Shown here piece by piece: positions 1 to 64,000 of a stretch of DNA of 64,000 nt (its first letter is position 1; the number at the start of each line of letters is the position of its first letter). Made by a program: the position numbers and the translations under genes. Location: contig BCJJ01000002.1 in NCBI GenBank assembly GCA_039545355.1, positions 1,079,956 to 1,143,955 of the forward strand, read 5' to 3'. Source of the DNA: Trichosporon coremiiforme (lineage: Eukaryota > Basidiomycota > Tremellomycetes > Trichosporonales > Trichosporonaceae). The notes below the pieces were generated by a model. The model worked only from the letters and a program-made list of their open reading frames with translations, ran no database searches and was not told where the DNA came from.

Positions 1-1503
1 GTCAGCACGGTCGCCGAGGCGGAGGCTGCGGTGGGACTGCCGGACGGAGTGCTGGACTATGTCGGCGTCGGCGCCGTCTGGACCACGGCGTCAAAGGACG
101 TCAGCAAGAAGGTCATGCTTGGCCCTTCTGGAGCCGGCGAAATTCTCGACGTCATTGCCGACTCTGGTCTCAGCAGCGTCGCCATCGGTGAGCGGCCAAG
201 CAATTACTCATAGAGACGATTACTGACGTCAAGGCGGTATCAACGCCCGAAACACGCCTTTCCTCATGCACGGCTCTGTCTCGCCGCTCAAGAAGAACAG
301 CCTCGACGGCGTCGCCGTCATCAGCGCCATCGTATCTTCTTCCGACCCCGAGGCGGCCGCTCGCCAGCTCTCCGACCAAGTCGCCAGCTTCAAGCGCGCG
401 AACAGCTACGACATGCCGCCGTTCTCCCCCTTCGCGCCCTCCGGCAACGATGTTCTGGGCTCCATGCTCGAGACAGTCGGCGAGCTCATCCACACGGTGC
501 GCAAGACGACTCCGCTCGTGCACCAGATCACAAACAGTGTCGTCGTCAACGACAGTGCCAACGTGACCCTGGCCGTCGGCGCGAGCCCCATCATGGCCAC
601 GAATGAGAGGGACTGCGTCGACCTCAGCAAGAACATTGGCTCTCTGCTCATTAACAGCGGCACGATTACCGACGAGACGTTCAAGGGCATGCTGGCTGCG
701 GGACAGGCGGCGAACGTGAACGGCAAGCCAGTAGTGTGGGACCCCGTTGCTGTGGGCGCGACAGCGTTCAGGAGGGAGACTGGCCAGCGTGAGTACGAGC
801 GAGCCGAGCGGAGCGAAGGCGAGGGGAGCGGGGCGAGCAGAGCCGGGCGATTCGAGCAAGTCTCGATCCCCGCGTCTTCACAAGCTGTCTGTCATTGTGT
901 CGCAGAATTAAAGCTGCAAGCTGACGTTCAGAACTCCTGCACGCCTTCCAGCCCACCGTGATCAAGGGCAACGCGGCCGAGATCGGGGCCCTGGCCAACT
1001 CGACCGAGGTCTCCGCCCGGGGCGTGGACAGTGTCGGCCGGCTGTCCGACCCCGCCGCTCTCGTGCGCAAGCTGGCCAACGAGCGCCGCTGCATCGTCGT
1101 CATGACCGGTGCCGAGGACTACATCTCGAACGGCAGCACTGTGCTCCGCTGTTCCAACGGTCACCCTTTACTCGGCCTTATCACCGGCAGCGGGTGCATG
1201 ACTGGCTCCATCGTGGCTTGCTTCCTCGCCGCGGCACGGGCTTGGTTCCTCCAGCGCGTCGGCGACATGGACGGTGACGAGGGATTCACTGAGAAGGGGT
1301 GGGAGAGCGAGAGCCAGCTGACGCAGGGGAATATGCTCGTTGGCGCGCTTGCGGGCGTGCTCACGTTCAACGTTGCGGCGGAGCAGGCCGCCAAGCGCCC
1401 CGACGTCAAGGGCCCCGGCACGTTCCGCGCCGCACTCATTGATGAAATGTACGCTGTCTCTGCTGCTGAGGTGTGCCAGTTTGCCAAGGTTGAGATTCTC
1501 TAG
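1..1503 (+). CDS. THI6: Bifunctional thiamine-phosphate synthase / hydroxyethylthiazole kinase (5' partial)
   Basis: Exons 1-187, 234-788 and 932-1503; the start lies upstream of the window. The N-terminal part is the end of a ThiE-type TIM barrel, with DYVGVGAVWTT and AIGGINARN (phosphate-binding end), which joins hydroxymethylpyrimidine-PP to thiazole-P. After about residue 110 a ThiM-type kinase follows: PLVHQITNSVVVND, then GSGCMTGS with the conserved cysteine of hydroxyethylthiazole kinases. ThiE-ThiM fusion in this order is typical of fungal THI6 and makes thiamine phosphate in the cytosol. Intron 1 (GTGAGC...GTCAAG) splits the glycine codon in AIGG; intron 2 is 143 nt. The frame is continuous through all three exons and ends in TAG. 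I see no regulatory element because the promoter is outside the window. Confidence 0.93.
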
Positions 1504-1751
1504 TCTTGTAGTGTTGCAGTGCGGTCTTGTAGTGATGTAGACATGCATACATTGCGAAGTCACATTGTCCTGATGCCCGGTGCTGGCTAAGTGCTGGGTA
1601 GTTAGTATTTGGGTACGGATGGGAATACGGATGAGGCTATGGGGCTATGGGGGTTATGGGGCTATGGAAAGGGGCATTTAGTGAACTACTTTGGTTACAG
1701 GGCTATGGTACACCGTATAAAATGGATAGTTGTAGTGTCCGTTGGTTGTGT

Positions 1752-2908
1752 TTAGAGCAGGGCGACGGCGGCACCGAGGAGGCCGAGCAGGAGGCCGGCA
1801 GCGGCACGGGGCGAGGCGCTCGAGGGCTTGGCCGAAGCACCGGCGGCGGAGGACGAGGTACCGTTCGAGCCGTCCTTCTGGGCGTTGATCGAGTCGTCCG
1901 TGTTGGTGACGTTGGTGGGCTTGGGAGGCGCCGGGGGCGGGGTCGCCGAGCGCTGCTTGCCGACGACACCCTGGCCGTACGCCTTGGTGCTGGCGCCGTC
2001 GAGGGCCCAGACCAGGCCACCCATCATGTGTCCGATGAACAGCTCGTCGTTCCAGGCTGTAGATGTCAGTGGCAGTTCCTGGTCGACTCAAGGGCTGCGC
2101 AGCCTTCAGGTGGTTACTCACTCTCGTTCGAGTGGCCGAGCGCAGTGTAGAACGAACGGCCAGACTTCTCGGCGCCGTTGATGAGGGGCTTGGAACCGTT
2201 GAAGTTCTCGATGTACCACGCAATCGGGTGGGGAGAGCCCTGCGGCGGCTGGTCGCCGCCCTCGTTCTTGAACGAACCCTCGTCGACCGTCATCGTGACC
2301 GTGGCGTTCTGGTCGCGCGGGTCAGACACGAAGAAGTAGACCTCCTCCTTGTACGTCCATCGGTCGGGGATGTTGCGGTTCGAGGGGTGATCCTTGACGA
2401 GCGGCATGAAGGTAGCCTGCTGGAACTCGGGGTGGTAGTCGAAGCGGGCTGTATGTCAGCGGAATGTGGATCGCCAGGGCCGCTAGCTAGTCAGAGCGTA
2501 CTCACCACCAACGGTCTTGTAGAAGGAGTCCGAGTTGCGGAGACACGAGGACGCGCAGTGGACACCGACCCAGTTACCGCCCGACTGCCAGTAGCGCTGG
2601 AGGGCACCCTGCTGGTCCAAGTTGAGGACCTCCTCGGATGTCTGCAGGAAGAACATCGAGTCGTACTGCTTCAGGTTGTCGTCGGTGAAGTAGTTCTGGT
2701 CCTCGGTGAAGGTGAAGTTGACGCCCCAGTCCTTGCCGCGCTTCTTGAACATCTCGATCGCAGTCGGGATCGAGTCGTGACGGAAGCCCTCAGTGTACGA
2801 GTAGACAAGGACCTGGGGGGTTCCCCAGGTGTCGACCTTGACGCTGTCGGCAGCGTTGGCAGAGGCAGCGAGCATGGCACCTCCGAGGAAGGAGGAGAGG
2901 GGGAACAT
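1752..2908 (-). CDS. Secreted, probably GPI-anchored ThuA-domain protein
   Basis: Exons 2506-2908, 2122-2448 and 1752-2056 give 344 aa. Residues 1-20 (MFPLSSFLGGAMLAASANA) look like a signal peptide. The body is a ThuA (trehalose-utilisation-like, glutamine-amidotransferase-fold) domain: VLVYSYTEGFRHDSIPTAI near the start, GGNWVGVHCASS, and GRSFYTALGHSNE followed by a GHMMGGLVWAL segment. The C terminus is a Ser/Ala/Pro-rich linker ending in a hydrophobic tail (GLLLGLLGAAVALL), as in GPI-anchored proteins. ThuA proteins are found in sugar-utilisation contexts, but substrate and reaction are not established and cannot be read here. Both introns have GTGAG donors and CTGAC branch points. The start is the first ATG before the signal peptide. 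Confidence 0.8.
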
Positions 2909-5894
2909 GGCGCAAGAGGTAGTCGGTGCTTGGGGAGCAGGGCAGAGCAGCGAGAGATACCTAACACTGAGGAGACAGTCGAGTAGAAGGAAGGTCTGAT
3001 GAACGGGGTAAGAGATGAGCGTTGGGAGGAGAGAAACGCGTGCTGAGAGCCGACAGATGCTGGATTTAAAACGCAGACCAGGTCGTAGAGATGATTCTTG
3101 GGTCGGAGGGAGGTCAGCTGCCTGGCGGAGGAGGAGGACCAGAGGCCAGGGAACAACCCTTGAGCCAGGGAGGGTACTTACGTAGGGCAGAAACAAAGGT
3201 CGTCGAAGGTACGTAGGGCATGACAGCCCCAGGACCGCCGACGCGCGGCCCTGAGCATGCATCAGTCTGCATCAGCCAGTCGTCGCTGTCCTCTGCGCCG
3301 ATGCCTGCCGCCTGCCGCCTGCTGCCTGATCACGCCGGCAGCGTGCAGAGATGCAGAGGCGATTGCGAGGCACGCCGGTGGCGCGGTCAATTGGAGCCGA
3401 TGAATGCCAGTCCTCAATCGCACCGGATTCCGGGCGTTTCAAGTGTGAGAGCCCCGAAAACCAGCACAAGTGGCCCACACGCTTACATGCTTGTTGTCTC
3501 TCGTACGCATGTGTGCTAGCGTATGCCTCGCCGAGATCCCAGTGTCGACGCCAAGCAGGTTGCTTGCCATGTGCTCGTTGCTTTGTGGTGTGAAGCACAG
3601 AAGGAACTGGAATGGCGAGTCGTGAGTTCGGATTGCCCGTGTCTCGCATGTCTCGCTGCCGCCCACCTCCCCGGCGTCGGTTGGAGCACCGCACGAATGG
3701 GCCAGCATCGTTATTTGCGGGCGCCCAACGGAATGAATTAGAGTTAACGCAGGGGCATGAGGACCGAACACGCGCTTCCGGCCTGTTTCCTGCGAGCTTC
3801 CTGCACTGCGGACTGCTGCAGGTAATGCAGGTAATCGAGTCAATCGGGCGAGATTGCGCTGGAACGCTCCCAGCCCAGAGGACGAGCCTTGATCGCCAGA
3901 CGAGCTAGCAGAGCCGAAGATGAAGAACGGTCGAAGGGTCAAGGTGACGAACCACCCGCGTGTGTGGCCGTAGCCTGCACTCGAGACGCGCGTGATCCGA
4001 GCGCGTCAAGCCCAGCTGCCGTCGACAGACTACTGCGCCTTACTCAACATGAATGCTGCGCTCAGACGGAGAGACAACGCAGGCTGCCTCAGGTCGATGG
4101 CGCAGGGACACACCGTGCACTCGGGTGCCCCCCAGACATCGAGGCTGAGTGCCTTGCTCGCCGTCTGTGACGGCCTGGGTTGAGACATGAGACCGCGTCT
4201 GTGCATCTCCGGCATCCCAACATCTTGAATTGCTGCATGTGGCCCGTGGCTGGTGGCCCCGCCAGCCTCGCGCAAGCCATGCTTTGCCACGCTTTGCCAG
4301 CCCGGACGCAGAGATCCGACTCACACAGGCTCTCACCAGCCATTCAGAAAGTCGCACGGGTGCGTTCCGCATGGTCCGCGACATGGCGCGCAGCACTGTT
4401 CTATTTGCGTACGAGTGTGAACTGGCGAAGCGCAAGCGGCCGCTCGGCTCTCCGTTGCCCAGGGAGCTGGGAGGCGAGGCTGACAAGAACGGGGTGGGCG
4501 GGGCACATGGGATGACCGCCGATGGAGCGATTCACACGGCAAACATTTCGGCTTTCCTCACAGCCAGTCGGCACCGCTTCCCAGCATTTTTCGATTACAT
4601 TGCGGCCGAAGAAGCACTCGCGCGGCAACAGGTTCGCTCCTAGATGCTCGGGCTCTTTTCTGTTCACAGAAGGAGGTCCATCAGAACGGGAACAGTGCTT
4701 TTTTTTTGGGAATGCATTGACGCTACGCGGCTGTCACGTCTTAATGCAGTTTAATGAAGCATGGCGCGCAACGTGATACGTTAGATATGTTAGCTGCACC
4801 GATCCGGCTGTCAGACGTTGGTCAGGTGCAGTCTCAAACAACCCCCGGAACCCCGCCGTACCCCGTCAGATGCCTCATCCGACCGGCGGAGGCGGAGGCG
4901 GAGCGCGTCTCGCGCCTCGTCTGCGTCGCGTCCGGCCGGAACACGGGTGCTGTTCGGGACGTCCTCGATGCATCGCGGCTGTCTCTGTCTTCCTTTCGCC
5001 AGGCGCTCGTCCTCTTCGGGACTGCAAGGAATGCAACTGCCAAAGCGCCGGGACGGCGCGAGACGAGGAATGCAGACAACTCACTGCGCCACCAGACGCG
5101 CCGCGGACGGTGCATCAGCCGGCCTCGTGCGCTCACGTTCACGCTCGCGCTCGAGCACCGGTGAGCATGCGTAGAGACACCAGCCCAGGTCAACGGTGAT
5201 CACCCCGACACCGCGCCGCGCGCCGCGGACCTTCCCTGCCCCGTCCGTCTTGACGGGCTCGCACCGCCGACCGCTCGCTCGCCAGGAGCTGCGGGGCATT
5301 AGTCCGCACCCTGCTCACTAAACGACCAACCATTCAGAAGGGGACTTGAAGCGCCCGGCGCGCTGACCAGTACCAGAACCACAACGAATGGCAGGATGCA
5401 GCATGTTAGGGTTCCATCGGCCGATCTGCAGCTTCCCCCAAACTAAGACTTCGGTGCCTTCCGGAACCCTTCAGGAAGACGCTGAAACCCTGAGAAAACG
5501 CCACGAGACATCGATCAGCCCCCCTGTCCTCTCCTACTGGCAGGATGGGGGAGGATCTTCCCCAGCTTCGGATGCTCCTCATGCTCTCGAATGCACGGGC
5601 TCAAGGCTGCGCCTCTATTTCTTCATTCCGGGCGGCGCGCGGCGCAGACTGGTAAGCATTGCTCCGTCCCCAGGACACTGGACCCCAGTATGATTCACGG
5701 ACGTGTCAGCATCACCGGAGCTGAGCGCTGCAATCTATAGCCATCTCAAAAAACTGTTAGCTCTGAGAACCAGCAGCGCCGAGATCTCACACAGTGAATG
5801 GGTGGGTGTCTGGATCAGGAAGGCTGGGAGTAAACACGACGCGACCGACGCGGCGTGACACACCCGGCACGGAGGCACTGTCACGTATCTGATA

Positions 5895-5928
5895 AGCCAG
5901 CCAGCAGCCAGCCAGCCAGCAGCCAGCC
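5895..5928. repeat. AGCC-based microsatellite
   Basis: About 34 bp built from repeated AGCC with occasional AGC units, inside the gene-poor stretch. No function is apparent. Confidence 0.8.
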
Positions 5929-6554
5929 TTTGCTTGCAAGGTCTCTCTCGCACACTGCTCGGTGGAACACGACGCGATGGCTGCCCGTTCCTCTGCCCTC
6001 TGCATCCTTTGCGGGGACGGCTCGATTTCAACATCGTTTCCAGCAGGCTCCTAACCCCCCTCCCTCTGGCCGTGTTTACCCGCTCATTCTTCCTTACTCG
6101 CATGCGACGTTCCAAGTTTGTCGGAACCCAGCGCCAAGTTTCGATGCCAAGATTACGTGCTGCTGAGTCTGTTCTGTGCGAAGCGCTCCATACACCGGAT
6201 GCTTCTCTCGCGCCTGCGCTCGAGCACCATGTTGATGGAACAAGTGGATGAACTGGTGGTGAGAGCTGAGGCATGAGGGGCCGACCCTGAGAAGGAACGC
6301 GGCCGTCGACCCCTTTTCCTGCCAAGAGACTGACGCTTCCCTCTCTCCCTCGCTTGACCCTCCTCCCCCAGCCAGCAGTCACAAGACTGGTCCTCGCTCG
6401 CGACGCTCGCTTCCCACTGTTCCTGCAGACCTCCTGGCGGACACAAACCTCGCCCTGGAGGGAATACCGCGCCACGATATGACACACAGCCATCCCTTAG
6501 GAATCTGAGGCATTTAACGAGCTCGAGCTCTCGCTCCCAGTACCCCAGTCCTCT

Positions 6555-6580
6555 GTACTTCCCGTACTTCCCGTACTTCC
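6555..6580. repeat. 9-bp tandem repeat, about 3 copies
   Basis: Two perfect GTACTTCCC units followed by a partial third. No coding or regulatory assignment. Confidence 0.8.
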
Positions 6581-7079
6581 AGGTCCTCCAGTCCGAGCCG
6601 GAAGTACGGCGGTGCGCGCTCGACTCGGCGGCGCCGCGCATCCACCAGGGACGGAGCAGCAACGAGACGGAGTAATTCTGCGCGGCATCCGTTGGTCCAG
6701 CAGTTTGTTTTCAGCGAATAAATAACCTTCACCGGAACGCAGAAGCGCACGGGCACACCTCGGCGCGAGCTTGAGCCTACTGTCCAGCCTGCTGAGAGCT
6801 TGTCCGGGCGTACGTACAGCCTTCTGCCGTAGACGCTGCCGTACGGGCCGCGCGGCGGCGTAGGCGGCGTTCTGAGAAACTGGAGCCGCGGCGCAGAATC
6901 CAGCGGAGCGTAAACAAGCTGGATAAGCACGCATCCCTCCGGCTGACAACCGTACGGCCGAGTGTGAGAACTGGAATGGATTCCAAAGGCTGTGGGCTGT
7001 GCTGGAACGCCCACCAAGCTCAAGCTCCAACCTCTTCTACCCCCACAGCGGAGAACGAGCATGTAACTCACCGGTGACA

Positions 7080-7104
7080 TGATGGCATATGATGGCATAT
7101 GATG
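7080..7104. repeat. 10-bp tandem repeat, about 2.5 copies
   Basis: GATGGCATAT is repeated twice and starts a third time (GATG). It lies in the gene-poor stretch; no function seen. Confidence 0.7.
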
Positions 7105-8528
7105 CCATTTGGCACGCTAAGGATTATCAGATACGAGGCTCTTCCTGCAAGCTTACCTGCAGGAACGGCTCCACCCATTCAACCTTTGCCGCGGCGCCGA
7201 ACCACAACGCCGAGCAGGCGCAGGACTGATCGGGCCGACCGGGCTCACCGAGTAGGGCGACGTAGGCTAAAGTTACGCCGATCCCTCGTCCAGTCATCTT
7301 CTCCGTCCAGTGGCGCCTCGGCACACGGAGTGGCCTAGAATGGGACGCCACGTCCTGCATGTTCTGGACGACACAGAGCCGTCCAGCCTACCAGAACATG
7401 AGAGGTCGTGCGAGTGATCTGCGTTGCTTTGGTGGGGCTTCCACCCCGAAACCGATGGCCACGAGGCGCCGAAGTTTCGGGCCCGCCGGCTGTGGTTTCG
7501 GCGACTGAATGCAAGTGGAGGAGCTTGTAGTGTGCGCATCGACCTCACGGCCGTAGGATGGCTCGATGTGTAGCTTGAGCATAGCCAGCGTTGGTGTTGT
7601 CCGCCTGTGACGGCCGCACGCCCGCCATGCTCAACCTTTTGCCGATGAAAGACCAGCAGAGTCCACGGTGAGAGTCGTAGTTAGGAGGGTTTGTGCGCCT
7701 CGACTTTCAGAGAGCCTGGATCTCCTCCTGACAGTTCGGCCATCAGCCGAGTTGGGACTTCACTGCGTTGGGAGGCTACGCTCACCGCTGTCGAATTCCC
7801 AAGGCATTAGCGCCACTTCGCATTCTCCTGCTTCTCACAGCTATTGCAGCGAGCCATCTGACGGTGTGGTAGTGGGAAAGGGGCTGAGCGTAGAGGTCCA
7901 CGCAAGGAGATGCGAGGCATGGAGCTGCAAGCGATATCGTCAGCGTCGTCTGCAACTGTTGGAGCAATGCTGTGCATTGTGTACGATGCAGGTTGACCCT
8001 AAGTCCCCAGTCGTACTTTGACGTATGCCCCAACTATCCAAGCTGTCCAAGATCGATCGCCGAAAGAAGAGTGTGGAGGCTGATCATGGCCCCAGCTGCT
8101 GATAGTCGGCTATCAGTGCGATACGCGGTTGGTCGAGCCACGCCGCTGGGGTATATCGCATGGAGATCTCCCCAACCTCCACTCTGCAACTTCGCTTGGG
8201 GGCATCTCATGCAGCTCGCACGTCATTACTCACTGCAGTCTCCACGTCCAAGTCTCGCGCGTGCTGCAAGGCGCTTGCCAGTGTAGCAATCGTTCCAGTA
8301 CGACGTTAACATTCCGTGCCGATTGCTGATCAAACTCGCATCCAGGCACGGTCGATATGTGGGGAGCTGATAACAGTCGGCAAAGTTAATCCTCCGCCGT
8401 CCCCAGACGTCATCTCCCCAGCCTTCCAACTTCCACTGCCTTAAAAACTCACGCGCACACTCACCTGACTTACGACATTCACGACACTCGCTTCACTCAC
8501 ACGACCCACGAAACCTACAGCAGCCCTC

Positions 8529-9404
8529 ATGTCGAAGCTGAGCCCGGAACTCAAGGCGCTGATTGCCGACCCAGCCGCGAAGGGAGGCGATGTCCCGGCC
8601 CCGTCGCCCGAAGTCACACAGGCGCTGTTTGCGAGACTGAGCTCGAACCCGAGTGTCGGCAGGGAGACTTGGCTCTGCCTAGCGGCTGCTGTGCTTCTCA
8701 CGATCAATTCGAGCGAGGCGTTGTGTCGTCTGTACGATTACGCGAAGGGGGAGACGGTCAAGGATGAGGTACTTGTGGCTTCCGTGAGTCTGATCTATCC
8801 TGAGGAGGACGCTGACACCAGGCAATCCGAGAAGTTGGCTTGAAGTGCATCAGCTTCGGAGGCGTGCCAAGAGTGAGTAGCGTCGAGATTGCTGCTGGTA
8901 TCAGCATCAGCTGGGGCGGAGAAGCACTCACCTAACTCGCAGACGATCAACAACCTTGGCGCGCTGTACAGCCATCTGCCCTACTCAGTCCGTGACGGAC
9001 TGGAGTCCGATCCGATGCGCGCCCAATTGTCCAAGGCCGACGGTCTCGCGCTCTGGAAGGACATCTACGGCGTGCACGCCGGCACGCTCGTCGAGAAGCT
9101 CTCCGCCTTCCACCCCGACCTCGCCGAGTACATCCTCGCGTCGCACTACGGCCCGCTGTTGGCCGACCCACCGGCAGCCGAAGGACAGTTCCGTCTCGGC
9201 CGGGTCCTCACGAGCGTCATTGCGATTGCCGCTCTGAGAGCCGTCACGGGTGTCGGGCTACAGGTCACGAGCCACGTTTACGGGCTGAAGGCGGCAAAGG
9301 ACGATGGGACAGTGAAGGGCTGCAAGTGGCTCCAGAGCGATGAGGGGTGTATGTGGATCTTGAAGACGGCGGACGACATTGTGAACACAGTGCTGAGGAG
9401 CTGA
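8529..9404 (+). CDS. AhpD-like / carboxymuconolactone-decarboxylase-fold protein
   Basis: Exons 8529-8783, 8822-8872 and 8943-9404 give 255 aa. Introns are 38 and 70 nt with GTGAGT donors. The middle exon encodes AIREVGLKCISFGGVPR and joins in frame to TINNLGALY; this 'EVGLK..SFGGVPR.INNL' block resembles fungal AhpD-like proteins of the carboxymuconolactone decarboxylase superfamily, whose members are all-helical and often act on peroxides or are uncharacterised. The CxxC and nearby His typical of active peroxidatic AhpD are not evident, so catalysis is uncertain. The C-terminal half is helical and Ala/Leu-rich. The start is the only ATG before the conserved region. It is separated by about 2 kb from the next recognisable gene. 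Confidence 0.65.
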
Positions 9405-9635
9405 GGATCATCAGGCAGGGACGTCGTGTAACTCGGTACGCAACTCGCGATTAGCGGACTCTAGTGGCCGCCATGGTATACTGGGTGCTGGAACTATGGA
9501 AGCTCGATGGACAACTGGGCTCACAAGCGGTGTCTGGAATGTTAACTGCCTGGTAACCTGATTTCGCTCAACGCGCTGGAAAAGCACTCTGGATACATCA
9601 GGGGTGTATCACTGTGCTTCGAGGAGCCACTGCGG

Positions 9636-10887
9636 CTGGGGGCAGTCAGTCAGACGCAGATCAGTCCTGAAAACTCACCTCTTCGTCGTCATCCTGTGCC
9701 AGCTGACTCTTTGCTGGTCTTACGCAGCAACTGCTGATTAGCTACTTTACCCTATAACGTTCGAAGCTCACCGCACTTCCCCACAGATGGAGCCGCACGA
9801 CTGAGTCTAAAGGACGACTGGGCAAGTCAGCTGCAAGAAGAACTGCCCAACTCACTTACTTGGACCACCGGGTCAGTCAGTTACGTCGGCACGACATCGA
9901 AACTCACCCTCCCGTACGCAGTCTTCATGTCCGATGCAGACTTCACCCTTGTGTCTGCGGATCAGCTGAAGCGCCATGAGCAACGATCGAGCTTACCACA
10001 CACCCCTCTTCTCAAACGATGCTTCATGGCTGGAGGTCGGCCACTGGGTCAGTCGGTTATGCCTGCGCATCTTCGAGAGCCGGGCAAGCTCACCTCGCAC
10101 GCATTCCGAGCAAGTACGAGCAGGTAGTACACTGAGACTGGGGACACTGGAAACGTCAGTTACTCTTTGAGCCCATCCACGTAACTCACAGAGTCCCCAG
10201 ATCTCATTGATTCAACTCTGGGCTGATGCTGCGGACCTGGGATTCAGCTGGATAGTTCATCGACATGCAAGCCTACCGGCACCGCATTCCGTGTCCTCGA
10301 ATGAACTTGACTCCGGCGTGCAGCGCAGCCCCACAACTGGACCTGTCAGTTATTCATGCTGGTGAAAGCAACTCACCGACATCCTCATATCACTTTCGCC
10401 CTGTGAGTCAACAGAACTGTGGATCAGCTCTATGCAGCCGCAGGCATAAGCAGCTTCCCCTACATTTGTGAACGAAAGAAGCATGAGGCTAGGCGGTCGG
10501 AGGGAACAGGTGGGCGGGTGCAGTCGTGCTGAACTGTCGGGTGCGGGAGGCATCAACCGCGAGCCGGTAAACCTGGGGAGGGAAGTCCGGCCCGGTGGTT
10601 AGCTAAGTGGTGTACTGTACATGTGAATAGCTAGGACTCACAGCTTTGCCACCAGAGGAATGGTTGCATACTGCAGCATAAGGCGAACGAGATTACGACG
10701 GCATAGCCTGTCGACTCTGGGTACGTGTTGTGAAACCACTTCCCGAGGATACGACAGTACGTCGCACAAGTGTGGGGCGCCGGGAACGCGACGGGACCTG
10801 GCTGTTAGCTCGTGGTACAGGAGTTCGCAGCTCCTCCCCCTTCAGTGTCTGTCGACCTGTTCTGGATATCTGGAGGAGGGTACTTAC
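9636..10887 (-). other. Candidate intron-rich transcription unit, product unknown
   Basis: On the minus strand a run of complete intron signals occurs: 10798-10887, 10573-10641, 10343-10376 (34 nt), 10147-10189, 10044-10093, 9955-9996, 9859-9907, 9818-9855, about 9734-9771 and 9636-9678. Most have GTGAGT/GTAAGC donors, CTGAC or CTAAC branch points and CAG acceptors. Intervals between them are mostly 46-196 nt. One frame stays open across the 10573-10641 intron for about 117 codons (10377-10797), including LMLQYATIPLVAKLFTG. Further downstream the frame needs choices between alternative acceptors, and one possible exon is a 3-nt TAA. I do not recognise a product, and no start codon is convincing. 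It could be a fast-evolving protein gene, a decayed gene or a spliced noncoding RNA. The rest of 9405-11418 holds nothing else recognisable. Confidence 0.35.
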
Positions 10888-11418
10888 AGCGGACGCCGCC
10901 CACATCGTTGTCGCTTCGTAGTTGAGTGAAGAAAGAATGGAGCGACGGTCGCAAGGGTTCAAGGACCAAGGACCAAGGGCAGGTGACGTGTTCGCGCTGA
11001 TCCTCCATCGCTCGTCGCACCCCATGCGCCCTCTCTCCCCACTAGCCTGCGCTGCTCCTCACCACATCCGCCCCCTCCGGGAAACTGTAATGCGCTCAAA
11101 TGCATGTGACTATGAGGAAATGAATCGATGCTAGTTTCTAATGAAAGTTCAATGCTAAAGAAAAGGTGACACTATATCTGCAACAGACGACAGGAACACA
11201 CGACACGACCACGGGTTTCACGGCATAAAAGTCATTAATTGTCCAGCACAACCTGGGACACTTCGCTCTCCTCCTGAGCCTCACCATGCGCAGGATCACG
11301 CGCGGTTGAGCTCGGCCCTACGCCTCGCTACGCCTAGCAAAATGCAGAACGAGCGACGGCACGACATGCCACGCCACGCGGCGCCCCGCCCCCTCACTTC
11401 GTTCGGCGAGCTCGGCGT

Positions 11419-14400
11419 CTAAATGCTCTCCTCACTATCCCTCGGCGCGGGGAAGTCTCCCGGCCTTGAAGCCTCATACTCTCGCTGCCTGGCATGTCCA
11501 CGCGCACCGACGTTGAGCGCGTCGGCACCCCTTCCAGTCGAAGTACGGCCGAGGACCCTCGCCCGCAGTTTCGTGAGGTTGGTGTCCTTGACGGGCTTGA
11601 AGTCGTCGTCGTCGACGTCCGAGTCCTGTTCCGTTCGGCGGTAGGGCAGGGGGATGTCCCTCGTGACACGATACGCGTCGGCGTTTCCACTTGAAGGTTA
11701 GCGAAAGGAAAGATTGTATGGAAGAAGAGAAGCAGGAATACGTACAGATGTTCGGTCTCGACACGGTCTGTGGATGTTGTCAGTGATAAGATTGCGGAGA
11801 TGGATAACCACGCGGTGGTGGACGGAAGCAAATCCTGGGTGGTGCCTGGTCGCCGCCCTGAGTGGAGGCTGACCACCGGGAAGCCAGACACCAGTCGAGG
11901 ACAGCTAGCTTCTGGCGAAGGACGAGACAAAAGTGATATAGGGACAGTGTGGGGACAGCTTTACTTACAGAAATTCCATTGCCACCTTCGAAGCATCTCG
12001 AGCAGGGCAAACAGCCAGCTCCGGAACTTGGGCAGGCGCTTCATCTCTGGAATGTACCAGATCCAGATGAAGCGGATGAGGACGTTCGTGACCATGGCAA
12101 AGTAGTAGAACCCAGGCCACTGGAACGCGAGGTCGGGCCTCAGGCCCTTGAAGCCGGGACGGAGAAGCGACCAGTCCACGACCAAGTCCCAGCTAGACGT
12201 GTATATCGAGTTGAGGCATGCGAAGAGGACCCACACCGCGAACGAGGCAGAGGACGTGTCGCCCCCTCCCGCGCGCCAGTTCATGTACAGCCACGCGACA
12301 ATGATTGTCGATGAGTACTTGCCCGCGTTGATGAGATGGATCCACAGGCGCGAGTCGTACCAACGCTTCAGACATTGGATCAGACGCGAGAGCGGCGCCA
12401 GCGTCGCGAGCAGGGCGTACGGCCACGTCGTGCCTATCGGGCACACTGTCGAGGTGTTACCAGGCCAGTGCTTGCCGTAGCAGCACGCGATGAACATGAT
12501 GTTCTGGATCGAGTACGTCAGGCTGTTGAGCTCGTCGGCCATGAAGAATGCTATAAACTCCACGCGCGAGATGCCCGGGGTGATGACGCGGAACAAGACA
12601 CGGAGGAACCAGTACCGTGCCCGGCGGCGGAAGATCGGGAGCGGGTTGATGAAGAAGGCGACGGCGAACACGAGCCACGCGAGCGGCCACGTCGTCGGCG
12701 CGACGGTGGGCAGGTGGATGAAGTAGAAGCTGAAGAAGAAGCAATACGACAGCGTCAGGAACATGAACGCGGGAATCTCGAGGTAGCTCCTGTAGTCGAG
12801 GACGGGGCGGTTCAGCTCCATGACGAACTCGTAGTTGATCCGCGCCTCGACCCAGGCATCCAGGTTCAGTTCGAACAGCACGCCAAAGAGGACCGGGACA
12901 TACAGGCCGCCGTACATGCACAGCAGGGCGCCCCACTGCGGCAGCTGCTGCCGGACGTCGGGGTGGAAGCTCTGCACGATCGCGAGCACGGCGGCGGGCA
13001 GCCCGAGGCCGATGTACGTGCCGGACCGAAAGACAGTCTGGTAATGCGAGCTGTGGGTGTCCTGGCCGCGCAGCTTCTGGCGCGCCTTCTTGAAGTCGCC
13101 GTGCTCAAAGTGCTCGCTGAAGAGTTCCTCGGTCTGCTTGATGAGCTGGTCGATGGGCTCTCCGCGGGAGAACGAACAAGGCGCAATACGCTCGTCGGTG
13201 TACATGTCGAGACAGTGGATACCCGTGACCTTCTCAAACTTCTTGAGGGCTTTCCGGAACCCAGTCAGGTTCAGGATACGGTAGTTCTTGATGAGCTCGA
13301 GCTGTCGGTAGTACTCGACCACGGCGGTGCGCAGCTCCTTCTTGTACTTCTGGTAGCGCTCGGGGTCGAACTGTTTCGGCTTGCCTGGCAGGACGCGGGT
13401 TGAGCCGGCGGCCGTCGTCCCGCTAAGGTCGTTGTCGCCGCTGCTACCCCCTTCGCTCCCGCTCCCGCTCTCGGGCTGCCGCACGCTGCTGACTGCCGTC
13501 GAGTACGCAGTCCCCCCGCCTGAAGATGTCGCACCATTACTGACGCCGGGCACGCCCGCAGGCGACCTGCGGCGCGTTCCCTTCTCTCCGTTGCCTCCGT
13601 TGTCTCCGTTCGCGCTGCTAATTCCACTTGCCCCGGCGGCGGCGTTCTCGTCGTCGGTGGAGTTGTGGAAGGGATTGCGGCCGTGCAGATGCTTCACGGC
13701 CTTGGCGAGAATGGGCACGTGCGCCTTCTTGCTGTACTGGCCGACCTTGGACTCCCACTCGTGCTGCCCTCCCGGGAACTGTTCGTGGAAGATACGCCTG
13801 TGCTCCGCGAGCGCGTTAAGCTGGTCCTTAAGCTGCGAGAAGCGCTGCGCTGCCTCCTGCTCTCGGGCGGAGTAGAACGTCTCCACCTTGTCCAGCTGCT
13901 TGTCGAGGTGGTCAAAGAACGCGCGCTCATCGGGATTCAGCGTCGCGTACAGCTCGTCCATCGATTGCGGCTGCTTAGGCTGGATCTTGGGCGAGGGGAG
14001 CTTCATGTTGCCTACGGCGTCAGGGGAGGTGCGTAGGTTAGGGGGACTCACGGAGTGACTTCTTCCCGCTCGGCGCATCGGCCGTCGAGCTCTGCGACAC
14101 GCCTACGGACGCATGCGTCTTGGGTGACTTGGAGATGAACGAGAACTTGCTCGGCGAGCCCTTCGTGTGTCCAAAGTGTTTCTTGGAGCTGTGCGTGAGA
14201 GGTGTGTCGGGTGCGTCGGGGGATGATGGGCCGCCCTCGCTAGAGGTGCCGCGCTCCTCGCCCTCGGCCGGTGTTTCGGGGATGGACAAAATGGCCGGGG
14301 ACCTCCCGCCGCTGGCGCCGGCACTGGTTGTGCCACTGGTTGGGCCACTGGTTGGGCCGCTTGTTGCACCGCTGGTCGCGCCGCTGGTGCCGCGCGCCGT

Positions 14401-15265
14401 GTCCACACGTCCCTTCAGCCTCTCCTTGTTGATGTCACTGGGTTGGAGGAACGCCGTCGGCTGGGACGACTTGAGATCCGGCGACGGCGGGATGCCTGGC
14501 TCGCCGAGGTCGAGCGGCGGCGGGAACTGAACCCCGTTGTCGTCCAAGGGCGGCGACGTGCCGGTAGCGCCGTAGCCTGGGCTCGGCTGGGGCGTTAGCA
14601 TCATATTGGGATCATCGCTCCGGGACGGAGAGTCCACTTGATTCCAGACACCTGATTCCGTCGTCACACTTCCATCGGGCAGTCTCACTCACCCTCGTTC
14701 CACTCGGTCCCGGCGACTTGCCCAAGTTTGATCGCCTCGGCCGCGGGCTAAGCGGGCTAGGACCTGCTCGGGGCGTCTTGCCGCTCCTGGCCGTGTTGGG
14801 TGTCTTGGGGCTTGCGGAGATGATACGCGTGAGGGCAGAGGGCGAGTTGGGCAACCTGGGCTTTGCCGAGGGGCCATGGTCGGCGTCGTCCTCCTCGGAC
14901 GAGACGTCGTTGTTCTCGTCGACGACCTGGTTCTCCCTGCTGGCGGCTGCGCGCTTGATAGCCTTCTTCGCGCCACGGTAGTCGATGTACGCGCGCTTCC
15001 ATTCCGGCGTCGCGTTGTCCTCGAGATACCTGCGGTCAGCTTCTCCTATTGCCAAAAAGCTGGTAAAGAGAGGGAGGGCGGCACGGGCAATAAATGTGGC
15101 CACGGCCGAGGGCGTACAGCTATATTTGGCCGCAGAAGCCGCAGAACGGACCACAGCACACGGCGCACGGCGCACAGTCAGTGACTGATGCGTGCCCCGT
15201 GTCATACTTCCCATCTCGATCGATCGATTGATTGTGGTCTCTCTCACTCACCTCCCAAACTTCAT
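11419..15265 (-). CDS. SYG1: SPX-EXS domain protein, SYG1/XPR1-type phosphate exporter
   Basis: Exons 15252-15265 (14 nt), 14689-15029, 14052-14651, 11969-14011, 11746-11767 (22 nt) and 11419-11689 give about 1096 aa. The N terminus MKFGRYLEDNATPEWKRAY is a classic SPX start. A long disordered Ser/Pro/Gly-rich insert follows, then the rest of SPX (LNPDERAFFDHLDKQLDKVE, and EFYRQLELIKNYR-like with VVEYYRQLELIKNYRILN). The C-terminal half has several membrane helices and the EXS region ending LRRWQWNFYRVETEHLGN. SPX domains bind inositol pyrophosphates and XPR1-type proteins export phosphate. The second intron is modelled with donor GTGAGA at 14688; the nearby GTGAGT at 14692 would break the frame. 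Annotated by family; yeast SYG1 itself was found as a G-protein pathway suppressor. Confidence 0.9.
14321..14393 (-). repeat. 12-bp coding repeat in the SYG1 disordered insert
   Basis: About six degenerate 12-bp units, read on the minus strand as (G/T)ATSG- and GPTSG-like tetrapeptides. The array is in frame and inside the linker that splits the SPX domain, so length changes of whole units would be tolerated. Confidence 0.75.
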
Positions 15266-15805
15266 GGTTGCTGAGAGAGCGTTCTTGTTAAAGCGCGCTC
15301 TCCCGAGCTGCAGCGAGCGTCTAGGAAGTGTCTAGTCGACTGTCCGTTTCGTCGGTCGGTGGGTATGAGTCGGTCGAGTCGGTCCAAGAAAATGCAATGC
15401 AAGCAGTCAGTCGTCTAAAAGTCGGAATACGAATGTCGATGTTAAGGAGTGAGTGCGCTGTCTGCACAGAGAACGAAGCGAGGTCGAGATCGTGCGACAG
15501 AGCGTAAAGTGGTGGAATAGGTGCGAAGGAGGGGAGAGACGAGTGCTCCGAAGTGATCGCAGGATGCAATGTTGAGACCGAGCAGACCGGATGGAGGAAC
15601 GGCGGGGTTGAACTGGCTGAACTGGTCCTCCGCCCGTGCTTGGGCTTGCGAGATCCTGGGCTCGGTTAGCTGGTTTAGGTCAGGACCAGAATGCAGGATC
15701 GCAGGGGTCAGCGCGCGCGCCGTGCAAGGGGCGGTCAGTCGAGTATCGGTGCATGCGGGGCCTAAACTTTAACAGGGCCCGGTTGGTCCACCCGCCGCGC
15801 CGAGG

Positions 15806-15811
15806 CACGTG
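15806..15811. promoter_or_regulatory. CACGTG E-box upstream of the SYG1-like gene
   Basis: A CACGTG core within GCACGTGC lies about 540 bp upstream of the SYG1-like start codon. CACGTG is the core bound by Pho4-type bHLH regulators of phosphate genes, which would suit an SPX-EXS gene, but other bHLH factors bind the same core. Function is inferred. Confidence 0.35.
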
Positions 15812-16482
15812 CGTGCATCTCCTCCGTTCCTCCTTGCTCTACCTTTTGATGTCATCGGGAATGGCGACTCCTCACTCACTCCTTTGCATAAGACGGACAG
15901 ACGAGCGATCTGCAGTCGAATCTTCCCAGTCTAGCGGGTACGTATGGAGGTATGGACCCGATTCCCGAAATTTGCCACCGACCGTAATAGCCGCTGCCAA
16001 GACCCCCCAACTTGATGAGTGGGTGGCAAGTGATGGGGCCAAGTAGTCACCGAGCCCGCTCGTGAGTCCTCGTGATCACCGCAGGCGCCGCAGGTGCCCA
16101 ACCTGAGCCAGCAGCGAGCCAAGTCAAGAGGCTGCCATCATGAGCAGATCATCCCCGCCTAGCAACGCCTAGCGTCACTCTAGAAACGCCATGAAGCCGT
16201 GGGCGTCAAACGTGCCAACCCGATACCAGGCAGAAGCACGCCGGCGGACCGGCTGGTGTCCCCGGTCTCCCCGTGACCGGCGCTCCGGCGGAGGTCGTTA
16301 TCAGCGCCGTTGTAGCGCTTGTTGCTTGTTGCACCATCGACGCCGCGGACTGCGAGAGACTGCGTGCGGCGCGACTAACAAGGCGCTACGACCCGGCGCA
16401 GCGAGTGCACTTGCCAAGTAGTGCACAGAGCTAGCTCCCTACTGCGCTCACGCGCCGCATACGCCGCATTGTACTCTTGCAC

Positions 16483-16507
16483 GCATGGAGCATGGAGCAT
16501 GGAGCAT
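16483..16507. repeat. 7-bp tandem repeat GCATGGA, 3.5 copies
   Basis: Three perfect GCATGGA units and a partial one, about 190 bp beyond the KU70 stop. No function apparent. Confidence 0.8.
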
Positions 16508-16697
16508 TCCGTAGTAGGGGCGTCATCGATCGAGGACCGGACGTCACGGGTTTCACATGCAGTCCGAGACTGAGTGTCATCAGTGGCGTCGTGACGCGCC
16601 GCGGGGCGCACGAGGTATCAGATTCGTGGGGTGGACTGTCCGCATGGTCTGGACGTACATGACGCCTTGTTACATCTGTATGTACAACACACTGTCC

Positions 16698-19258
16698 TCA
16701 GGTCTTTGCCTTCTTCCCCGCGCCCTGGAGGTGGGGCTCGACGAGATCGATGAGGTCCTTCTTGAGTAGCTTGGAGAGGGGGAGTCCCTCTGGCGGGGAA
16801 AGTTCTGGGGTCAGCTGTGTCAGTGGTTGAGCAAGCTCACTATGATACTTTGCGTACTCGCGGAGATCGGCGACGCGAACCTGCTCGTTAGCTATGCAGA
16901 TGGTGACATCTTGTCAGCTAAAGATCCCAACACGCACCTTCTCCAGCTTGCCAGCCTGGAAGGCATCAACCACGTCCGCGACGGCGTACTCGTCGATCTG
17001 CTGTCAGCTTAGCAAAGCCTTACCAGCTTACCGCTGCGGCCGCCGGAGCAGCAGCCCCACGCTTCGTGCCCGACTTGACCGTGACGGGCTCTGACGAGCG
17101 ATCGTCCTCGTCGATGAGCTGCTTCCAGTCCGCCATCAGCTTGCCAGCCTGCTTATGCACGCCCGCGTACTTGGGCAGCGCGACATCCTCAAACATGGCC
17201 GTGTCAAAATCCTCCTCGAACGCGAGCGCCTCGAGCTGCCGCTGATGGTACTGCAGCGCCGGGTTCTGGTACGCGTCCGACGCGTACTTGCCTGACTTGA
17301 AGCGAAGGCGGCGGATGATCTTCTCCATTGCCATAACCTCGTCATCGTCCGCGACGATGTTGCTGGTCATCCCGCGCGGGGGGTCGCGGATATCGTCGAC
17401 GAACGGAAGGCGGATCACGTGGAAGCCTGGCGGGTCCTCCTGCCCGCCGCCCTTCGCAAAGGTCTCCGCTTGGGGTATGAGAAGGACGAATTCCGGCGGG
17501 CTGTTGGCGCGCAGGCGCGCAATCGCCAACGCATGGCGGTTCAGCCTGAGGCAGGAGTTCAGGAGTGCCGTGAAGGTACGTGTGCTCCCCGTGTAGTTCG
17601 TCTCGTCGGGGTAGATGAAGTACGCGTGCGCAATGTTGTCCTCGAGACGACAGCGTTCCGGCGACTGAAATCCGAGGATGCGGATCTCTGCTAGGTCAGC
17701 AAGAGCTCATTCGATAACTTACGTGGCGGCTCAATGCCCAGCGTGCGGAAGCTGGTGATCTCTTCCTTCGTGAATTGTACCTGCAGTGAGCGACAGATCA
17801 AGACGGGGGCCACTACTCACCCTCGTTCGAGCCACGACCTTCGGCTGTTGGCTACCGCCTCCTCCGTCAACGTCCATATGAGAAGAAGCGCCCTTGACGT
17901 CCTCGTCGGTCTCCCAGTAGTTCTTCTCCAGCACGTTCGGAATTGTCGCTTCCTTACCAAACTGATAAGCAAGGGTAATCTCGTGAGCCTGCAGCTCTCC
18001 TCCGGTTTCCTGCAATGTCAGTTGCGTAAGCAACACGACAACTCACAGCCGCGGTATACTCAGTCTTACTCTGCACCTCCTCGACAGTCTCTCCCTGCAT
18101 GTGAACGAGCTTCGGCTGCCCCTTGTTCTGGACGGAAATAAGAGAGTAGCTGGTGTCAGTTATGTCCTGTAGCTTTCAACTCACCCACTAACACCAATCT
18201 CAATGTCGCCGTCGCGACCTCCAAACTTCAACGGGATGCTGAACTGCTTGCGTTTAGGCGCCTGGCGGATGACAAGTTCTGAGATGATGTCCGCCAACTC
18301 GGAGAGACCATCGGCGGCCGCAGGGATCTGCCTAGCGAATTGCTCGTCATCTCGTTGCAGGATGTCCTGCTGTCAGCTCCGTACGGTTAGCCTAGCTCAC
18401 GTTCCAGTACGTCTGCGGGTCGAAGGGTTTCTCGGGACGTCCGACAAAGTACGTGTTGACGTCGATGCCGGATGTGAGGAGATCCTGCTCGTCAACTCAA
18501 GCTACTAAGACCAGCCATACGTTGTAGGTAGTCCTTGCCGGTTGGCGGTTGCCCCGACTTCCCGGGGGCTCATCGTCGTCGGTGATGAGGAAAATACGCT
18601 TGTTGCCGACAAGCTTATTTCCACTGCTTGTTAGCGGCGAAGCAGAAGCGGACTCACCCGTCACGGAACACATGGTTGCTGTCGGTAAAGACAGTCGCTA
18701 TGTTGACCTCATCGCTGGCTGGCCGCGGAGGAAACAGCTCTCGCAGGATTGCTGGCTCGACCGTCTCCTCGTCCGACTCGCTCTGCTCATCGTACTGAGC
18801 GTTGGCTTGCTGGACAATCCTGTAGATGCGCTTGATGTCTTCTGCGCTGATCTGACGGAGTTGCTGAAACTTGAGAATACCACTTCCAGCCTTCCCTTGA
18901 GACGCGCCGCTAGCGTGGTCGTCGACATTGTAAAACATGAGTCCCACACTGTCGGAAGGTCCCGTGGTCACCTTGTTGCGCTCGATGTTGCAAACAGACT
19001 CGAGAGCCTGGTGAAGAGGACTCTTGCCCCTAATAATACCAGCCTCATTCTCCTCGTCGGGGAGGGGTTTGTGCATTGACTCGGATGCATCGATGACGAA
19101 GAGGATGTGGTCCTTCGAGGTATGCGCGTACTGTCGATCAGGGAGGGAAAGGGACATGCACGTACCTCGGCGACATCGAGCGTCTCGTCCTCGATAGTAG
19201 TGTCGAAGGAGTCCCAAGAAGGGACGTCCTTCTGGGATCCCGGGTAGTAGGACGACAT
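16698..19258 (-). CDS. KU70: Ku70, DNA-end-binding subunit of the NHEJ Ku heterodimer
   Basis: Twelve exons: 19166-19258, 18658-19130, 18521-18623, 18401-18484, 18185-18366, 18047-18149, 17821-18009, 17723-17780, 17032-17687, 16938-16997, 16841-16880 and 16698-16804, giving 715 aa. The vWA-like N-terminal domain has HILFVIDASESM and AGIIRGKSPLHQAL. The Ku core and beta-barrel follow (FSIPLKFGGRDGDIEIGV, ETGGELQAHEI, RILGFQSPERCRLEDNI). The C terminus carries a short SAP-like DNA-binding motif (LPLSKLLKKDLIDLVE). Ku70 pairs with Ku80, loads on double-strand ends and supports telomeres. Introns are 34-60 nt with CTGAC/CTAAC branch points; two are at the 34-36 nt minimum. The gene is divergent from PFK-2/FBPase-2 with 280 bp between start codons. 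Confidence 0.95.
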
Positions 19259-19538
19259 GGGATGATGTCCTTTGGATGGTCGCGAAATCAGGACAGGCAA
19301 TAACAAAGTCGCGACCTTCGAACCCACGACTGACGTGAGTTCAGGTGACTGGATCTGGAGACCCCGCAGATGGCCGATATGAAGCGGTCCTTATCGCCCG
19401 CTCTCGAGCGGCTGCGAGAATCACACGTCAGAAACACGTGCCTGATCATGTGGCATGACTCGCGGCAGCGACATGGCTGAGCCCACGACTTGTTGCGAGC
19501 CTACTCCCACCATCGTTCCTTCGATCACTCCACACACC
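19259..19538. promoter_or_regulatory. Divergent promoter, KU70 / PFKFB
   Basis: 280 bp separate the two start codons. A CACGTG core is at 19435-19440. In-frame upstream ATGs for the PFKFB gene occur at 19455 and 19473, so part of this interval could be coding if those are used. Confidence 0.6.
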
Positions 19539-21756
19539 ATGTCACAACCTCCCGTCCCTGCCCTGCCAGCATCAGCGCCTCCCGAACTCGTCGACAAGGC
19601 TCTCAAAGCCATCGCCTCCGGTGAGGTCGATGAGCGACCCTCCGTCAAGCGAAATCCCTCGGGAGGAACGCCAGAGCCGGGAACGCTCGCTGATGCCATC
19701 TCCAAGATCGACAGTCTCCGTCTGTCGCGCGCCCCCAGTATTAGTAGCAATAATACGACTCCTCCGACGCGCTCTGGGGCTTCCAGCCCGGGACATAGGA
19801 ATTCTATGCCTGCAGACGTCTCCGGGCCGCCATTGCAGCCGGGCAAGAGTCCTGCACAGACACCCCACTTCGGTGCAACCACGGGCCTGTGAGTTATTAA
19901 CAATGCGGCCTTTGATTAACCGGTGCAGACTCCAAACTCTTGACGAGAGTACCAAGGTGATCCGCCAGAATGCAGTTGGACTGAACCGCGCCCCTTCAGT
20001 GTCCGGTATTGGAACTGTTGGTGAGTCACTCCCGCTTAAGTTGGACTTTGCCTAACCGAGCAGTTGAGAAGCCAGACTACTCCGAGGCGAAGATTGTCGT
20101 CGCTATGGTACGTTACGTCTTGTATCCTCTCGCTAACGTTCAGGTTGGACTGCCAGCTCGAGGAAAGTCGTACTTGAGTAACAAGCTCATGCGATACCTG
20201 AGGGTACGTTCTCCCGATCGACATCACTGACCCTTGCAGTGGCTGGAGTACAAGGTGGAGGTCTTCAATGTCGGTCAGCTCAGGCGTTCAAAGGCCCGTG
20301 CCGTTCAGGAAGCGTGAGTGCAATTAGTGACAGGGTTGACGCTGACCTGCAGCGGTGGAGTGAAGACCGACCACTCTGCGGACTACTTCTCCGCCAACAA
20401 TGCGGATGCCAAGGCGTCACGTGAACAGCTGGCCGAGGAGAGCTTGGAAAGCCTTATCGCGTGGCTGAAGAAGGAGGGCAATGTCGGAATCATGGGTTAG
20501 CCTGCCGCGTGTCTTTAGTTCAAGCCAGAGCTGACGTTTCAGATGCCACGAACAGCACGTACGAGCGGAGAGCTAAGATCCGTGACCGCATCGCAAAGGA
20601 GCCCGGGCTTCAACTGTTGTTCCTCGAGTCTTACTGTGACGACCCTGACGTTATCAACGCCAATGTCGCACTGAAGGCAAGGTCTGGCGACCCCGACTAC
20701 GCGGGCATGTCCACGGAGGAGGCCATGGCGGACTTCCGCAAGCGTATCGCTCAGTACGAGAAGGTGTACCAGACGATCGACGAACCGGACATCAGCTTCT
20801 GCCGTATCCTGAACGTCGGCAAGCGCGTCACGATCAACCGGATCGAGGGATACCTGCAGTCGCGCATTGCGTTCTACCTCATGAATTTACATCTCAAGCC
20901 TCGAAGTATCTACCTTTCAAGAGTGAGTCAAAGTTGTTGCGTCGACCTTACTAACTGTTCCCAGCATGGAGAGAGCATGTACAACGTCGAAGGCAAGATT
21001 GGTGGTGACGCCGAGCTCTCGCCGCGCGGACAGCAGTACGCTGCTGCTTTGCCAGACATGGTGAAGAAGCACATTGGCGACGGTCCCCTGGAAGTGTGGA
21101 CGTCCACGCTCACGCGCACGATCCAGACTGCGTCTAAGCTTCCGTTCCCGAAGAAGACGTGGAAGTCACTGGACGAACTGGACGCGGGCGTGTGCGACGG
21201 CATGACATACGAGGAGATCGAGCGCGAGTACCCCGAGGACTACGATGCGCGCGACGAGGACAAGTTCAACTACCGCTATCGTGGCGGCGAATCTTATCGT
21301 GACGTGGTTGTGCGTCTGGAGCCCGTCATCATGGAGCTGGAGCGGCAGCAGAACATCCTGATTGTGGGACACCAGGCGATCATCCGCTGCCTGTACGCGT
21401 ACTTCATGGAGCTGCCGCAGGAGGAGCTGCCGTACATCAATGTGCCGCTGCACACTCTGATCCGTATCTCGCCGCGCGCCTACGGATGCGAGGAGGAGCG
21501 ATACCCCCTCGGCATCGCTGCGGTCGACACGCACCGCCCCAAGCCTACCAAGTTCCGCAAGCATGAGTCCGAGCGCATCGACCACACCAGGCGCGACTAC
21601 TTTGGCTCCAACGTTAACTCGGCCGCCATGAGCACGCAGGCGAGCGAGACGGGTACGGTCACCTCGACCGAGACGGGCTCGAAGGTGCCCGACTCGGCGC
21701 CCAAGCCCGCGGACCCGGCCGCATCCCACGCCCCCGTCCCGGAAGACGCGGCGTAG
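19539..21756 (+). CDS. 6-phosphofructo-2-kinase / fructose-2,6-bisphosphatase
   Basis: Eight exons: 19539-19888, 19929-20020, 20064-20107, 20144-20203, 20240-20313, 20353-20495, 20543-20922 and 20965-21756, giving 644 aa. The kinase domain has the Walker A motif GLPARGKSYLSNKL and NSTYERRAKIRDRI. The phosphatase domain is of the phosphoglycerate-mutase fold: the intron at 20923-20964 splits SR|HGES, and the catalytic histidine is present, unlike kinase-only yeast Pfk26. Both activities, making and degrading fructose-2,6-bisphosphate, are therefore plausible. The N-terminal 120 residues are Ser/Pro-rich and could be regulatory. The start at 19539 (ACACCATG) is preferred because the extra 28 codons from 19455 look like UTR; this is not certain. 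Confidence 0.93.
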
Positions 21757-22571
21757 AAACCAGCAAGAAAGCAATAGTTGTACATTTTAAGTAATAGATA
21801 AACGCACCGCGTCCATGTGAAGTGATAACCATGATCGGAGCCGAAGGCGACGGCCGGAGCCACCTGGCGGGCCCGACAATGGATCCCCGAGAATCCTTCG
21901 GGGATCACCCCGCCACCACCTCACACAACCATTCCACCCTGTCTACTGGAGACGGCTTCCCTGAGAGCTGACAAAGCTGATGCACGCTGACAAAGACGGA
22001 TGGATGAAAAGCTCTTATCGCACAAAGGGTCAGCTTGCAAACAAAAACCGCAGTACGGTAACTGGGCGGAAGGGTGGATATCCCAGCCACCGTCTAGCCC
22101 TGACAAGAATCTGTCGGCACCGGCCGACGTCATATCTTAGAATCTCTTGGGTTTGTTCCATGGTGGGCGGTGATTACCGACAGGTTCCTAATGTTCTCGG
22201 TGTCGCATGCCCTCGCCCCAACGTCTATTTCTGCTCCGTCGTTGGATAGAGACAGTCCGCAAGGTGCAGGGCGAGGGGTGGAGGCTGCATGCAGTGTCCT
22301 GAATCGACCGGCGCATGCTGACAACAGCCACGAGATGGCCGTCGGCGACGACCGTGGAAGAGGTGGAGGTACCCGCCATGATCCCCCAGAGCTTCCATGA
22401 TGTCAACCGGCAATCATTGCCCGCTCGAGGTTGCGCGCGGCCGCGCCGCAGCCCACAATTCTAACCCGTCCCATAGTCTTGGCCTGAGAAACATTTAAGT
22501 CGGCGTGGAACCTCCCATTGACACGTCTCCCCCTCCTACACCCCTTGCACCCCAACCACACCAAAACGAAC
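21757..22571. other. Intergenic region between PFKFB and the oxidoreductase
   Basis: 815 bp. The left part should be PFKFB 3' UTR and holds the hairpin at 21882-21906. The last 80 bp before 22572 are C/A-rich like other 5' UTRs here. No gene seen. Confidence 0.6.
21882..21906. repeat. Perfect 9-bp inverted repeat (hairpin, 7-nt loop)
   Basis: GATCCCCGA (21882-21890) and TCGGGGATC (21898-21906) are exact inverted copies. It lies 126 bp after the PFKFB stop, so it may form a stem in the 3' UTR. Function unknown. Confidence 0.7.
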
Positions 22572-24011
22572 ATGTCCGCCCCGACCGAGCAGCACTGCTG
22601 GCTCCTGAAGAGCAAGCCCGAGAAGGCGATCCAGCCCGACACCTTCGAGTATGTGACCCGCCCCCTCCCGGAGCTCAAGGACGGCGAGGTCCTCGTGCAG
22701 GTCAAGTACATCTCGAACGATCCCGCGCAGCGCGGCTGGATGCAGAAGGGCGCCGACCCGAAGCGCCTCTACGCGCCCCCCATGAACGAGGGCGAGATCG
22801 TCCGTGCCTACGGCCTCGGCACTGTCCTCAAGAGCAAGAGCGACAAGGTCAAGGAGGGCCAGTACTGGTACGGCCCCTATGGATGGACCGACTACTCTGT
22901 CATCGCGGCCGACAAGCTGCTCGCGCCTGCTGTGTGAGTACTACAAACGAGGCCGCTAGCTGCGACCGAGTTGATTTCTCATCTCCTGCATATCCCACCA
23001 CCTTCCGAGTTCAATGACTGTGGAGGACTATCGTCGTGCTGCAGCTCGGAGCCGAAGAGAGCGACACCGACACTAAGGCTGCCCAGCCTCCGCTTCCATG
23101 CAGGCAGCGCTAGACGCTCATGGACCGAATCCTCTCATCACCTTCGCCGTCTTCACGACTTCTCGTCTGCTTCTCCGAGTTTAGCTGACCCCAGCGACCT
23201 CCCCGGCATGGAGGCGGCCTCCCTCTCCGTCCTCGGCATGGTCTCCGTCACCGCGTACCAGGGCGTCTTCGAGGTCCTTGACATCAAGAAGGAGCACACC
23301 GTCGTCGTGTCCGGCGCCGCGGGTGCCGTCGGTTCCTGTGTCGTTCAACTCGCCAAGAACGTGATCGGCGCGAAGCGCGTCGTCGGCATCGCAGGCGGCG
23401 CCGAGAAGTGCGACTGGGTCAAGAAGCTCGGCGCAGACGAGTGTATCGACTACAAGGACCCCAAGTGGCGCGAGCAGCTCAAGCAGGCCCTGCCCGAGGA
23501 CTGTGACCGTTACTATGAGAATGTGGGCGGGGAGATCTTCAATGAGATGCTGCAACGGATGAAGCGGTACGGCAAGATTGGCGTGTGTGGTATGATTGCG
23601 ACGTAAGTGTCACACGAGCAGCGCAGCACCCTGGGGTGCTGCGAGTTTGCAGACAGGAAGGAGACCAGACCCCAGTGAGGGCTGCAACCAGGTCTGCCCT
23701 CCTGAAGAGGACTGGACAGCAGCTAACGCCGCCGCAGCTACAACGACCGCGACAACGCGGAGTACTCGAACTTCTTCGAGGTGATCAGCAACCGCCTCAC
23801 GATCGAGGGCTTCATCGTGATCGACATGATGCTGCAGGGCAAGTACCAGACGGCCGTCGAGAACCTCGGCAAGTGGATCAAGGAGGGCAAGGTCACGACC
23901 GACGACAAGGAGTACATTGTCTCGGCGCCGATCTCCAAGTGCCCCGAGGTCTGGCAGCAGCTGTTCAGCGGACAGAACCGCGGAAAGCTCATCACCAAGG
24001 TTGAGAACTGA
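22572..24011 (+). CDS. NADP-dependent medium-chain oxidoreductase (prostaglandin reductase / alkenal reductase type)
   Basis: Exons 22572-22933, 23195-23602 and 23738-24011 give 347 aa, the usual length of this group. The N-terminal catalytic GroES-like domain has ISNDPAQRGWM, the family signature of the LTB4-dehydrogenase/alkenal reductase branch. The nucleotide fold has VVVSGAAGAVGSCVVQLAK (AxxGxxG) and YYENVGGEIFNEML. No zinc-binding cysteines are seen, as expected for this branch. Likely role: NADPH-dependent reduction of the C=C bond of enones or lipid aldehydes in the cytosol. The first intron is unusually long here (261 nt); the second is 135 nt. Physiological substrate unknown. Confidence 0.9.
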
Positions 24012-24920
24012 CTCCCGGGCAAGCTGTAGCGAGCGTAGCGAGCCGCAGCGCGCTAGGTCAGTAGAGTCGAGGCGTTGAGGTTGGTGTAGTCTGAAGAATG
24101 CAAGTATACACAGATTGCGAAGGGGTGGCAGTGGCGCTCGCTCGGCTGGCAGGTCGCATCTCCCGTCGATCTCGGCCGGGGCAGCCTCGGTGCTGATGGC
24201 TTAGCCGTGTGTCGGATTTGAACGACGTACCGCAATGCAGTCCCGCCAAGCGTGCTTGGGTTGTATCTGATCTGAACACGATGTGCGATCACTGTCGAGG
24301 GCGCAGCATCTTCTGTTCGCTCGTCCGCTGGTCTGCTTTTCCAGCTCCTGGACCAAACCGAAGCACCTTAAGCACACCAAGTCGACCGAAAACGCAAGGT
24401 CTGCTGTGATGGAACGACGCCGTCACTGTCCCACTGTTCTGTTTAAAAGGGCAAGCGAAGTCGCAATGTCTCGTGAGCGACACGGCGACACGAGGCGATG
24501 ACTACGCTATGCAATCGGACCGTGTCTAGAGCCAGCCTTTTCGCTATGTGCTTGGAGCCCGCTGGCTATGCAATTGGCCATGGGTGCCCGACTGTGCTCA
24601 TACGGGGGGTCTTGGTCGGCGGTCACATCGAGGTACGAGGTGATGCGGGGCACATTTGCTTCTTTCCGTCCATCGTTAACTTGGGCTCGACGCACATCTG
24701 CACCTGGCATTGACTGAGCCCATCTTGTGGACACGCACACGCACTCACTGATTCATTCATTGCACGAGCACAAGCAGGAGAAGAAAGGAGCATGGGCACT
24801 CGCGTGCAGTGACTGCCAGCCTCCTGTCATGCATTATCCAGGGCAAGATTCAACGACATGCCAAGGTAGGTTTATCGTCATGCACGATTTGGCAGGGTTG
24901 GAGGGTTGGGTTCCGCAGGG

Positions 24921-24980
24921 ATCAGAAGGGATCAGAAGGGATCAGAAGGGATCAGAAGGGATCAGAAGGGATCAGAAGGG
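24921..24980. repeat. 10-bp tandem repeat ATCAGAAGGG, 6 perfect copies
   Basis: Six identical consecutive units with no mismatch, about 550-600 bp upstream of the GH2 start. The perfection suggests recent expansion or ongoing slippage. No coding function. Confidence 0.95.
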
Positions 24981-25465
24981 TCCACGGAGAAGGCGAGTTG
25001 TTGACAATTCACTAGGCGGTCAGCCTGCAGCGGTTATTTGGTTCCAGAGTTCAGAGTTCAGTCAGCATGGTCTGCGCGCTCTGCGGCCGTCGCACTCCAT
25101 TCCTGTGCAAGCTGTGCAGCTTGCGCGCCCTTGTTGCCCTTGCCCTTCACGGGAGATGAGACGATCTGGCGCATCTCCTGCCCACATAGCTCTGTGCGCC
25201 GCCAAGAACGTACGTCTCAGAGGACACGCCCGTCCAGCCGATCGGATCGTCGTATGCGCAACAGGCACAGAAAAACATTAGGGCACAATTCAGCCTTGCT
25301 TCTGACGCGCGCGCCGAGCCAACGACCCTCCCTCACTCTCCCCTATCTCTCGCACAAACAAAGCCCGTACTGCCCCGCTCGCTCGGCACATGTCACTGTC
25401 ACAGTCACACTTGGTCCACTTGCTTCCCCTGACACAGACACAAACGACCAGGGAGCAGGGAAGGG

Positions 25466-25472
25466 CATATAA
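25466..25472 (+). promoter_or_regulatory. TATA-like element of the GH2 gene
   Basis: CATATAA lies 52 bp upstream of the GH2 ATG, in a position usual for a basal promoter element with a short 5' UTR. Inferred from position. Confidence 0.4.
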
Positions 25473-25523
25473 CTCCAGCCACAGCAACAATGCCTTCTTC
25501 CTTCTTCCTCAGCATCACATACC

Positions 25524-28199
25524 ATGATCACCACTCTGCTGCTCGCCGCAGCCGGCCTCACCCAGGTGGCGACCGCCGCCGCCGCCGGCGACGCCGACGA
25601 GCAACAGCACCTTACAAATGGATCCGGGACGTCCGCCGCGATCCCCCGCTGGGACATCCAGTCCACCGCAAAAGTCGGCACCGACCTCGGCAAGCTCAGC
25701 ACGACGGGCGTCGACACGGCCGACTGGCACCGCACGACGCAGAGCCGCTGCACGCTGATGGGCTGCCTCCTCGACGCCGGCGTGTACAAGGACTCGGAGC
25801 TGTGGTTCTCGGAGAACCTGAAGGGCTTTGACGGCAGCCAGTTCCAGGTCCCTTGGTTGTATCGCAACGAGTTCACCCTGCCTGCGGCCAAGGACGGCCA
25901 GCACTTCCTCCTCGAGACAAACGGGATCATCTCCGAGGCCGACATCTACATCAACGGGTACCGGATAGCCAACTCGACCTTCCAGGCGGGCAGCTACGGC
26001 GGACACGTGTACGACATCACCTGTGCCGCAGATGAGCAGAACGCGATCGTCGTCCAAGTCCACCCCACCGATTATGCTTACGATCTCGCTGTCGGATTCG
26101 GCGACTGGAATCCCTACCCGCCCGACCACGGGACAGGCGTGTGGCGCGACATCAACGTGCGCCAGACTGGGGATGTCTCTATGGGCCCGTTGAGCGTCCT
26201 CGTCGACCTGCCCCTGCCCGCCGGCGAGAAGGACGCGACCATCACCGTCCGCGCGGAGGCTAAGAACCGCGGCCGGTCCGACGCCACCTTCCGCGCTAAC
26301 GCTGCTGTCTCGGACCCGTCGGGCAAGGCCATCTGCAACCTGTGGCAGGACCTGAAGCTCAAGGCTGGGGAGAGCCGCGTCGTCGAGTTCAAACAGACGG
26401 TGACACAACCGCAGGTCTGGTGGCCTCGGCAGTGGGGCAGCCAGCCTCTTTATTCCGCCGTTGTCGACTTCTCCATCAACAACGAGCTCAGCGACAAGCG
26501 CGAGACGACCTTCGGTATTCGCTCCGTCACCTCGGCCATCAACCAGTACAGCGACACGATGTTCACTGTGAATGGGCAGCCGTTCCAGGTCATTGGCGCG
26601 GGCTACAACGCGGACCAGTTCCTGCGCTGGGACGGGCGCTACTTCGCTGACATTGTCGAGTACATGTTCGACATGGGGCTGAACACGATCCGGATCGAGG
26701 GCAAGATGGAGCAGCCTGAGCTGTACGAGATCGCGGACCGGGCCGGCCTCATGGTCATGGCCGGGTGGGAGTGCTGCGACAAGTGGGAGTCTTTCGAGTA
26801 CAACGACGAACTGGCCCTCAACCCGCCTCCAGTCTGGGACGACAGGGAGTACGGCATCGCACGGTATAGCATGGTGCACGAGGCGCAGGTCATGCAGCCG
26901 CACCCCTCGCTGCTGACGTTCCTGATTGGAAGCGACTATAGCCCCGACGAGCGTGCGACCCGCGCATACATCGAGGCCCTGCAGCAAGCCGGGTGGCAGG
27001 TGCCAATCATTGGCGCCGCGTCCTTCCGCGAGCCGGCCGTCATCAAGAGCGGCATGAAGATGAACGGACCCTATGACTGGGTGCCACCGAACTACTGGCA
27101 CGACCTGCCGGACACTGCCTCGCTGCAGAACAACCGCTACGGGTCCTCCTTCGGTTTCGGCTCTGAGCTCGGCGCCGGCGTCGGAACACCAGAACTCGGT
27201 AGTCTGAAGAAGTTCCTCTCGGACAGTGATCTGAACGACCTCTGGCAGAACCCAGACAAGGGACTGTACCACATGTCAAACGCGGGCAGCCAATTCCACG
27301 ACAGGAAGGTGTACAACGAGGCCCTTTTTGCGCGGTACGGCAAGCCCTCGAGTCTCGAAGACTACCTCATGAAAGCGCAGCTGAGCGACTACGAAGCGAC
27401 GCGCGCGCAGTACGAGGGCTACGCCAGTCGTTGGAACGCCGAGCGTCCCGCGACCGGCATCATCTACTGGATGCTGAACAATGCGTGGCCGGCGCTGCAC
27501 TGGAACCAATTCGACAAGTATCTGCGCGCCGCCGGATCGTACTTCGGCACGAAAACCGGCGCGCGACCCGAGCACGCAGCGTACGACTACGTCAGCAAGG
27601 ACGTGTGGCTCATCAACCGCTCCCTCGAGCGCTCGGGCAAGCGCACTGTCGAGATTGAGGTCTTGGGTCTCGATGGCAAGGTCCTGCACCAGCAGACGCT
27701 CGGCGCTGACACGGAGGCGAACAAGGCTGCCAGCATCGGCAAGGTCGAGGGGCTCGACAACATCGACGGCGTCGTCCTCCTCCGCCTCCTCCTTAAGGAC
27801 GGCGACAACGTTCTCAGCAGGAACGTGTACTGGCTCGGCAGCCGTCTTGACGAGCTGAACTGGGGACAGTCTGACTGGTGGTACACCCCGACGACCAAGT
27901 ATGCCGACTACACTGCGCTCTCCAAGCTTGCTCCTGCTCAAGTCTCGACCACAGTGACGAGGGGCAAGGACGGGCTCCAGGTCACGCTCGAGAACAAGTC
28001 GGACCTGCCCGCCTTTTTTGTCAGCGTCAACTTGGTCGATGGGGAGGGGCAAGATGTCAATCCGACAGTCTGGAGCGACAACTATGTCACGCTCTGGCCG
28101 CACGAGAAGATGGACCTGATTGCAAGAAGTAGGGGTGGGGACGCGAAGAAGGTCCAGGTCAAGGGGTTCAATGTCGAGGCTGCTGAGGTTGCCGTCTAG
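25524..28199 (+). CDS. Secreted GH2 exo-beta-D-glucosaminidase (chitosan degradation)
   Basis: A single uninterrupted frame of 891 aa. Residues 1-20 form a signal peptide (MITTLLLAAAGLTQVATAAA). The GH2 sugar-binding, immunoglobulin-like and TIM-barrel domains follow. Diagnostic exo-glucosaminidase motifs are present: IGSDYSPDE with the probable acid Asp471, FGFGSELGAG with the probable nucleophile Glu548, and GIIYWMLNNAWPALHWNQFD. Spacing and motifs match the CsxA/GlsA type rather than beta-mannosidase or beta-galactosidase. It should release glucosamine from the non-reducing end of chito-oligosaccharides outside the cell. The gene has no intron although most neighbours have two to twelve. 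It is convergent with the LigB dioxygenase gene. Confidence 0.9.
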   Translation: MITTLLLAAAGLTQVATAAAAGDADEQQHLTNGSGTSAAIPRWDIQSTAKVGTDLGKLSTTGVDTADWHRTTQSRCTLMGCLLDAGVYKDSELWFSENLKGFDGSQFQVPWLYRNEFTLPAAKDGQHFLLETNGIISEADIYINGYRIANSTFQAGSYGGHVYDITCAADEQNAIVVQVHPTDYAYDLAVGFGDWNPYPPDHGTGVWRDINVRQTGDVSMGPLSVLVDLPLPAGEKDATITVRAEAKNRGRSDATFRANAAVSDPSGKAICNLWQDLKLKAGESRVVEFKQTVTQPQVWWPRQWGSQPLYSAVVDFSINNELSDKRETTFGIRSVTSAINQYSDTMFTVNGQPFQVIGAGYNADQFLRWDGRYFADIVEYMFDMGLNTIRIEGKMEQPELYEIADRAGLMVMAGWECCDKWESFEYNDELALNPPPVWDDREYGIARYSMVHEAQVMQPHPSLLTFLIGSDYSPDERATRAYIEALQQAGWQVPIIGAASFREPAVIKSGMKMNGPYDWVPPNYWHDLPDTASLQNNRYGSSFGFGSELGAGVGTPELGSLKKFLSDSDLNDLWQNPDKGLYHMSNAGSQFHDRKVYNEALFARYGKPSSLEDYLMKAQLSDYEATRAQYEGYASRWNAERPATGIIYWMLNNAWPALHWNQFDKYLRAAGSYFGTKTGARPEHAAYDYVSKDVWLINRSLERSGKRTVEIEVLGLDGKVLHQQTLGADTEANKAASIGKVEGLDNIDGVVLLRLLLKDGDNVLSRNVYWLGSRLDELNWGQSDWWYTPTTKYADYTALSKLAPAQVSTTVTRGKDGLQVTLENKSDLPAFFVSVNLVDGEGQDVNPTVWSDNYVTLWPHEKMDLIARSRGGDAKKVQVKGFNVEAAEVAV

Positions 28200-28432
28200 A
28201 ATCCCGTTAGCGCTGTGAAGCTGTAGACAATGACAACAACAACTGTAGTATATACGAGAGCTGCGGCTCTATGCATTCAGAGTACATTATGGGTACCAAA
28301 CTGTTACTGTGACTGAGACGAGCCCACCCACCATCAGGGCCAGGAATATGAGGCTTATGGATAATACATCAGGCAGTCTAATCTATGCGCTGTGCGCTGC
28401 GTGCGCGCCGGGATACAGTGTGCGCCTCAGCC

Positions 28433-29630
28433 TCAAGCCTTGGCCGCCGGGGTCTGCTGCGGCTGCCACATCCACATGCCCCACCCGAGCGCGCCATCGT
28501 CCTTGACGAAGATGTCCTTGATCTCGTCTCCCTTGTCGGCCGCGCCGACCGCAACCGCCAAAGGCAGGAGGTGTTCGGGCGAAGGGTGCGCGGCGCGATA
28601 CAGCGGGTGCCTGAAGAGGTTGACGGTTCCCTCGAGGGGATCGCTGCTCTTCAGCGCGCCCTCGACCGCGTCCAGGAAGGGCTTGCCGTACGCCCCCCGG
28701 CTGCCCGTCATGTAGTCGCGCAGGTTGTGCACCGCCTGTCCCGTGCCCATGATGCCGTACCCTTTGTCCCTCAAGCTCGCAAGCGCCCGCCCGAGCTTGG
28801 CGCTGCTCACGGGGCTGCCGTCGCCGGGTAGAGACACTTGGACGATCGGGATGGACGTGCGGCCGTTGAAAGCGACTTTGAAGGGGACCCAGACGCCGTG
28901 GTCGAGGCCTCGCTTCGTCGTCGCGAACTCGATGTTCGAGTCCTTCAGCGCCGTCTTGACGTCAGACAGCGTCGCGGCGTCTCCCCTGCTCTCGAACGTT
29001 TGCTTGTAGTACTCGGGCGGGAAGCCGTAGAAGTCGTACACGAGCGGGTTGGACTGGTCCACATTCACTGGCGGTCAGCCACAGGTCAGGAGTGGACAGG
29101 GGTGGACATGGCTTGGACATGGCTTGCGTCTCGAGCCATTGTCAACGGCGCCGCAGCGGGCTGCACTCACCGAGGATCTGGTCGTTGTCCGACTCCCAGT
29201 GTGCCGAGACGACGACGAGGCCGCGCGGGTTCTGCTCGGCGACGGCCTGGCCGTACTTCTGCCACGCCTTGTAGGGCGCCGAGTTGGTCTCGAACATGGT
29301 CGGTGGCCCGCCGTGGGACAGGAAGTACACCTGGCCCTTGGGGTAGGTTCCGGAAGTCGCGGAAGCGGACATGGCGCGGGGCTGGAGCGGGGCAAGTTCT
29401 GTGTGTCAGCCAAGCTCGCATTAGCTCGCATTAAGACGCTGCAAGCCGGAGAAACGTGGTGGGACGGGATACTTACTGGTGGCGGAAGGAGCGATGGTGG
29501 AGGGACGCACGAATCCCTTGATCTTGTTCAGGTTCGCGAGTATGACGGCGAGGAGGATGGCGACGACGGCGACGAGGAGTTTCTTGCTGCTGTGTTGTTC
29601 GTGTCCTTGCTGTGTCGGCGAGGACGGCAT
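28433..29630 (-). CDS. LigB-type extradiol ring-cleavage dioxygenase with N-terminal membrane anchor
   Basis: Exons 29477-29630, 29171-29398 and 28433-29067 give 338 aa. The catalytic part is a class III extradiol (DODA-type) dioxygenase: VYFLSHGGPPTMFE, VVVSAHWES, D-HGVW-VP and YRAAHPSPEHLLPL supply the expected metal-binding histidines. Such enzymes cleave catechol rings (for example DOPA) using non-haem iron or zinc. Exon 1 adds about 51 residues with one hydrophobic helix (KKLLVAVVAILLAVILANL) after a short Lys/His/Gln-rich head, as in a signal anchor. An internal ATG in exon 2 (MSASATSG) would give a soluble form of the usual size. A TATA box lies 55 bp upstream of the first ATG. Substrate not known. 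Confidence 0.88.
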
Positions 29631-30055
29631 GAATCGATCGATAGGAAGGAGAAGGAAGTGATCGACGTACGCCGAGGCTCATTATTTATACTGGCCCTGC
29701 TTCCGGCTTCCGACGGATCCCGGAAAAAGGACGGATGATTCATCTGCTTACGTTTCAATGGCAACTCGTCCTCAGCGGGGCCAGTAGTCTGCCATCGGGA
29801 CGCCCGATGCAGCCCAGCCACTCGGCGCTGGCCCGTATGCAAGCAGAGCAGGTCAGCTGTTTGATAACTGGTAACCACGTTTATGCAGTCGCTTCCACGG
29901 ATTTCTCAGCCTTGACTTTCCGTCGGACCGCCTTAGGCAAGGCTCGCCACCAGACAGGATCAGCGGACTTGGCCGGATGCTTCCGCCCTGGGTGGCCAAC
30001 TGGGTGCACCTCGATCGTCATCGTCATCTGTCCACTGACAACCTGGCACGCAATC
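29631..30055. other. Divergent intergenic region, LigB / PhyH
   Basis: 425 bp between two divergent start codons; holds the LigB TATA box. No other gene seen. Confidence 0.6.
29682..29690 (-). promoter_or_regulatory. TATA box of the LigB dioxygenase gene
   Basis: TATAAATAA on the minus strand, about 55 bp before the anchored-form ATG. Its position supports transcription including the anchor exon. Confidence 0.55.
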
Positions 30056-31372
30056 ATGTCACTGACCCCCGAACAGCTCAAGCAGTGGGAGCGCGATGGG
30101 TGAGTCACCAGCTCAAGCGCGTGGCGACGGCGACGTGTAGCTGACCGCAGGTACCTCGCACTGCCCGACTTCCTCTCGGCGGACGAGGTGCAGAAGCTTC
30201 TTGGCCGGACACAAGAGCTGCTCGACGCGTTCGACCCGGCGTCGCACCCACTCACGGCGTTCAAGACGGGACGGCAAGACGGCGAGCACGTCGGGGACGA
30301 CTACTTCTTGACGAGCGGCGACAAGGTGGATACTCATTCTGCTCTCTTCCCCTCACCATCTCCGTCCCCAGCCTCTCTTGCGCCCTTCTACGGACTTGCT
30401 TGGGGAACACGACTCCGAACTGACGCCAGATCCGATACTTTCTCGAGCCCTCAGCCCTGTCCGAGGCGAAGGACGGCGAGCCGCCGAAACTGCTCTACCC
30501 TCCCGCGCGCTCAATCAACAAGATCGGACATGGTCTCCTCGCCGATCCCGTATTTCGCCAAGTCACCACGAGCGACAAGGTGAAGAACGTCGCGAGGAGT
30601 CTGGAGGGAAACATCAAGGACCCGCGCGTGCTCCAGACCATGATCATTTGCAAGCAGCCCCGGATCGGGGGAGTTGGTAAGTCTGCCGCTGACCTGTGGC
30701 TCAACGTCTCCGTCGCGCGGAGAGTTCTGCTGAGCGAGTCCAGCTCCGAAGGATCCAAGCTAGAGCTAATCCCAGTTCCCTGCCACAACGACTCGACGTT
30801 CCTGTACACTGACCCACCGAGCGCGATCGGGTGCTGGATTGCGCTCGAGGACTGTACGCCCGAGAACGGCTGCCTCGTGAGTCCCGCAGTCCCGCTTCGT
30901 CGTCCAGCTAGTTCACCGGTATTTTGCAGCTGACATCAGTCCTTCCTCCCCGGATCACACAAGCAGGCAAAGGTGCACTCGCGCTTTGTCCGCTCTGCAG
31001 GCGGTGGGACCGAGTTTGAGCCCGTCCCCGGCGTCGAGAAGGGGGAAGAGGATTGGGACAAGATGGAGGGGTGGAAGCAAGTGCCCGTCAAGGCGGGAAC
31101 GGCGGTGCTGATTCATGGTGAGTGCGAGAGCGGCGCAGCGCAGCGAGCCAAGTCAACGGCGCCGGCGCCCCAGTAGGACGCACAGCTGAGAATCGACTGG
31201 GAGGTCATAGCTGACGCCAGGATCCGTCATGCACCGCTCGCCGCCGAACCCGAGCGAGAAAACGCGCATCATCTACACGTTCCACATGATTGACGGCGCC
31301 GAGGGAATCACGTACGACGAGAAGAACTGGCTTCAGCCGGGACCGGAGGGGTTTCACGCTCTGCTGGCGTAG
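30056..31372 (+). CDS. Phytanoyl-CoA dioxygenase (PhyH) family protein
   Basis: Exons 30056-30099, 30151-30325, 30430-30676, 30776-30876, 30940-31117 and 31221-31372 give 298 aa. It belongs to the Fe(II)/2-oxoglutarate-dependent PhyH family: the metal motif HxD is in VPCHNDSTF, the distal His and the 2-oxoglutarate-binding Arg are in MHRSPPNPSEKTR, and ENGCLSFLPGSHK is the usual 'C/P-GSH' turn. Length and motifs resemble PHYHD1-like proteins more than peroxisomal phytanoyl-CoA hydroxylase. Substrate unknown. The second intron has a weak donor (GTGGAT). It is convergent with MET3, 223 bp between stops. Confidence 0.9.
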
Positions 31373-31595
31373 AGCGGCAACTTGATGTAACTGACAGTGT
31401 ACTTGAGCGCTTCGGTGTGCAATTGTCAGTCAGTCCACTGCGGCGTTGTTTTCCAGACGCCGCTTTCGTGCTCTCCGAGCGCTGCAGAGATTGAAAACGC
31501 TCTCGCGTTTCGCGCTCGAGCTATGTGTATGCCTACTACTATACATTATGCGTTGAACGCGCAAAGTCTAAGAATTCAGAGCTAAATTAAGTGAT

Positions 31596-33602
<2,007 letters not shown>

Positions 33603-33827
33603 TTAGAGAAGAACGATTCCCAAGCAGTGATTCAGTACATATAGCGGCGACTCTCCATGCACTGGAGTCTGCAAGCAAGCAGTCTTTCCACACTTTTGCT
33701 CTTTGGGATATTCGTGACGTGCTCGGTGGACGCTGGCGTGCTTGCCTTCGTGCCCGGTCGGGCGGGGCGACCCTTAGCCTTTCTGACTGAAATTCCAGAT
33801 AATCAGAACCATCTCCTGGCTGATTTC

Positions 33828-33833
33828 CACGTG
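33828..33833. promoter_or_regulatory. CACGTG box in the MET3 upstream region
   Basis: Core CACGTG 280 bp upstream of the MET3 ATG. See the pair at 34251-34270. Confidence 0.45.
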
Positions 33834-34250
33834 CGCAGGCTCTCTACATTACTCAGAGCCGCAGGTGCCCTGAACGCCGTGCGACCAGCCCGTGAGCAGC
33901 GGGAGATTACATCGGGTGTAGAGACTTGTGAACAGGTCGGGTCCTGGGTGGTTAATTTTGGCTGGCGGTAGCGACCCTGGTCTTTCCGCCTTGGGGCCGC
34001 CGGCCAACGGCTATGCTGAGGCTGGCTTTGTCACTGCATGCATGCGATGATTCTGCGCTAGAGGGGGGCCGCGTATGCATGCCAGCCTGCATCGGGGGGC
34101 GACAGGCAACGGGCAGGCGAGGCTGCGAGGCTCTCTGGTTTGGCGGCTCCGTCGGTCAAATATGGTGCAGGATCACGCCATCGTCTTGTTTGCCACGGAC
34201 GTCCCTGGCACTCAGCCCACCAGGGTGAGAGATAGGCGATATGATAAAGG

Positions 34251-34270
34251 TCACGTGACGTGTCCACGTG
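34251..34270. promoter_or_regulatory. Paired CACGTG boxes upstream of MET3
   Basis: TCACGTGA (34251-34258) and CACGTG (34265-34270) lie 13 bp apart, about 700 bp upstream of MET3. TCACGTGA is the yeast Cbf1 site used with Met4 to activate sulfur genes. No other gene start is near, so MET3 is the likely target; function is inferred. Confidence 0.5.
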
Positions 34271-36029
34271 CGGGATTTGTCACTTGGCAAGCTCAACTGG
34301 GATGACGTTTCAGCCGACCAGTCGACGCGTTTGGGAATTGTCGGAACGACAGTCTACGGTGGAGCTATGGTCAAATGGGCTCAATAGGCTTCGGGCCAGC
34401 CTCTTGATCCAGAATCAGACCGACCGAGCACGACTGGACGACGCGCTGCACCCGACCCAAGGCGGGGCGAGCCATCCCCCCTTCCCCCGCCCCCAGGTCG
34501 TGCGCCAGTGGGTCACTGGAGCAACGGAGGGCGGGGCAACGGGTAGTCACCCCTACCCCGCCTTACGCTAGTATCTGGAATCGGGTGCAAGTTCAAGCCC
34601 TGCGTCATCCTTGTCAGCTCGACCGGTTCACGAATGCTGGAGCCTCTCGGCACCTCCCAGGCGACTGGTACTGATAAGGTTGGGTCGTGCTCCACGGCTA
34701 CACAGTTTTCCTCAATCTGTGCTCGTTTCAGGAGTCGGTGAACGGCAATGGCTTGTGCTTGCTACTTTTGTCCGTCTGTGGTCATTCCGGTCGTGCGTCG
34801 TTGGTGTGTCGTCGGCGAGGTGATGGTGCTTCTTGCTAGCATGTCTGGCGTCATTGTCTTGGCAAGTGGGATGGAACGGGGGAAGAGGCACGTACGAGCG
34901 TCAAGAAAGAGGTCAATCACTGATCACTGACGCATGGACGCACCGAAGTTCTGACGTTCTGACGGGCGCTGACGATTTCTGGCGAATCTGAGTCGCCAGA
35001 GGTCTGTGCGGTCAGGCGTGCAACCAGGCGAGGGTGCACTGGGAGTGCCTTCTGCTCATCAATTCGAGCTTTTCGGCCAGAATTCGAGAGTGAGCGGAGC
35101 CGACCGACGTTTGAGATAGGAAGATAGGAAACATGGGTGCCGCCACGATGAAACGCAGCGCACAGCGACGAAACAAGGCGACACTGTGTTCCTGTCGTCC
35201 TCTCATTCGGGCATGAGGACCATCCTCTAGGGAGTGCCGCTGCCAAACAATGGGCACGGGGACAGTCGATGATGAAGGATTGCAAGAGACGTGCCAAGGA
35301 TGGTGACTTGGTCCACTGCTACGCCTACCTGGCGCCACAGGCACATTATCTCCCCGTATCCTGTGGCCTCGCCCACTCGTCCGACTGGCTGAGTGGCAGT
35401 CAGTTCATGTTCAGAGTAATGTGCAGAGGCTATCGCGTTGCTAGATTTGAAGATTCCCATGGTTGCTGAGCCCGAACCATCACGGCACAGCTGATACGCA
35501 TAGGCGACACCGATGCGGCGGAGGCGTCCCCGACAGCGACTTTCCGTGACCTTCTACCTCGTCTTTTTCCTGACGTTCTCGGCAGCAGAGCTGGTGGAGG
35601 TAGACATGGGACCTCGCCTTGGCATTTCCTTCTGCCCGCATGCGACTAACAGTGTCGGCCCAGACAATCGGTCCCGCAGCTTCCCATCCGCAGACTGACG
35701 CCTTGTGATTCGTCCCGAAGCTCATTCTGCAGGTGGGATAATCACCGATTGCGGGCAAGATAAGACTACTCTTCGGCCGAAGCTCCCCCTGAAGTCAGTC
35801 ACGGGGGCGGTCCACGGGGCATGTGAGGGCCGTTACTTCCCTCGCTTGGACGCATTCCATGCGGAGGATCTATGCCAAGCGCGGAGAGCTGACCGAATGT
35901 CGTTTGTACGCTGGATCCGCTGTCTTGGCACCAAAGTTATGCGCTTGCACTAGCGCGGTGATGAACTCATCCAAGCGATTGCTGAGCAATGAGATGAGAG
36001 CCGGTGGAGACTGCGGATGTGCGATGCGC

Positions 36030-36820
36030 GCTAAGGGGAGATTGAAGACGGGAATGAAATGGACACCAGGGCAGCACGCGTTCCTGACGATGCCGTCTGC
36101 TGCACCGACACAACAACACACGTCCACGATGGCGAGTCTAGACAACGCGGCAGGCCGTGTTCCTCATCCGCGCACACCAGGGCTTCACGAGGAAGTTGAG
36201 TTGCTACACCATGCCGGTCCCCAGCGATGCCTCATGACGGGCCCAACGGCATTCCGCCCGACCTCAGGCATTATACGAGTGTGACACTCCTCGCGGGCGG
36301 GACTGGGATCAGGGGACTGGGATCAGTTTCCGTCTCTCACTCTTCCTCGGGCCCATCCGAGATGCGAGGGATGCAAGGGAGCGACGGAGCGCTGTTGCGG
36401 CGGTGCATCTTGTTTGGAATACACGGGACGAGGACCCCAACTGATGGATCCGGCAGATAATCGAAGAGCTGGCGAAGGGAGCTGGTGCGTTGGAGGTCAA
36501 GGTCGATGTCCATCGCACGAGGAGAGATGTCGAGGGTAAAGCTGCGCCATCTAGCCAGCGAGGACAAGGAGGATCAGGAGAAGGACGTGCCACCGACGAG
36601 CGTTGTCCGAGTTGTTAAGGGAAGAGCCGACGTCGAGAGCACGATTCGTCAGAATGTCGCAACGACACCGAACGACGCAGGGGGCATGGCTGTCGTCGTG
36701 TGTGGTCCCTCATCGCTCGGTCTGGAAACAAGACGTGCTGCGTGTGCTGTCAACACGCCCTCGGCTGTTGCGAAGGATCAACCCCAAATCCACTTCTACT
36801 CGGAGCAGTTCGGCTGGTAA
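36030..36820 (+). pseudogene. Ferric reductase (FRE family) pseudogene, C-terminal FAD/NAD half
   Basis: Family segments appear in the right order but in shifting frames. The FAD domain WTPGQHAFLTMP starts at 36060 (frame 3). FLIRAHQGFTRKL follows at about 36160 (frame 1). YTSVTLLAGGTGI, the NAD(P)-binding loop, is near 36275 (frame 2). ISFRLSLFLGPIRDARD is in frame 1 after a 14-bp tandem duplication at 36299-36326. VHLVWNTRDEDPN then ends in TGA at 36442-36444, after which WIRQIIEELAKG continues in the same frame. The terminal AVVVCGP... IHFYSEQFGW stop at 36818 is in frame 2. So there are at least four frame changes and one nonsense codon. No splice model I tried removes them. The upstream haem-binding membrane domain is not recognisable. 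FRE proteins reduce Fe(III) at the plasma membrane. Confidence 0.85.
36299..36326. repeat. 14-bp tandem duplication in the ferric-reductase pseudogene
   Basis: GGGACTGGGATCAG is present twice in direct succession at the codons of the NAD(P)-binding GGTGIS loop. Since 14 is not a multiple of 3, it shifts the frame exactly where the family sequence changes frame. Confidence 0.95.
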
Positions 36821-36927
36821 CTGTACCGTTAGTAGGAGCTGCCATAAAAGACAACAGAAGAGTCAGTATGCAGCATGTCGTGCTTCGATCCTCGCATTCA
36901 TCGCGTCTATCGCTGCTGAGTATGCGC

Positions 36928-37860
36928 TTAGGCGCCCTCCTGGCCGGTCTTGCGGGAGAGGATCTCGATCCAGTATCCGTCCGGGTCGTAGATGAACGCG
37001 ATGTGCTGGGGTCAGCTGGAGTGCGACCGACATAGCTTGAGAGACCGAGCGAGGAAAGCCTGGCTTGGTAGACCCAGCGAGGAAGACCACCAGTCTGGCA
37101 GCCCTCGCTCCGCTCCGTCTGCTACTCACGCGCATGCGGCCCTCCTCGGGGCGCTTCTTGAACTTGACGCCGAGCTCGTCGAAGCGCTTGCAGGCGGCGT
37201 GCAGGTCGTCGACGGCGATGCAGATGTGGCCAAAGCCGCGGCCAGGCTCATCATTACCGCTGGCGTAGCCCTTGAAGTTGGGGTCGTTCTCTGCATCGTC
37301 AGTCGCGGTTCACCTGTTCCCACATGTCATGTCATGCTGGGAGCTCCCCCTGTCCACTGTTCCTAACATTCCGCAGCGACTGGCCACCCTGACCACCGTG
37401 CAACGTCATGCACCAGCGAGGAAGAATCACTCACCAGTGCCCCAGTTGTGGCACAGCTCGAGGACGCCCTCGCGGTTGGTAAAGCTGTCACCCTTCTCCT
37501 CCTTGGACGCGTTGGCCTTGTCGCCGAATCCGGAGGGGTAGCCGAGGAAGTAGTTGGTGAAGTCGCCTCCGTCCGACTTGCGGAAGCACTGACGTCAGAG
37601 CTGCCTCTGGGTTGCACTCACCTCCATGCCGAGGACCTCCTCGTAGAACTGGCGTCAGCTTGACAGTACCGTGCAAAGCTTACCTTCAAGGACGCCTTGG
37701 GGTCCTTAATGCGGAACTGGGGTTAGCTGGGGCCAAGACTGGTGGGCAGCGATGTGAGAAAGGCGCTGGGCTCACCCTGACGTCAGCTCCAGAAACAAAG
37801 ACAAGCTTACATGGTGTGGTTGAAGATGTAGGTCTTGGGGTCGGACTTGATGGTGGACAT
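36928..37860 (-). CDS. GLO1: Glyoxalase I (lactoylglutathione lyase)
   Basis: Exons 37811-37860 (50 nt), 37776 (1 nt), 37684-37716 (33 nt), 37622-37648 (27 nt), 37435-37588, 37130-37290 and 36928-37005 give 167 aa. Family motifs: [18 protein letters not shown] with the first metal His, [23 protein letters not shown] and GYWIEIL with the metal Glu. The enzyme converts the methylglyoxal-glutathione hemithioacetal to lactoylglutathione in the cytosol. The Met17 codon is split AT|G|: without the single G at 37776 the frame is lost right before the conserved FRIKDPK. Flanking introns are 34 nt (GTAAGC...GACGTCAG) and 59 nt (GTGAGC...CCCCAG). The stop is 108 bp from the end of the ferric-reductase relic, convergent. 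Confidence 0.92.
37776..37776 (-). other. Single-nucleotide exon of GLO1
   Basis: On the minus strand the sequence reads ...GCTGACGTCAG, G, GTGAGCCC...: a complete acceptor with branch point, one G, and a complete donor. This G is the third base of the Met17 codon and is the only way I found to join exon 1 to the FRIKDPK exon in frame. Confidence 0.8.
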
Positions 37861-38223
37861 GGCGGGCGAGGTGGTGCTGAGGTGTCGGGCGGTAGTGGTG
37901 AGAAGAGAGGGGAGGCGTCTGATGGAAGACATTCAGGTTGCAAGAGTGCGGTGAGTTGCGCGCTCCCACATGTGCTGTCAGGTTGTTGGGCAGCTGCTCA
38001 CCCTGGCGAGCCTGGCGCGGCATTGGCGCCGGAAAGCGGGCCGGCGGCATCCACCTTAAGCGGTCCCCCCTTCCGAGATTCCGGCAGCCACTGACCTCAC
38101 TTGCGCAACCAGACGTCATGTATGCATTGCTCTATCGTCACTATCGTCACGTTCTATGGACAGGCTAGCTCTATGGTGGTTCGGATTATAGGTTCGTCAT
38201 ATGCATACTGACATTCCAGATCG

Positions 38224-41200
38224 TCACCACGCAATCTTGGCGAGGAGGCCCTTGGGCCAAGTGCGCACGCAGTACTTCCTCGCCTCGTCCAGGAGGAGCA
38301 GTGCGGCGCCAAAGGCGACAGGAATGAAGATGTGCTCGACGGGGACGCCGCGGGTGATGAACGCCTTCTGGAAGAAGGGCACGTAGGAAAAGAAGAACAG
38401 GAACGCGATACTCGCCGCCATGGCGCAGGGGACGAAGAGGTTGCGCGCCGGGCCCCAGAAGGGATTGTGCTGGAAGATACTGAGGCGCCGCGTCCGCGTC
38501 GCGAGCAGGTTGCCCCACTGCATGAAGACGAGCGTGAAGAAGTAGACGCTCTGTGCGCGCGCGACCTGCTCGTTGAAGTCGTCTGCGTCGAGGTCGGGCG
38601 GCAGGCCGCCGAAGGCGAACACAATCTTCGAGAAGGGATAGCCCGCACGCTGCAGGTACCAGAACGCCATGGCGAAGGCACACAGCGACTCGAGAACACC
38701 GAGTACAGCGTAAGCGTGGAAGAGGAGCTTCCAGTTAACGAGCTTGTCCTTCTTGATGTCACGCGGTGGGCGGAGGAGCAGGCCCGTCTCGGGTTTCTCG
38801 AAGCACATGGACACGGCGGGGAGCACGTCGGTCAGACAGCAGACGAGGATCATGGCGATCGAGCTCATCATCTGGGGCAGGCCGAACAGGACACAGATGA
38901 GAATCGGGGTCAGCTCGGAGAAGGAACCAGCGCTGTTGGTTAGCTTTGCTTAACTCTGTACCAGTTTTCCAGAAGACTCACGGGAGGAGGTAGAGAATCG
39001 TCTTTTTCAGATTATCAAACACGAGCCGACCATACGTCACGGCAACAACCATGCTCGAGAAGCTTTCCAGCAGCACCAAATCCGCCGCCTCCATCGCCAC
39101 ATCGCTGCCCCCGCCCATCGCGATTCCGACGTCGGCCGCCTTCAAGCTGGGAGCGTCATTGACGCCATCGCCCGTCATGCCGACGACGGCGCCGCGGGCC
39201 TGGAACTCCTTCACGATGCGGAGTTTCTGCTCGGGGGTGGTGCGCGCAAACACGATCTCGGGGTAGGTGCACGCCTGCGCCCACTGGTCCTCTGACATCT
39301 GCATCAGGTCCGAGCCAGAGAGGACCAGCGCGCGGTCGACGGGCGCAAGCACCGCTTCCTCCGTGCTTGCCGTGTCGGTGGGTTCGCAGCGCTTATCCGA
39401 CATCTCTTGAAGTTCAGGAGCTTGACGCGGGAGGTCGGCAAGTGTCGCCCGACGCCTGGCCGTGACGATGCCGCACTGCTCGGCAATCGCGACGGCCGTC
39501 AGCGCAAAATCGCCGGTCACCATGAAGACCTTGATACCGGCGGCGCGGAGGGTGCGGATCGTGTCCGGGATATCGGGGCGAGGGGGGTCGACGAGGCCGA
39601 GCAGACCGACGACAGTCAGATCCTGGTTAAGAGCGAGGTTGACGTGGTCTGTGAACTCGTCTGAGGCCGTGTCCCACCCTGCGAGCTGGGAAGAGGGAAT
39701 GACACGCTTGGCGAGGAGGAGCACGCGCTGTCCCTTGGCCGCCCAGCGTTCCTGAACCGCGACGAGCTGCGCCCTCCGCTCCTCAGTGAGCGGGAGGGAG
39801 GGACCGCCGCTCGCGTCGTTGATGAAAGCACAGCGCTTCAGGAGGACATCGGGCGCTCCCTTCGTGAGCAGGATCGCGTCGCCGTCGCGGATGGCCTCGT
39901 GCTGGGACACGGGGGTGGGGTTGCCAGCGAGTTTACCAGTCGAAGACGGCCTCAGCAGCTTCAGCATGAACTTTGTCTTCGAGCTAAAGTTCATCTTGAA
40001 GATCTCGGTCCACTCGCTCTGGCTCTCGGACACGGGGCGGAGGAACTCGGCCCAGCGCAGGATCGCGCTGTCCGTCGCGTCGCCGTGGATCTTGCGCAAG
40101 CCGAGGGGTTGGTCGACGGTCGATGCGTCGAAGGAGGCGGCGTTGCACACGCTGGCGACGGCGGCGAGCTGGCGCACAGAGTCGGCACTGGCGTGCTGCG
40201 CGACGACCCTGTCGCGCACCGCGAGGCTGTCCATCTCGTCCTCGAAAATGGCGACCGAGGTGACCGTCATCTGGTTCTGCGTAAGCGTGCCCGTCTTGTC
40301 TGAGCAGAGCACAGAGACGGAACCCAGCGTCTCAACGGTCATGAGCGTCTTGCACAGGACCTTGTTCTTGGCGAGCGTGCGCGCAATGACGGACAGAGAC
40401 ACCGTGACACTGATAGGCAGACCCTCGGGGATGAACGCGACACAGACGGATACCACGTTGATGACAAGCGTCGAGGCCGACATGAAGCCCTTGTGTTTTG
40501 GGTTCAGCCACGCGGCCCACAGGATGATGATGATAAGCGCAATGGAAAGCGCACACCCGACAATGATCCACACGAAGTGCGCGATCTCGCGCTGCAGCGT
40601 CGTCAGTGCCGGTCCGCCTTGCGCGGATAGAGCAGCAATGCGGCCGAACACGGTGTTGTCTCCCGTCTGGATGACGACGCCGAGACCGCTGCCGCCGACA
40701 CAGAGCGTGCCCTGTAGACCGATGTTCTTGGACTCGAGGAAGTTGTCGTCCGTCGTGTGCGTGACGCCTGCAATGGGCTCCGACTCGCCCGTGAGTACGG
40801 CGCGGTCGAGGCGGAGATCGCTCGAGGTCTGGAGGAAGCGCACGTCGGCAGGGAGCTTGTTGCCGAGCGAGATGTAGACCAGGTCTCCGGGGACGATCTC
40901 GCGTCCCTCGATCTGGACCTGGGCCCCGTCACGGAGCACAGTGACCTGCTGGGGGAGGAGGTTCATAATGGAGGCCATGACTTTGCCAGTCGACCAGTCC
41001 TGATACGCGTTGAAAGCCGTCTGGATCACGATGACGATGAGGAGCACGACGGCGAGGGCGAGATTGCTGGCCGCGGGGTTCGGGTCGCCGAGCGGGCGCC
41101 ACGCGATGAAGCACAGAACGGAGGCGAGGAATAGGATCGTGCCGAACCCACCGAACACGTACCAGAACCACTTCAGGAGGACATTGTTCGACGGAGGCGT

Positions 41201-41760
41201 CATCTCATTGTACCCGCTCGAAGAGAGGCGGCGCTTCACCTGGTTCCTGTCCAGACCGGCTTTGGGGGACACGTTCAGGCGTTGGCACACCTCCTTCTCG
41301 TCCAGCTTGTGCCACTCGAGCTCCGTAAGCTCGCGCACAGCGGTACGCCTGGCTTCCGTCTGCTCCGGGTGGCGGAGCGAGTCGGTTACATGGATTGAAA
41401 GGGTCCTGCGGCGTCAGCGAACTGTGGACAAAGCCTGAGGACAGCTGAGCTCGGTGCGAAAGATAGTCCACAGAGCCCGGCGTTAACTCACCTGAATTCA
41501 CCAACCAGCCTGCTGGTAGTGTCGACCTGCCTGGGCCCAGCACCAACGGAATTCTGCCTCCTCAGTCGGAGTTCTCTCTGCGCATTCTCGTCATCCTGGA
41601 TAGTGACTGAAGGGGGGATAGCGAACAGGGGGCGTTGACTGGGACCAGTGTGCGTGCCCTTCTCGGCGTCTACCTCGTAGGCGACCTCGGGGAGGATGGT
41701 CTCGGCACTGGCCGATTTGATCGAGACCGAGTCCTTGGAGTCTTTGTCCTTGTCCACCAT
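38224..41760 (-). CDS. Type IIC-like P-type cation ATPase (Na+/K+-ATPase alpha-like)
   Basis: Exons 41492-41760, 38982-41405 and 38224-38932 give 1133 aa. The phosphorylation motif CSDKTGTLTQNQMT (Asp about residue 458), the actuator LTGESEP and the hinge VGMTGDGVNDAPSLKAADV are intact. M4 reads FIPEGLPISVTVSLS and the region before the phosphorylation site (KTLMTVETLGSVS) follows Na,K-ATPase alpha more closely than ENA or PMR1. M5-M6 contains CCLTDVLPAVSM. The first 90 residues are a polar cytosolic tail. It probably exports Na+ or exchanges Na+/K+ at the plasma membrane; fungal members function without an obvious beta subunit. The transported ion cannot be settled from sequence by eye. Confidence 0.9.
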
Positions 41761-43218
41761 TGTGAGAAGATCCGGTGAGGGATTAGGAAGATAGGCGGGG
41801 GTGTCCGGTGGTACCGGTGAGGGAATAAGGAGGGGAGGAGGTTGGGATGAGAAGGGAAGAAGCCTTGGGAGAGTGGTGGGGTTGCTTGTTTGTCTCCCCG
41901 GGTCAGCTTTATACGAGCACCAGCGCGGTCAGTAGGCTGTGCATGCGTGTGTGCGCGTTTGCAATGTGAGCGCGCGACCGTGATAAGTCGAGCTGCGCCC
42001 CAGAATGGGAACTAGACGAGGATCAGTGTGTAGTATGAGCTATCCCTTCGCGTCCCCTTTGTCACTGGGCCATGAGCTTGGTTGCGGGTGTACGGGCGTG
42101 ATGTCTGTGGCGCCAGGCCAATCAGTTCATCTGGCGTGCCAGCTGGCCAGCGCGCCAGGGGGACTCGCCGCTGCTATCCTTGCCTTGGGTCGCTCGGTAG
42201 TTTGCTAGCCCTCCTGGGTCGCTCGCTGGAAGCAAGCTAACTCCAAGCGACATCCGGGGCGGTGTTCCTTGCAGCCTTGCTGTTCGCGTGCAGGTCGAGA
42301 CGAGCGCGACAGAGGCAATAGAGGCAGGAGCAAGAGGAGCAATGCGCGGTGAGTGTGACAGAACGCTGATATGCCGGCGGACGAATGAGTAAAATCCCTC
42401 TTCCCTCAGTGTGTAGATCACTTTGCGGTATTCTCGGACAGCCTCTTTTTTGATACCGAGGGAGACAAGGGGAGAACGGTCCGATTGCCGATGGATCTAG
42501 GTCCCCTTTCCACTGCCTCCACTGCCTCATTGCGAACACGAGGTCGAGGTCCACGAGAACCGTGGACAGCACAATGGACACAATGTGGATCGCGGGCGAC
42601 CTCTTCCCTTCTTCCCTCCCCGAGACGCCTCTGACGCCTGGGGAGCAGGGAGCGAGCGGATGTGACATGGTTGAATGTGCAACAGCAATGGAATGGTCGA
42701 TAATCGCGCTCTCCCTCTGATGCGCTAGATCTGCCGTCTTCGGGCCAATGAGAAATCACGCAGAGTCGCTTTTCTATCCGCCCCTCACCTTTAATCTCGG
42801 CTTCTCATGCAGCCCAACAGATGAAACAATGCTCCGCATTGGTCTGCACAACTGCAAAGGTGTATCGCCATTCCGGCGTTCGCACTCCTCGGCACCTTCT
42901 TCACGACGGGAAGCATGGTGAATGTGAATGTGTCTTTGCAACTCTCGGGTCCGCTGCATTTTCACACCCCCAGTGCCCATCGAGCTCACGTCTCGCGATC
43001 AGGTTGCCGCTCACGCTCACGCCGCTCACGTCCACTGCACGGGACGCGTGTGACCGTCACGTGCACAATCGAGCCGCACTGCCCAGAGCAGAGTGGTTAT
43101 TTCTGCAACCGCTGGAACCGCAATCGTACACAAGCTTCATGCGCAGCGAGTGAGCGCCTTCGGCTCTCTCATTCTACCGCACCGCCCCCTCTACTCTACG
43201 AACTAGCCGCTTAGCTTT
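41761..43218. other. Intergenic region upstream of the P-type ATPase
   Basis: 1.46 kb between the ATPase start and the RCC1-PHD stop. It probably holds the ATPase promoter; TTTATA near 41910 is a possible basal element. CACGTG occurs at 43058-43063. No gene recognised. Confidence 0.6.
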
Positions 43219-45427
43219 TTACCCAGAACGAGGACGCTTGTATCCACTTTCTGTTGCCAACGTCAGCGCCTACTCCGCCACTCAGAGTGCAGTAAAACTC
43301 ACCTGGCGTCGCCCTTTCCTCGGATTCAGTCTTGCGCTTCAGAGGCGTGTCGGGCAGCTCGGGCTCGCCGATCGCGTCCTCGTCCGGGATCAGAGAGCAC
43401 TGTTGCTCCATCGACTCGCCCTCCTTCTCGCACACGGGGCAGAACCACTCGCCCTCGGGGAGCTCAGTCAGAGGAGGGGTCAGGCAGCCGCAGTGATACG
43501 GCTCGTCACACTGTATGTCAGCTCGCCGCTCGACGTGAGCCGAGGACTCACCTTCTGGCACTCCAAGAGTAGGCTCTCGTCGCCTTCCTCGTGACAGACC
43601 AGGCACACGTCCTCAGACTCGACGGTAACGGGATACCGAGGACGGTCCTCAAGCTGCTGGTTGGGTCTCGCGAGGAAGAGAGTGAAGAACGCTCCAGCGG
43701 CAATGCTGTTTGTCAGCGTATAGGAGATGGGCATAGCATACTCAATGACGTCGATGCCGGCCAGGGGGGCGATAGCTATCGGCTTAGTCGAGCTCTTGCC
43801 AACGTCAGGTCCAAAGCCGAGTTCTAGAAGTTAACTACGTGTAGGTTAGAGGAAGCTCACCTCCGTAGAGCGCTCCCTGGCCAAAACCGACAGTCTGTGT
43901 TGTTCCGTCGTCCGTTGGCGTCGTGATGAAGTGCGTGCAGCCGCCGAGAGACGCGACCTGTATTTTGCAGCTACTCACTGCGACGGGTTAGCGCGGGTTA
44001 GTGGTAGACCCAATTCCAACTTACGACTGTCGAGCAGCTTGAACGTCGTGTACGGCGATCCCGTCGAGCCGTCTCCCGTTAGCTTCCATTTGCCCGCCAT
44101 GTGGAACATCTTGAAGCGGTCGATCACGACCGAATCTGGAGAGAGTTAGTCACATGGTACGCGTCCCAACTCACTGGTCGGTCCGCAGATAACGGTCTCG
44201 GCGCGGCGTTTCGGGTTGCTGTCTGAGAACTGCGGCACGAGCGTGGGTACGAGCTGGTCCTTCTGGTCTCCGAGACCGAGGCGCGCGTAGCCGGCGTAGC
44301 CCCAGGCGTAGACGTTTCCGTCCTCGTCGAGTGCAAGCGAGTGCTGGTTTCCGGACGAGATCTGAGCAATCTTCTTGCCCTCAAAGGTATCTTCGATCAA
44401 TCCTTACGTCAGCTACGGCTGCATCAATGACAGCTTACGGGGAGGAGCCTGGACGTCGTACGAAGTCTTGCCAGCCTTCACGAGGCGCTCTCCTGTTGTT
44501 CCGTTGCCGAGCTGGCCGTGCTCACTCGAGCCGCAGGCGTACACCTTGCCCGCGTCAGTGAGGAAGAGGGAGAAGGTATGTCCGGCAGTGATCTGGATGA
44601 CCTTCTCTCCTGCTCTCGTCCACGGTCCGGGAATGCGCTCGAGAGTTTCAACCTCGCCAGACGTCGACTGCCGTCAGTTTATCGGACTTCGCGAAGCAAC
44701 TCACCAGACCCAGCTGGCCGACAACGTTGTTGCCTGATCCCCACACGGCCCCCTTCGAGTCAAGGAGGAACCAGTGGCTCCGTCCAGCGGCGCCGCCGAT
44801 CCATTTCACGTCGTTTCCGAGGCCGACGTTGCGAGGGGAGACGTGCATCGGCGCGTCGTGCGGGACGATGCCCTTCCTCGACACCGGGCCGATGCCGGGC
44901 ACGCGGCCAAAGAAATGCGCGAGGCCGTCGACTGTGATGTCAGCTTTGATGTAGACTGAAGCTCTCACCATCGATGGCGATTCCATAGTTAGCAGCGCAG
45001 CCCGAGAGGACCTTGGCAACCTTGATATGACAGAGCGACCGAAGGATGTACGGCTCGTTGAGGTCTCCGGCACTGGATGTCAGTTACTCTCCCTGCACGG
45101 TCAACTCACTCCTGCTGTTTCCGTCCTTTCCCGTTCGCAGCCCTGAGAGCGCGTGAGTACCATGCCGATCGCTTCAAGTTGTTTGTTGCTAGACTTACCA
45201 GTCGGTACCTCCGCATATGAGGACTGCGCAATGTCAGCAAGAGCTCGTGTGCGTGGCGTGCCGTGCCGCGCTGGAAGCAAGGGTGATCGGTGACCGCAGC
45301 AGGTCGGTCTCCAGGTCCCAGAAGGAAGGCGGAGGAAGACAAAAACACCGTTCATCACATCACACGACCGGACCGCCCGAAGGCACTCACCTCGTCCCCA
45401 GTCGTCTTCAGTTTGTTCGGCGGTCAT
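43219..45427 (-). CDS. RCC1-repeat protein with C-terminal PHD finger
   Basis: Twelve exons: 45391-45427, 45199-45223 (25 nt), 45110-45142 (33 nt), 44969-45072, 44705-44931, 44439-44667, 44175-44402, 44025-44135, 43861-43977, 43552-43823, 43303-43510 and 43219-43250, giving about 540 aa. RCC1-type blades are recognised by VLICGGTDW, GAVWGSGNNVVGQLGL, KVYACGSSEHGQLGNG and NVYAWGYAGYARLGLGD. After the propeller (about residue 430) a C4HC3 PHD finger follows: CLVCHEEGDESLLLEC then CDEPYHCGCLTPPL and WFCPVC. The tail is basic (YKRPRSG). The propeller could bind a GTPase or chromatin and the PHD finger a histone H3 tail; the combination suggests a chromatin-associated role, unproven. Several exons are very short. 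Confidence 0.85.
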
Positions 45428-46592
45428 GTTCGGCAGTGTGTCGCAGTGGTTATATCCGGGACTACGGCTGTGCGGGCGGCTAGACTGTCTAGACACAGCG
45501 AAGGTGAATGCGGGTGTGGATGTGTAGATTTCGAAACGGGTCCCGTTGTACGAGCGGAGCGCGACGCGTCAATCCTCAATCTCGCGCATGGAGTCGAGAT
45601 TACGCGACCACGTGATCCAGGGACACCGTTGTTCGGCTGGCCATCTCGCGGGTGACGACATCCCTGGCACAGTGGGGTGGGGGCTGGTCGCAGTGCATGG
45701 CGGGTAGTATTGATGGGATGAGGTCGGATGGACGATGCAAGTGGGAGTGATGGCGGATGGCGACGAGGTGAGTGTCGGACGAGAGTGTGACTGCGTGCCG
45801 TCGCAGTGTGAACGAGGCGGAAGAGGTCCGAGTGCGAAGCCCGGAGGTTTTCCAACACTCTGCACTGACATCATCCACGTTAAACAGAGTCCCCAGACAC
45901 AGCGGGGAGCACGCAGAGGGGCGCGTCAGTCGCAGATAGTGCACTGCGGACGCGAGTTGGCTCGAGGTAAGCTAGGCTAGCCGCTGTTCTACTGAACCCA
46001 CGGCTAGAAGAATGGTCAATCTTCAAGTTGCACTGGAAATAGTCCGTCATGCATCTGTCCATTGCAGGTTTCAGACTCGATACGCTCTGGGTTCCAGTGC
46101 TGACATATACGTCCTTGCTGGGCCAATCTTGCCTCGAGCTGAGGTATGGGGATGAAGTCGTGGCGGCGGCAAAGACACCCAGGAACGAGATGAGTGACCC
46201 AGGGCTCTTTCTCGCGGGCAACACGTCCACGACCGAGCTCCCGGTGACTGCCCCAAGCTCTCGGGCCCGTCAGTGACTCTGCAGCTAGGTGCGGGTCCGT
46301 TAATCCGGATCAGGTGGTCCGAAAAATGTCAGCCATGTCAGGCCGACAGCTGACAGCACGACCCGTCAGACGTCCGCGCGCGGCGCCTCCAGAACGGGAT
46401 TTGGGCGCAATGTCCGAGCGCGGAAAAGACGCCGATAGATAACGAGTGGAGCACCACCCCTGCTTCCCCTGCCCCAGCGCCACCGGGCGTTCCACCTGCT
46501 TGCTCTGCGGCCGCCGAGCAAGCACACGCCAAAGGAAGGACCTTAAGTTGAGTCATCCGCTTGCGGGAAATTCCAGCATCACCCACACCATC
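45428..46592. other. Divergent intergenic region, RCC1-PHD / CDF transporter
   Basis: 1.17 kb; both promoters should lie here. No additional gene seen. Confidence 0.6.
45609..45614. promoter_or_regulatory. CACGTG box, RCC1-PHD promoter
   Basis: CCACGTGA about 180 bp upstream of the RCC1-PHD start codon. A bHLH or bZIP factor is possible; no direct evidence. Confidence 0.3.
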
Positions 46593-48203
46593 ATGACAAC
46601 CACGGCCACGATGACGGCGCCGGTGCTCTCGCCCGACGTCGACCTCGAGCTCATGAACATGGACACGGTCGTGTCGCGCGAAGCGGGCGAGAGCGATCCC
46701 CTCCTGCTTCGGCAGAAGGTGAAGAGCGCGGCCGAGATCGACGGCCTCCGCAAGCGCAAGGCGGCCAAGGTCGCTAGCTTCTACGAGAACCAGAACGAAC
46801 ACATCGACAACCTCCTCAAACCCATGGACGTACATACTGCCGAGGCACGAGACGCGGGCGAGGCGGCCGCGCTGAAAGTCAAGATCGCCGTCAACGTCAG
46901 CTTTGCGGCGAACATCTGCCTCGCGGCGATTCAGCTGTACGCGGCTATCTCCTCCATGTCGCTGGCTCTGTTCGCGAGCTGTGTGGACGCAGGTGAGTGA
47001 AGCTAGGCGGGCATCTGCAGCCGCAATGTTCTCACTGGACAGGAAAGCTGACGACGCAGTGTGTAAGTTGCAATGCCTGCGAACGTTCCAACTGAACCTA
47101 TAGTCGACCCATTCGCGAACCTGATCCTGTGGAGCGCGCATCGCGCCTCGAAGCGCGCGAACGAGAAGAAATGGCCCGCTAGAGGCTCCCGTTTCGAGAC
47201 CAGTGAGCTTGACAGAGGTGGCATAGCTGACGCGCAGTGTACGTGTCCTTCCCTCCCCCGGCGACCTTGCTGCCATTGAGTAGTTCAGATCGCCGCCCAG
47301 TCAGGCGAACTCGGTGGCTGCGACAATAGCTGACATCAGTGGCAACATCGTGTTTGGCTTCATCATGGGCACGGTCAACGTGATTCTTGTGGTGAGTCGA
47401 GGTCTTCCTCTAGCTTGAGTCAGGGCGGACTTGTTGCAGGAGACAGTTTGGAGCATTTGATCTTGTAGCTAACTCCAGGTGCAATCGCTCCAGGAGCTGA
47501 TCACGCACGACGGCAGCGACACGAAGGCGTTCCACCTCGTCCCGCTCGTATGCGTGTGTGTGGCGTGGGGTGAGTATATCTCCACACCCGGATACCTTCA
47601 GCTGGACGAACGTCGAGGACCAAGCTGACTTGACAGTCGTCAAGTTCCTCCTGTTCCTGTATTGCTACGCGATCCGCTCCTCCAGTTCCCAAGTCCAAGT
47701 CCTCTGGGAAGACCACCGCAACGACCTGTTCACGAACGGCTTCAGTATCCTCTCAAACGCTGGCGGCGCAAAGTTGAGGTGGTGGATCGACCCCGTCGGC
47801 GCCATGGTGCTCGCGATTGTCGTGATTGGACTCTGGGCACGCACGGTGTACGAGCAGTTCACCTTCTTAGCCGGTATTGCTGCGCCGCGCGAGTTCGTGT
47901 CCATGGTTACGTACAAGTCCATGACGTTCAGCGAGGAGATCAAGCAGGTCGACACGGTGCGCGTGTATCACAGCGGGCCGGACTATGTCGTCGAGGTCGA
48001 CATTGTCCTGTGAGTGACCGTTAGCTAACGCGACACCTTGTACCAGCTAACATCCCAGTGACCCCGAGATGCCGTTATGGAAGGCGCACGATATCTCGCA
48101 GGACCTCCAGGACCAGATCGAGGCGCTGCCAAACGTCGACAGGTGCTTCGTGCATGTCGACCATGAGGTGGACCACAAGCCGGAGCATCGCAAGAAGCAG
48201 TAG
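46593..48203 (+). CDS. Cation diffusion facilitator, Mn2+-type
   Basis: Eight exons: 46593-46992, 47060-47062 (3 nt), 47104-47202, 47238 (1 nt), 47340-47391, 47479-47569, 47637-48009 and 48059-48203, giving 387 aa. A polar N-terminal region of about 90 residues precedes six membrane helices. The metal sites are DxxxD in helix 2 (D132-AVF-D136) and in helix 5 (D241-HRN-D245), the pattern of Mn-transporting CDFs. The cytosolic C-terminal domain ends DRCFVHVDHEVDHKPEH. It probably loads Mn2+ (or Fe2+) into an organelle by proton exchange. The 3-nt exon supplies the Phe that makes DxxxD; the 1-nt exon completes the Ile codon of ETIGNIVFGF. Start ATGACAACC at 46593; 46611 is an alternative. Confidence 0.9.
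47060..47062 (+). other. Three-nucleotide exon (TGT) of the CDF gene
   Basis: GCTGACGACGCAG, TGT, GTAAGT: acceptor with branch point, three bases, donor. Included, the mRNA reads GAC GCA GTG TTC GAC (D-A-V-F-D); skipped, it stays in frame but reads D-A-V-D, losing the DxxxD metal motif. Confidence 0.8.
47238..47238 (+). other. Single-nucleotide exon (T) of the CDF gene
   Basis: TAGCTGACGCGCAG, T, GTACGT: complete acceptor, one T, donor. The Ile168 codon is then A|T|T, from three exons. Without it the following GNIVFGFIMG segment is out of frame. Confidence 0.8.
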
Positions 48204-48409
48204 TGACCCGAGGGGTCACTCAGCCTTGCCCATCGCTTTTTCACCTGCACACAAACAAAACAAGTAGCACACATAGACGTTCCGGTTCTCTTTCCTTCTT
48301 CGCTCATCTCTTTCCGGCTCTTTCTCCTCTAATAGTTTCCCAATAGACAAGACGCAATGTACCCGGTGTACCAGTTTACCAATGTCTCCTTGCATAACAA
48401 CTTAATCAC

Positions 48410-49618
48410 TTAAAACTTGGCGAGCTCCTTGATCTTGTCCGATGCGCCGGGGATGTACGGCATGCTAGCCGTGAGGCCGCCGTCGACGACGAGCGCGTGT
48501 CCGTTGACGTACGACGATTCGTCGGACGCGAGCCACAGTACCGCCTGGCCGATCTCTGCATGTCAGCTTAGTTCACCATTCCGACAGCTGCGTCGGTACC
48601 CGCGACGCCGAGCAGTCCCCGGCCCGGGTCCTCAGTATTTGAAAGTCGAGAAGGCCTCGGGACTGAGTCCCTTGGTCCAGGGGGTTCGTACTCACCTTCT
48701 GGCAAACCGTGGCGTTGGAGGGGGTTCAGCTGGCCCACGTTCTCGTCCACGCCTGCCATGGCCGCGAGCTCGAAAATGGTCTTGGTCATGTCCGTTCGAA
48801 TCAGCCCGGGGCAGATACAGTTGATGCGGACATTCTTGCCAGCGACCTCGTACGCAGCCGATTTGGTCATGTTGATGACGGCAGCCTTGGTGGCCGAGTA
48901 CGGCAGCGGGCCTCCATTCGCATTAACCCCCGCAACGCTTGCGGTACTAATCACGCTTCCCTGGGGGATCTTCTTGGACTCGCTCGTACGCTGCATTGCG
49001 GGCACGGCGTACTTGAGCGCGAGGAAGACGCTCAGGGCATTGATCCTCATAACCTCTGAGAACTCGGCGGCGGAAATGTCCTGCGCTGTCCTGGTTCCGG
49101 AGATCACGTCGAGGATTAGCTGCGGCGGACCAGCCTCTTGCGCCTGAGGCTTCAGGTGCGAGATTCCCGCGTTGGCGAAGTAGACGTCCAGGCGGCCAGT
49201 CTCGTCAAGCGCCCTCTGGACGGCCGAAGAGACGACGCCGTCGTCGGCTGCGTCGCCCGTGATGGCCACGATCTGGCGTCAGATTTCATCCGGAGGGTGA
49301 GCCAGCTTGAGCGACTTCGAACGCATGGGGGAAGGAAGGGGGAGGACTCACCTTCGTGTTGGCGAAGGCACCCTGGAGGCTCTTGGCGAACACGGGCAGG
49401 TCCTTGGACACGTCGAGGAGGTAGAGCGCGGCAGCCCCTTCGCGGGCAAGGAGGCGCGCCGCCTGGGCGCCGATTCCGGCAGCGGGCCCGACACCAGTGA
49501 CGATGCACACCTTGCCCTTCACACGGCCGGTACTGGTCATGTCCTGGCTGCGCTCCTCGACGGAGGCCAGGACGGCAGCGCGCGTGGCCTGGTCCTTCTG
49601 CTTGCTGTCGTCGGTCAT
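48410..49618 (-). CDS. Short-chain dehydrogenase/reductase
   Basis: Exons 49352-49618, 48696-49272 and 48410-48555 give 329 aa. Classical SDR motifs: [14 protein letters not shown] (cofactor loop), [10 protein letters not shown] (NAG), VISTASVAG with the catalytic Ser, [12 protein letters not shown] (YxxxK) and the C-terminal ALVVDGGLT. The N-terminal 35 residues are a polar extension. After the NAD loop, LYLLDVSKD with an Asp at the end of beta-2 favours NAD(H). Substrate unknown. A TATAAA is 66 bp upstream of the ATG. It is convergent with the CDF gene, 206 bp between stops. Confidence 0.9.
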
Positions 49619-51478
49619 GGCTTCTGTGGTGGTGATAGAGATGAGGGAGGGAAGGGCGGACACGTTGAGAGCAAGGAGGCGACTTTATAGGTGCATCGAT
49701 GGTGGGTCGGGAGAGGACATTGAAAGGAGACTGTTGGCGGAAAGCGAAGTACGCAGCCGGGGAACACATGGATCAGCACGGCACGCACGGCACGCATGGC
49801 GGAGCTTGGTTTCGGATACCAGGTTGAAGCGTTCCTCGTTCCTGGTTCATTACATCCCAGCGGTGCATCTTCAATGCCAGCTCAGCACCTCAGCACATGT
49901 CTGCAATTGAGTTCCGTCACACTGGCGCGTGCATCCCTGATAGACAAGCCAACGCGGGGAACGTTGCCCACACTGATGCACACGGACATGAGTGTGCGGT
50001 CAGGGACGTTGACATCAGCACGCCCATCGCACACCGACGACAGACGCGCAGGCCACTCCGTCTGTCTCGGACCCGGACCGGCTGTTGGCGCAGTCCAGCC
50101 GGTGCCCGTAGGTCATGTCCGAGTGGCCATCTGCAAATGTCGCAGACGGACATCGTTCCCCCTCTCCTCCAACAACTGTCTGTTCCACACCTCCTTCATA
50201 ACTCTTGTACATGCAGAAAGCTCAGCAGAAGAGTCAGAAGTACCCCAAGAAACGGACACGTAGCCAGCACACTCAAGCTTTCAGGCCCGGCGCAGCTGAA
50301 TGCGGCCGGCAACTTAAATCCGCGGCTCGGTATCTGTCTAGGTTAACCCCTCGCGCCGAGTCGAGCCAAACACAGTCGGACAGTCTTATCGTGCGTTTCG
50401 GACGAGGTGTCTATGACAACTTCCCCCAGATCCCAGACACACAGAGTTCATGTTTCTCAAGCGTCCACAGCCTGCATCCCGATCCCAGCGACGGACCGAC
50501 GCAACGTCACCAACCAGTGTGCGGTGACGATCACGATGAGCTCGCACATCCAAATGCCAGACCCGGTCGTGTCGACATGTGATGTGAGACGGGCGCGGAG
50601 CCAGCTAGTACTAGAGACGCGAGTAAGAAAGTGAAGGCGATCCTCATCGTTGGAGGCTAAGAGCGCCTGCCATATCGCCGAACATGCTGTTGGGGTCGAA
50701 TCAGCACAGCATTTCCTTCTGGGAGAAGAAAAGGGAGTGGATTGCAGTGAACGACAGATGTAGCAGTCGGAAATGTTCCTTACTCGACGATAGAAATTGG
50801 AATACTGCTGGGTGCAGGAGAGCCTCCACGCGTCCAAGGTAACAAGATATTCACGGGTGCTGTCTTTGTCGGAAAGTCAGAAGAACTTGGCCCTAGCGTT
50901 TCAGTGACAAGACGGGCCAGTCTGCCATAAAAGCGCAAGACAGACTTTATCGACCACGAGATGCTTCAGCGATCTTCTAGCCCTTTCTTTCAAGAACAAT
51001 CTTGGAGCGCGATTGCTGTGTTCTGCGATCGAAACCCACCGAACGCCTGGAACAAGACTTCGAATGGCTAGGTATAGCGACATCGTGGAGCAGTCATCTG
51101 CTTCATGGTCGCTTACGAATTTACTGTGAACCTCATAGTCAAGGGACCGATTCCGTCAGCCTATGCCATGAACCGATCCCGATAGTTTAGATCTGCTCAT
51201 GAGGTTTAGATAGAGGTCGGCATTGCACCGCTTGGGTGCTTGAGGAAGACAAAGTCAACTCGATTGTCGCCACTGGCTTCTCTTTTACCTCGATCCATAA
51301 AGGACCAAACAAATGCGAGCGTGGGAGAGTTCTCTCAAGTTACGTAACATGCCAACATGACGTTGCGACGCGTCCTCGAGGCCACCGCGTCCGTGCATTT
51401 GTTTTCGTTCGTTGCGTTCATTATTCTGTTCCTCAGTCCGCCTTTCAGCCTCTGAACCTTTGAAATCGACAGTGCAGG
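49619..51478. other. Divergent intergenic region, SDR / RTT109
   Basis: 1.86 kb with no recognisable gene or repeat. Sequence from about 50.6 to 51.3 kb is noticeably less GC-rich than the flanking genes. Both promoters should lie here. Confidence 0.6.
49684..49689 (-). promoter_or_regulatory. TATA box of the SDR gene
   Basis: TATAAA on the minus strand about 66 bp upstream of the SDR start codon. Confidence 0.5.
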
Positions 51479-53174
51479 ATGTCGCGGCCGTCGTGAGTAT
51501 CTCTCGCTCTTCTGCTCCTGTTGCCCCGCCAAACATCTGGCCAGCCCATGCCCGGCTTCTCAGTGTATCCATCTGGTGCCCAGCAAGGGGCCCAATACAT
51601 TGGATGGCTGGAGGGGGGAAGGGATACGGCACACAAGCTGCGTGGGCTATTGCACCGAAGCTGACACCAGTCTGCGCGACACTCTGCTCTCGGCACTGCA
51701 GACGCTTCCGAACGCGGTCCCGCTCGACCTCCTCGTCCTCCAGTCCGCGCCGAAGCGCACGACCGAGATCTTCCCGCATGCGCCGAGCGCTGCCGTCCGC
51801 TGCGTCGACCGCGAGTACCTCGTCGTCGTGAGCTGCGGATTACCCGCGCTTCCTGATGACACTGGTGCCGCCAGCGCGTTGGCTATGGCTGAGGGTGAGA
51901 AGAATGCGAACGGAACCGGGGGCGCGAAGGACAGCAACGGCGGCAAAATGCTCGCGGCCGCGATCAGCGCACACGTGTACACGCTCCCGAATTCTGCCGC
52001 TGAACTCGTGTACATCTCCAAGGTCGACTCGTCGGGGTACGCCTCGGCGTGCGGTCCGCTTACGCGCGTGCTCGCGTCGTCCTTTATCAGCTACTTCCTC
52101 GAGGGCCCTGGAACCGTCGCTGCAACGCTCTTCGCAAGGGCTCAGGGGCAGTACCTGTTCCCGAACTCAGTCGAGGGCGGCGGTAAGCGCGTTCTTGGTG
52201 GTCTGGGGTTGTGCGGTTGGTGGAAGCGCGTGTTTGAAGATGCGGCGAGTAAGGTCATCGGAGCCAAGAGCGGACCAGAGGTCAAGCCGAGACAGGTCGA
52301 GCTCTCGTACCTCCTGCCCAGCTACTCAGCGGCCGAGGCGCGGGGCATGCTCCCCGCCACTTCAACGCTGCCAGCGGGCGTGAAGTGGGACTATAAGCCG
52401 CCGTTCACGCACCGCATTCTCCCCGGTACTTCTCTCGCGACGCTGATCCCGTCCCTGCCCGATGACCCGAAGACGCGCTTCCTCGAAGAGCTCGTCGACG
52501 ACGCGCTTGACAAGGAGCCGTACGCTGTGCGCGAGCGGCGGCGGTCTTCCCCGGCCAAACAGCCTGAGGGCTCAAAGGACGAGAACGGAGAGAAGGACGA
52601 GCCGAAGGACGAGCAGGAAAAGGAGAAGGCCAAGCTGTCGCGAAAGGAACGTGAGACGGAGGCCGAAGAGGAGGAGCGGCGCAAGGCGTACGCGGTCCTG
52701 GAGAAGGTCCCCACCGACGAGTTCTGGGAGCGCATAGGTTTCCGCCAGGAGTGCGCGTCTGGGGACGTCACGGGCTTCTTCCACGTCCTTGTCGTACCGG
52801 ATCCAGAGGGCGGAGACGCGTCCTCTTTCGTTGCGGCTGCTGAGGCTCAGCAGCTTGCGACAGAGTCTAAGCCCGACAGCACCAGCAACGCCAAGCCCCC
52901 AACCTCCGGCAAGGACGCCATCACCCTCCCGCACGCCCTTGTCGAGCGTATCCTGACCTCGATGCTGAACACGGACTTCGGTAATCGGCAGCTCGCGTCT
53001 AGCGGGACGTCGTTCTGGACGCAGGCGACGAAGGCGCTCGTTGTGGACGCCATCGGCGAGCAGGGTTGGGACGCTTGCTTCGGCTCTGTTGCGGCGAAGC
53101 AGGGCATCGAGCGGGAGCAGAAGCGCAAAGAGGAGACTGTCACTATGCTCCAGCCCCGCAAGAAGAAAAAGTAG
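51479..53174 (+). CDS. RTT109: Histone H3-K56 acetyltransferase Rtt109 (KAT11)
   Basis: Exons 51479-51492 (14 nt) and 51671-53174 give 505 aa. The join yields MSRPSLRDTLLSALQTLP, matching the start of the fungal Rtt109 family. Conserved parts: VELSYLLPSYSAAEARGML, CGWWKRVFE with the substrate-site Trp, and FTHRILPGTSL followed by LPDDPKTRFLEELVDD (about residue 265), which holds the catalytic-region Asp pair. A highly charged Lys/Glu loop (about residues 295-350) interrupts the domain, as in yeast. The tail is basic (QPRKKKK), like the Vps75-binding/nuclear tails. Rtt109 acetylates new H3 on K56, K9 and K27 with Asf1/Vps75 during replication. The stop is 106 bp from that of TAF5. Confidence 0.9.
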
Positions 53175-53280
53175 AAGAACATTAGAAGGGTTAAAGGTTA
53201 GGGATCTGTAGCCACCTGTACAACTATGCATACGTCTACTCTAGTAGATCATCATCTGCCGCCCGGTGTCGGCGTGGAGA

Positions 53281-55914
53281 TTACGCCGCCTTGTTCGCCG
53301 GAGGCACGAAGGAGCCCGCAACCATGCAGAGGTTGCGCGGCGTGTAGTGCGTGGTGAGGATGGGCGTGCGCTTCGTGTGGAACGTCGAGAGGAGATCGGC
53401 GCTGTTCGTCAGTTGAACATCTCGATCCCACTAACTCACGTCTGGTTCATGTCCTCCCAGTTCATCTCGCCGGGGCCCATGGGCAGTGTGCCCGCCGCAC
53501 CGCTGGTTAAGTCAGCGCCGGAGCGGCGGCCGTCCATGCCGCTGGAGCGCGGGCCGCCCGCGCTCTTCACGTCCCAGCAGCGCACGGTGCAGTCGAGCGA
53601 GCCCGAGACGAGGACACTCGACTCGGCGCTGAACGAGAGCGACTCGATCGGCGCAGTGTGCCCCGTCATCTTCTTGATCGGTCGCGCTGAACCCAGGTCC
53701 CACAGGTAGATGCTCGCGTCGAGGCCGGCCGACGCCAGCGTCCGTCCGTCAGGCGAGATCGCCATCGTAGTCACCGCATCCGTGTGTCCGAGGAACAGGC
53801 GAATGCACGAGCCGCGCTGCACGTCCCACAAGCGGCAGGAGTTGTCACTCGATCCCGTTGCGAGGTACAGCGAGTTGGGATGGAACTTGACGCACTGTTG
53901 TTAGTTCGACGTAACGATGACCACAACTCACGTTCACGTCAGACAGGTGGCCCGTGTACATTCTCAGCGGCGTCACCCTGTCGGAGCTCCAGAGGCGGGC
54001 TGTTCGGTCGCGACTTCCCGACGCGAAGTACACCCCCATAGGCCCCCACTCGACATCCCACACCGGCTCACGTCCGTGCCCTCGGTACACGACGAGGTTG
54101 GAGTAAGTGTCCATTGACCACAATCGGACGGTGCCGTCCTGAGAAGACGACAAAAGAGCGTGTGGTGGTCCTCCGCTGCCCGAGATTGGGTCGAACGACA
54201 GTCCGTATACTGGTCCAGAGTGACCGATCAGCTTTCGCATCGCCAGTCCCTCGTCCTCGACAAGCTTGCCGGAGTTCGGGTCGATCGACTTCGCCTTCAG
54301 CTTCTCGTTCTTCAGACTCCACAGCCGAATGCAGCTCTCCGACGATCCAGCAGCGATGAGGGACGAGTCTGGCGAGAACGTCACCGACGAGATGTTCTCT
54401 CCTCCGTCGAACATCGTGAACGCCACGATACTCGGCAGCACTGGCGAGCCCTCCGCCTCCTCCGGCTTCGGTCCGAGACGAATCATCTTCCGCTTGTCCC
54501 GCACGGCCTCGACCTCGCGTTTCACATCCGTCACCTTGTAGAAAGTCGGTTGTGGCGGAAGCGTCTCTGATGGGTCTGGTCGCACAAGGTCAGGATCCCG
54601 GCTCTCCTCCAGCTCCATCTTGATTTTCTTCGACGGCGACATTGCGCCCGGCTCCCGCGAGTCGCCCATCTCCACATCTCCGTTGGCGTCGACGCCATTC
54701 GCGTGTCCGTTCGCAATCTCACCCTCGCCACCCTCGGCGGCCTCATCCTCTTCCCGGATGACTCGAATGACCTCTTCCCGCAGCTTCTCCAGCATATGAG
54801 GGGCACCGAGCTTGAGCGACGTCTGAGAGTTAAACTTCTCGGGCGACTGTCCGGGCGGGAGAATGCTGGCAAGGAGACCACTCGACGACGCAATCGCGAT
54901 CTTGTCCAGCGGCATGGACGAGTCGGACACCTTGATGTCGAGGCGTGAGTTGACGATCGCACGAATCGCCTCCTTCGCTCGGCCGGGCACACTATGCAGG
55001 CCAGCCTCCCACTCCTCGTCCAAGCTGGCTCCCGAGAGCCACTGGATCAGGAGAGCGTACGAGTTCCTGGACATTGGCACCTGATACCGCTCTGATCGCA
55101 GTCGCTTGCAGTATGGGTCGAGGAGGATCTGATGGGGTGCGGTGATAGCGGACAGGTACGACAGCTCGGAGGGGTGATATAGCTTGTGGTGCTCCGAATG
55201 CTCCTTAAAGAACAGCAAAGCTGAGAACGTCAGCCACATCTCACATTCTCACGCACCAGCATCCGTGAATCCAAAGTCGATCAAGTCCAGAAATGTGTGC
55301 GCGAACAATGGGAACGACACATTGTCGAGTTCAAACTGAGGTCAGCTCAATCCGGATTCAAGGAAGCTCACCCTCCAGAGATCCAAACCCTCCGAAACCC
55401 ATCTCCTATACCTCTTGTATCCCTCTACGCGGTCCGAAGGGTCGATGAAAGCGCCATGGTTCTGTGGAGGCTTTCCAGCTTCCTCGTCCGCATTTGCCGC
55501 CTCGAGACGCGTCTGGAGCTGGTCGATGACGTACTTCGCCTGCGCGATGAAGTCGGGAGTGATCTTGTCAGACATTGTTGATACCGACACGGTCGTCGCC
55601 TGCGGAATGTTCCTCTTGACCATGTTATCGAGAGCGATCGGCTCTGGAGCTCTGAAGATCGCCTCCGCTCCAGGCGCGGCGGTAGCAGCAACAGCGGCCG
55701 GAGCAGCCTCGCCTGCGGCAGCGTCTTCGGCGGGTGCGCCATCCGCTTCCTTGCCTTCCGCTCCACGGCTCTGCATTTCGGCCTGCAGAGCTTGGAGGAT
55801 CTTGTCGTATCCATGCTGTTGCAGGAACTCCATCACTGCCGGCGGGAGGTTCTGAGGCTCGGCGCGCGGCATCCCACTGCTTTGGCCCGCAGGCTGGGCG
55901 GGAGAGTCGGACAT
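53281..55914 (-). CDS. TAF5: TFIID/SAGA subunit TAF5
   Basis: Exons 55372-55914, 55257-55335, 53932-55220, 53440-53894 and 53281-53401 give 828 aa. A LisH-like motif is at residues 25-50 (PPAVMEFLQQHGYDKILQAL). The TAF5 NTD2 domain follows (WRFELDNVSFPLFAHTFLDL, KLYHPSELSYLSAITAPHQI). WD40 repeats occupy the C-terminal half, for example LIGHSGPVYGLSFDP, GREPVWDVEWGPMGVYFASG and LFLGHTDAVTTMAISPDGR. The final exon encodes LCMVAGSFVPP. TAF5 is a scaffold shared by TFIID and often SAGA. The start is the first ATG in frame before the Pro/Gln-rich head. It shares a 371-bp divergent promoter with the downstream unknown gene, with a GTCACGTGAC palindrome. Confidence 0.95.
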
Positions 55915-56285
55915 GGCGGGCTCGGCGTATCGATTGTCGCCTGCGAGGGTATGAACAGCTCGTGAGCCGGGTTGATGAGCGTGGATGGAGGTCAGCAAAG
56001 GTGTGAAGCGAAGTTGACAACAATCCACTTTAGTCGGTCGCATGGTGGACGCGGTTGAGAGAGTAAAGTCACGTGACTCGGTCAGCAAGGGCGGGTGTGG
56101 CATAGGTGATGTCCGATAGGTGTCTTCCTCGCTCCGTCAGACGCGATCATACGTGTGCAGTCGATCGGCGTGCACCCCTTGTTTGTAGTGTAGTGATAAC
56201 ATGGCTGCTATTCACCTCAACGTCACTTGCAGCTCTCAAAACGTTCACGGCTGCAACCGTAAGTCCGTCGTTCTCCTCGGTCACC
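55915..56285. promoter_or_regulatory. Divergent promoter TAF5 / unknown protein, with CACGTG palindrome
   Basis: The 10-bp palindrome GTCACGTGAC is at 56068-56077, about 155 bp upstream of TAF5 and 210 bp upstream of the other start. It could serve both genes. Cbf1/USF-type factors bind this core. Confidence 0.5.
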
Positions 56286-58314
56286 ATGGGGGCGCGAAAT
56301 TGGTCCAAGTCCTTCATTTCCCCTTCACCTTCCCCGCCTTCGAGTCCTGTGTCTTGGGACAATCCAGACTCTGACAACGATGATGACGCCAACCCCGCCC
56401 TCCAACGATCTTCCCACCTCAACAGGCAGCTTGACCTCAGCACTCGTGAGGACACAGCCGTCGTGCCCGACGCGAATCCGTTTTCCCTGTCGAAGAAGAG
56501 ATCTGCTGCTCAGAAAGGGAAAGGAAAGTTCTCATCGGCGGATGGCAACATTCGGCCTGCGGGGAATGTGCGCCCAGCGAGCGCGAGGAAGGCGCAGACG
56601 TCCGTTCCAGAGGACACGTTCGAGAGCAAGAAGGGGTGGAGCAACGGGCACGGAGAATCGATCCCTCCTGTTACAAAGTCGAAAAGGAAGGCCGACGACG
56701 ATGGGAGTTGCAAGCAGATCGGCGGTAATCGTCTTTCTCGTGACGCAAATCTTCCATTGAAGAACACGTCCGAACCTAAGACCTCAACTTCCCGTGCGAA
56801 GAAGAAGGCGCCAAAGAAGAAGGCAGAAGACGACATCTCGTTTCACCGACTGCGTGAGCTGTGCATCGTCGGTTAAGCTGACTTTTAGCACGAGACACGG
56901 ACGAGAGCAGGAACTTCCCCATCATAGCGGGTCTGGCCAAGCAACGGTCTCTGCCCACAAAAGCCGCGAAGCCTGAGCCCGACATCAATCTCATCGTGTC
57001 CGGACACGGTGCTCGCGTCATCCGTACCACTCGAAAGGCTGAGCAATCGCAGCCTCAAGATGCCTCGTCGAAGTCCTCCGAAAGCTCCAGCTCAAGAATT
57101 CCTGCTCTGCAGAAGTGGCTCGCGTCCCAAGCTCCACCTCAGCATTCCTCATCGCTTGCGGAACAGCCCCACACTGCTTTCAGCCCAGCGTCTATCGAAG
57201 AGGATGAAGATGCGATCGACATGATCGAGGCACCGCCGGCACCTGAGACGCCACCGCCCTCTCTTGTGCAGCCCGACCTCAGCGGTTACGCTTCCAGCGC
57301 AGTGACGACTCTGAAGACGCCCTCCACCATGCAGCGTACTGAACGGGAGCCCACGCGGGAGGAACGTCCCGACCATATCCAGCTGCTCGAGGACATGGCC
57401 GAGCAGTTGCCTCAGGGATACAGTCTGCACGAGCAGGATGACTGTGGACCTGAGCCTCACCGCGATTCCCACTATCAAATCCGGGTTCAAGAGTACGAGG
57501 GTAAGCGTTTATACAGCTGAACCTAGATATGGTCCTAGCTGACACGACAGACCCGTCCGCTTCCGCATTGCATGTGACCTACGGCTCGCCCGCTCCAGCC
57601 CCTGCCTCGAAACGCCTCGCCCAGTTCCGATTCCAAGGCGCTATTGCCTCTGCCTCAGACCCTTTGCCCAATCATCTCAACACCAATCTCTCAAGCCAAC
57701 ACACACCTCATCCAAGTGCCAATCTCGCCAGCCATGCCGCCAGGAGCCGCCAACCTCATCCTGCCACTGCCCGTGTGCCCCTTCCTCCTGCTTTCGCTGC
57801 TACCAGTGCTTCGACTTACAATAGCCCCTTCCCTTTCCGCTCTGTGGTCCGTCCACTGTTCACTGCTGTGCCCCTGCCGCAGAATCTGACGCCGAAGTTC
57901 TCCTCTCTGGCGCAAGCCATTCGCCCGCGTGCCGTGCAGCCTCAGCGGCCTCGCCCCGTACACCCGTATGCTCAGTCTCAACCTCACACCCAGCCTCAAG
58001 CTAACGTGAGAATGGGCTACTCGTACGTCGGGCTATACCAGCCCAAGCCGACCGACCCCGCCAACAGCGGTAAGCGACGCCTAACCCTCGCCCCTGGGCG
58101 CACGAGCTACGCAGGCGGCCGGAAGATGACGACCTGGGAACCGACGCCGTTCTCGCAGAGCCGAGTTACAACACCAGCCCCAGCCCAGCAGAGCACTTAC
58201 GTTCCCCGTCACCTGCGTGCTCTGCAGCAGGCTGCTGAGCCGGTGCCTCCACCCCGCCCAGCTCCCGTGGAGGAGGAGGACGAGGACTGGGACGCAGACT
58301 GGCGCCGTCAGTAG
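56286..58314 (+). CDS. Unknown, mostly disordered protein
   Basis: Exons 56286-56853, 56889-57500 and 57551-58314 give 647 aa. I do not recognise a family. The first exon is Ser/Pro- and acidic-rich (SWDNPDSDNDDDANP), then Lys-rich with probable nuclear-localisation signals (RAKKKAPKKKAEDD). A somewhat ordered segment around the first splice (RDTDESRNFPIIAGLAKQR, INLIVSGHGARVIR) may be the conserved core. The last third is Pro/Gln/Ser-rich and ends in an acidic EEEDEDWDADWRRQ tail. Introns are 35 nt (GTGAGC...TTTTAG) and 50 nt. Upstream in-frame ATGs exist at 56106-56109, but the CACCATGG context at 56286 fits better. Possibly a nuclear or RNA-related protein; this is only a guess from composition. 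Confidence 0.7.
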
Positions 58315-58591
58315 TGGCACCAGTTATGACGAGTGACCCGAATTGCCAGGCTACAGGAGATGGGTCCAGCGAAGTGAGCTGCAGTCTGTTTGCTAGCTGC
58401 CGCGGACATTGCCGGGCGGAGGAGCGGCTTTCATACGGCCCGTTTCATGTATCCACCATGCCATTTGCAGCTAGTGTTGTGCCATCCTGAGGCGGCATCG
58501 GGAGCGACCCCGCGGGCCGCGTCGTCGAGCTTCCTCAATGTCTACGCTACACTGACTCTCTCCCGGCATCCAGTGACTCAAGAACACGATA

Positions 58592-58604
58592 CATATAGTA
58601 TATA
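58592..58604 (+). promoter_or_regulatory. TATA-like element of the alpha/beta hydrolase gene
   Basis: CATATAGTATATA just before the first in-frame ATG (58605) and 50-60 bp before the ATG at 58653. Its position favours the second ATG as the real start. Confidence 0.45.
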
Positions 58605-58652
58605 ATGAGCCGCACACCGTCGCCGCTCCGCATTCTTTCGCCACAGAAAAAT

Positions 58653-59783
58653 ATGCGTCTCCGAAGTCTCGTGCTGTTCATCGCGGGCGCGTCCACCGCC
58701 ACCGGCGCCCCCTTTCTCGAGAAGGTCAGCGAGCCTCTGCCCAAGTCCGCCGACGCGCCTGCTGTCCCAATCATCATCTCGCCCAAGCTCGACCTGCCCT
58801 CGAAACCCGCCAACCCCTCCGACCCGCCCGGCTATCAGGACCAGAAAGCCTGGAAGGCGATCCAGTCCCACCTGCCCGTCGAGTACCAGCTGAACGACTC
58901 GACCCTGCCCAGTGAAGAGTGGTGGGATTGGTCCGGGCACAAGATCCACCTGGACCGATACCCCAGCCCCAGTGCGCCGGTCAAGGTCATCCTCTTCCAC
59001 GGCGTCGGCACGAATGGGCGGCAGATGAGTACCATCCTCGGACACCCGCTTTCGGCGTACGCCGAGACGGTCGCGACTGACATGCCCCTTTATGGCGTGA
59101 CGAAGGTCGCGCCCGGCCATGTCGTCAGCTACGATGACTGGGTTGCTGCCGGTTCCGCTTTCGTCGACTACGAGCTTGCGAGGGACCCACGCCCGATCGT
59201 GCTATATGGTCTGAGCGCGGGCGGTATGCTCGCTTACCACGTCGCGGCTGCCAACCCCAAGATGAATGGTATCGTTGGCATGACCTTCCTCGACCAGCGC
59301 ATCAAGGAGGTGCGCGACGGCACGGCGCTGTTACCCACCGTGGCGCAACTAGGCTACCCCATCGCCGGCGCCGCGTCTTCAGCGGGGTTCAGCGCACTCC
59401 GCATCCCCATGGCGGCCGTGAGCAAGATGTGGGCGCTCGTGAACGACAAGCCGACCCTGAAGGACTTCTTCCGGGACGCAACCTCCGCCGGCAACAGTGT
59501 GACGCTCAAGTTCCTAGCCACTTACGCGCAATACTTGCCAAAGGTCGAACCGGAGGATTTCAAGGTCTGCCCCATTCTCCTGACGCAGCCGGAGAAGGAT
59601 AGGTGGACGCCGCTCGAATACAGCGAGTTGTTCCTTGATAAGATCGACAAGGTCAGGGTCGAGAAGAGGACCCTCCCGGGAGCTGGGCACTATCCCATCG
59701 AGGAGGAGGGGCTGAGAGCGCTGAATCAGTATGTGCAGGAGTTCGTACTCCAGGTTGCGAAGGAGGCGGGGACGATCGCCTGA
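58653..59783 (+). CDS. Secreted alpha/beta-hydrolase
   Basis: A single exon of 376 aa from 58653. Residues 1-18 (MRLRSLVLFIAGASTATG) form a signal peptide. The fold is shown by VILFHGVGTNG (oxyanion loop), VLYGLSAGGMLAYHV with the nucleophile Ser, and RTLPGAGHYPIEEEG with the catalytic His. The Asp is probably in LTQPEKDRWTP. It is an esterase or lipase-like enzyme of unknown substrate, probably extracellular. An ATG 16 codons upstream (58605) is in frame, but it directly follows the TATA-like element and would bury the signal peptide. Like the GH2 gene it lacks introns. It is convergent with BUB2. Confidence 0.85.
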   Translation: MRLRSLVLFIAGASTATGAPFLEKVSEPLPKSADAPAVPIIISPKLDLPSKPANPSDPPGYQDQKAWKAIQSHLPVEYQLNDSTLPSEEWWDWSGHKIHLDRYPSPSAPVKVILFHGVGTNGRQMSTILGHPLSAYAETVATDMPLYGVTKVAPGHVVSYDDWVAAGSAFVDYELARDPRPIVLYGLSAGGMLAYHVAAANPKMNGIVGMTFLDQRIKEVRDGTALLPTVAQLGYPIAGAASSAGFSALRIPMAAVSKMWALVNDKPTLKDFFRDATSAGNSVTLKFLATYAQYLPKVEPEDFKVCPILLTQPEKDRWTPLEYSELFLDKIDKVRVEKRTLPGAGHYPIEEEGLRALNQYVQEFVLQVAKEAGTIA

Positions 59784-60055
59784 TCGTTAGTTGTGCTCTC
59801 CATACACAGCCAAGAAGGGTTTGTTTCTTATGCAGCGATTGAATACACGTTCGTGATTGTGTCTCTCTGTATGAACTGTTGTGAGCAAGACCTCTGACTA
59901 GGAGTGCTGTCACTTCGTTCATTGCCTTTAGCGTTAGCTTCCTGTAGTGATCTGACATCGTGATGCAGTGCCACGTCTTGCGTGCCGTAATAGTCGTTAA
60001 TGCATTGTGGGTGCTGTTACAGTGCTGGGGATGATACAAGCGTCCGAGATGTTGA

Positions 60056-61227
60056 TTAGTACTGATTGTTTGACGGCTGGAGCGGGTGCGCGACGAGCTC
60101 GCGGTACAGGTCTTCTGGGATGTCTTTCACGAGCGCGACCGTGATGCCGATGACGGCGCGCGCTTGCAGCGGCGGGAACTGGCGGAGGACCTTCATCGGA
60201 CTGGTGTCAGTCAGGTCTCAATCGCTTCAACTCACGAGTGCGACTCCATCAGCTCTTCGCGGATGAGGAGCAGCTGTGCGATGATGCACAGGATGTTGAG
60301 GTGGACGCCGAACGCCAGGAGGAAGCTGGGGTTAGCTCAAGGTCTGTTCTAGAAGCTTTCGAGGCATAGGGTGCGATGGGATAGAAAGGGAAGGTATCAG
60401 AAACTCACTCCCAGAGCTGCAACACCTCGTCGAGGGGCGGCGTGCACGCGCACATGGTGAGGACAGAAGGGAACGCGAACACGGTCGCCTTGAGGTCCCT
60501 ACTCTCTAGATGAGCGTGGAGTTCGGGATCGACGATGCGGAGGCAGCGGTCGAGGATCTCGACACCGCGGTGCACGCCGCGCAGGTCCGGCTGCACGTAC
60601 TGCGGGCACGATCGCTCCATCATGGCCGCGAAGCACGCGAACGCCTCGAGCTCGCTCGGCATGATGTATAGGAACGGCGCGGCCAGCGCGTTCATGCCCT
60701 GCACGTAGGACTGCCGGTCGTTCACGGCGTGCTTCCACTCATACGCGTCCAGCACCCGCACCAGCATGTCGTTCTTCACCCGGTCCTTGAACACGGCATC
60801 GGTTCGCAGCGTGCGGAACGTGTCGTGGTTGACTGCGGTTAGCACATACTGACTTGCTAGCTTGTATCCCTTCGTCTGCTGTAGACTACACTCACTCTTC
60901 TCTGATGCCGGACTTGGGCCCAGCGCCACATACCTGAGGTAGTCCTCAGCATGCAGCTGCTCGACACGGAGTAGCAGTTTCCATATCCGCGGTCGAAGCG
61001 AAGGGCGGCCCTCCTGTTTGTCAGCTTGCGCCCTGCCGCCTCGCAGCTCGTCTTACACTCACAACCTCCGGGATCCCATCAGTCAGGATTAAGCGGCGGA
61101 TACGCTTCATGCCGTCCGCAATCTCAGACGTTGAGCGGTGTCGCGACTGCCCCTGTGTCGGAGGCGAGAGCAGCGCCGCGAACTTGTCGTACGTCGCGCG
61201 GTCGTCCTTCTCTGCACTTCGGCCCAT
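60056..61227 (-). CDS. BUB2: TBC-domain GAP, BUB2/Cdc16-type mitotic exit checkpoint protein
   Basis: Exons 61063-61227, 60896-61013, 60409-60832, 60236-60325 and 60056-60200 give 313 aa, the usual Bub2 size. Family features: SLRPRIWKLLLRVEQLHAED, the arginine finger INHDTFRTLRTD (IxxDxxR), the glutamine finger DRQSYVQGMN (YxQ), and WDFLLAFGVHLNILCIIAQL. Both catalytic fingers are present, so GAP activity is likely. In yeast, Bub2 with Bfa1 (Cdc16 with Byr4 in S. pombe) keeps the GTPase Tem1/Spg1 off at spindle poles until the spindle is correctly placed. Introns have GTGAGT donors. In exon 1 the donor GTGAGT at 61062 is preferred over GTTGTG three bases earlier. Confidence 0.9.
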
Positions 61228-61864
61228 TTTGGTTCAGAGTGCTGGACTGTGGGGGCGAAGCACAAAGCTGAAGAGTAAGAGGGAGAGGATGGAGTGCCCC
61301 GTTGGAGCAAAGGACTGATGGAGTGTAGTGGGGAACGCCGAAAGGATGTCGGACGTGCAGGCAGGCTCTTTTGTTTGTTTTGGTCGCGGGGAAGCCGGCT
61401 GTCGGTGTCGTCAGTAGGTTGTTTTGAGGATAAAGAAAAGTTTCGCGTAACGAAGAGCGTGGGGTGAGCGCGCAGAAGCAGGCGAGGGGGCTGGCTGGTA
61501 TCTGCAAGGCAAGGAAGAGCGTGACTCGTGACTGAAAGATTGGTGGTGGTCGAAATGCAGCCTTGTTGACAGGAGGCGCCAGCCGTCGTTAGCCTGGGCA
61601 GGTCTGGGATCCTGGGAGGTTTCAGCCCGTCGCTCAGCAGGAATTCAGGCACGCTTCCATCCCCTTCGCCTGCGCTGCCTGGACTGTTCGGGCCCAGCTT
61701 CTGTGCGCCTGGCGGTTCTACAGTGGAGGTCGTCATTTAATTGTTGGACCGCGAACAGACTTGGCTTCGTGCAATCGGCCATCCTCCTCCCATCCCATTC
61801 CTTTCGCGGCGTACGCACCCCATGGCCCGGGCACGCGATGCTCAGCGAGGAACTATCCACTGAT
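61228..61864. other. Divergent intergenic region, BUB2 / MED21
   Basis: 637 bp between two divergent starts; includes the MED21 5' UTR. No further gene seen. Confidence 0.6.
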
Positions 61865-62836
61865 ATGGTAAGCCCGACCGTCCGCCCCGAAAGCTGACAA
61901 GCAGGACAGGATAACTCAGGTGCGTTCTCGAGCTGGGTGCCTTCATCACCACATACTCTCCTCAAGTCCTTGCAGCATGCTGGAGAACATCGCGAAGCGA
62001 GGAACATTCTTGAATTATAGTCGAAAAACGCAGGAGCAGCTGAAAATGAACTCGGGTGTTAGCTGACATACAGCTGCAAGATGCCATATTAGATGTGAGC
62101 TCATCAATCACCTCGAAGCTGACAGCAGCTTCTGACGATCACGTCCGCGTCCATCGAGTACATCACGCACCGCACGCAGTTCGAGCAGACGTCGGCTGCG
62201 ATCCCGACCACGCTGACGACGGCGCGCGCGGCCAGGCGGAAAGAGTACAGGAGTGAGTGTTGCTCAACTTCCCTCTGTCTTTGCTACAGCTGCTTGCATC
62301 ACTTAGCCAGCTGGCCCTTCGTCTCGGCCGCTGTTCTTGGTCAACCTTGCTTTCGCTGCTTCAGCGTCTGCGTGTCTCTGCTGAGGGGCAGCTCCGTCCT
62401 CGACCAGCTGTTGGAGCGCCGGTACAGCTGAACCTTACCCAAGTTCCTTCCTCCGCTTCTTCTGGCTAGGAGTTCCGTCCCGCGCCTTCCAGCTTAATGG
62501 GTCTCGCTCATCAGCTGACCTCCAGCCGCGATCGAAACCTTTGTCGCGGACATAGTGCGCCGCGCAAAGGACGTCGAGACGCTGATCGCCGCTCTCCCGA
62601 GCAAGAACGACAGTGCCGGTCGGGTAAGTTGACGGGCCCTTGCGCTTGACTGACATCAGGCTGCGCGCCTGACCGAGCTACAGGCCGAGATGGCGCAGGC
62701 GAACGCCGAGTACAAGGACGCGCTCTCCGAGGCGGAGGCGCTGCTCGGCGAGCTCCGGGATACGCTCAAGGTCACGCTCGGCGACGGGACGGAGCGTAAC
62801 GTGCCGAGTCTGAAGAACGCCGTTGCTGCCATGTAG
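61865..62836 (+). CDS. MED21: Mediator subunit 21
   Basis: Exons (coding) 61865-61867 (ATG only), 61905-61919 (15 nt), 62074-62094 (21 nt), 62126 or 62129-62252, 62526-62623 and 62660-62836 give 145-146 aa. The spliced start MDRITQLQDAILD is the Med21/Srb7 signature; it is followed by SIEYITHRTQFEQ and a C-terminal coiled coil (ARLTELQAEMAQANAEYKDA). Med21 pairs with Med7 in the Mediator middle module. The CAGCAG acceptor at 62123-62128 allows an extra Gln (LDQLL), as in the yeast protein. The 273-nt intron after 62252 is long for this genome and could hide another small exon; the frame is continuous without it. The stop is 133 bp from that of the SET gene. Confidence 0.88.
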
Positions 62837-62969
62837 GCGCGGCAGGGCGCTGTTACTTTTAGATGGATGCATGCATTGCGAGAAGTCTCCGTGCTACGTG
62901 ACCGTGAGTCATAAAAGTGATGAATGAGAAACGAAACGAAACGATGTGCTATTATACAACATGAAATGG

Positions 62970-64000
62970 TTACCCGAACATCTTGCCGTCGCAGTTGTAT
63001 GCGCCGCTGTTTGTCAGTTTCCCCTAACCGTAAAACCAACTCACCATCGGCAGTGGTCGTTTTTGGCCGAGATCTTCTTCGGGCTAAAGTGCGCCTTTGC
63101 GCTCGTCTTACTTTGCTTGTGCGAGGTGGGGTTCAAAGGCACAGCCGAATTGTCGGGCTCGTCCTCCGGCTCGCCTTTGTACGAGATACACAGTTCCTCG
63201 CCTTGGCGGATGTTGCGGCGAGCGACAATAACGAGGCAGGGCCGTTCCGGGTGGAAATCCTTGAAATACGCCTGTGTCGTGGACAAGTTCGGGTCGCACG
63301 AGTGGTTGATAAAGCGCGTGAAATTGCCTGTGTGGAATGCGTCGATGGAGTACGCGCTGTACGTTCCCGACAGGAGGCCGTCCACTGGCTTGGCACCGGT
63401 CCGCTCGCGCTCGGCCCGCCGTGCGCGCCGCTTCGTCTCCTTCGCTGTCCTGTAAAGACGCGGATCGACGAACTCGAGCCCGTCGGGCGGATTGCTCATG
63501 TGCCAACCATCGAGGTCGAAGAGGTAGGTACGACCCAGCTTTTCGTACTCGATACCGCGCGACTCGGCCTCAGCGTCGGGTATCATCTCGCCCGCGTACA
63601 CGCCGATGAACTGTCCGCGTGGGATATCGCTCTTCGCCCTGACACCCCAACCCTTATACGCCTGGAGTTAGTTGGAGTGAAGAACCACGTCAACATACCG
63701 TCTTAAACAGCTCAACGGGTACCTTCCTCCCCCGAGAGATGACACGGTTCATGCACTCAGGGGGGCATCCGCAGGTCTCGGAACACTCCCAGATTGCGCA
63801 GCCCGTGTTCTTGACACGCTCATTCTCGTCGTAAGCGAAGCCAGAGAGGCCTGCGAGGTTGTAGAAGTAGAGTTCCTGGCGCTTTACGCAGCTGCACGTT
63901 GTAGAGTTCGGGTCGCAGGGTCCCTCGCAGTCGCAACCAGTTCCGAGCTCCGGGTCTGGCACGCCCTCGTGGTACAACATCTCGTTGGAGTAGACGAACT
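62970..64000 (-). CDS. CLR4: SUV39/Clr4-type histone H3-K9 methyltransferase (5' partial)
   Basis: Exons 63699-64000 (continuing beyond the window), 63045-63661 and 62970-63006. The pre-SET domain has clustered cysteines (GCDCEGPCDP, CSC, GCAIWECSETCGCPPEC). The SET domain has GWGVRAKSDIPRGQFIGVY, the pseudoknot RFINHSCDPNL and GEELCISYKG. The 37-nt last exon supplies the post-SET motif CRCGAYNCDGKMFG with three zinc cysteines. A basic insert (KRRARRAERER) lies in the SET-I region. It is probably the heterochromatin H3K9 methyltransferase; the chromodomain, if present, is outside the window. The Tyr of ISYKG is kept, but the usual FDY reads ISY. Confidence 0.92.

Follow-up and report, generated by a model that had tools for sequence, protein, structure and literature searches.

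The window analyzed here is a 64,000-nt stretch of a 42.04-Mb genome assembled in 134 contigs (C2:1079956-1143955, where C2 is the contig carrying the window). On its minus strand lies a gene for glyoxalase I (lactoylglutathione lyase; GLO1), whose product matches the TIGR00068 equivalog at 177 bits against a cut-off of 120 and PF00903 at 97.4 against a cut-off of 20.6. We read the start of this gene as split around a putative exon of one nucleotide:

37811..37860, minus strand, GLO1 coding exon 1; 50 nt when translation starts at ATG 37860, ending ..NHT-AT
37777..37810, minus strand, GLO1 intron 1; 34 nt, GTAAGC...CTGACGTCAG, among the shortest of the genome's modal size class
37776..37776, minus strand, putative GLO1 single-nucleotide exon; G, last position of the Met codon ATG
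37717..37775, minus strand, GLO1 intron 2; 59 nt, GTGAGC...CTAACCCCAG
37684..37716, minus strand, GLO1 exon 3; 33 nt, carries FRIKDPK
37622..37648, minus strand, GLO1 exon 4; 27 nt
37435..37588, minus strand, GLO1 exon 5; 154 nt, position read from the sequence
37130..37290, minus strand, GLO1 exon 6; 161 nt, position read from the sequence
36928..37005, minus strand, GLO1 exon 7; 78 nt including the stop

The last bases of exon 1 are ..CACCAT (37811), and the following conserved exon opens TTCCGC at 37716. Joining the two directly shifts the frame, leaving the message exactly one base short. These boundaries, their coordinates and the frameshift were already given in an initial annotation of the window, and rereading the sequence returned the same values. 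On the minus strand the region reads ..AACCACACCAT (37811) / GTAAGC...CTGACGTCAG (37777) / G (37776) / GTGAGC...CTAACCCCAG (37717) / TTCCGCATTAAG, so that G37776 is flanked by what look like two complete introns of 34 and 59 nt, each with a 5' splice site, a CTRAC branch site and a YAG acceptor. Exactly one base separates the AG of the first from the GT of the second. Both introns are of viable length, and their scores lie within the range of the training introns described below. A recursive (0-nt) splice site at 37776 was considered and rejected, as the AG does not stand directly before the GT but has one G between.

Inclusion of G37776 restores the frame and completes ATG, a Met conserved in the family, joining the residue two positions beyond the first-strand His to the FRIKDPK exon. 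The initial annotation called this residue Met17; the codon is as claimed, and the number holds when counting starts at the ATG at 37860, the same residue being Met41 from an in-frame ATG at 37932. The stretch between the two starts (37932-37861, minus strand) would add 24 residues to GLO1 and may encode a mitochondrial presequence, the gene then having two start sites.

The Met aligns to the QTM of human GLO1, in which Gln33, at the place of the first-strand His, is presumably a metal ligand. Of 1,574 relatives found, 120 were compared. Among these matches, 95 of 120 carry H/Q-T-[MCLI]-x-R, 15 differ or escaped the pattern (six of them reading HSM), and the models of the other 10 begin at this very Met, which suggests that an intron near the site is old. 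The other Tremellomycete models we inspected read NHTM[FL]R with no visible trouble, save that of Tremella mesenterica, which starts at the Met. There was no T. asahii GLO1 model among these 120 matches, and looking for a fused T. asahii model among candidates of 538-1711 aa gave 19 matches, none from Trichosporon. The evidence for the candidate GLO1 exon is thus confined to the two gene copies described here.

The second copy lies on contig C4. In and around the window, 109,341 of 124,045 bases align to C4; this part of the genome therefore occurs in two copies, for which allodiploidy is the simplest explanation. The duplicated genome is probably a hybrid; hybrid Trichosporon genomes have been described (PMC6642101), and a size of 42.35 Mb is tabulated for T. 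coremiiforme (PMC7026411, Table 1). A segment of ~6.6 kb (window ~28433-35009) is inverted between the homeologs. The C4 copy of GLO1 retains CAT / GTAAGC (34) GAGCTGACGTCAG / G / GT (55), a layout of 34 nt, G and 55 nt against 34, 1 and 59 in C2, its second intron reading GTACGC...CTAACACGCAG. In the alignment of the two copies GAGCTGACGTCAGGGT is identical while the intron interiors have diverged, and the candidate exon is conserved in this independent copy. The spliced proteins agree at 162 of 167 residues, and the differences fall at the three codon positions as 2, 4 and 24, which fits purifying selection on GLO1. Intron 5 (37291-37434, minus strand) also holds an internal block kept in both homeologs, GCTGCGGAATGT...GTGGAC.GGGGGAG, which by eye loosely resembles sequence near 38060-38090, upstream of the gene. 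Since conserved blocks occur inside intron 5 as well, conservation alone is no proof of an exon, and the case for a putative exon at G37776 rests on the frame together with the splice signals.

We enumerated splice models in both copies, allowing GT or GC donors, AG acceptors and introns of at least 28 nt, with the start fixed at the ATG at 37860. Models were scored with a splice- and branch-site model built from 70 intron sequences (35 pairs) of other genes, taken from the homeolog alignment and required to contain CTRAC and YAG; they derive from homeolog comparison rather than RNA, and some of the longer ones may be wrong. GLO1 was kept out of the training set and the introns of the CDF gene discussed below were included, making the CDF scores mildly circular. 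Among the training introns, 27 of 70 were at most 40 nt long, and the 34 nt of GLO1 intron 1 equals their minimum. In C2 we found no one-intron GT/GC-AG solution that was in frame and stop-free, and nine two-intron solutions, the best of which was the single-nucleotide exon (26.2 for its weaker intron). C4 gave two one-intron and 10 two-intron solutions, and the single-nucleotide exon again ranked best (24.5). The acceptor-G-donor arrangement proposed in the initial annotation was thereby borne out. Two donors are modest, falling in the lowest quarter of training donors (25% quantile 8.1): the second donor in C4, GTACGC, at 6.4, and the donor of exon 1, at 6.9 in C2 as well as C4.

Such an arrangement exceeds what chance would produce. 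Dinucleotide shuffles of each GLO1 interval, which kept the first 6 and last 14 bases and took their thresholds from the weaker copy (acceptor >19.2, donor >6.3), matched its single-nucleotide exon in 0 of 20,000 trials in either copy, and an equally good exon of any length in the series 1, 4, ... 28 nt appeared in 0 of 5,000. Among 32 introns 67 nt or longer (counting both copies, GLO1 included), only the two of GLO1 held such a 1-nt exon, and across both strands of 154 kb there were three such sites, namely the two GLO1 copies and one exon in the CDF gene. The pattern CTGACNNCAGNGTRAG matched seven times genome-wide against two in a reversed control. Of the six matches outside GLO1, three had no scoring donor upstream and three had one, the latter resembling, by eye, ordinary exons that happen to begin NGTGAG; this motif by itself is therefore no detector of 1-nt exons. 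In the window, neither Rfam at its gathering thresholds nor ARAGORN in its bacterial setting gave a match.

A scan of the homeolog alignment for conserved exons of 1-21 nt returned three matches: G37776, T47238 and TGT at 47060-47062. When the scan was widened to 1-30 nt (109 kb aligned, 110 conserved acceptor-like sites), the same three small exons were recovered, 1-nt exons appeared at two places only, both inside the window, and there were no conserved exons of 2 or 4-9 nt. The widened scan also gave eight entries of 10-27 nt, two of them at a common site. In another gene, 61905-61919 on the plus strand is a candidate micro-exon, conserved and either 10 or 15 nt long, with two acceptors in register. 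T47238 and TGT fall within one gene for a CDF (cation efflux) metal transporter (PF01545, ~46593-48203), where the relevant features are as follows:

47060..47062, plus strand, candidate CDF 3-nt exon TGT; part of Val-Phe in DAVFDP
47203..47237, plus strand, CDF intron before the T exon; 35 nt (35 in C4)
47238..47238, plus strand, candidate CDF single-nucleotide exon; T, second position of the Ile codon within SRFET-I-GNIV
47239..47339, plus strand, CDF intron after the T exon; 101 nt (107 in C4)

Inclusion of T47238 yields ACC-A-T-T-GGC, read as T-I-G. This model scored best in both copies (28.4 in C2 and 25.1 in C4; next 20.6 and 22.3). Unlike the GLO1 site, the CDF site allows one-intron in-frame models (46 in C2 and 51 in C4), and the best four of these per copy all cause a deletion or insertion within conserved protein sequence. 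A CDF protein of T. asahii CBS 2479 is identical to the C2 product at 155 of 158 residues and to the C4 product at 157 of 158, over the part compared.

We surveyed the CDF site in 120 of 1,963 matches. Sorted by their recorded names, these comprised 37 named Tremellomycete models, six entries with no species label, which were set apart and are all intact, and 77 others, which themselves include label-less entries, one of which (P0172) proved Tremellomycete-like. Among these matches, 34 of the 37 named Tremellomycete models are disrupted at the Ile and three are intact; by alignment the indel falls on the Ile itself in 29 of 37, and the Phe supplied by the 3-nt exon is exactly missing in 27. 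Disruption per core residue averaged 0.51 of the 37 models, against 29 at Ile168 and 28 at Phe135. The 77 other matches had no indel at the 1-nt site, where 72 fit the pattern and five are substituted before the Ile, and no deletion at the 3-nt site, where 60 fit the pattern and 17 are substituted, one with Ser for Phe.

The disrupted models break in several ways. Eight of the 34 come from the Cryptococcus gattii group, whose models break as SRFETSDGNI. The Vanrija pseudolonga model reads into the start of the intron (SRFETSEPMQGP...), and that of T. asahii starts inside the intron's end (MSKADLSGNIVF). Eleven of the 34 (..FET[IM]YGSI, FETIFASI, FETIFANI) lose 12 nt, which would fit either skipped exons of 1 and 11 nt or one exon of 12 nt, so that those 11 are no evidence by themselves. 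The string SRFET[IM]YGS in P0134, P0143-P0146, P0148, P0150, P0151 and P0153 (genera Tremella, Kwoniella, Cryptococcus and Saitozyma) suggests a further exon of 11 (or 12) nt, at or after the 1-nt exon. The intact models belong to Vanrija humicola, Cutaneotrichosporon cavernicola and Cryptococcus deuterogattii R265 (SRFETIGNII); the R265 annotation used RNA-seq mapped with a micro-exon search (PMC8022950). Seven environmental ORFs cross the region uninterrupted, on contigs 951-3426 bases long, and hence probably represent cDNA; all seven keep both Ile and Phe. Their best matches are Tremellomycetes, one being 96.8% identical to C. deuterogattii R265, in a placement that used six non-Tremellomycete references and is least clear for P0157 and P0161. 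Taken as a whole, the survey suggests, although it does not prove, an old single-nucleotide exon with a neighbouring 3-nt exon in Tremellomycete CDF genes.

The proposed GLO1 exon has to be weighed against other readings. One is a single 93-nt non-canonical intron, TAAGCT..CCCCAG (TA-AG) or GTAAGC..CCCCA (GT-CA). Because the exon is a G and the introns start with G, the string exon 1-G-exon 3 is the same as exon 1 plus the first intron base plus exon 3, and mature mRNA reads cannot separate the two models. A CACCATG/TTCCGC read would span a 93-nt gap with no mismatch, and likewise 89 nt in C4, so the expectation of the initial annotation that mappers would show a false 1-nt insertion or mismatch fails, as does its choice of junction cDNA to decide the matter. 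We nonetheless consider such an intron unlikely: it would need a non-canonical site in both homeologs and would leave two conserved internal splice sites and a branch site unexplained. The equivalent at the CDF site, a non-canonical intron shifted by one base, would produce AGT (Ser), against the Ile of all seven uninterrupted environmental ORFs, and the 77 other matches there fit [IVL]GN or carry TIGN/VIGN. At CDF, unlike GLO1, the protein therefore tells the two models apart. By the same reasoning any single-nucleotide exon G is ambiguous in mature mRNA, and T, A or C exons such as that of CDF make better proof.

Other in-frame splice choices, involving a longer micro-exon, a GC donor or a different N-terminus, are very unlikely. 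Candidates do exist, including exons of 4 and 10 nt with GC donors in C2 (13.9), the better one-intron model in C4 (10.0), which places eight residues where the Met should be, and, as runner-up in both copies, the identical G exon with the exon-1 donor 36 nt upstream (17.4), at the cost of 36 nt of conserved exon 1; all score below the single-nucleotide exon and either gain or lose residues within conserved protein sequence. A single G lost after CAT in the assembly would suffice to explain the frame break, as would a real frameshift in a dying gene, yet the identical break and 1-nt design recur on an independent homeologous contig, which makes sequencing error very unlikely, and the coding differences are mainly at third positions; we give this almost no weight. 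Nor do we find it credible that the conserved block TGACGTCA serves as a DNA element of the bZIP/CRE type instead of as a splice site. CTGACGTCAG is a palindrome, conserved inside the intron, which we take to contain the CRE core, but it also ends GLO1 intron 4 as an ordinary 3' splice site, and a DNA element would not mend the frame; the block could be both. The reading frame, splice signals, branch points, Met conservation and independent homeolog all support a single-nucleotide exon, and on this genomic evidence we conclude that GLO1 of this Trichosporon-like yeast very probably contains a constitutive one at G37776.

If G37776 is an exon, the spliceosome would recognize the two introns by intron definition and excise them sequentially, in either order, with AT-G-TTC as the ligation product. 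With the 3' AG and the next GT one base apart, simultaneous engagement of both introns is unlikely, and they would probably be removed in turn. Scores of the second donor change little when intron 1 is removed (from 9.5 to 8.6 for C2 GLO1, from 6.4 to 5.5 for C4 and from 7.6 to 6.7 for CDF), so either order is plausible. The genome has many introns of 34-38 nt, and no special machinery need be assumed. Omission of the G would frameshift an otherwise ordinary glyoxalase I, and in this reading the base is therefore not regulatory.

Whether single-nucleotide exons are a recurrent feature of Tremellomycetes, with an ancient CDF T exon missed class-wide and new ones such as the GLO1 G still arising, seems to us an evenly balanced question; if they are, new ones may keep arising because introns of 34-38 nt can pack against each other. 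If true, our reading would extend single-nucleotide exons to basidiomycetes, with two in one 64-kb window, and the CDF exon would explain the lost or garbled residue in 34 of 37 Tremellomycete models (Cryptococcus, Kwoniella, Vanrija, Trichosporon and others). We found no basidiomycete nuclear single-nucleotide exon among the papers listed by our searches of the open-access literature; one of those listed concerns micro-exons of Phanerochaete P450 genes (PMC1184071).

Single-nucleotide exons are already known in plants and Fusarium. The initial annotation described them as very rare and reported from plants; the plant reports hold, and the Fusarium CYP621A exon, published in 2026, adds a fungus (PMC12940212). 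Its authors present it as the first such exon in a fungal gene. Like the candidate in GLO1, the CYP621A exon lies in a fungal nuclear gene, is a G in AG-G-GT and completes a conserved motif codon; as here, it is kept in orthologues and missed by gene models, and in principle it is equally ambiguous with a TN-AG intron. It differs in belonging to an ascomycete P450, in its 139-nt interval in F. graminearum and in having its junction backed by RNA reads (PMC12940212). Arabidopsis APC11 likewise has a constitutive 1-nt exon needed for the frame, but in a plant, with A as the exon in a 422-nt interval, and proven by mutating the base (PMC4674806). The placozoan mitochondrial cox1 exon of 1 bp is also one base between two introns, which in that case are group I rather than spliceosomal (PMC5436844). 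The closest parallel to CDF is found in the plant 1-nt micro-exons of APC11 and VPS55, which are deeply conserved and absent from reference annotations, and which were proven by RNA-seq and RT-PCR, whereas the exons proposed here are read from genomic sequence (PMC8831610).
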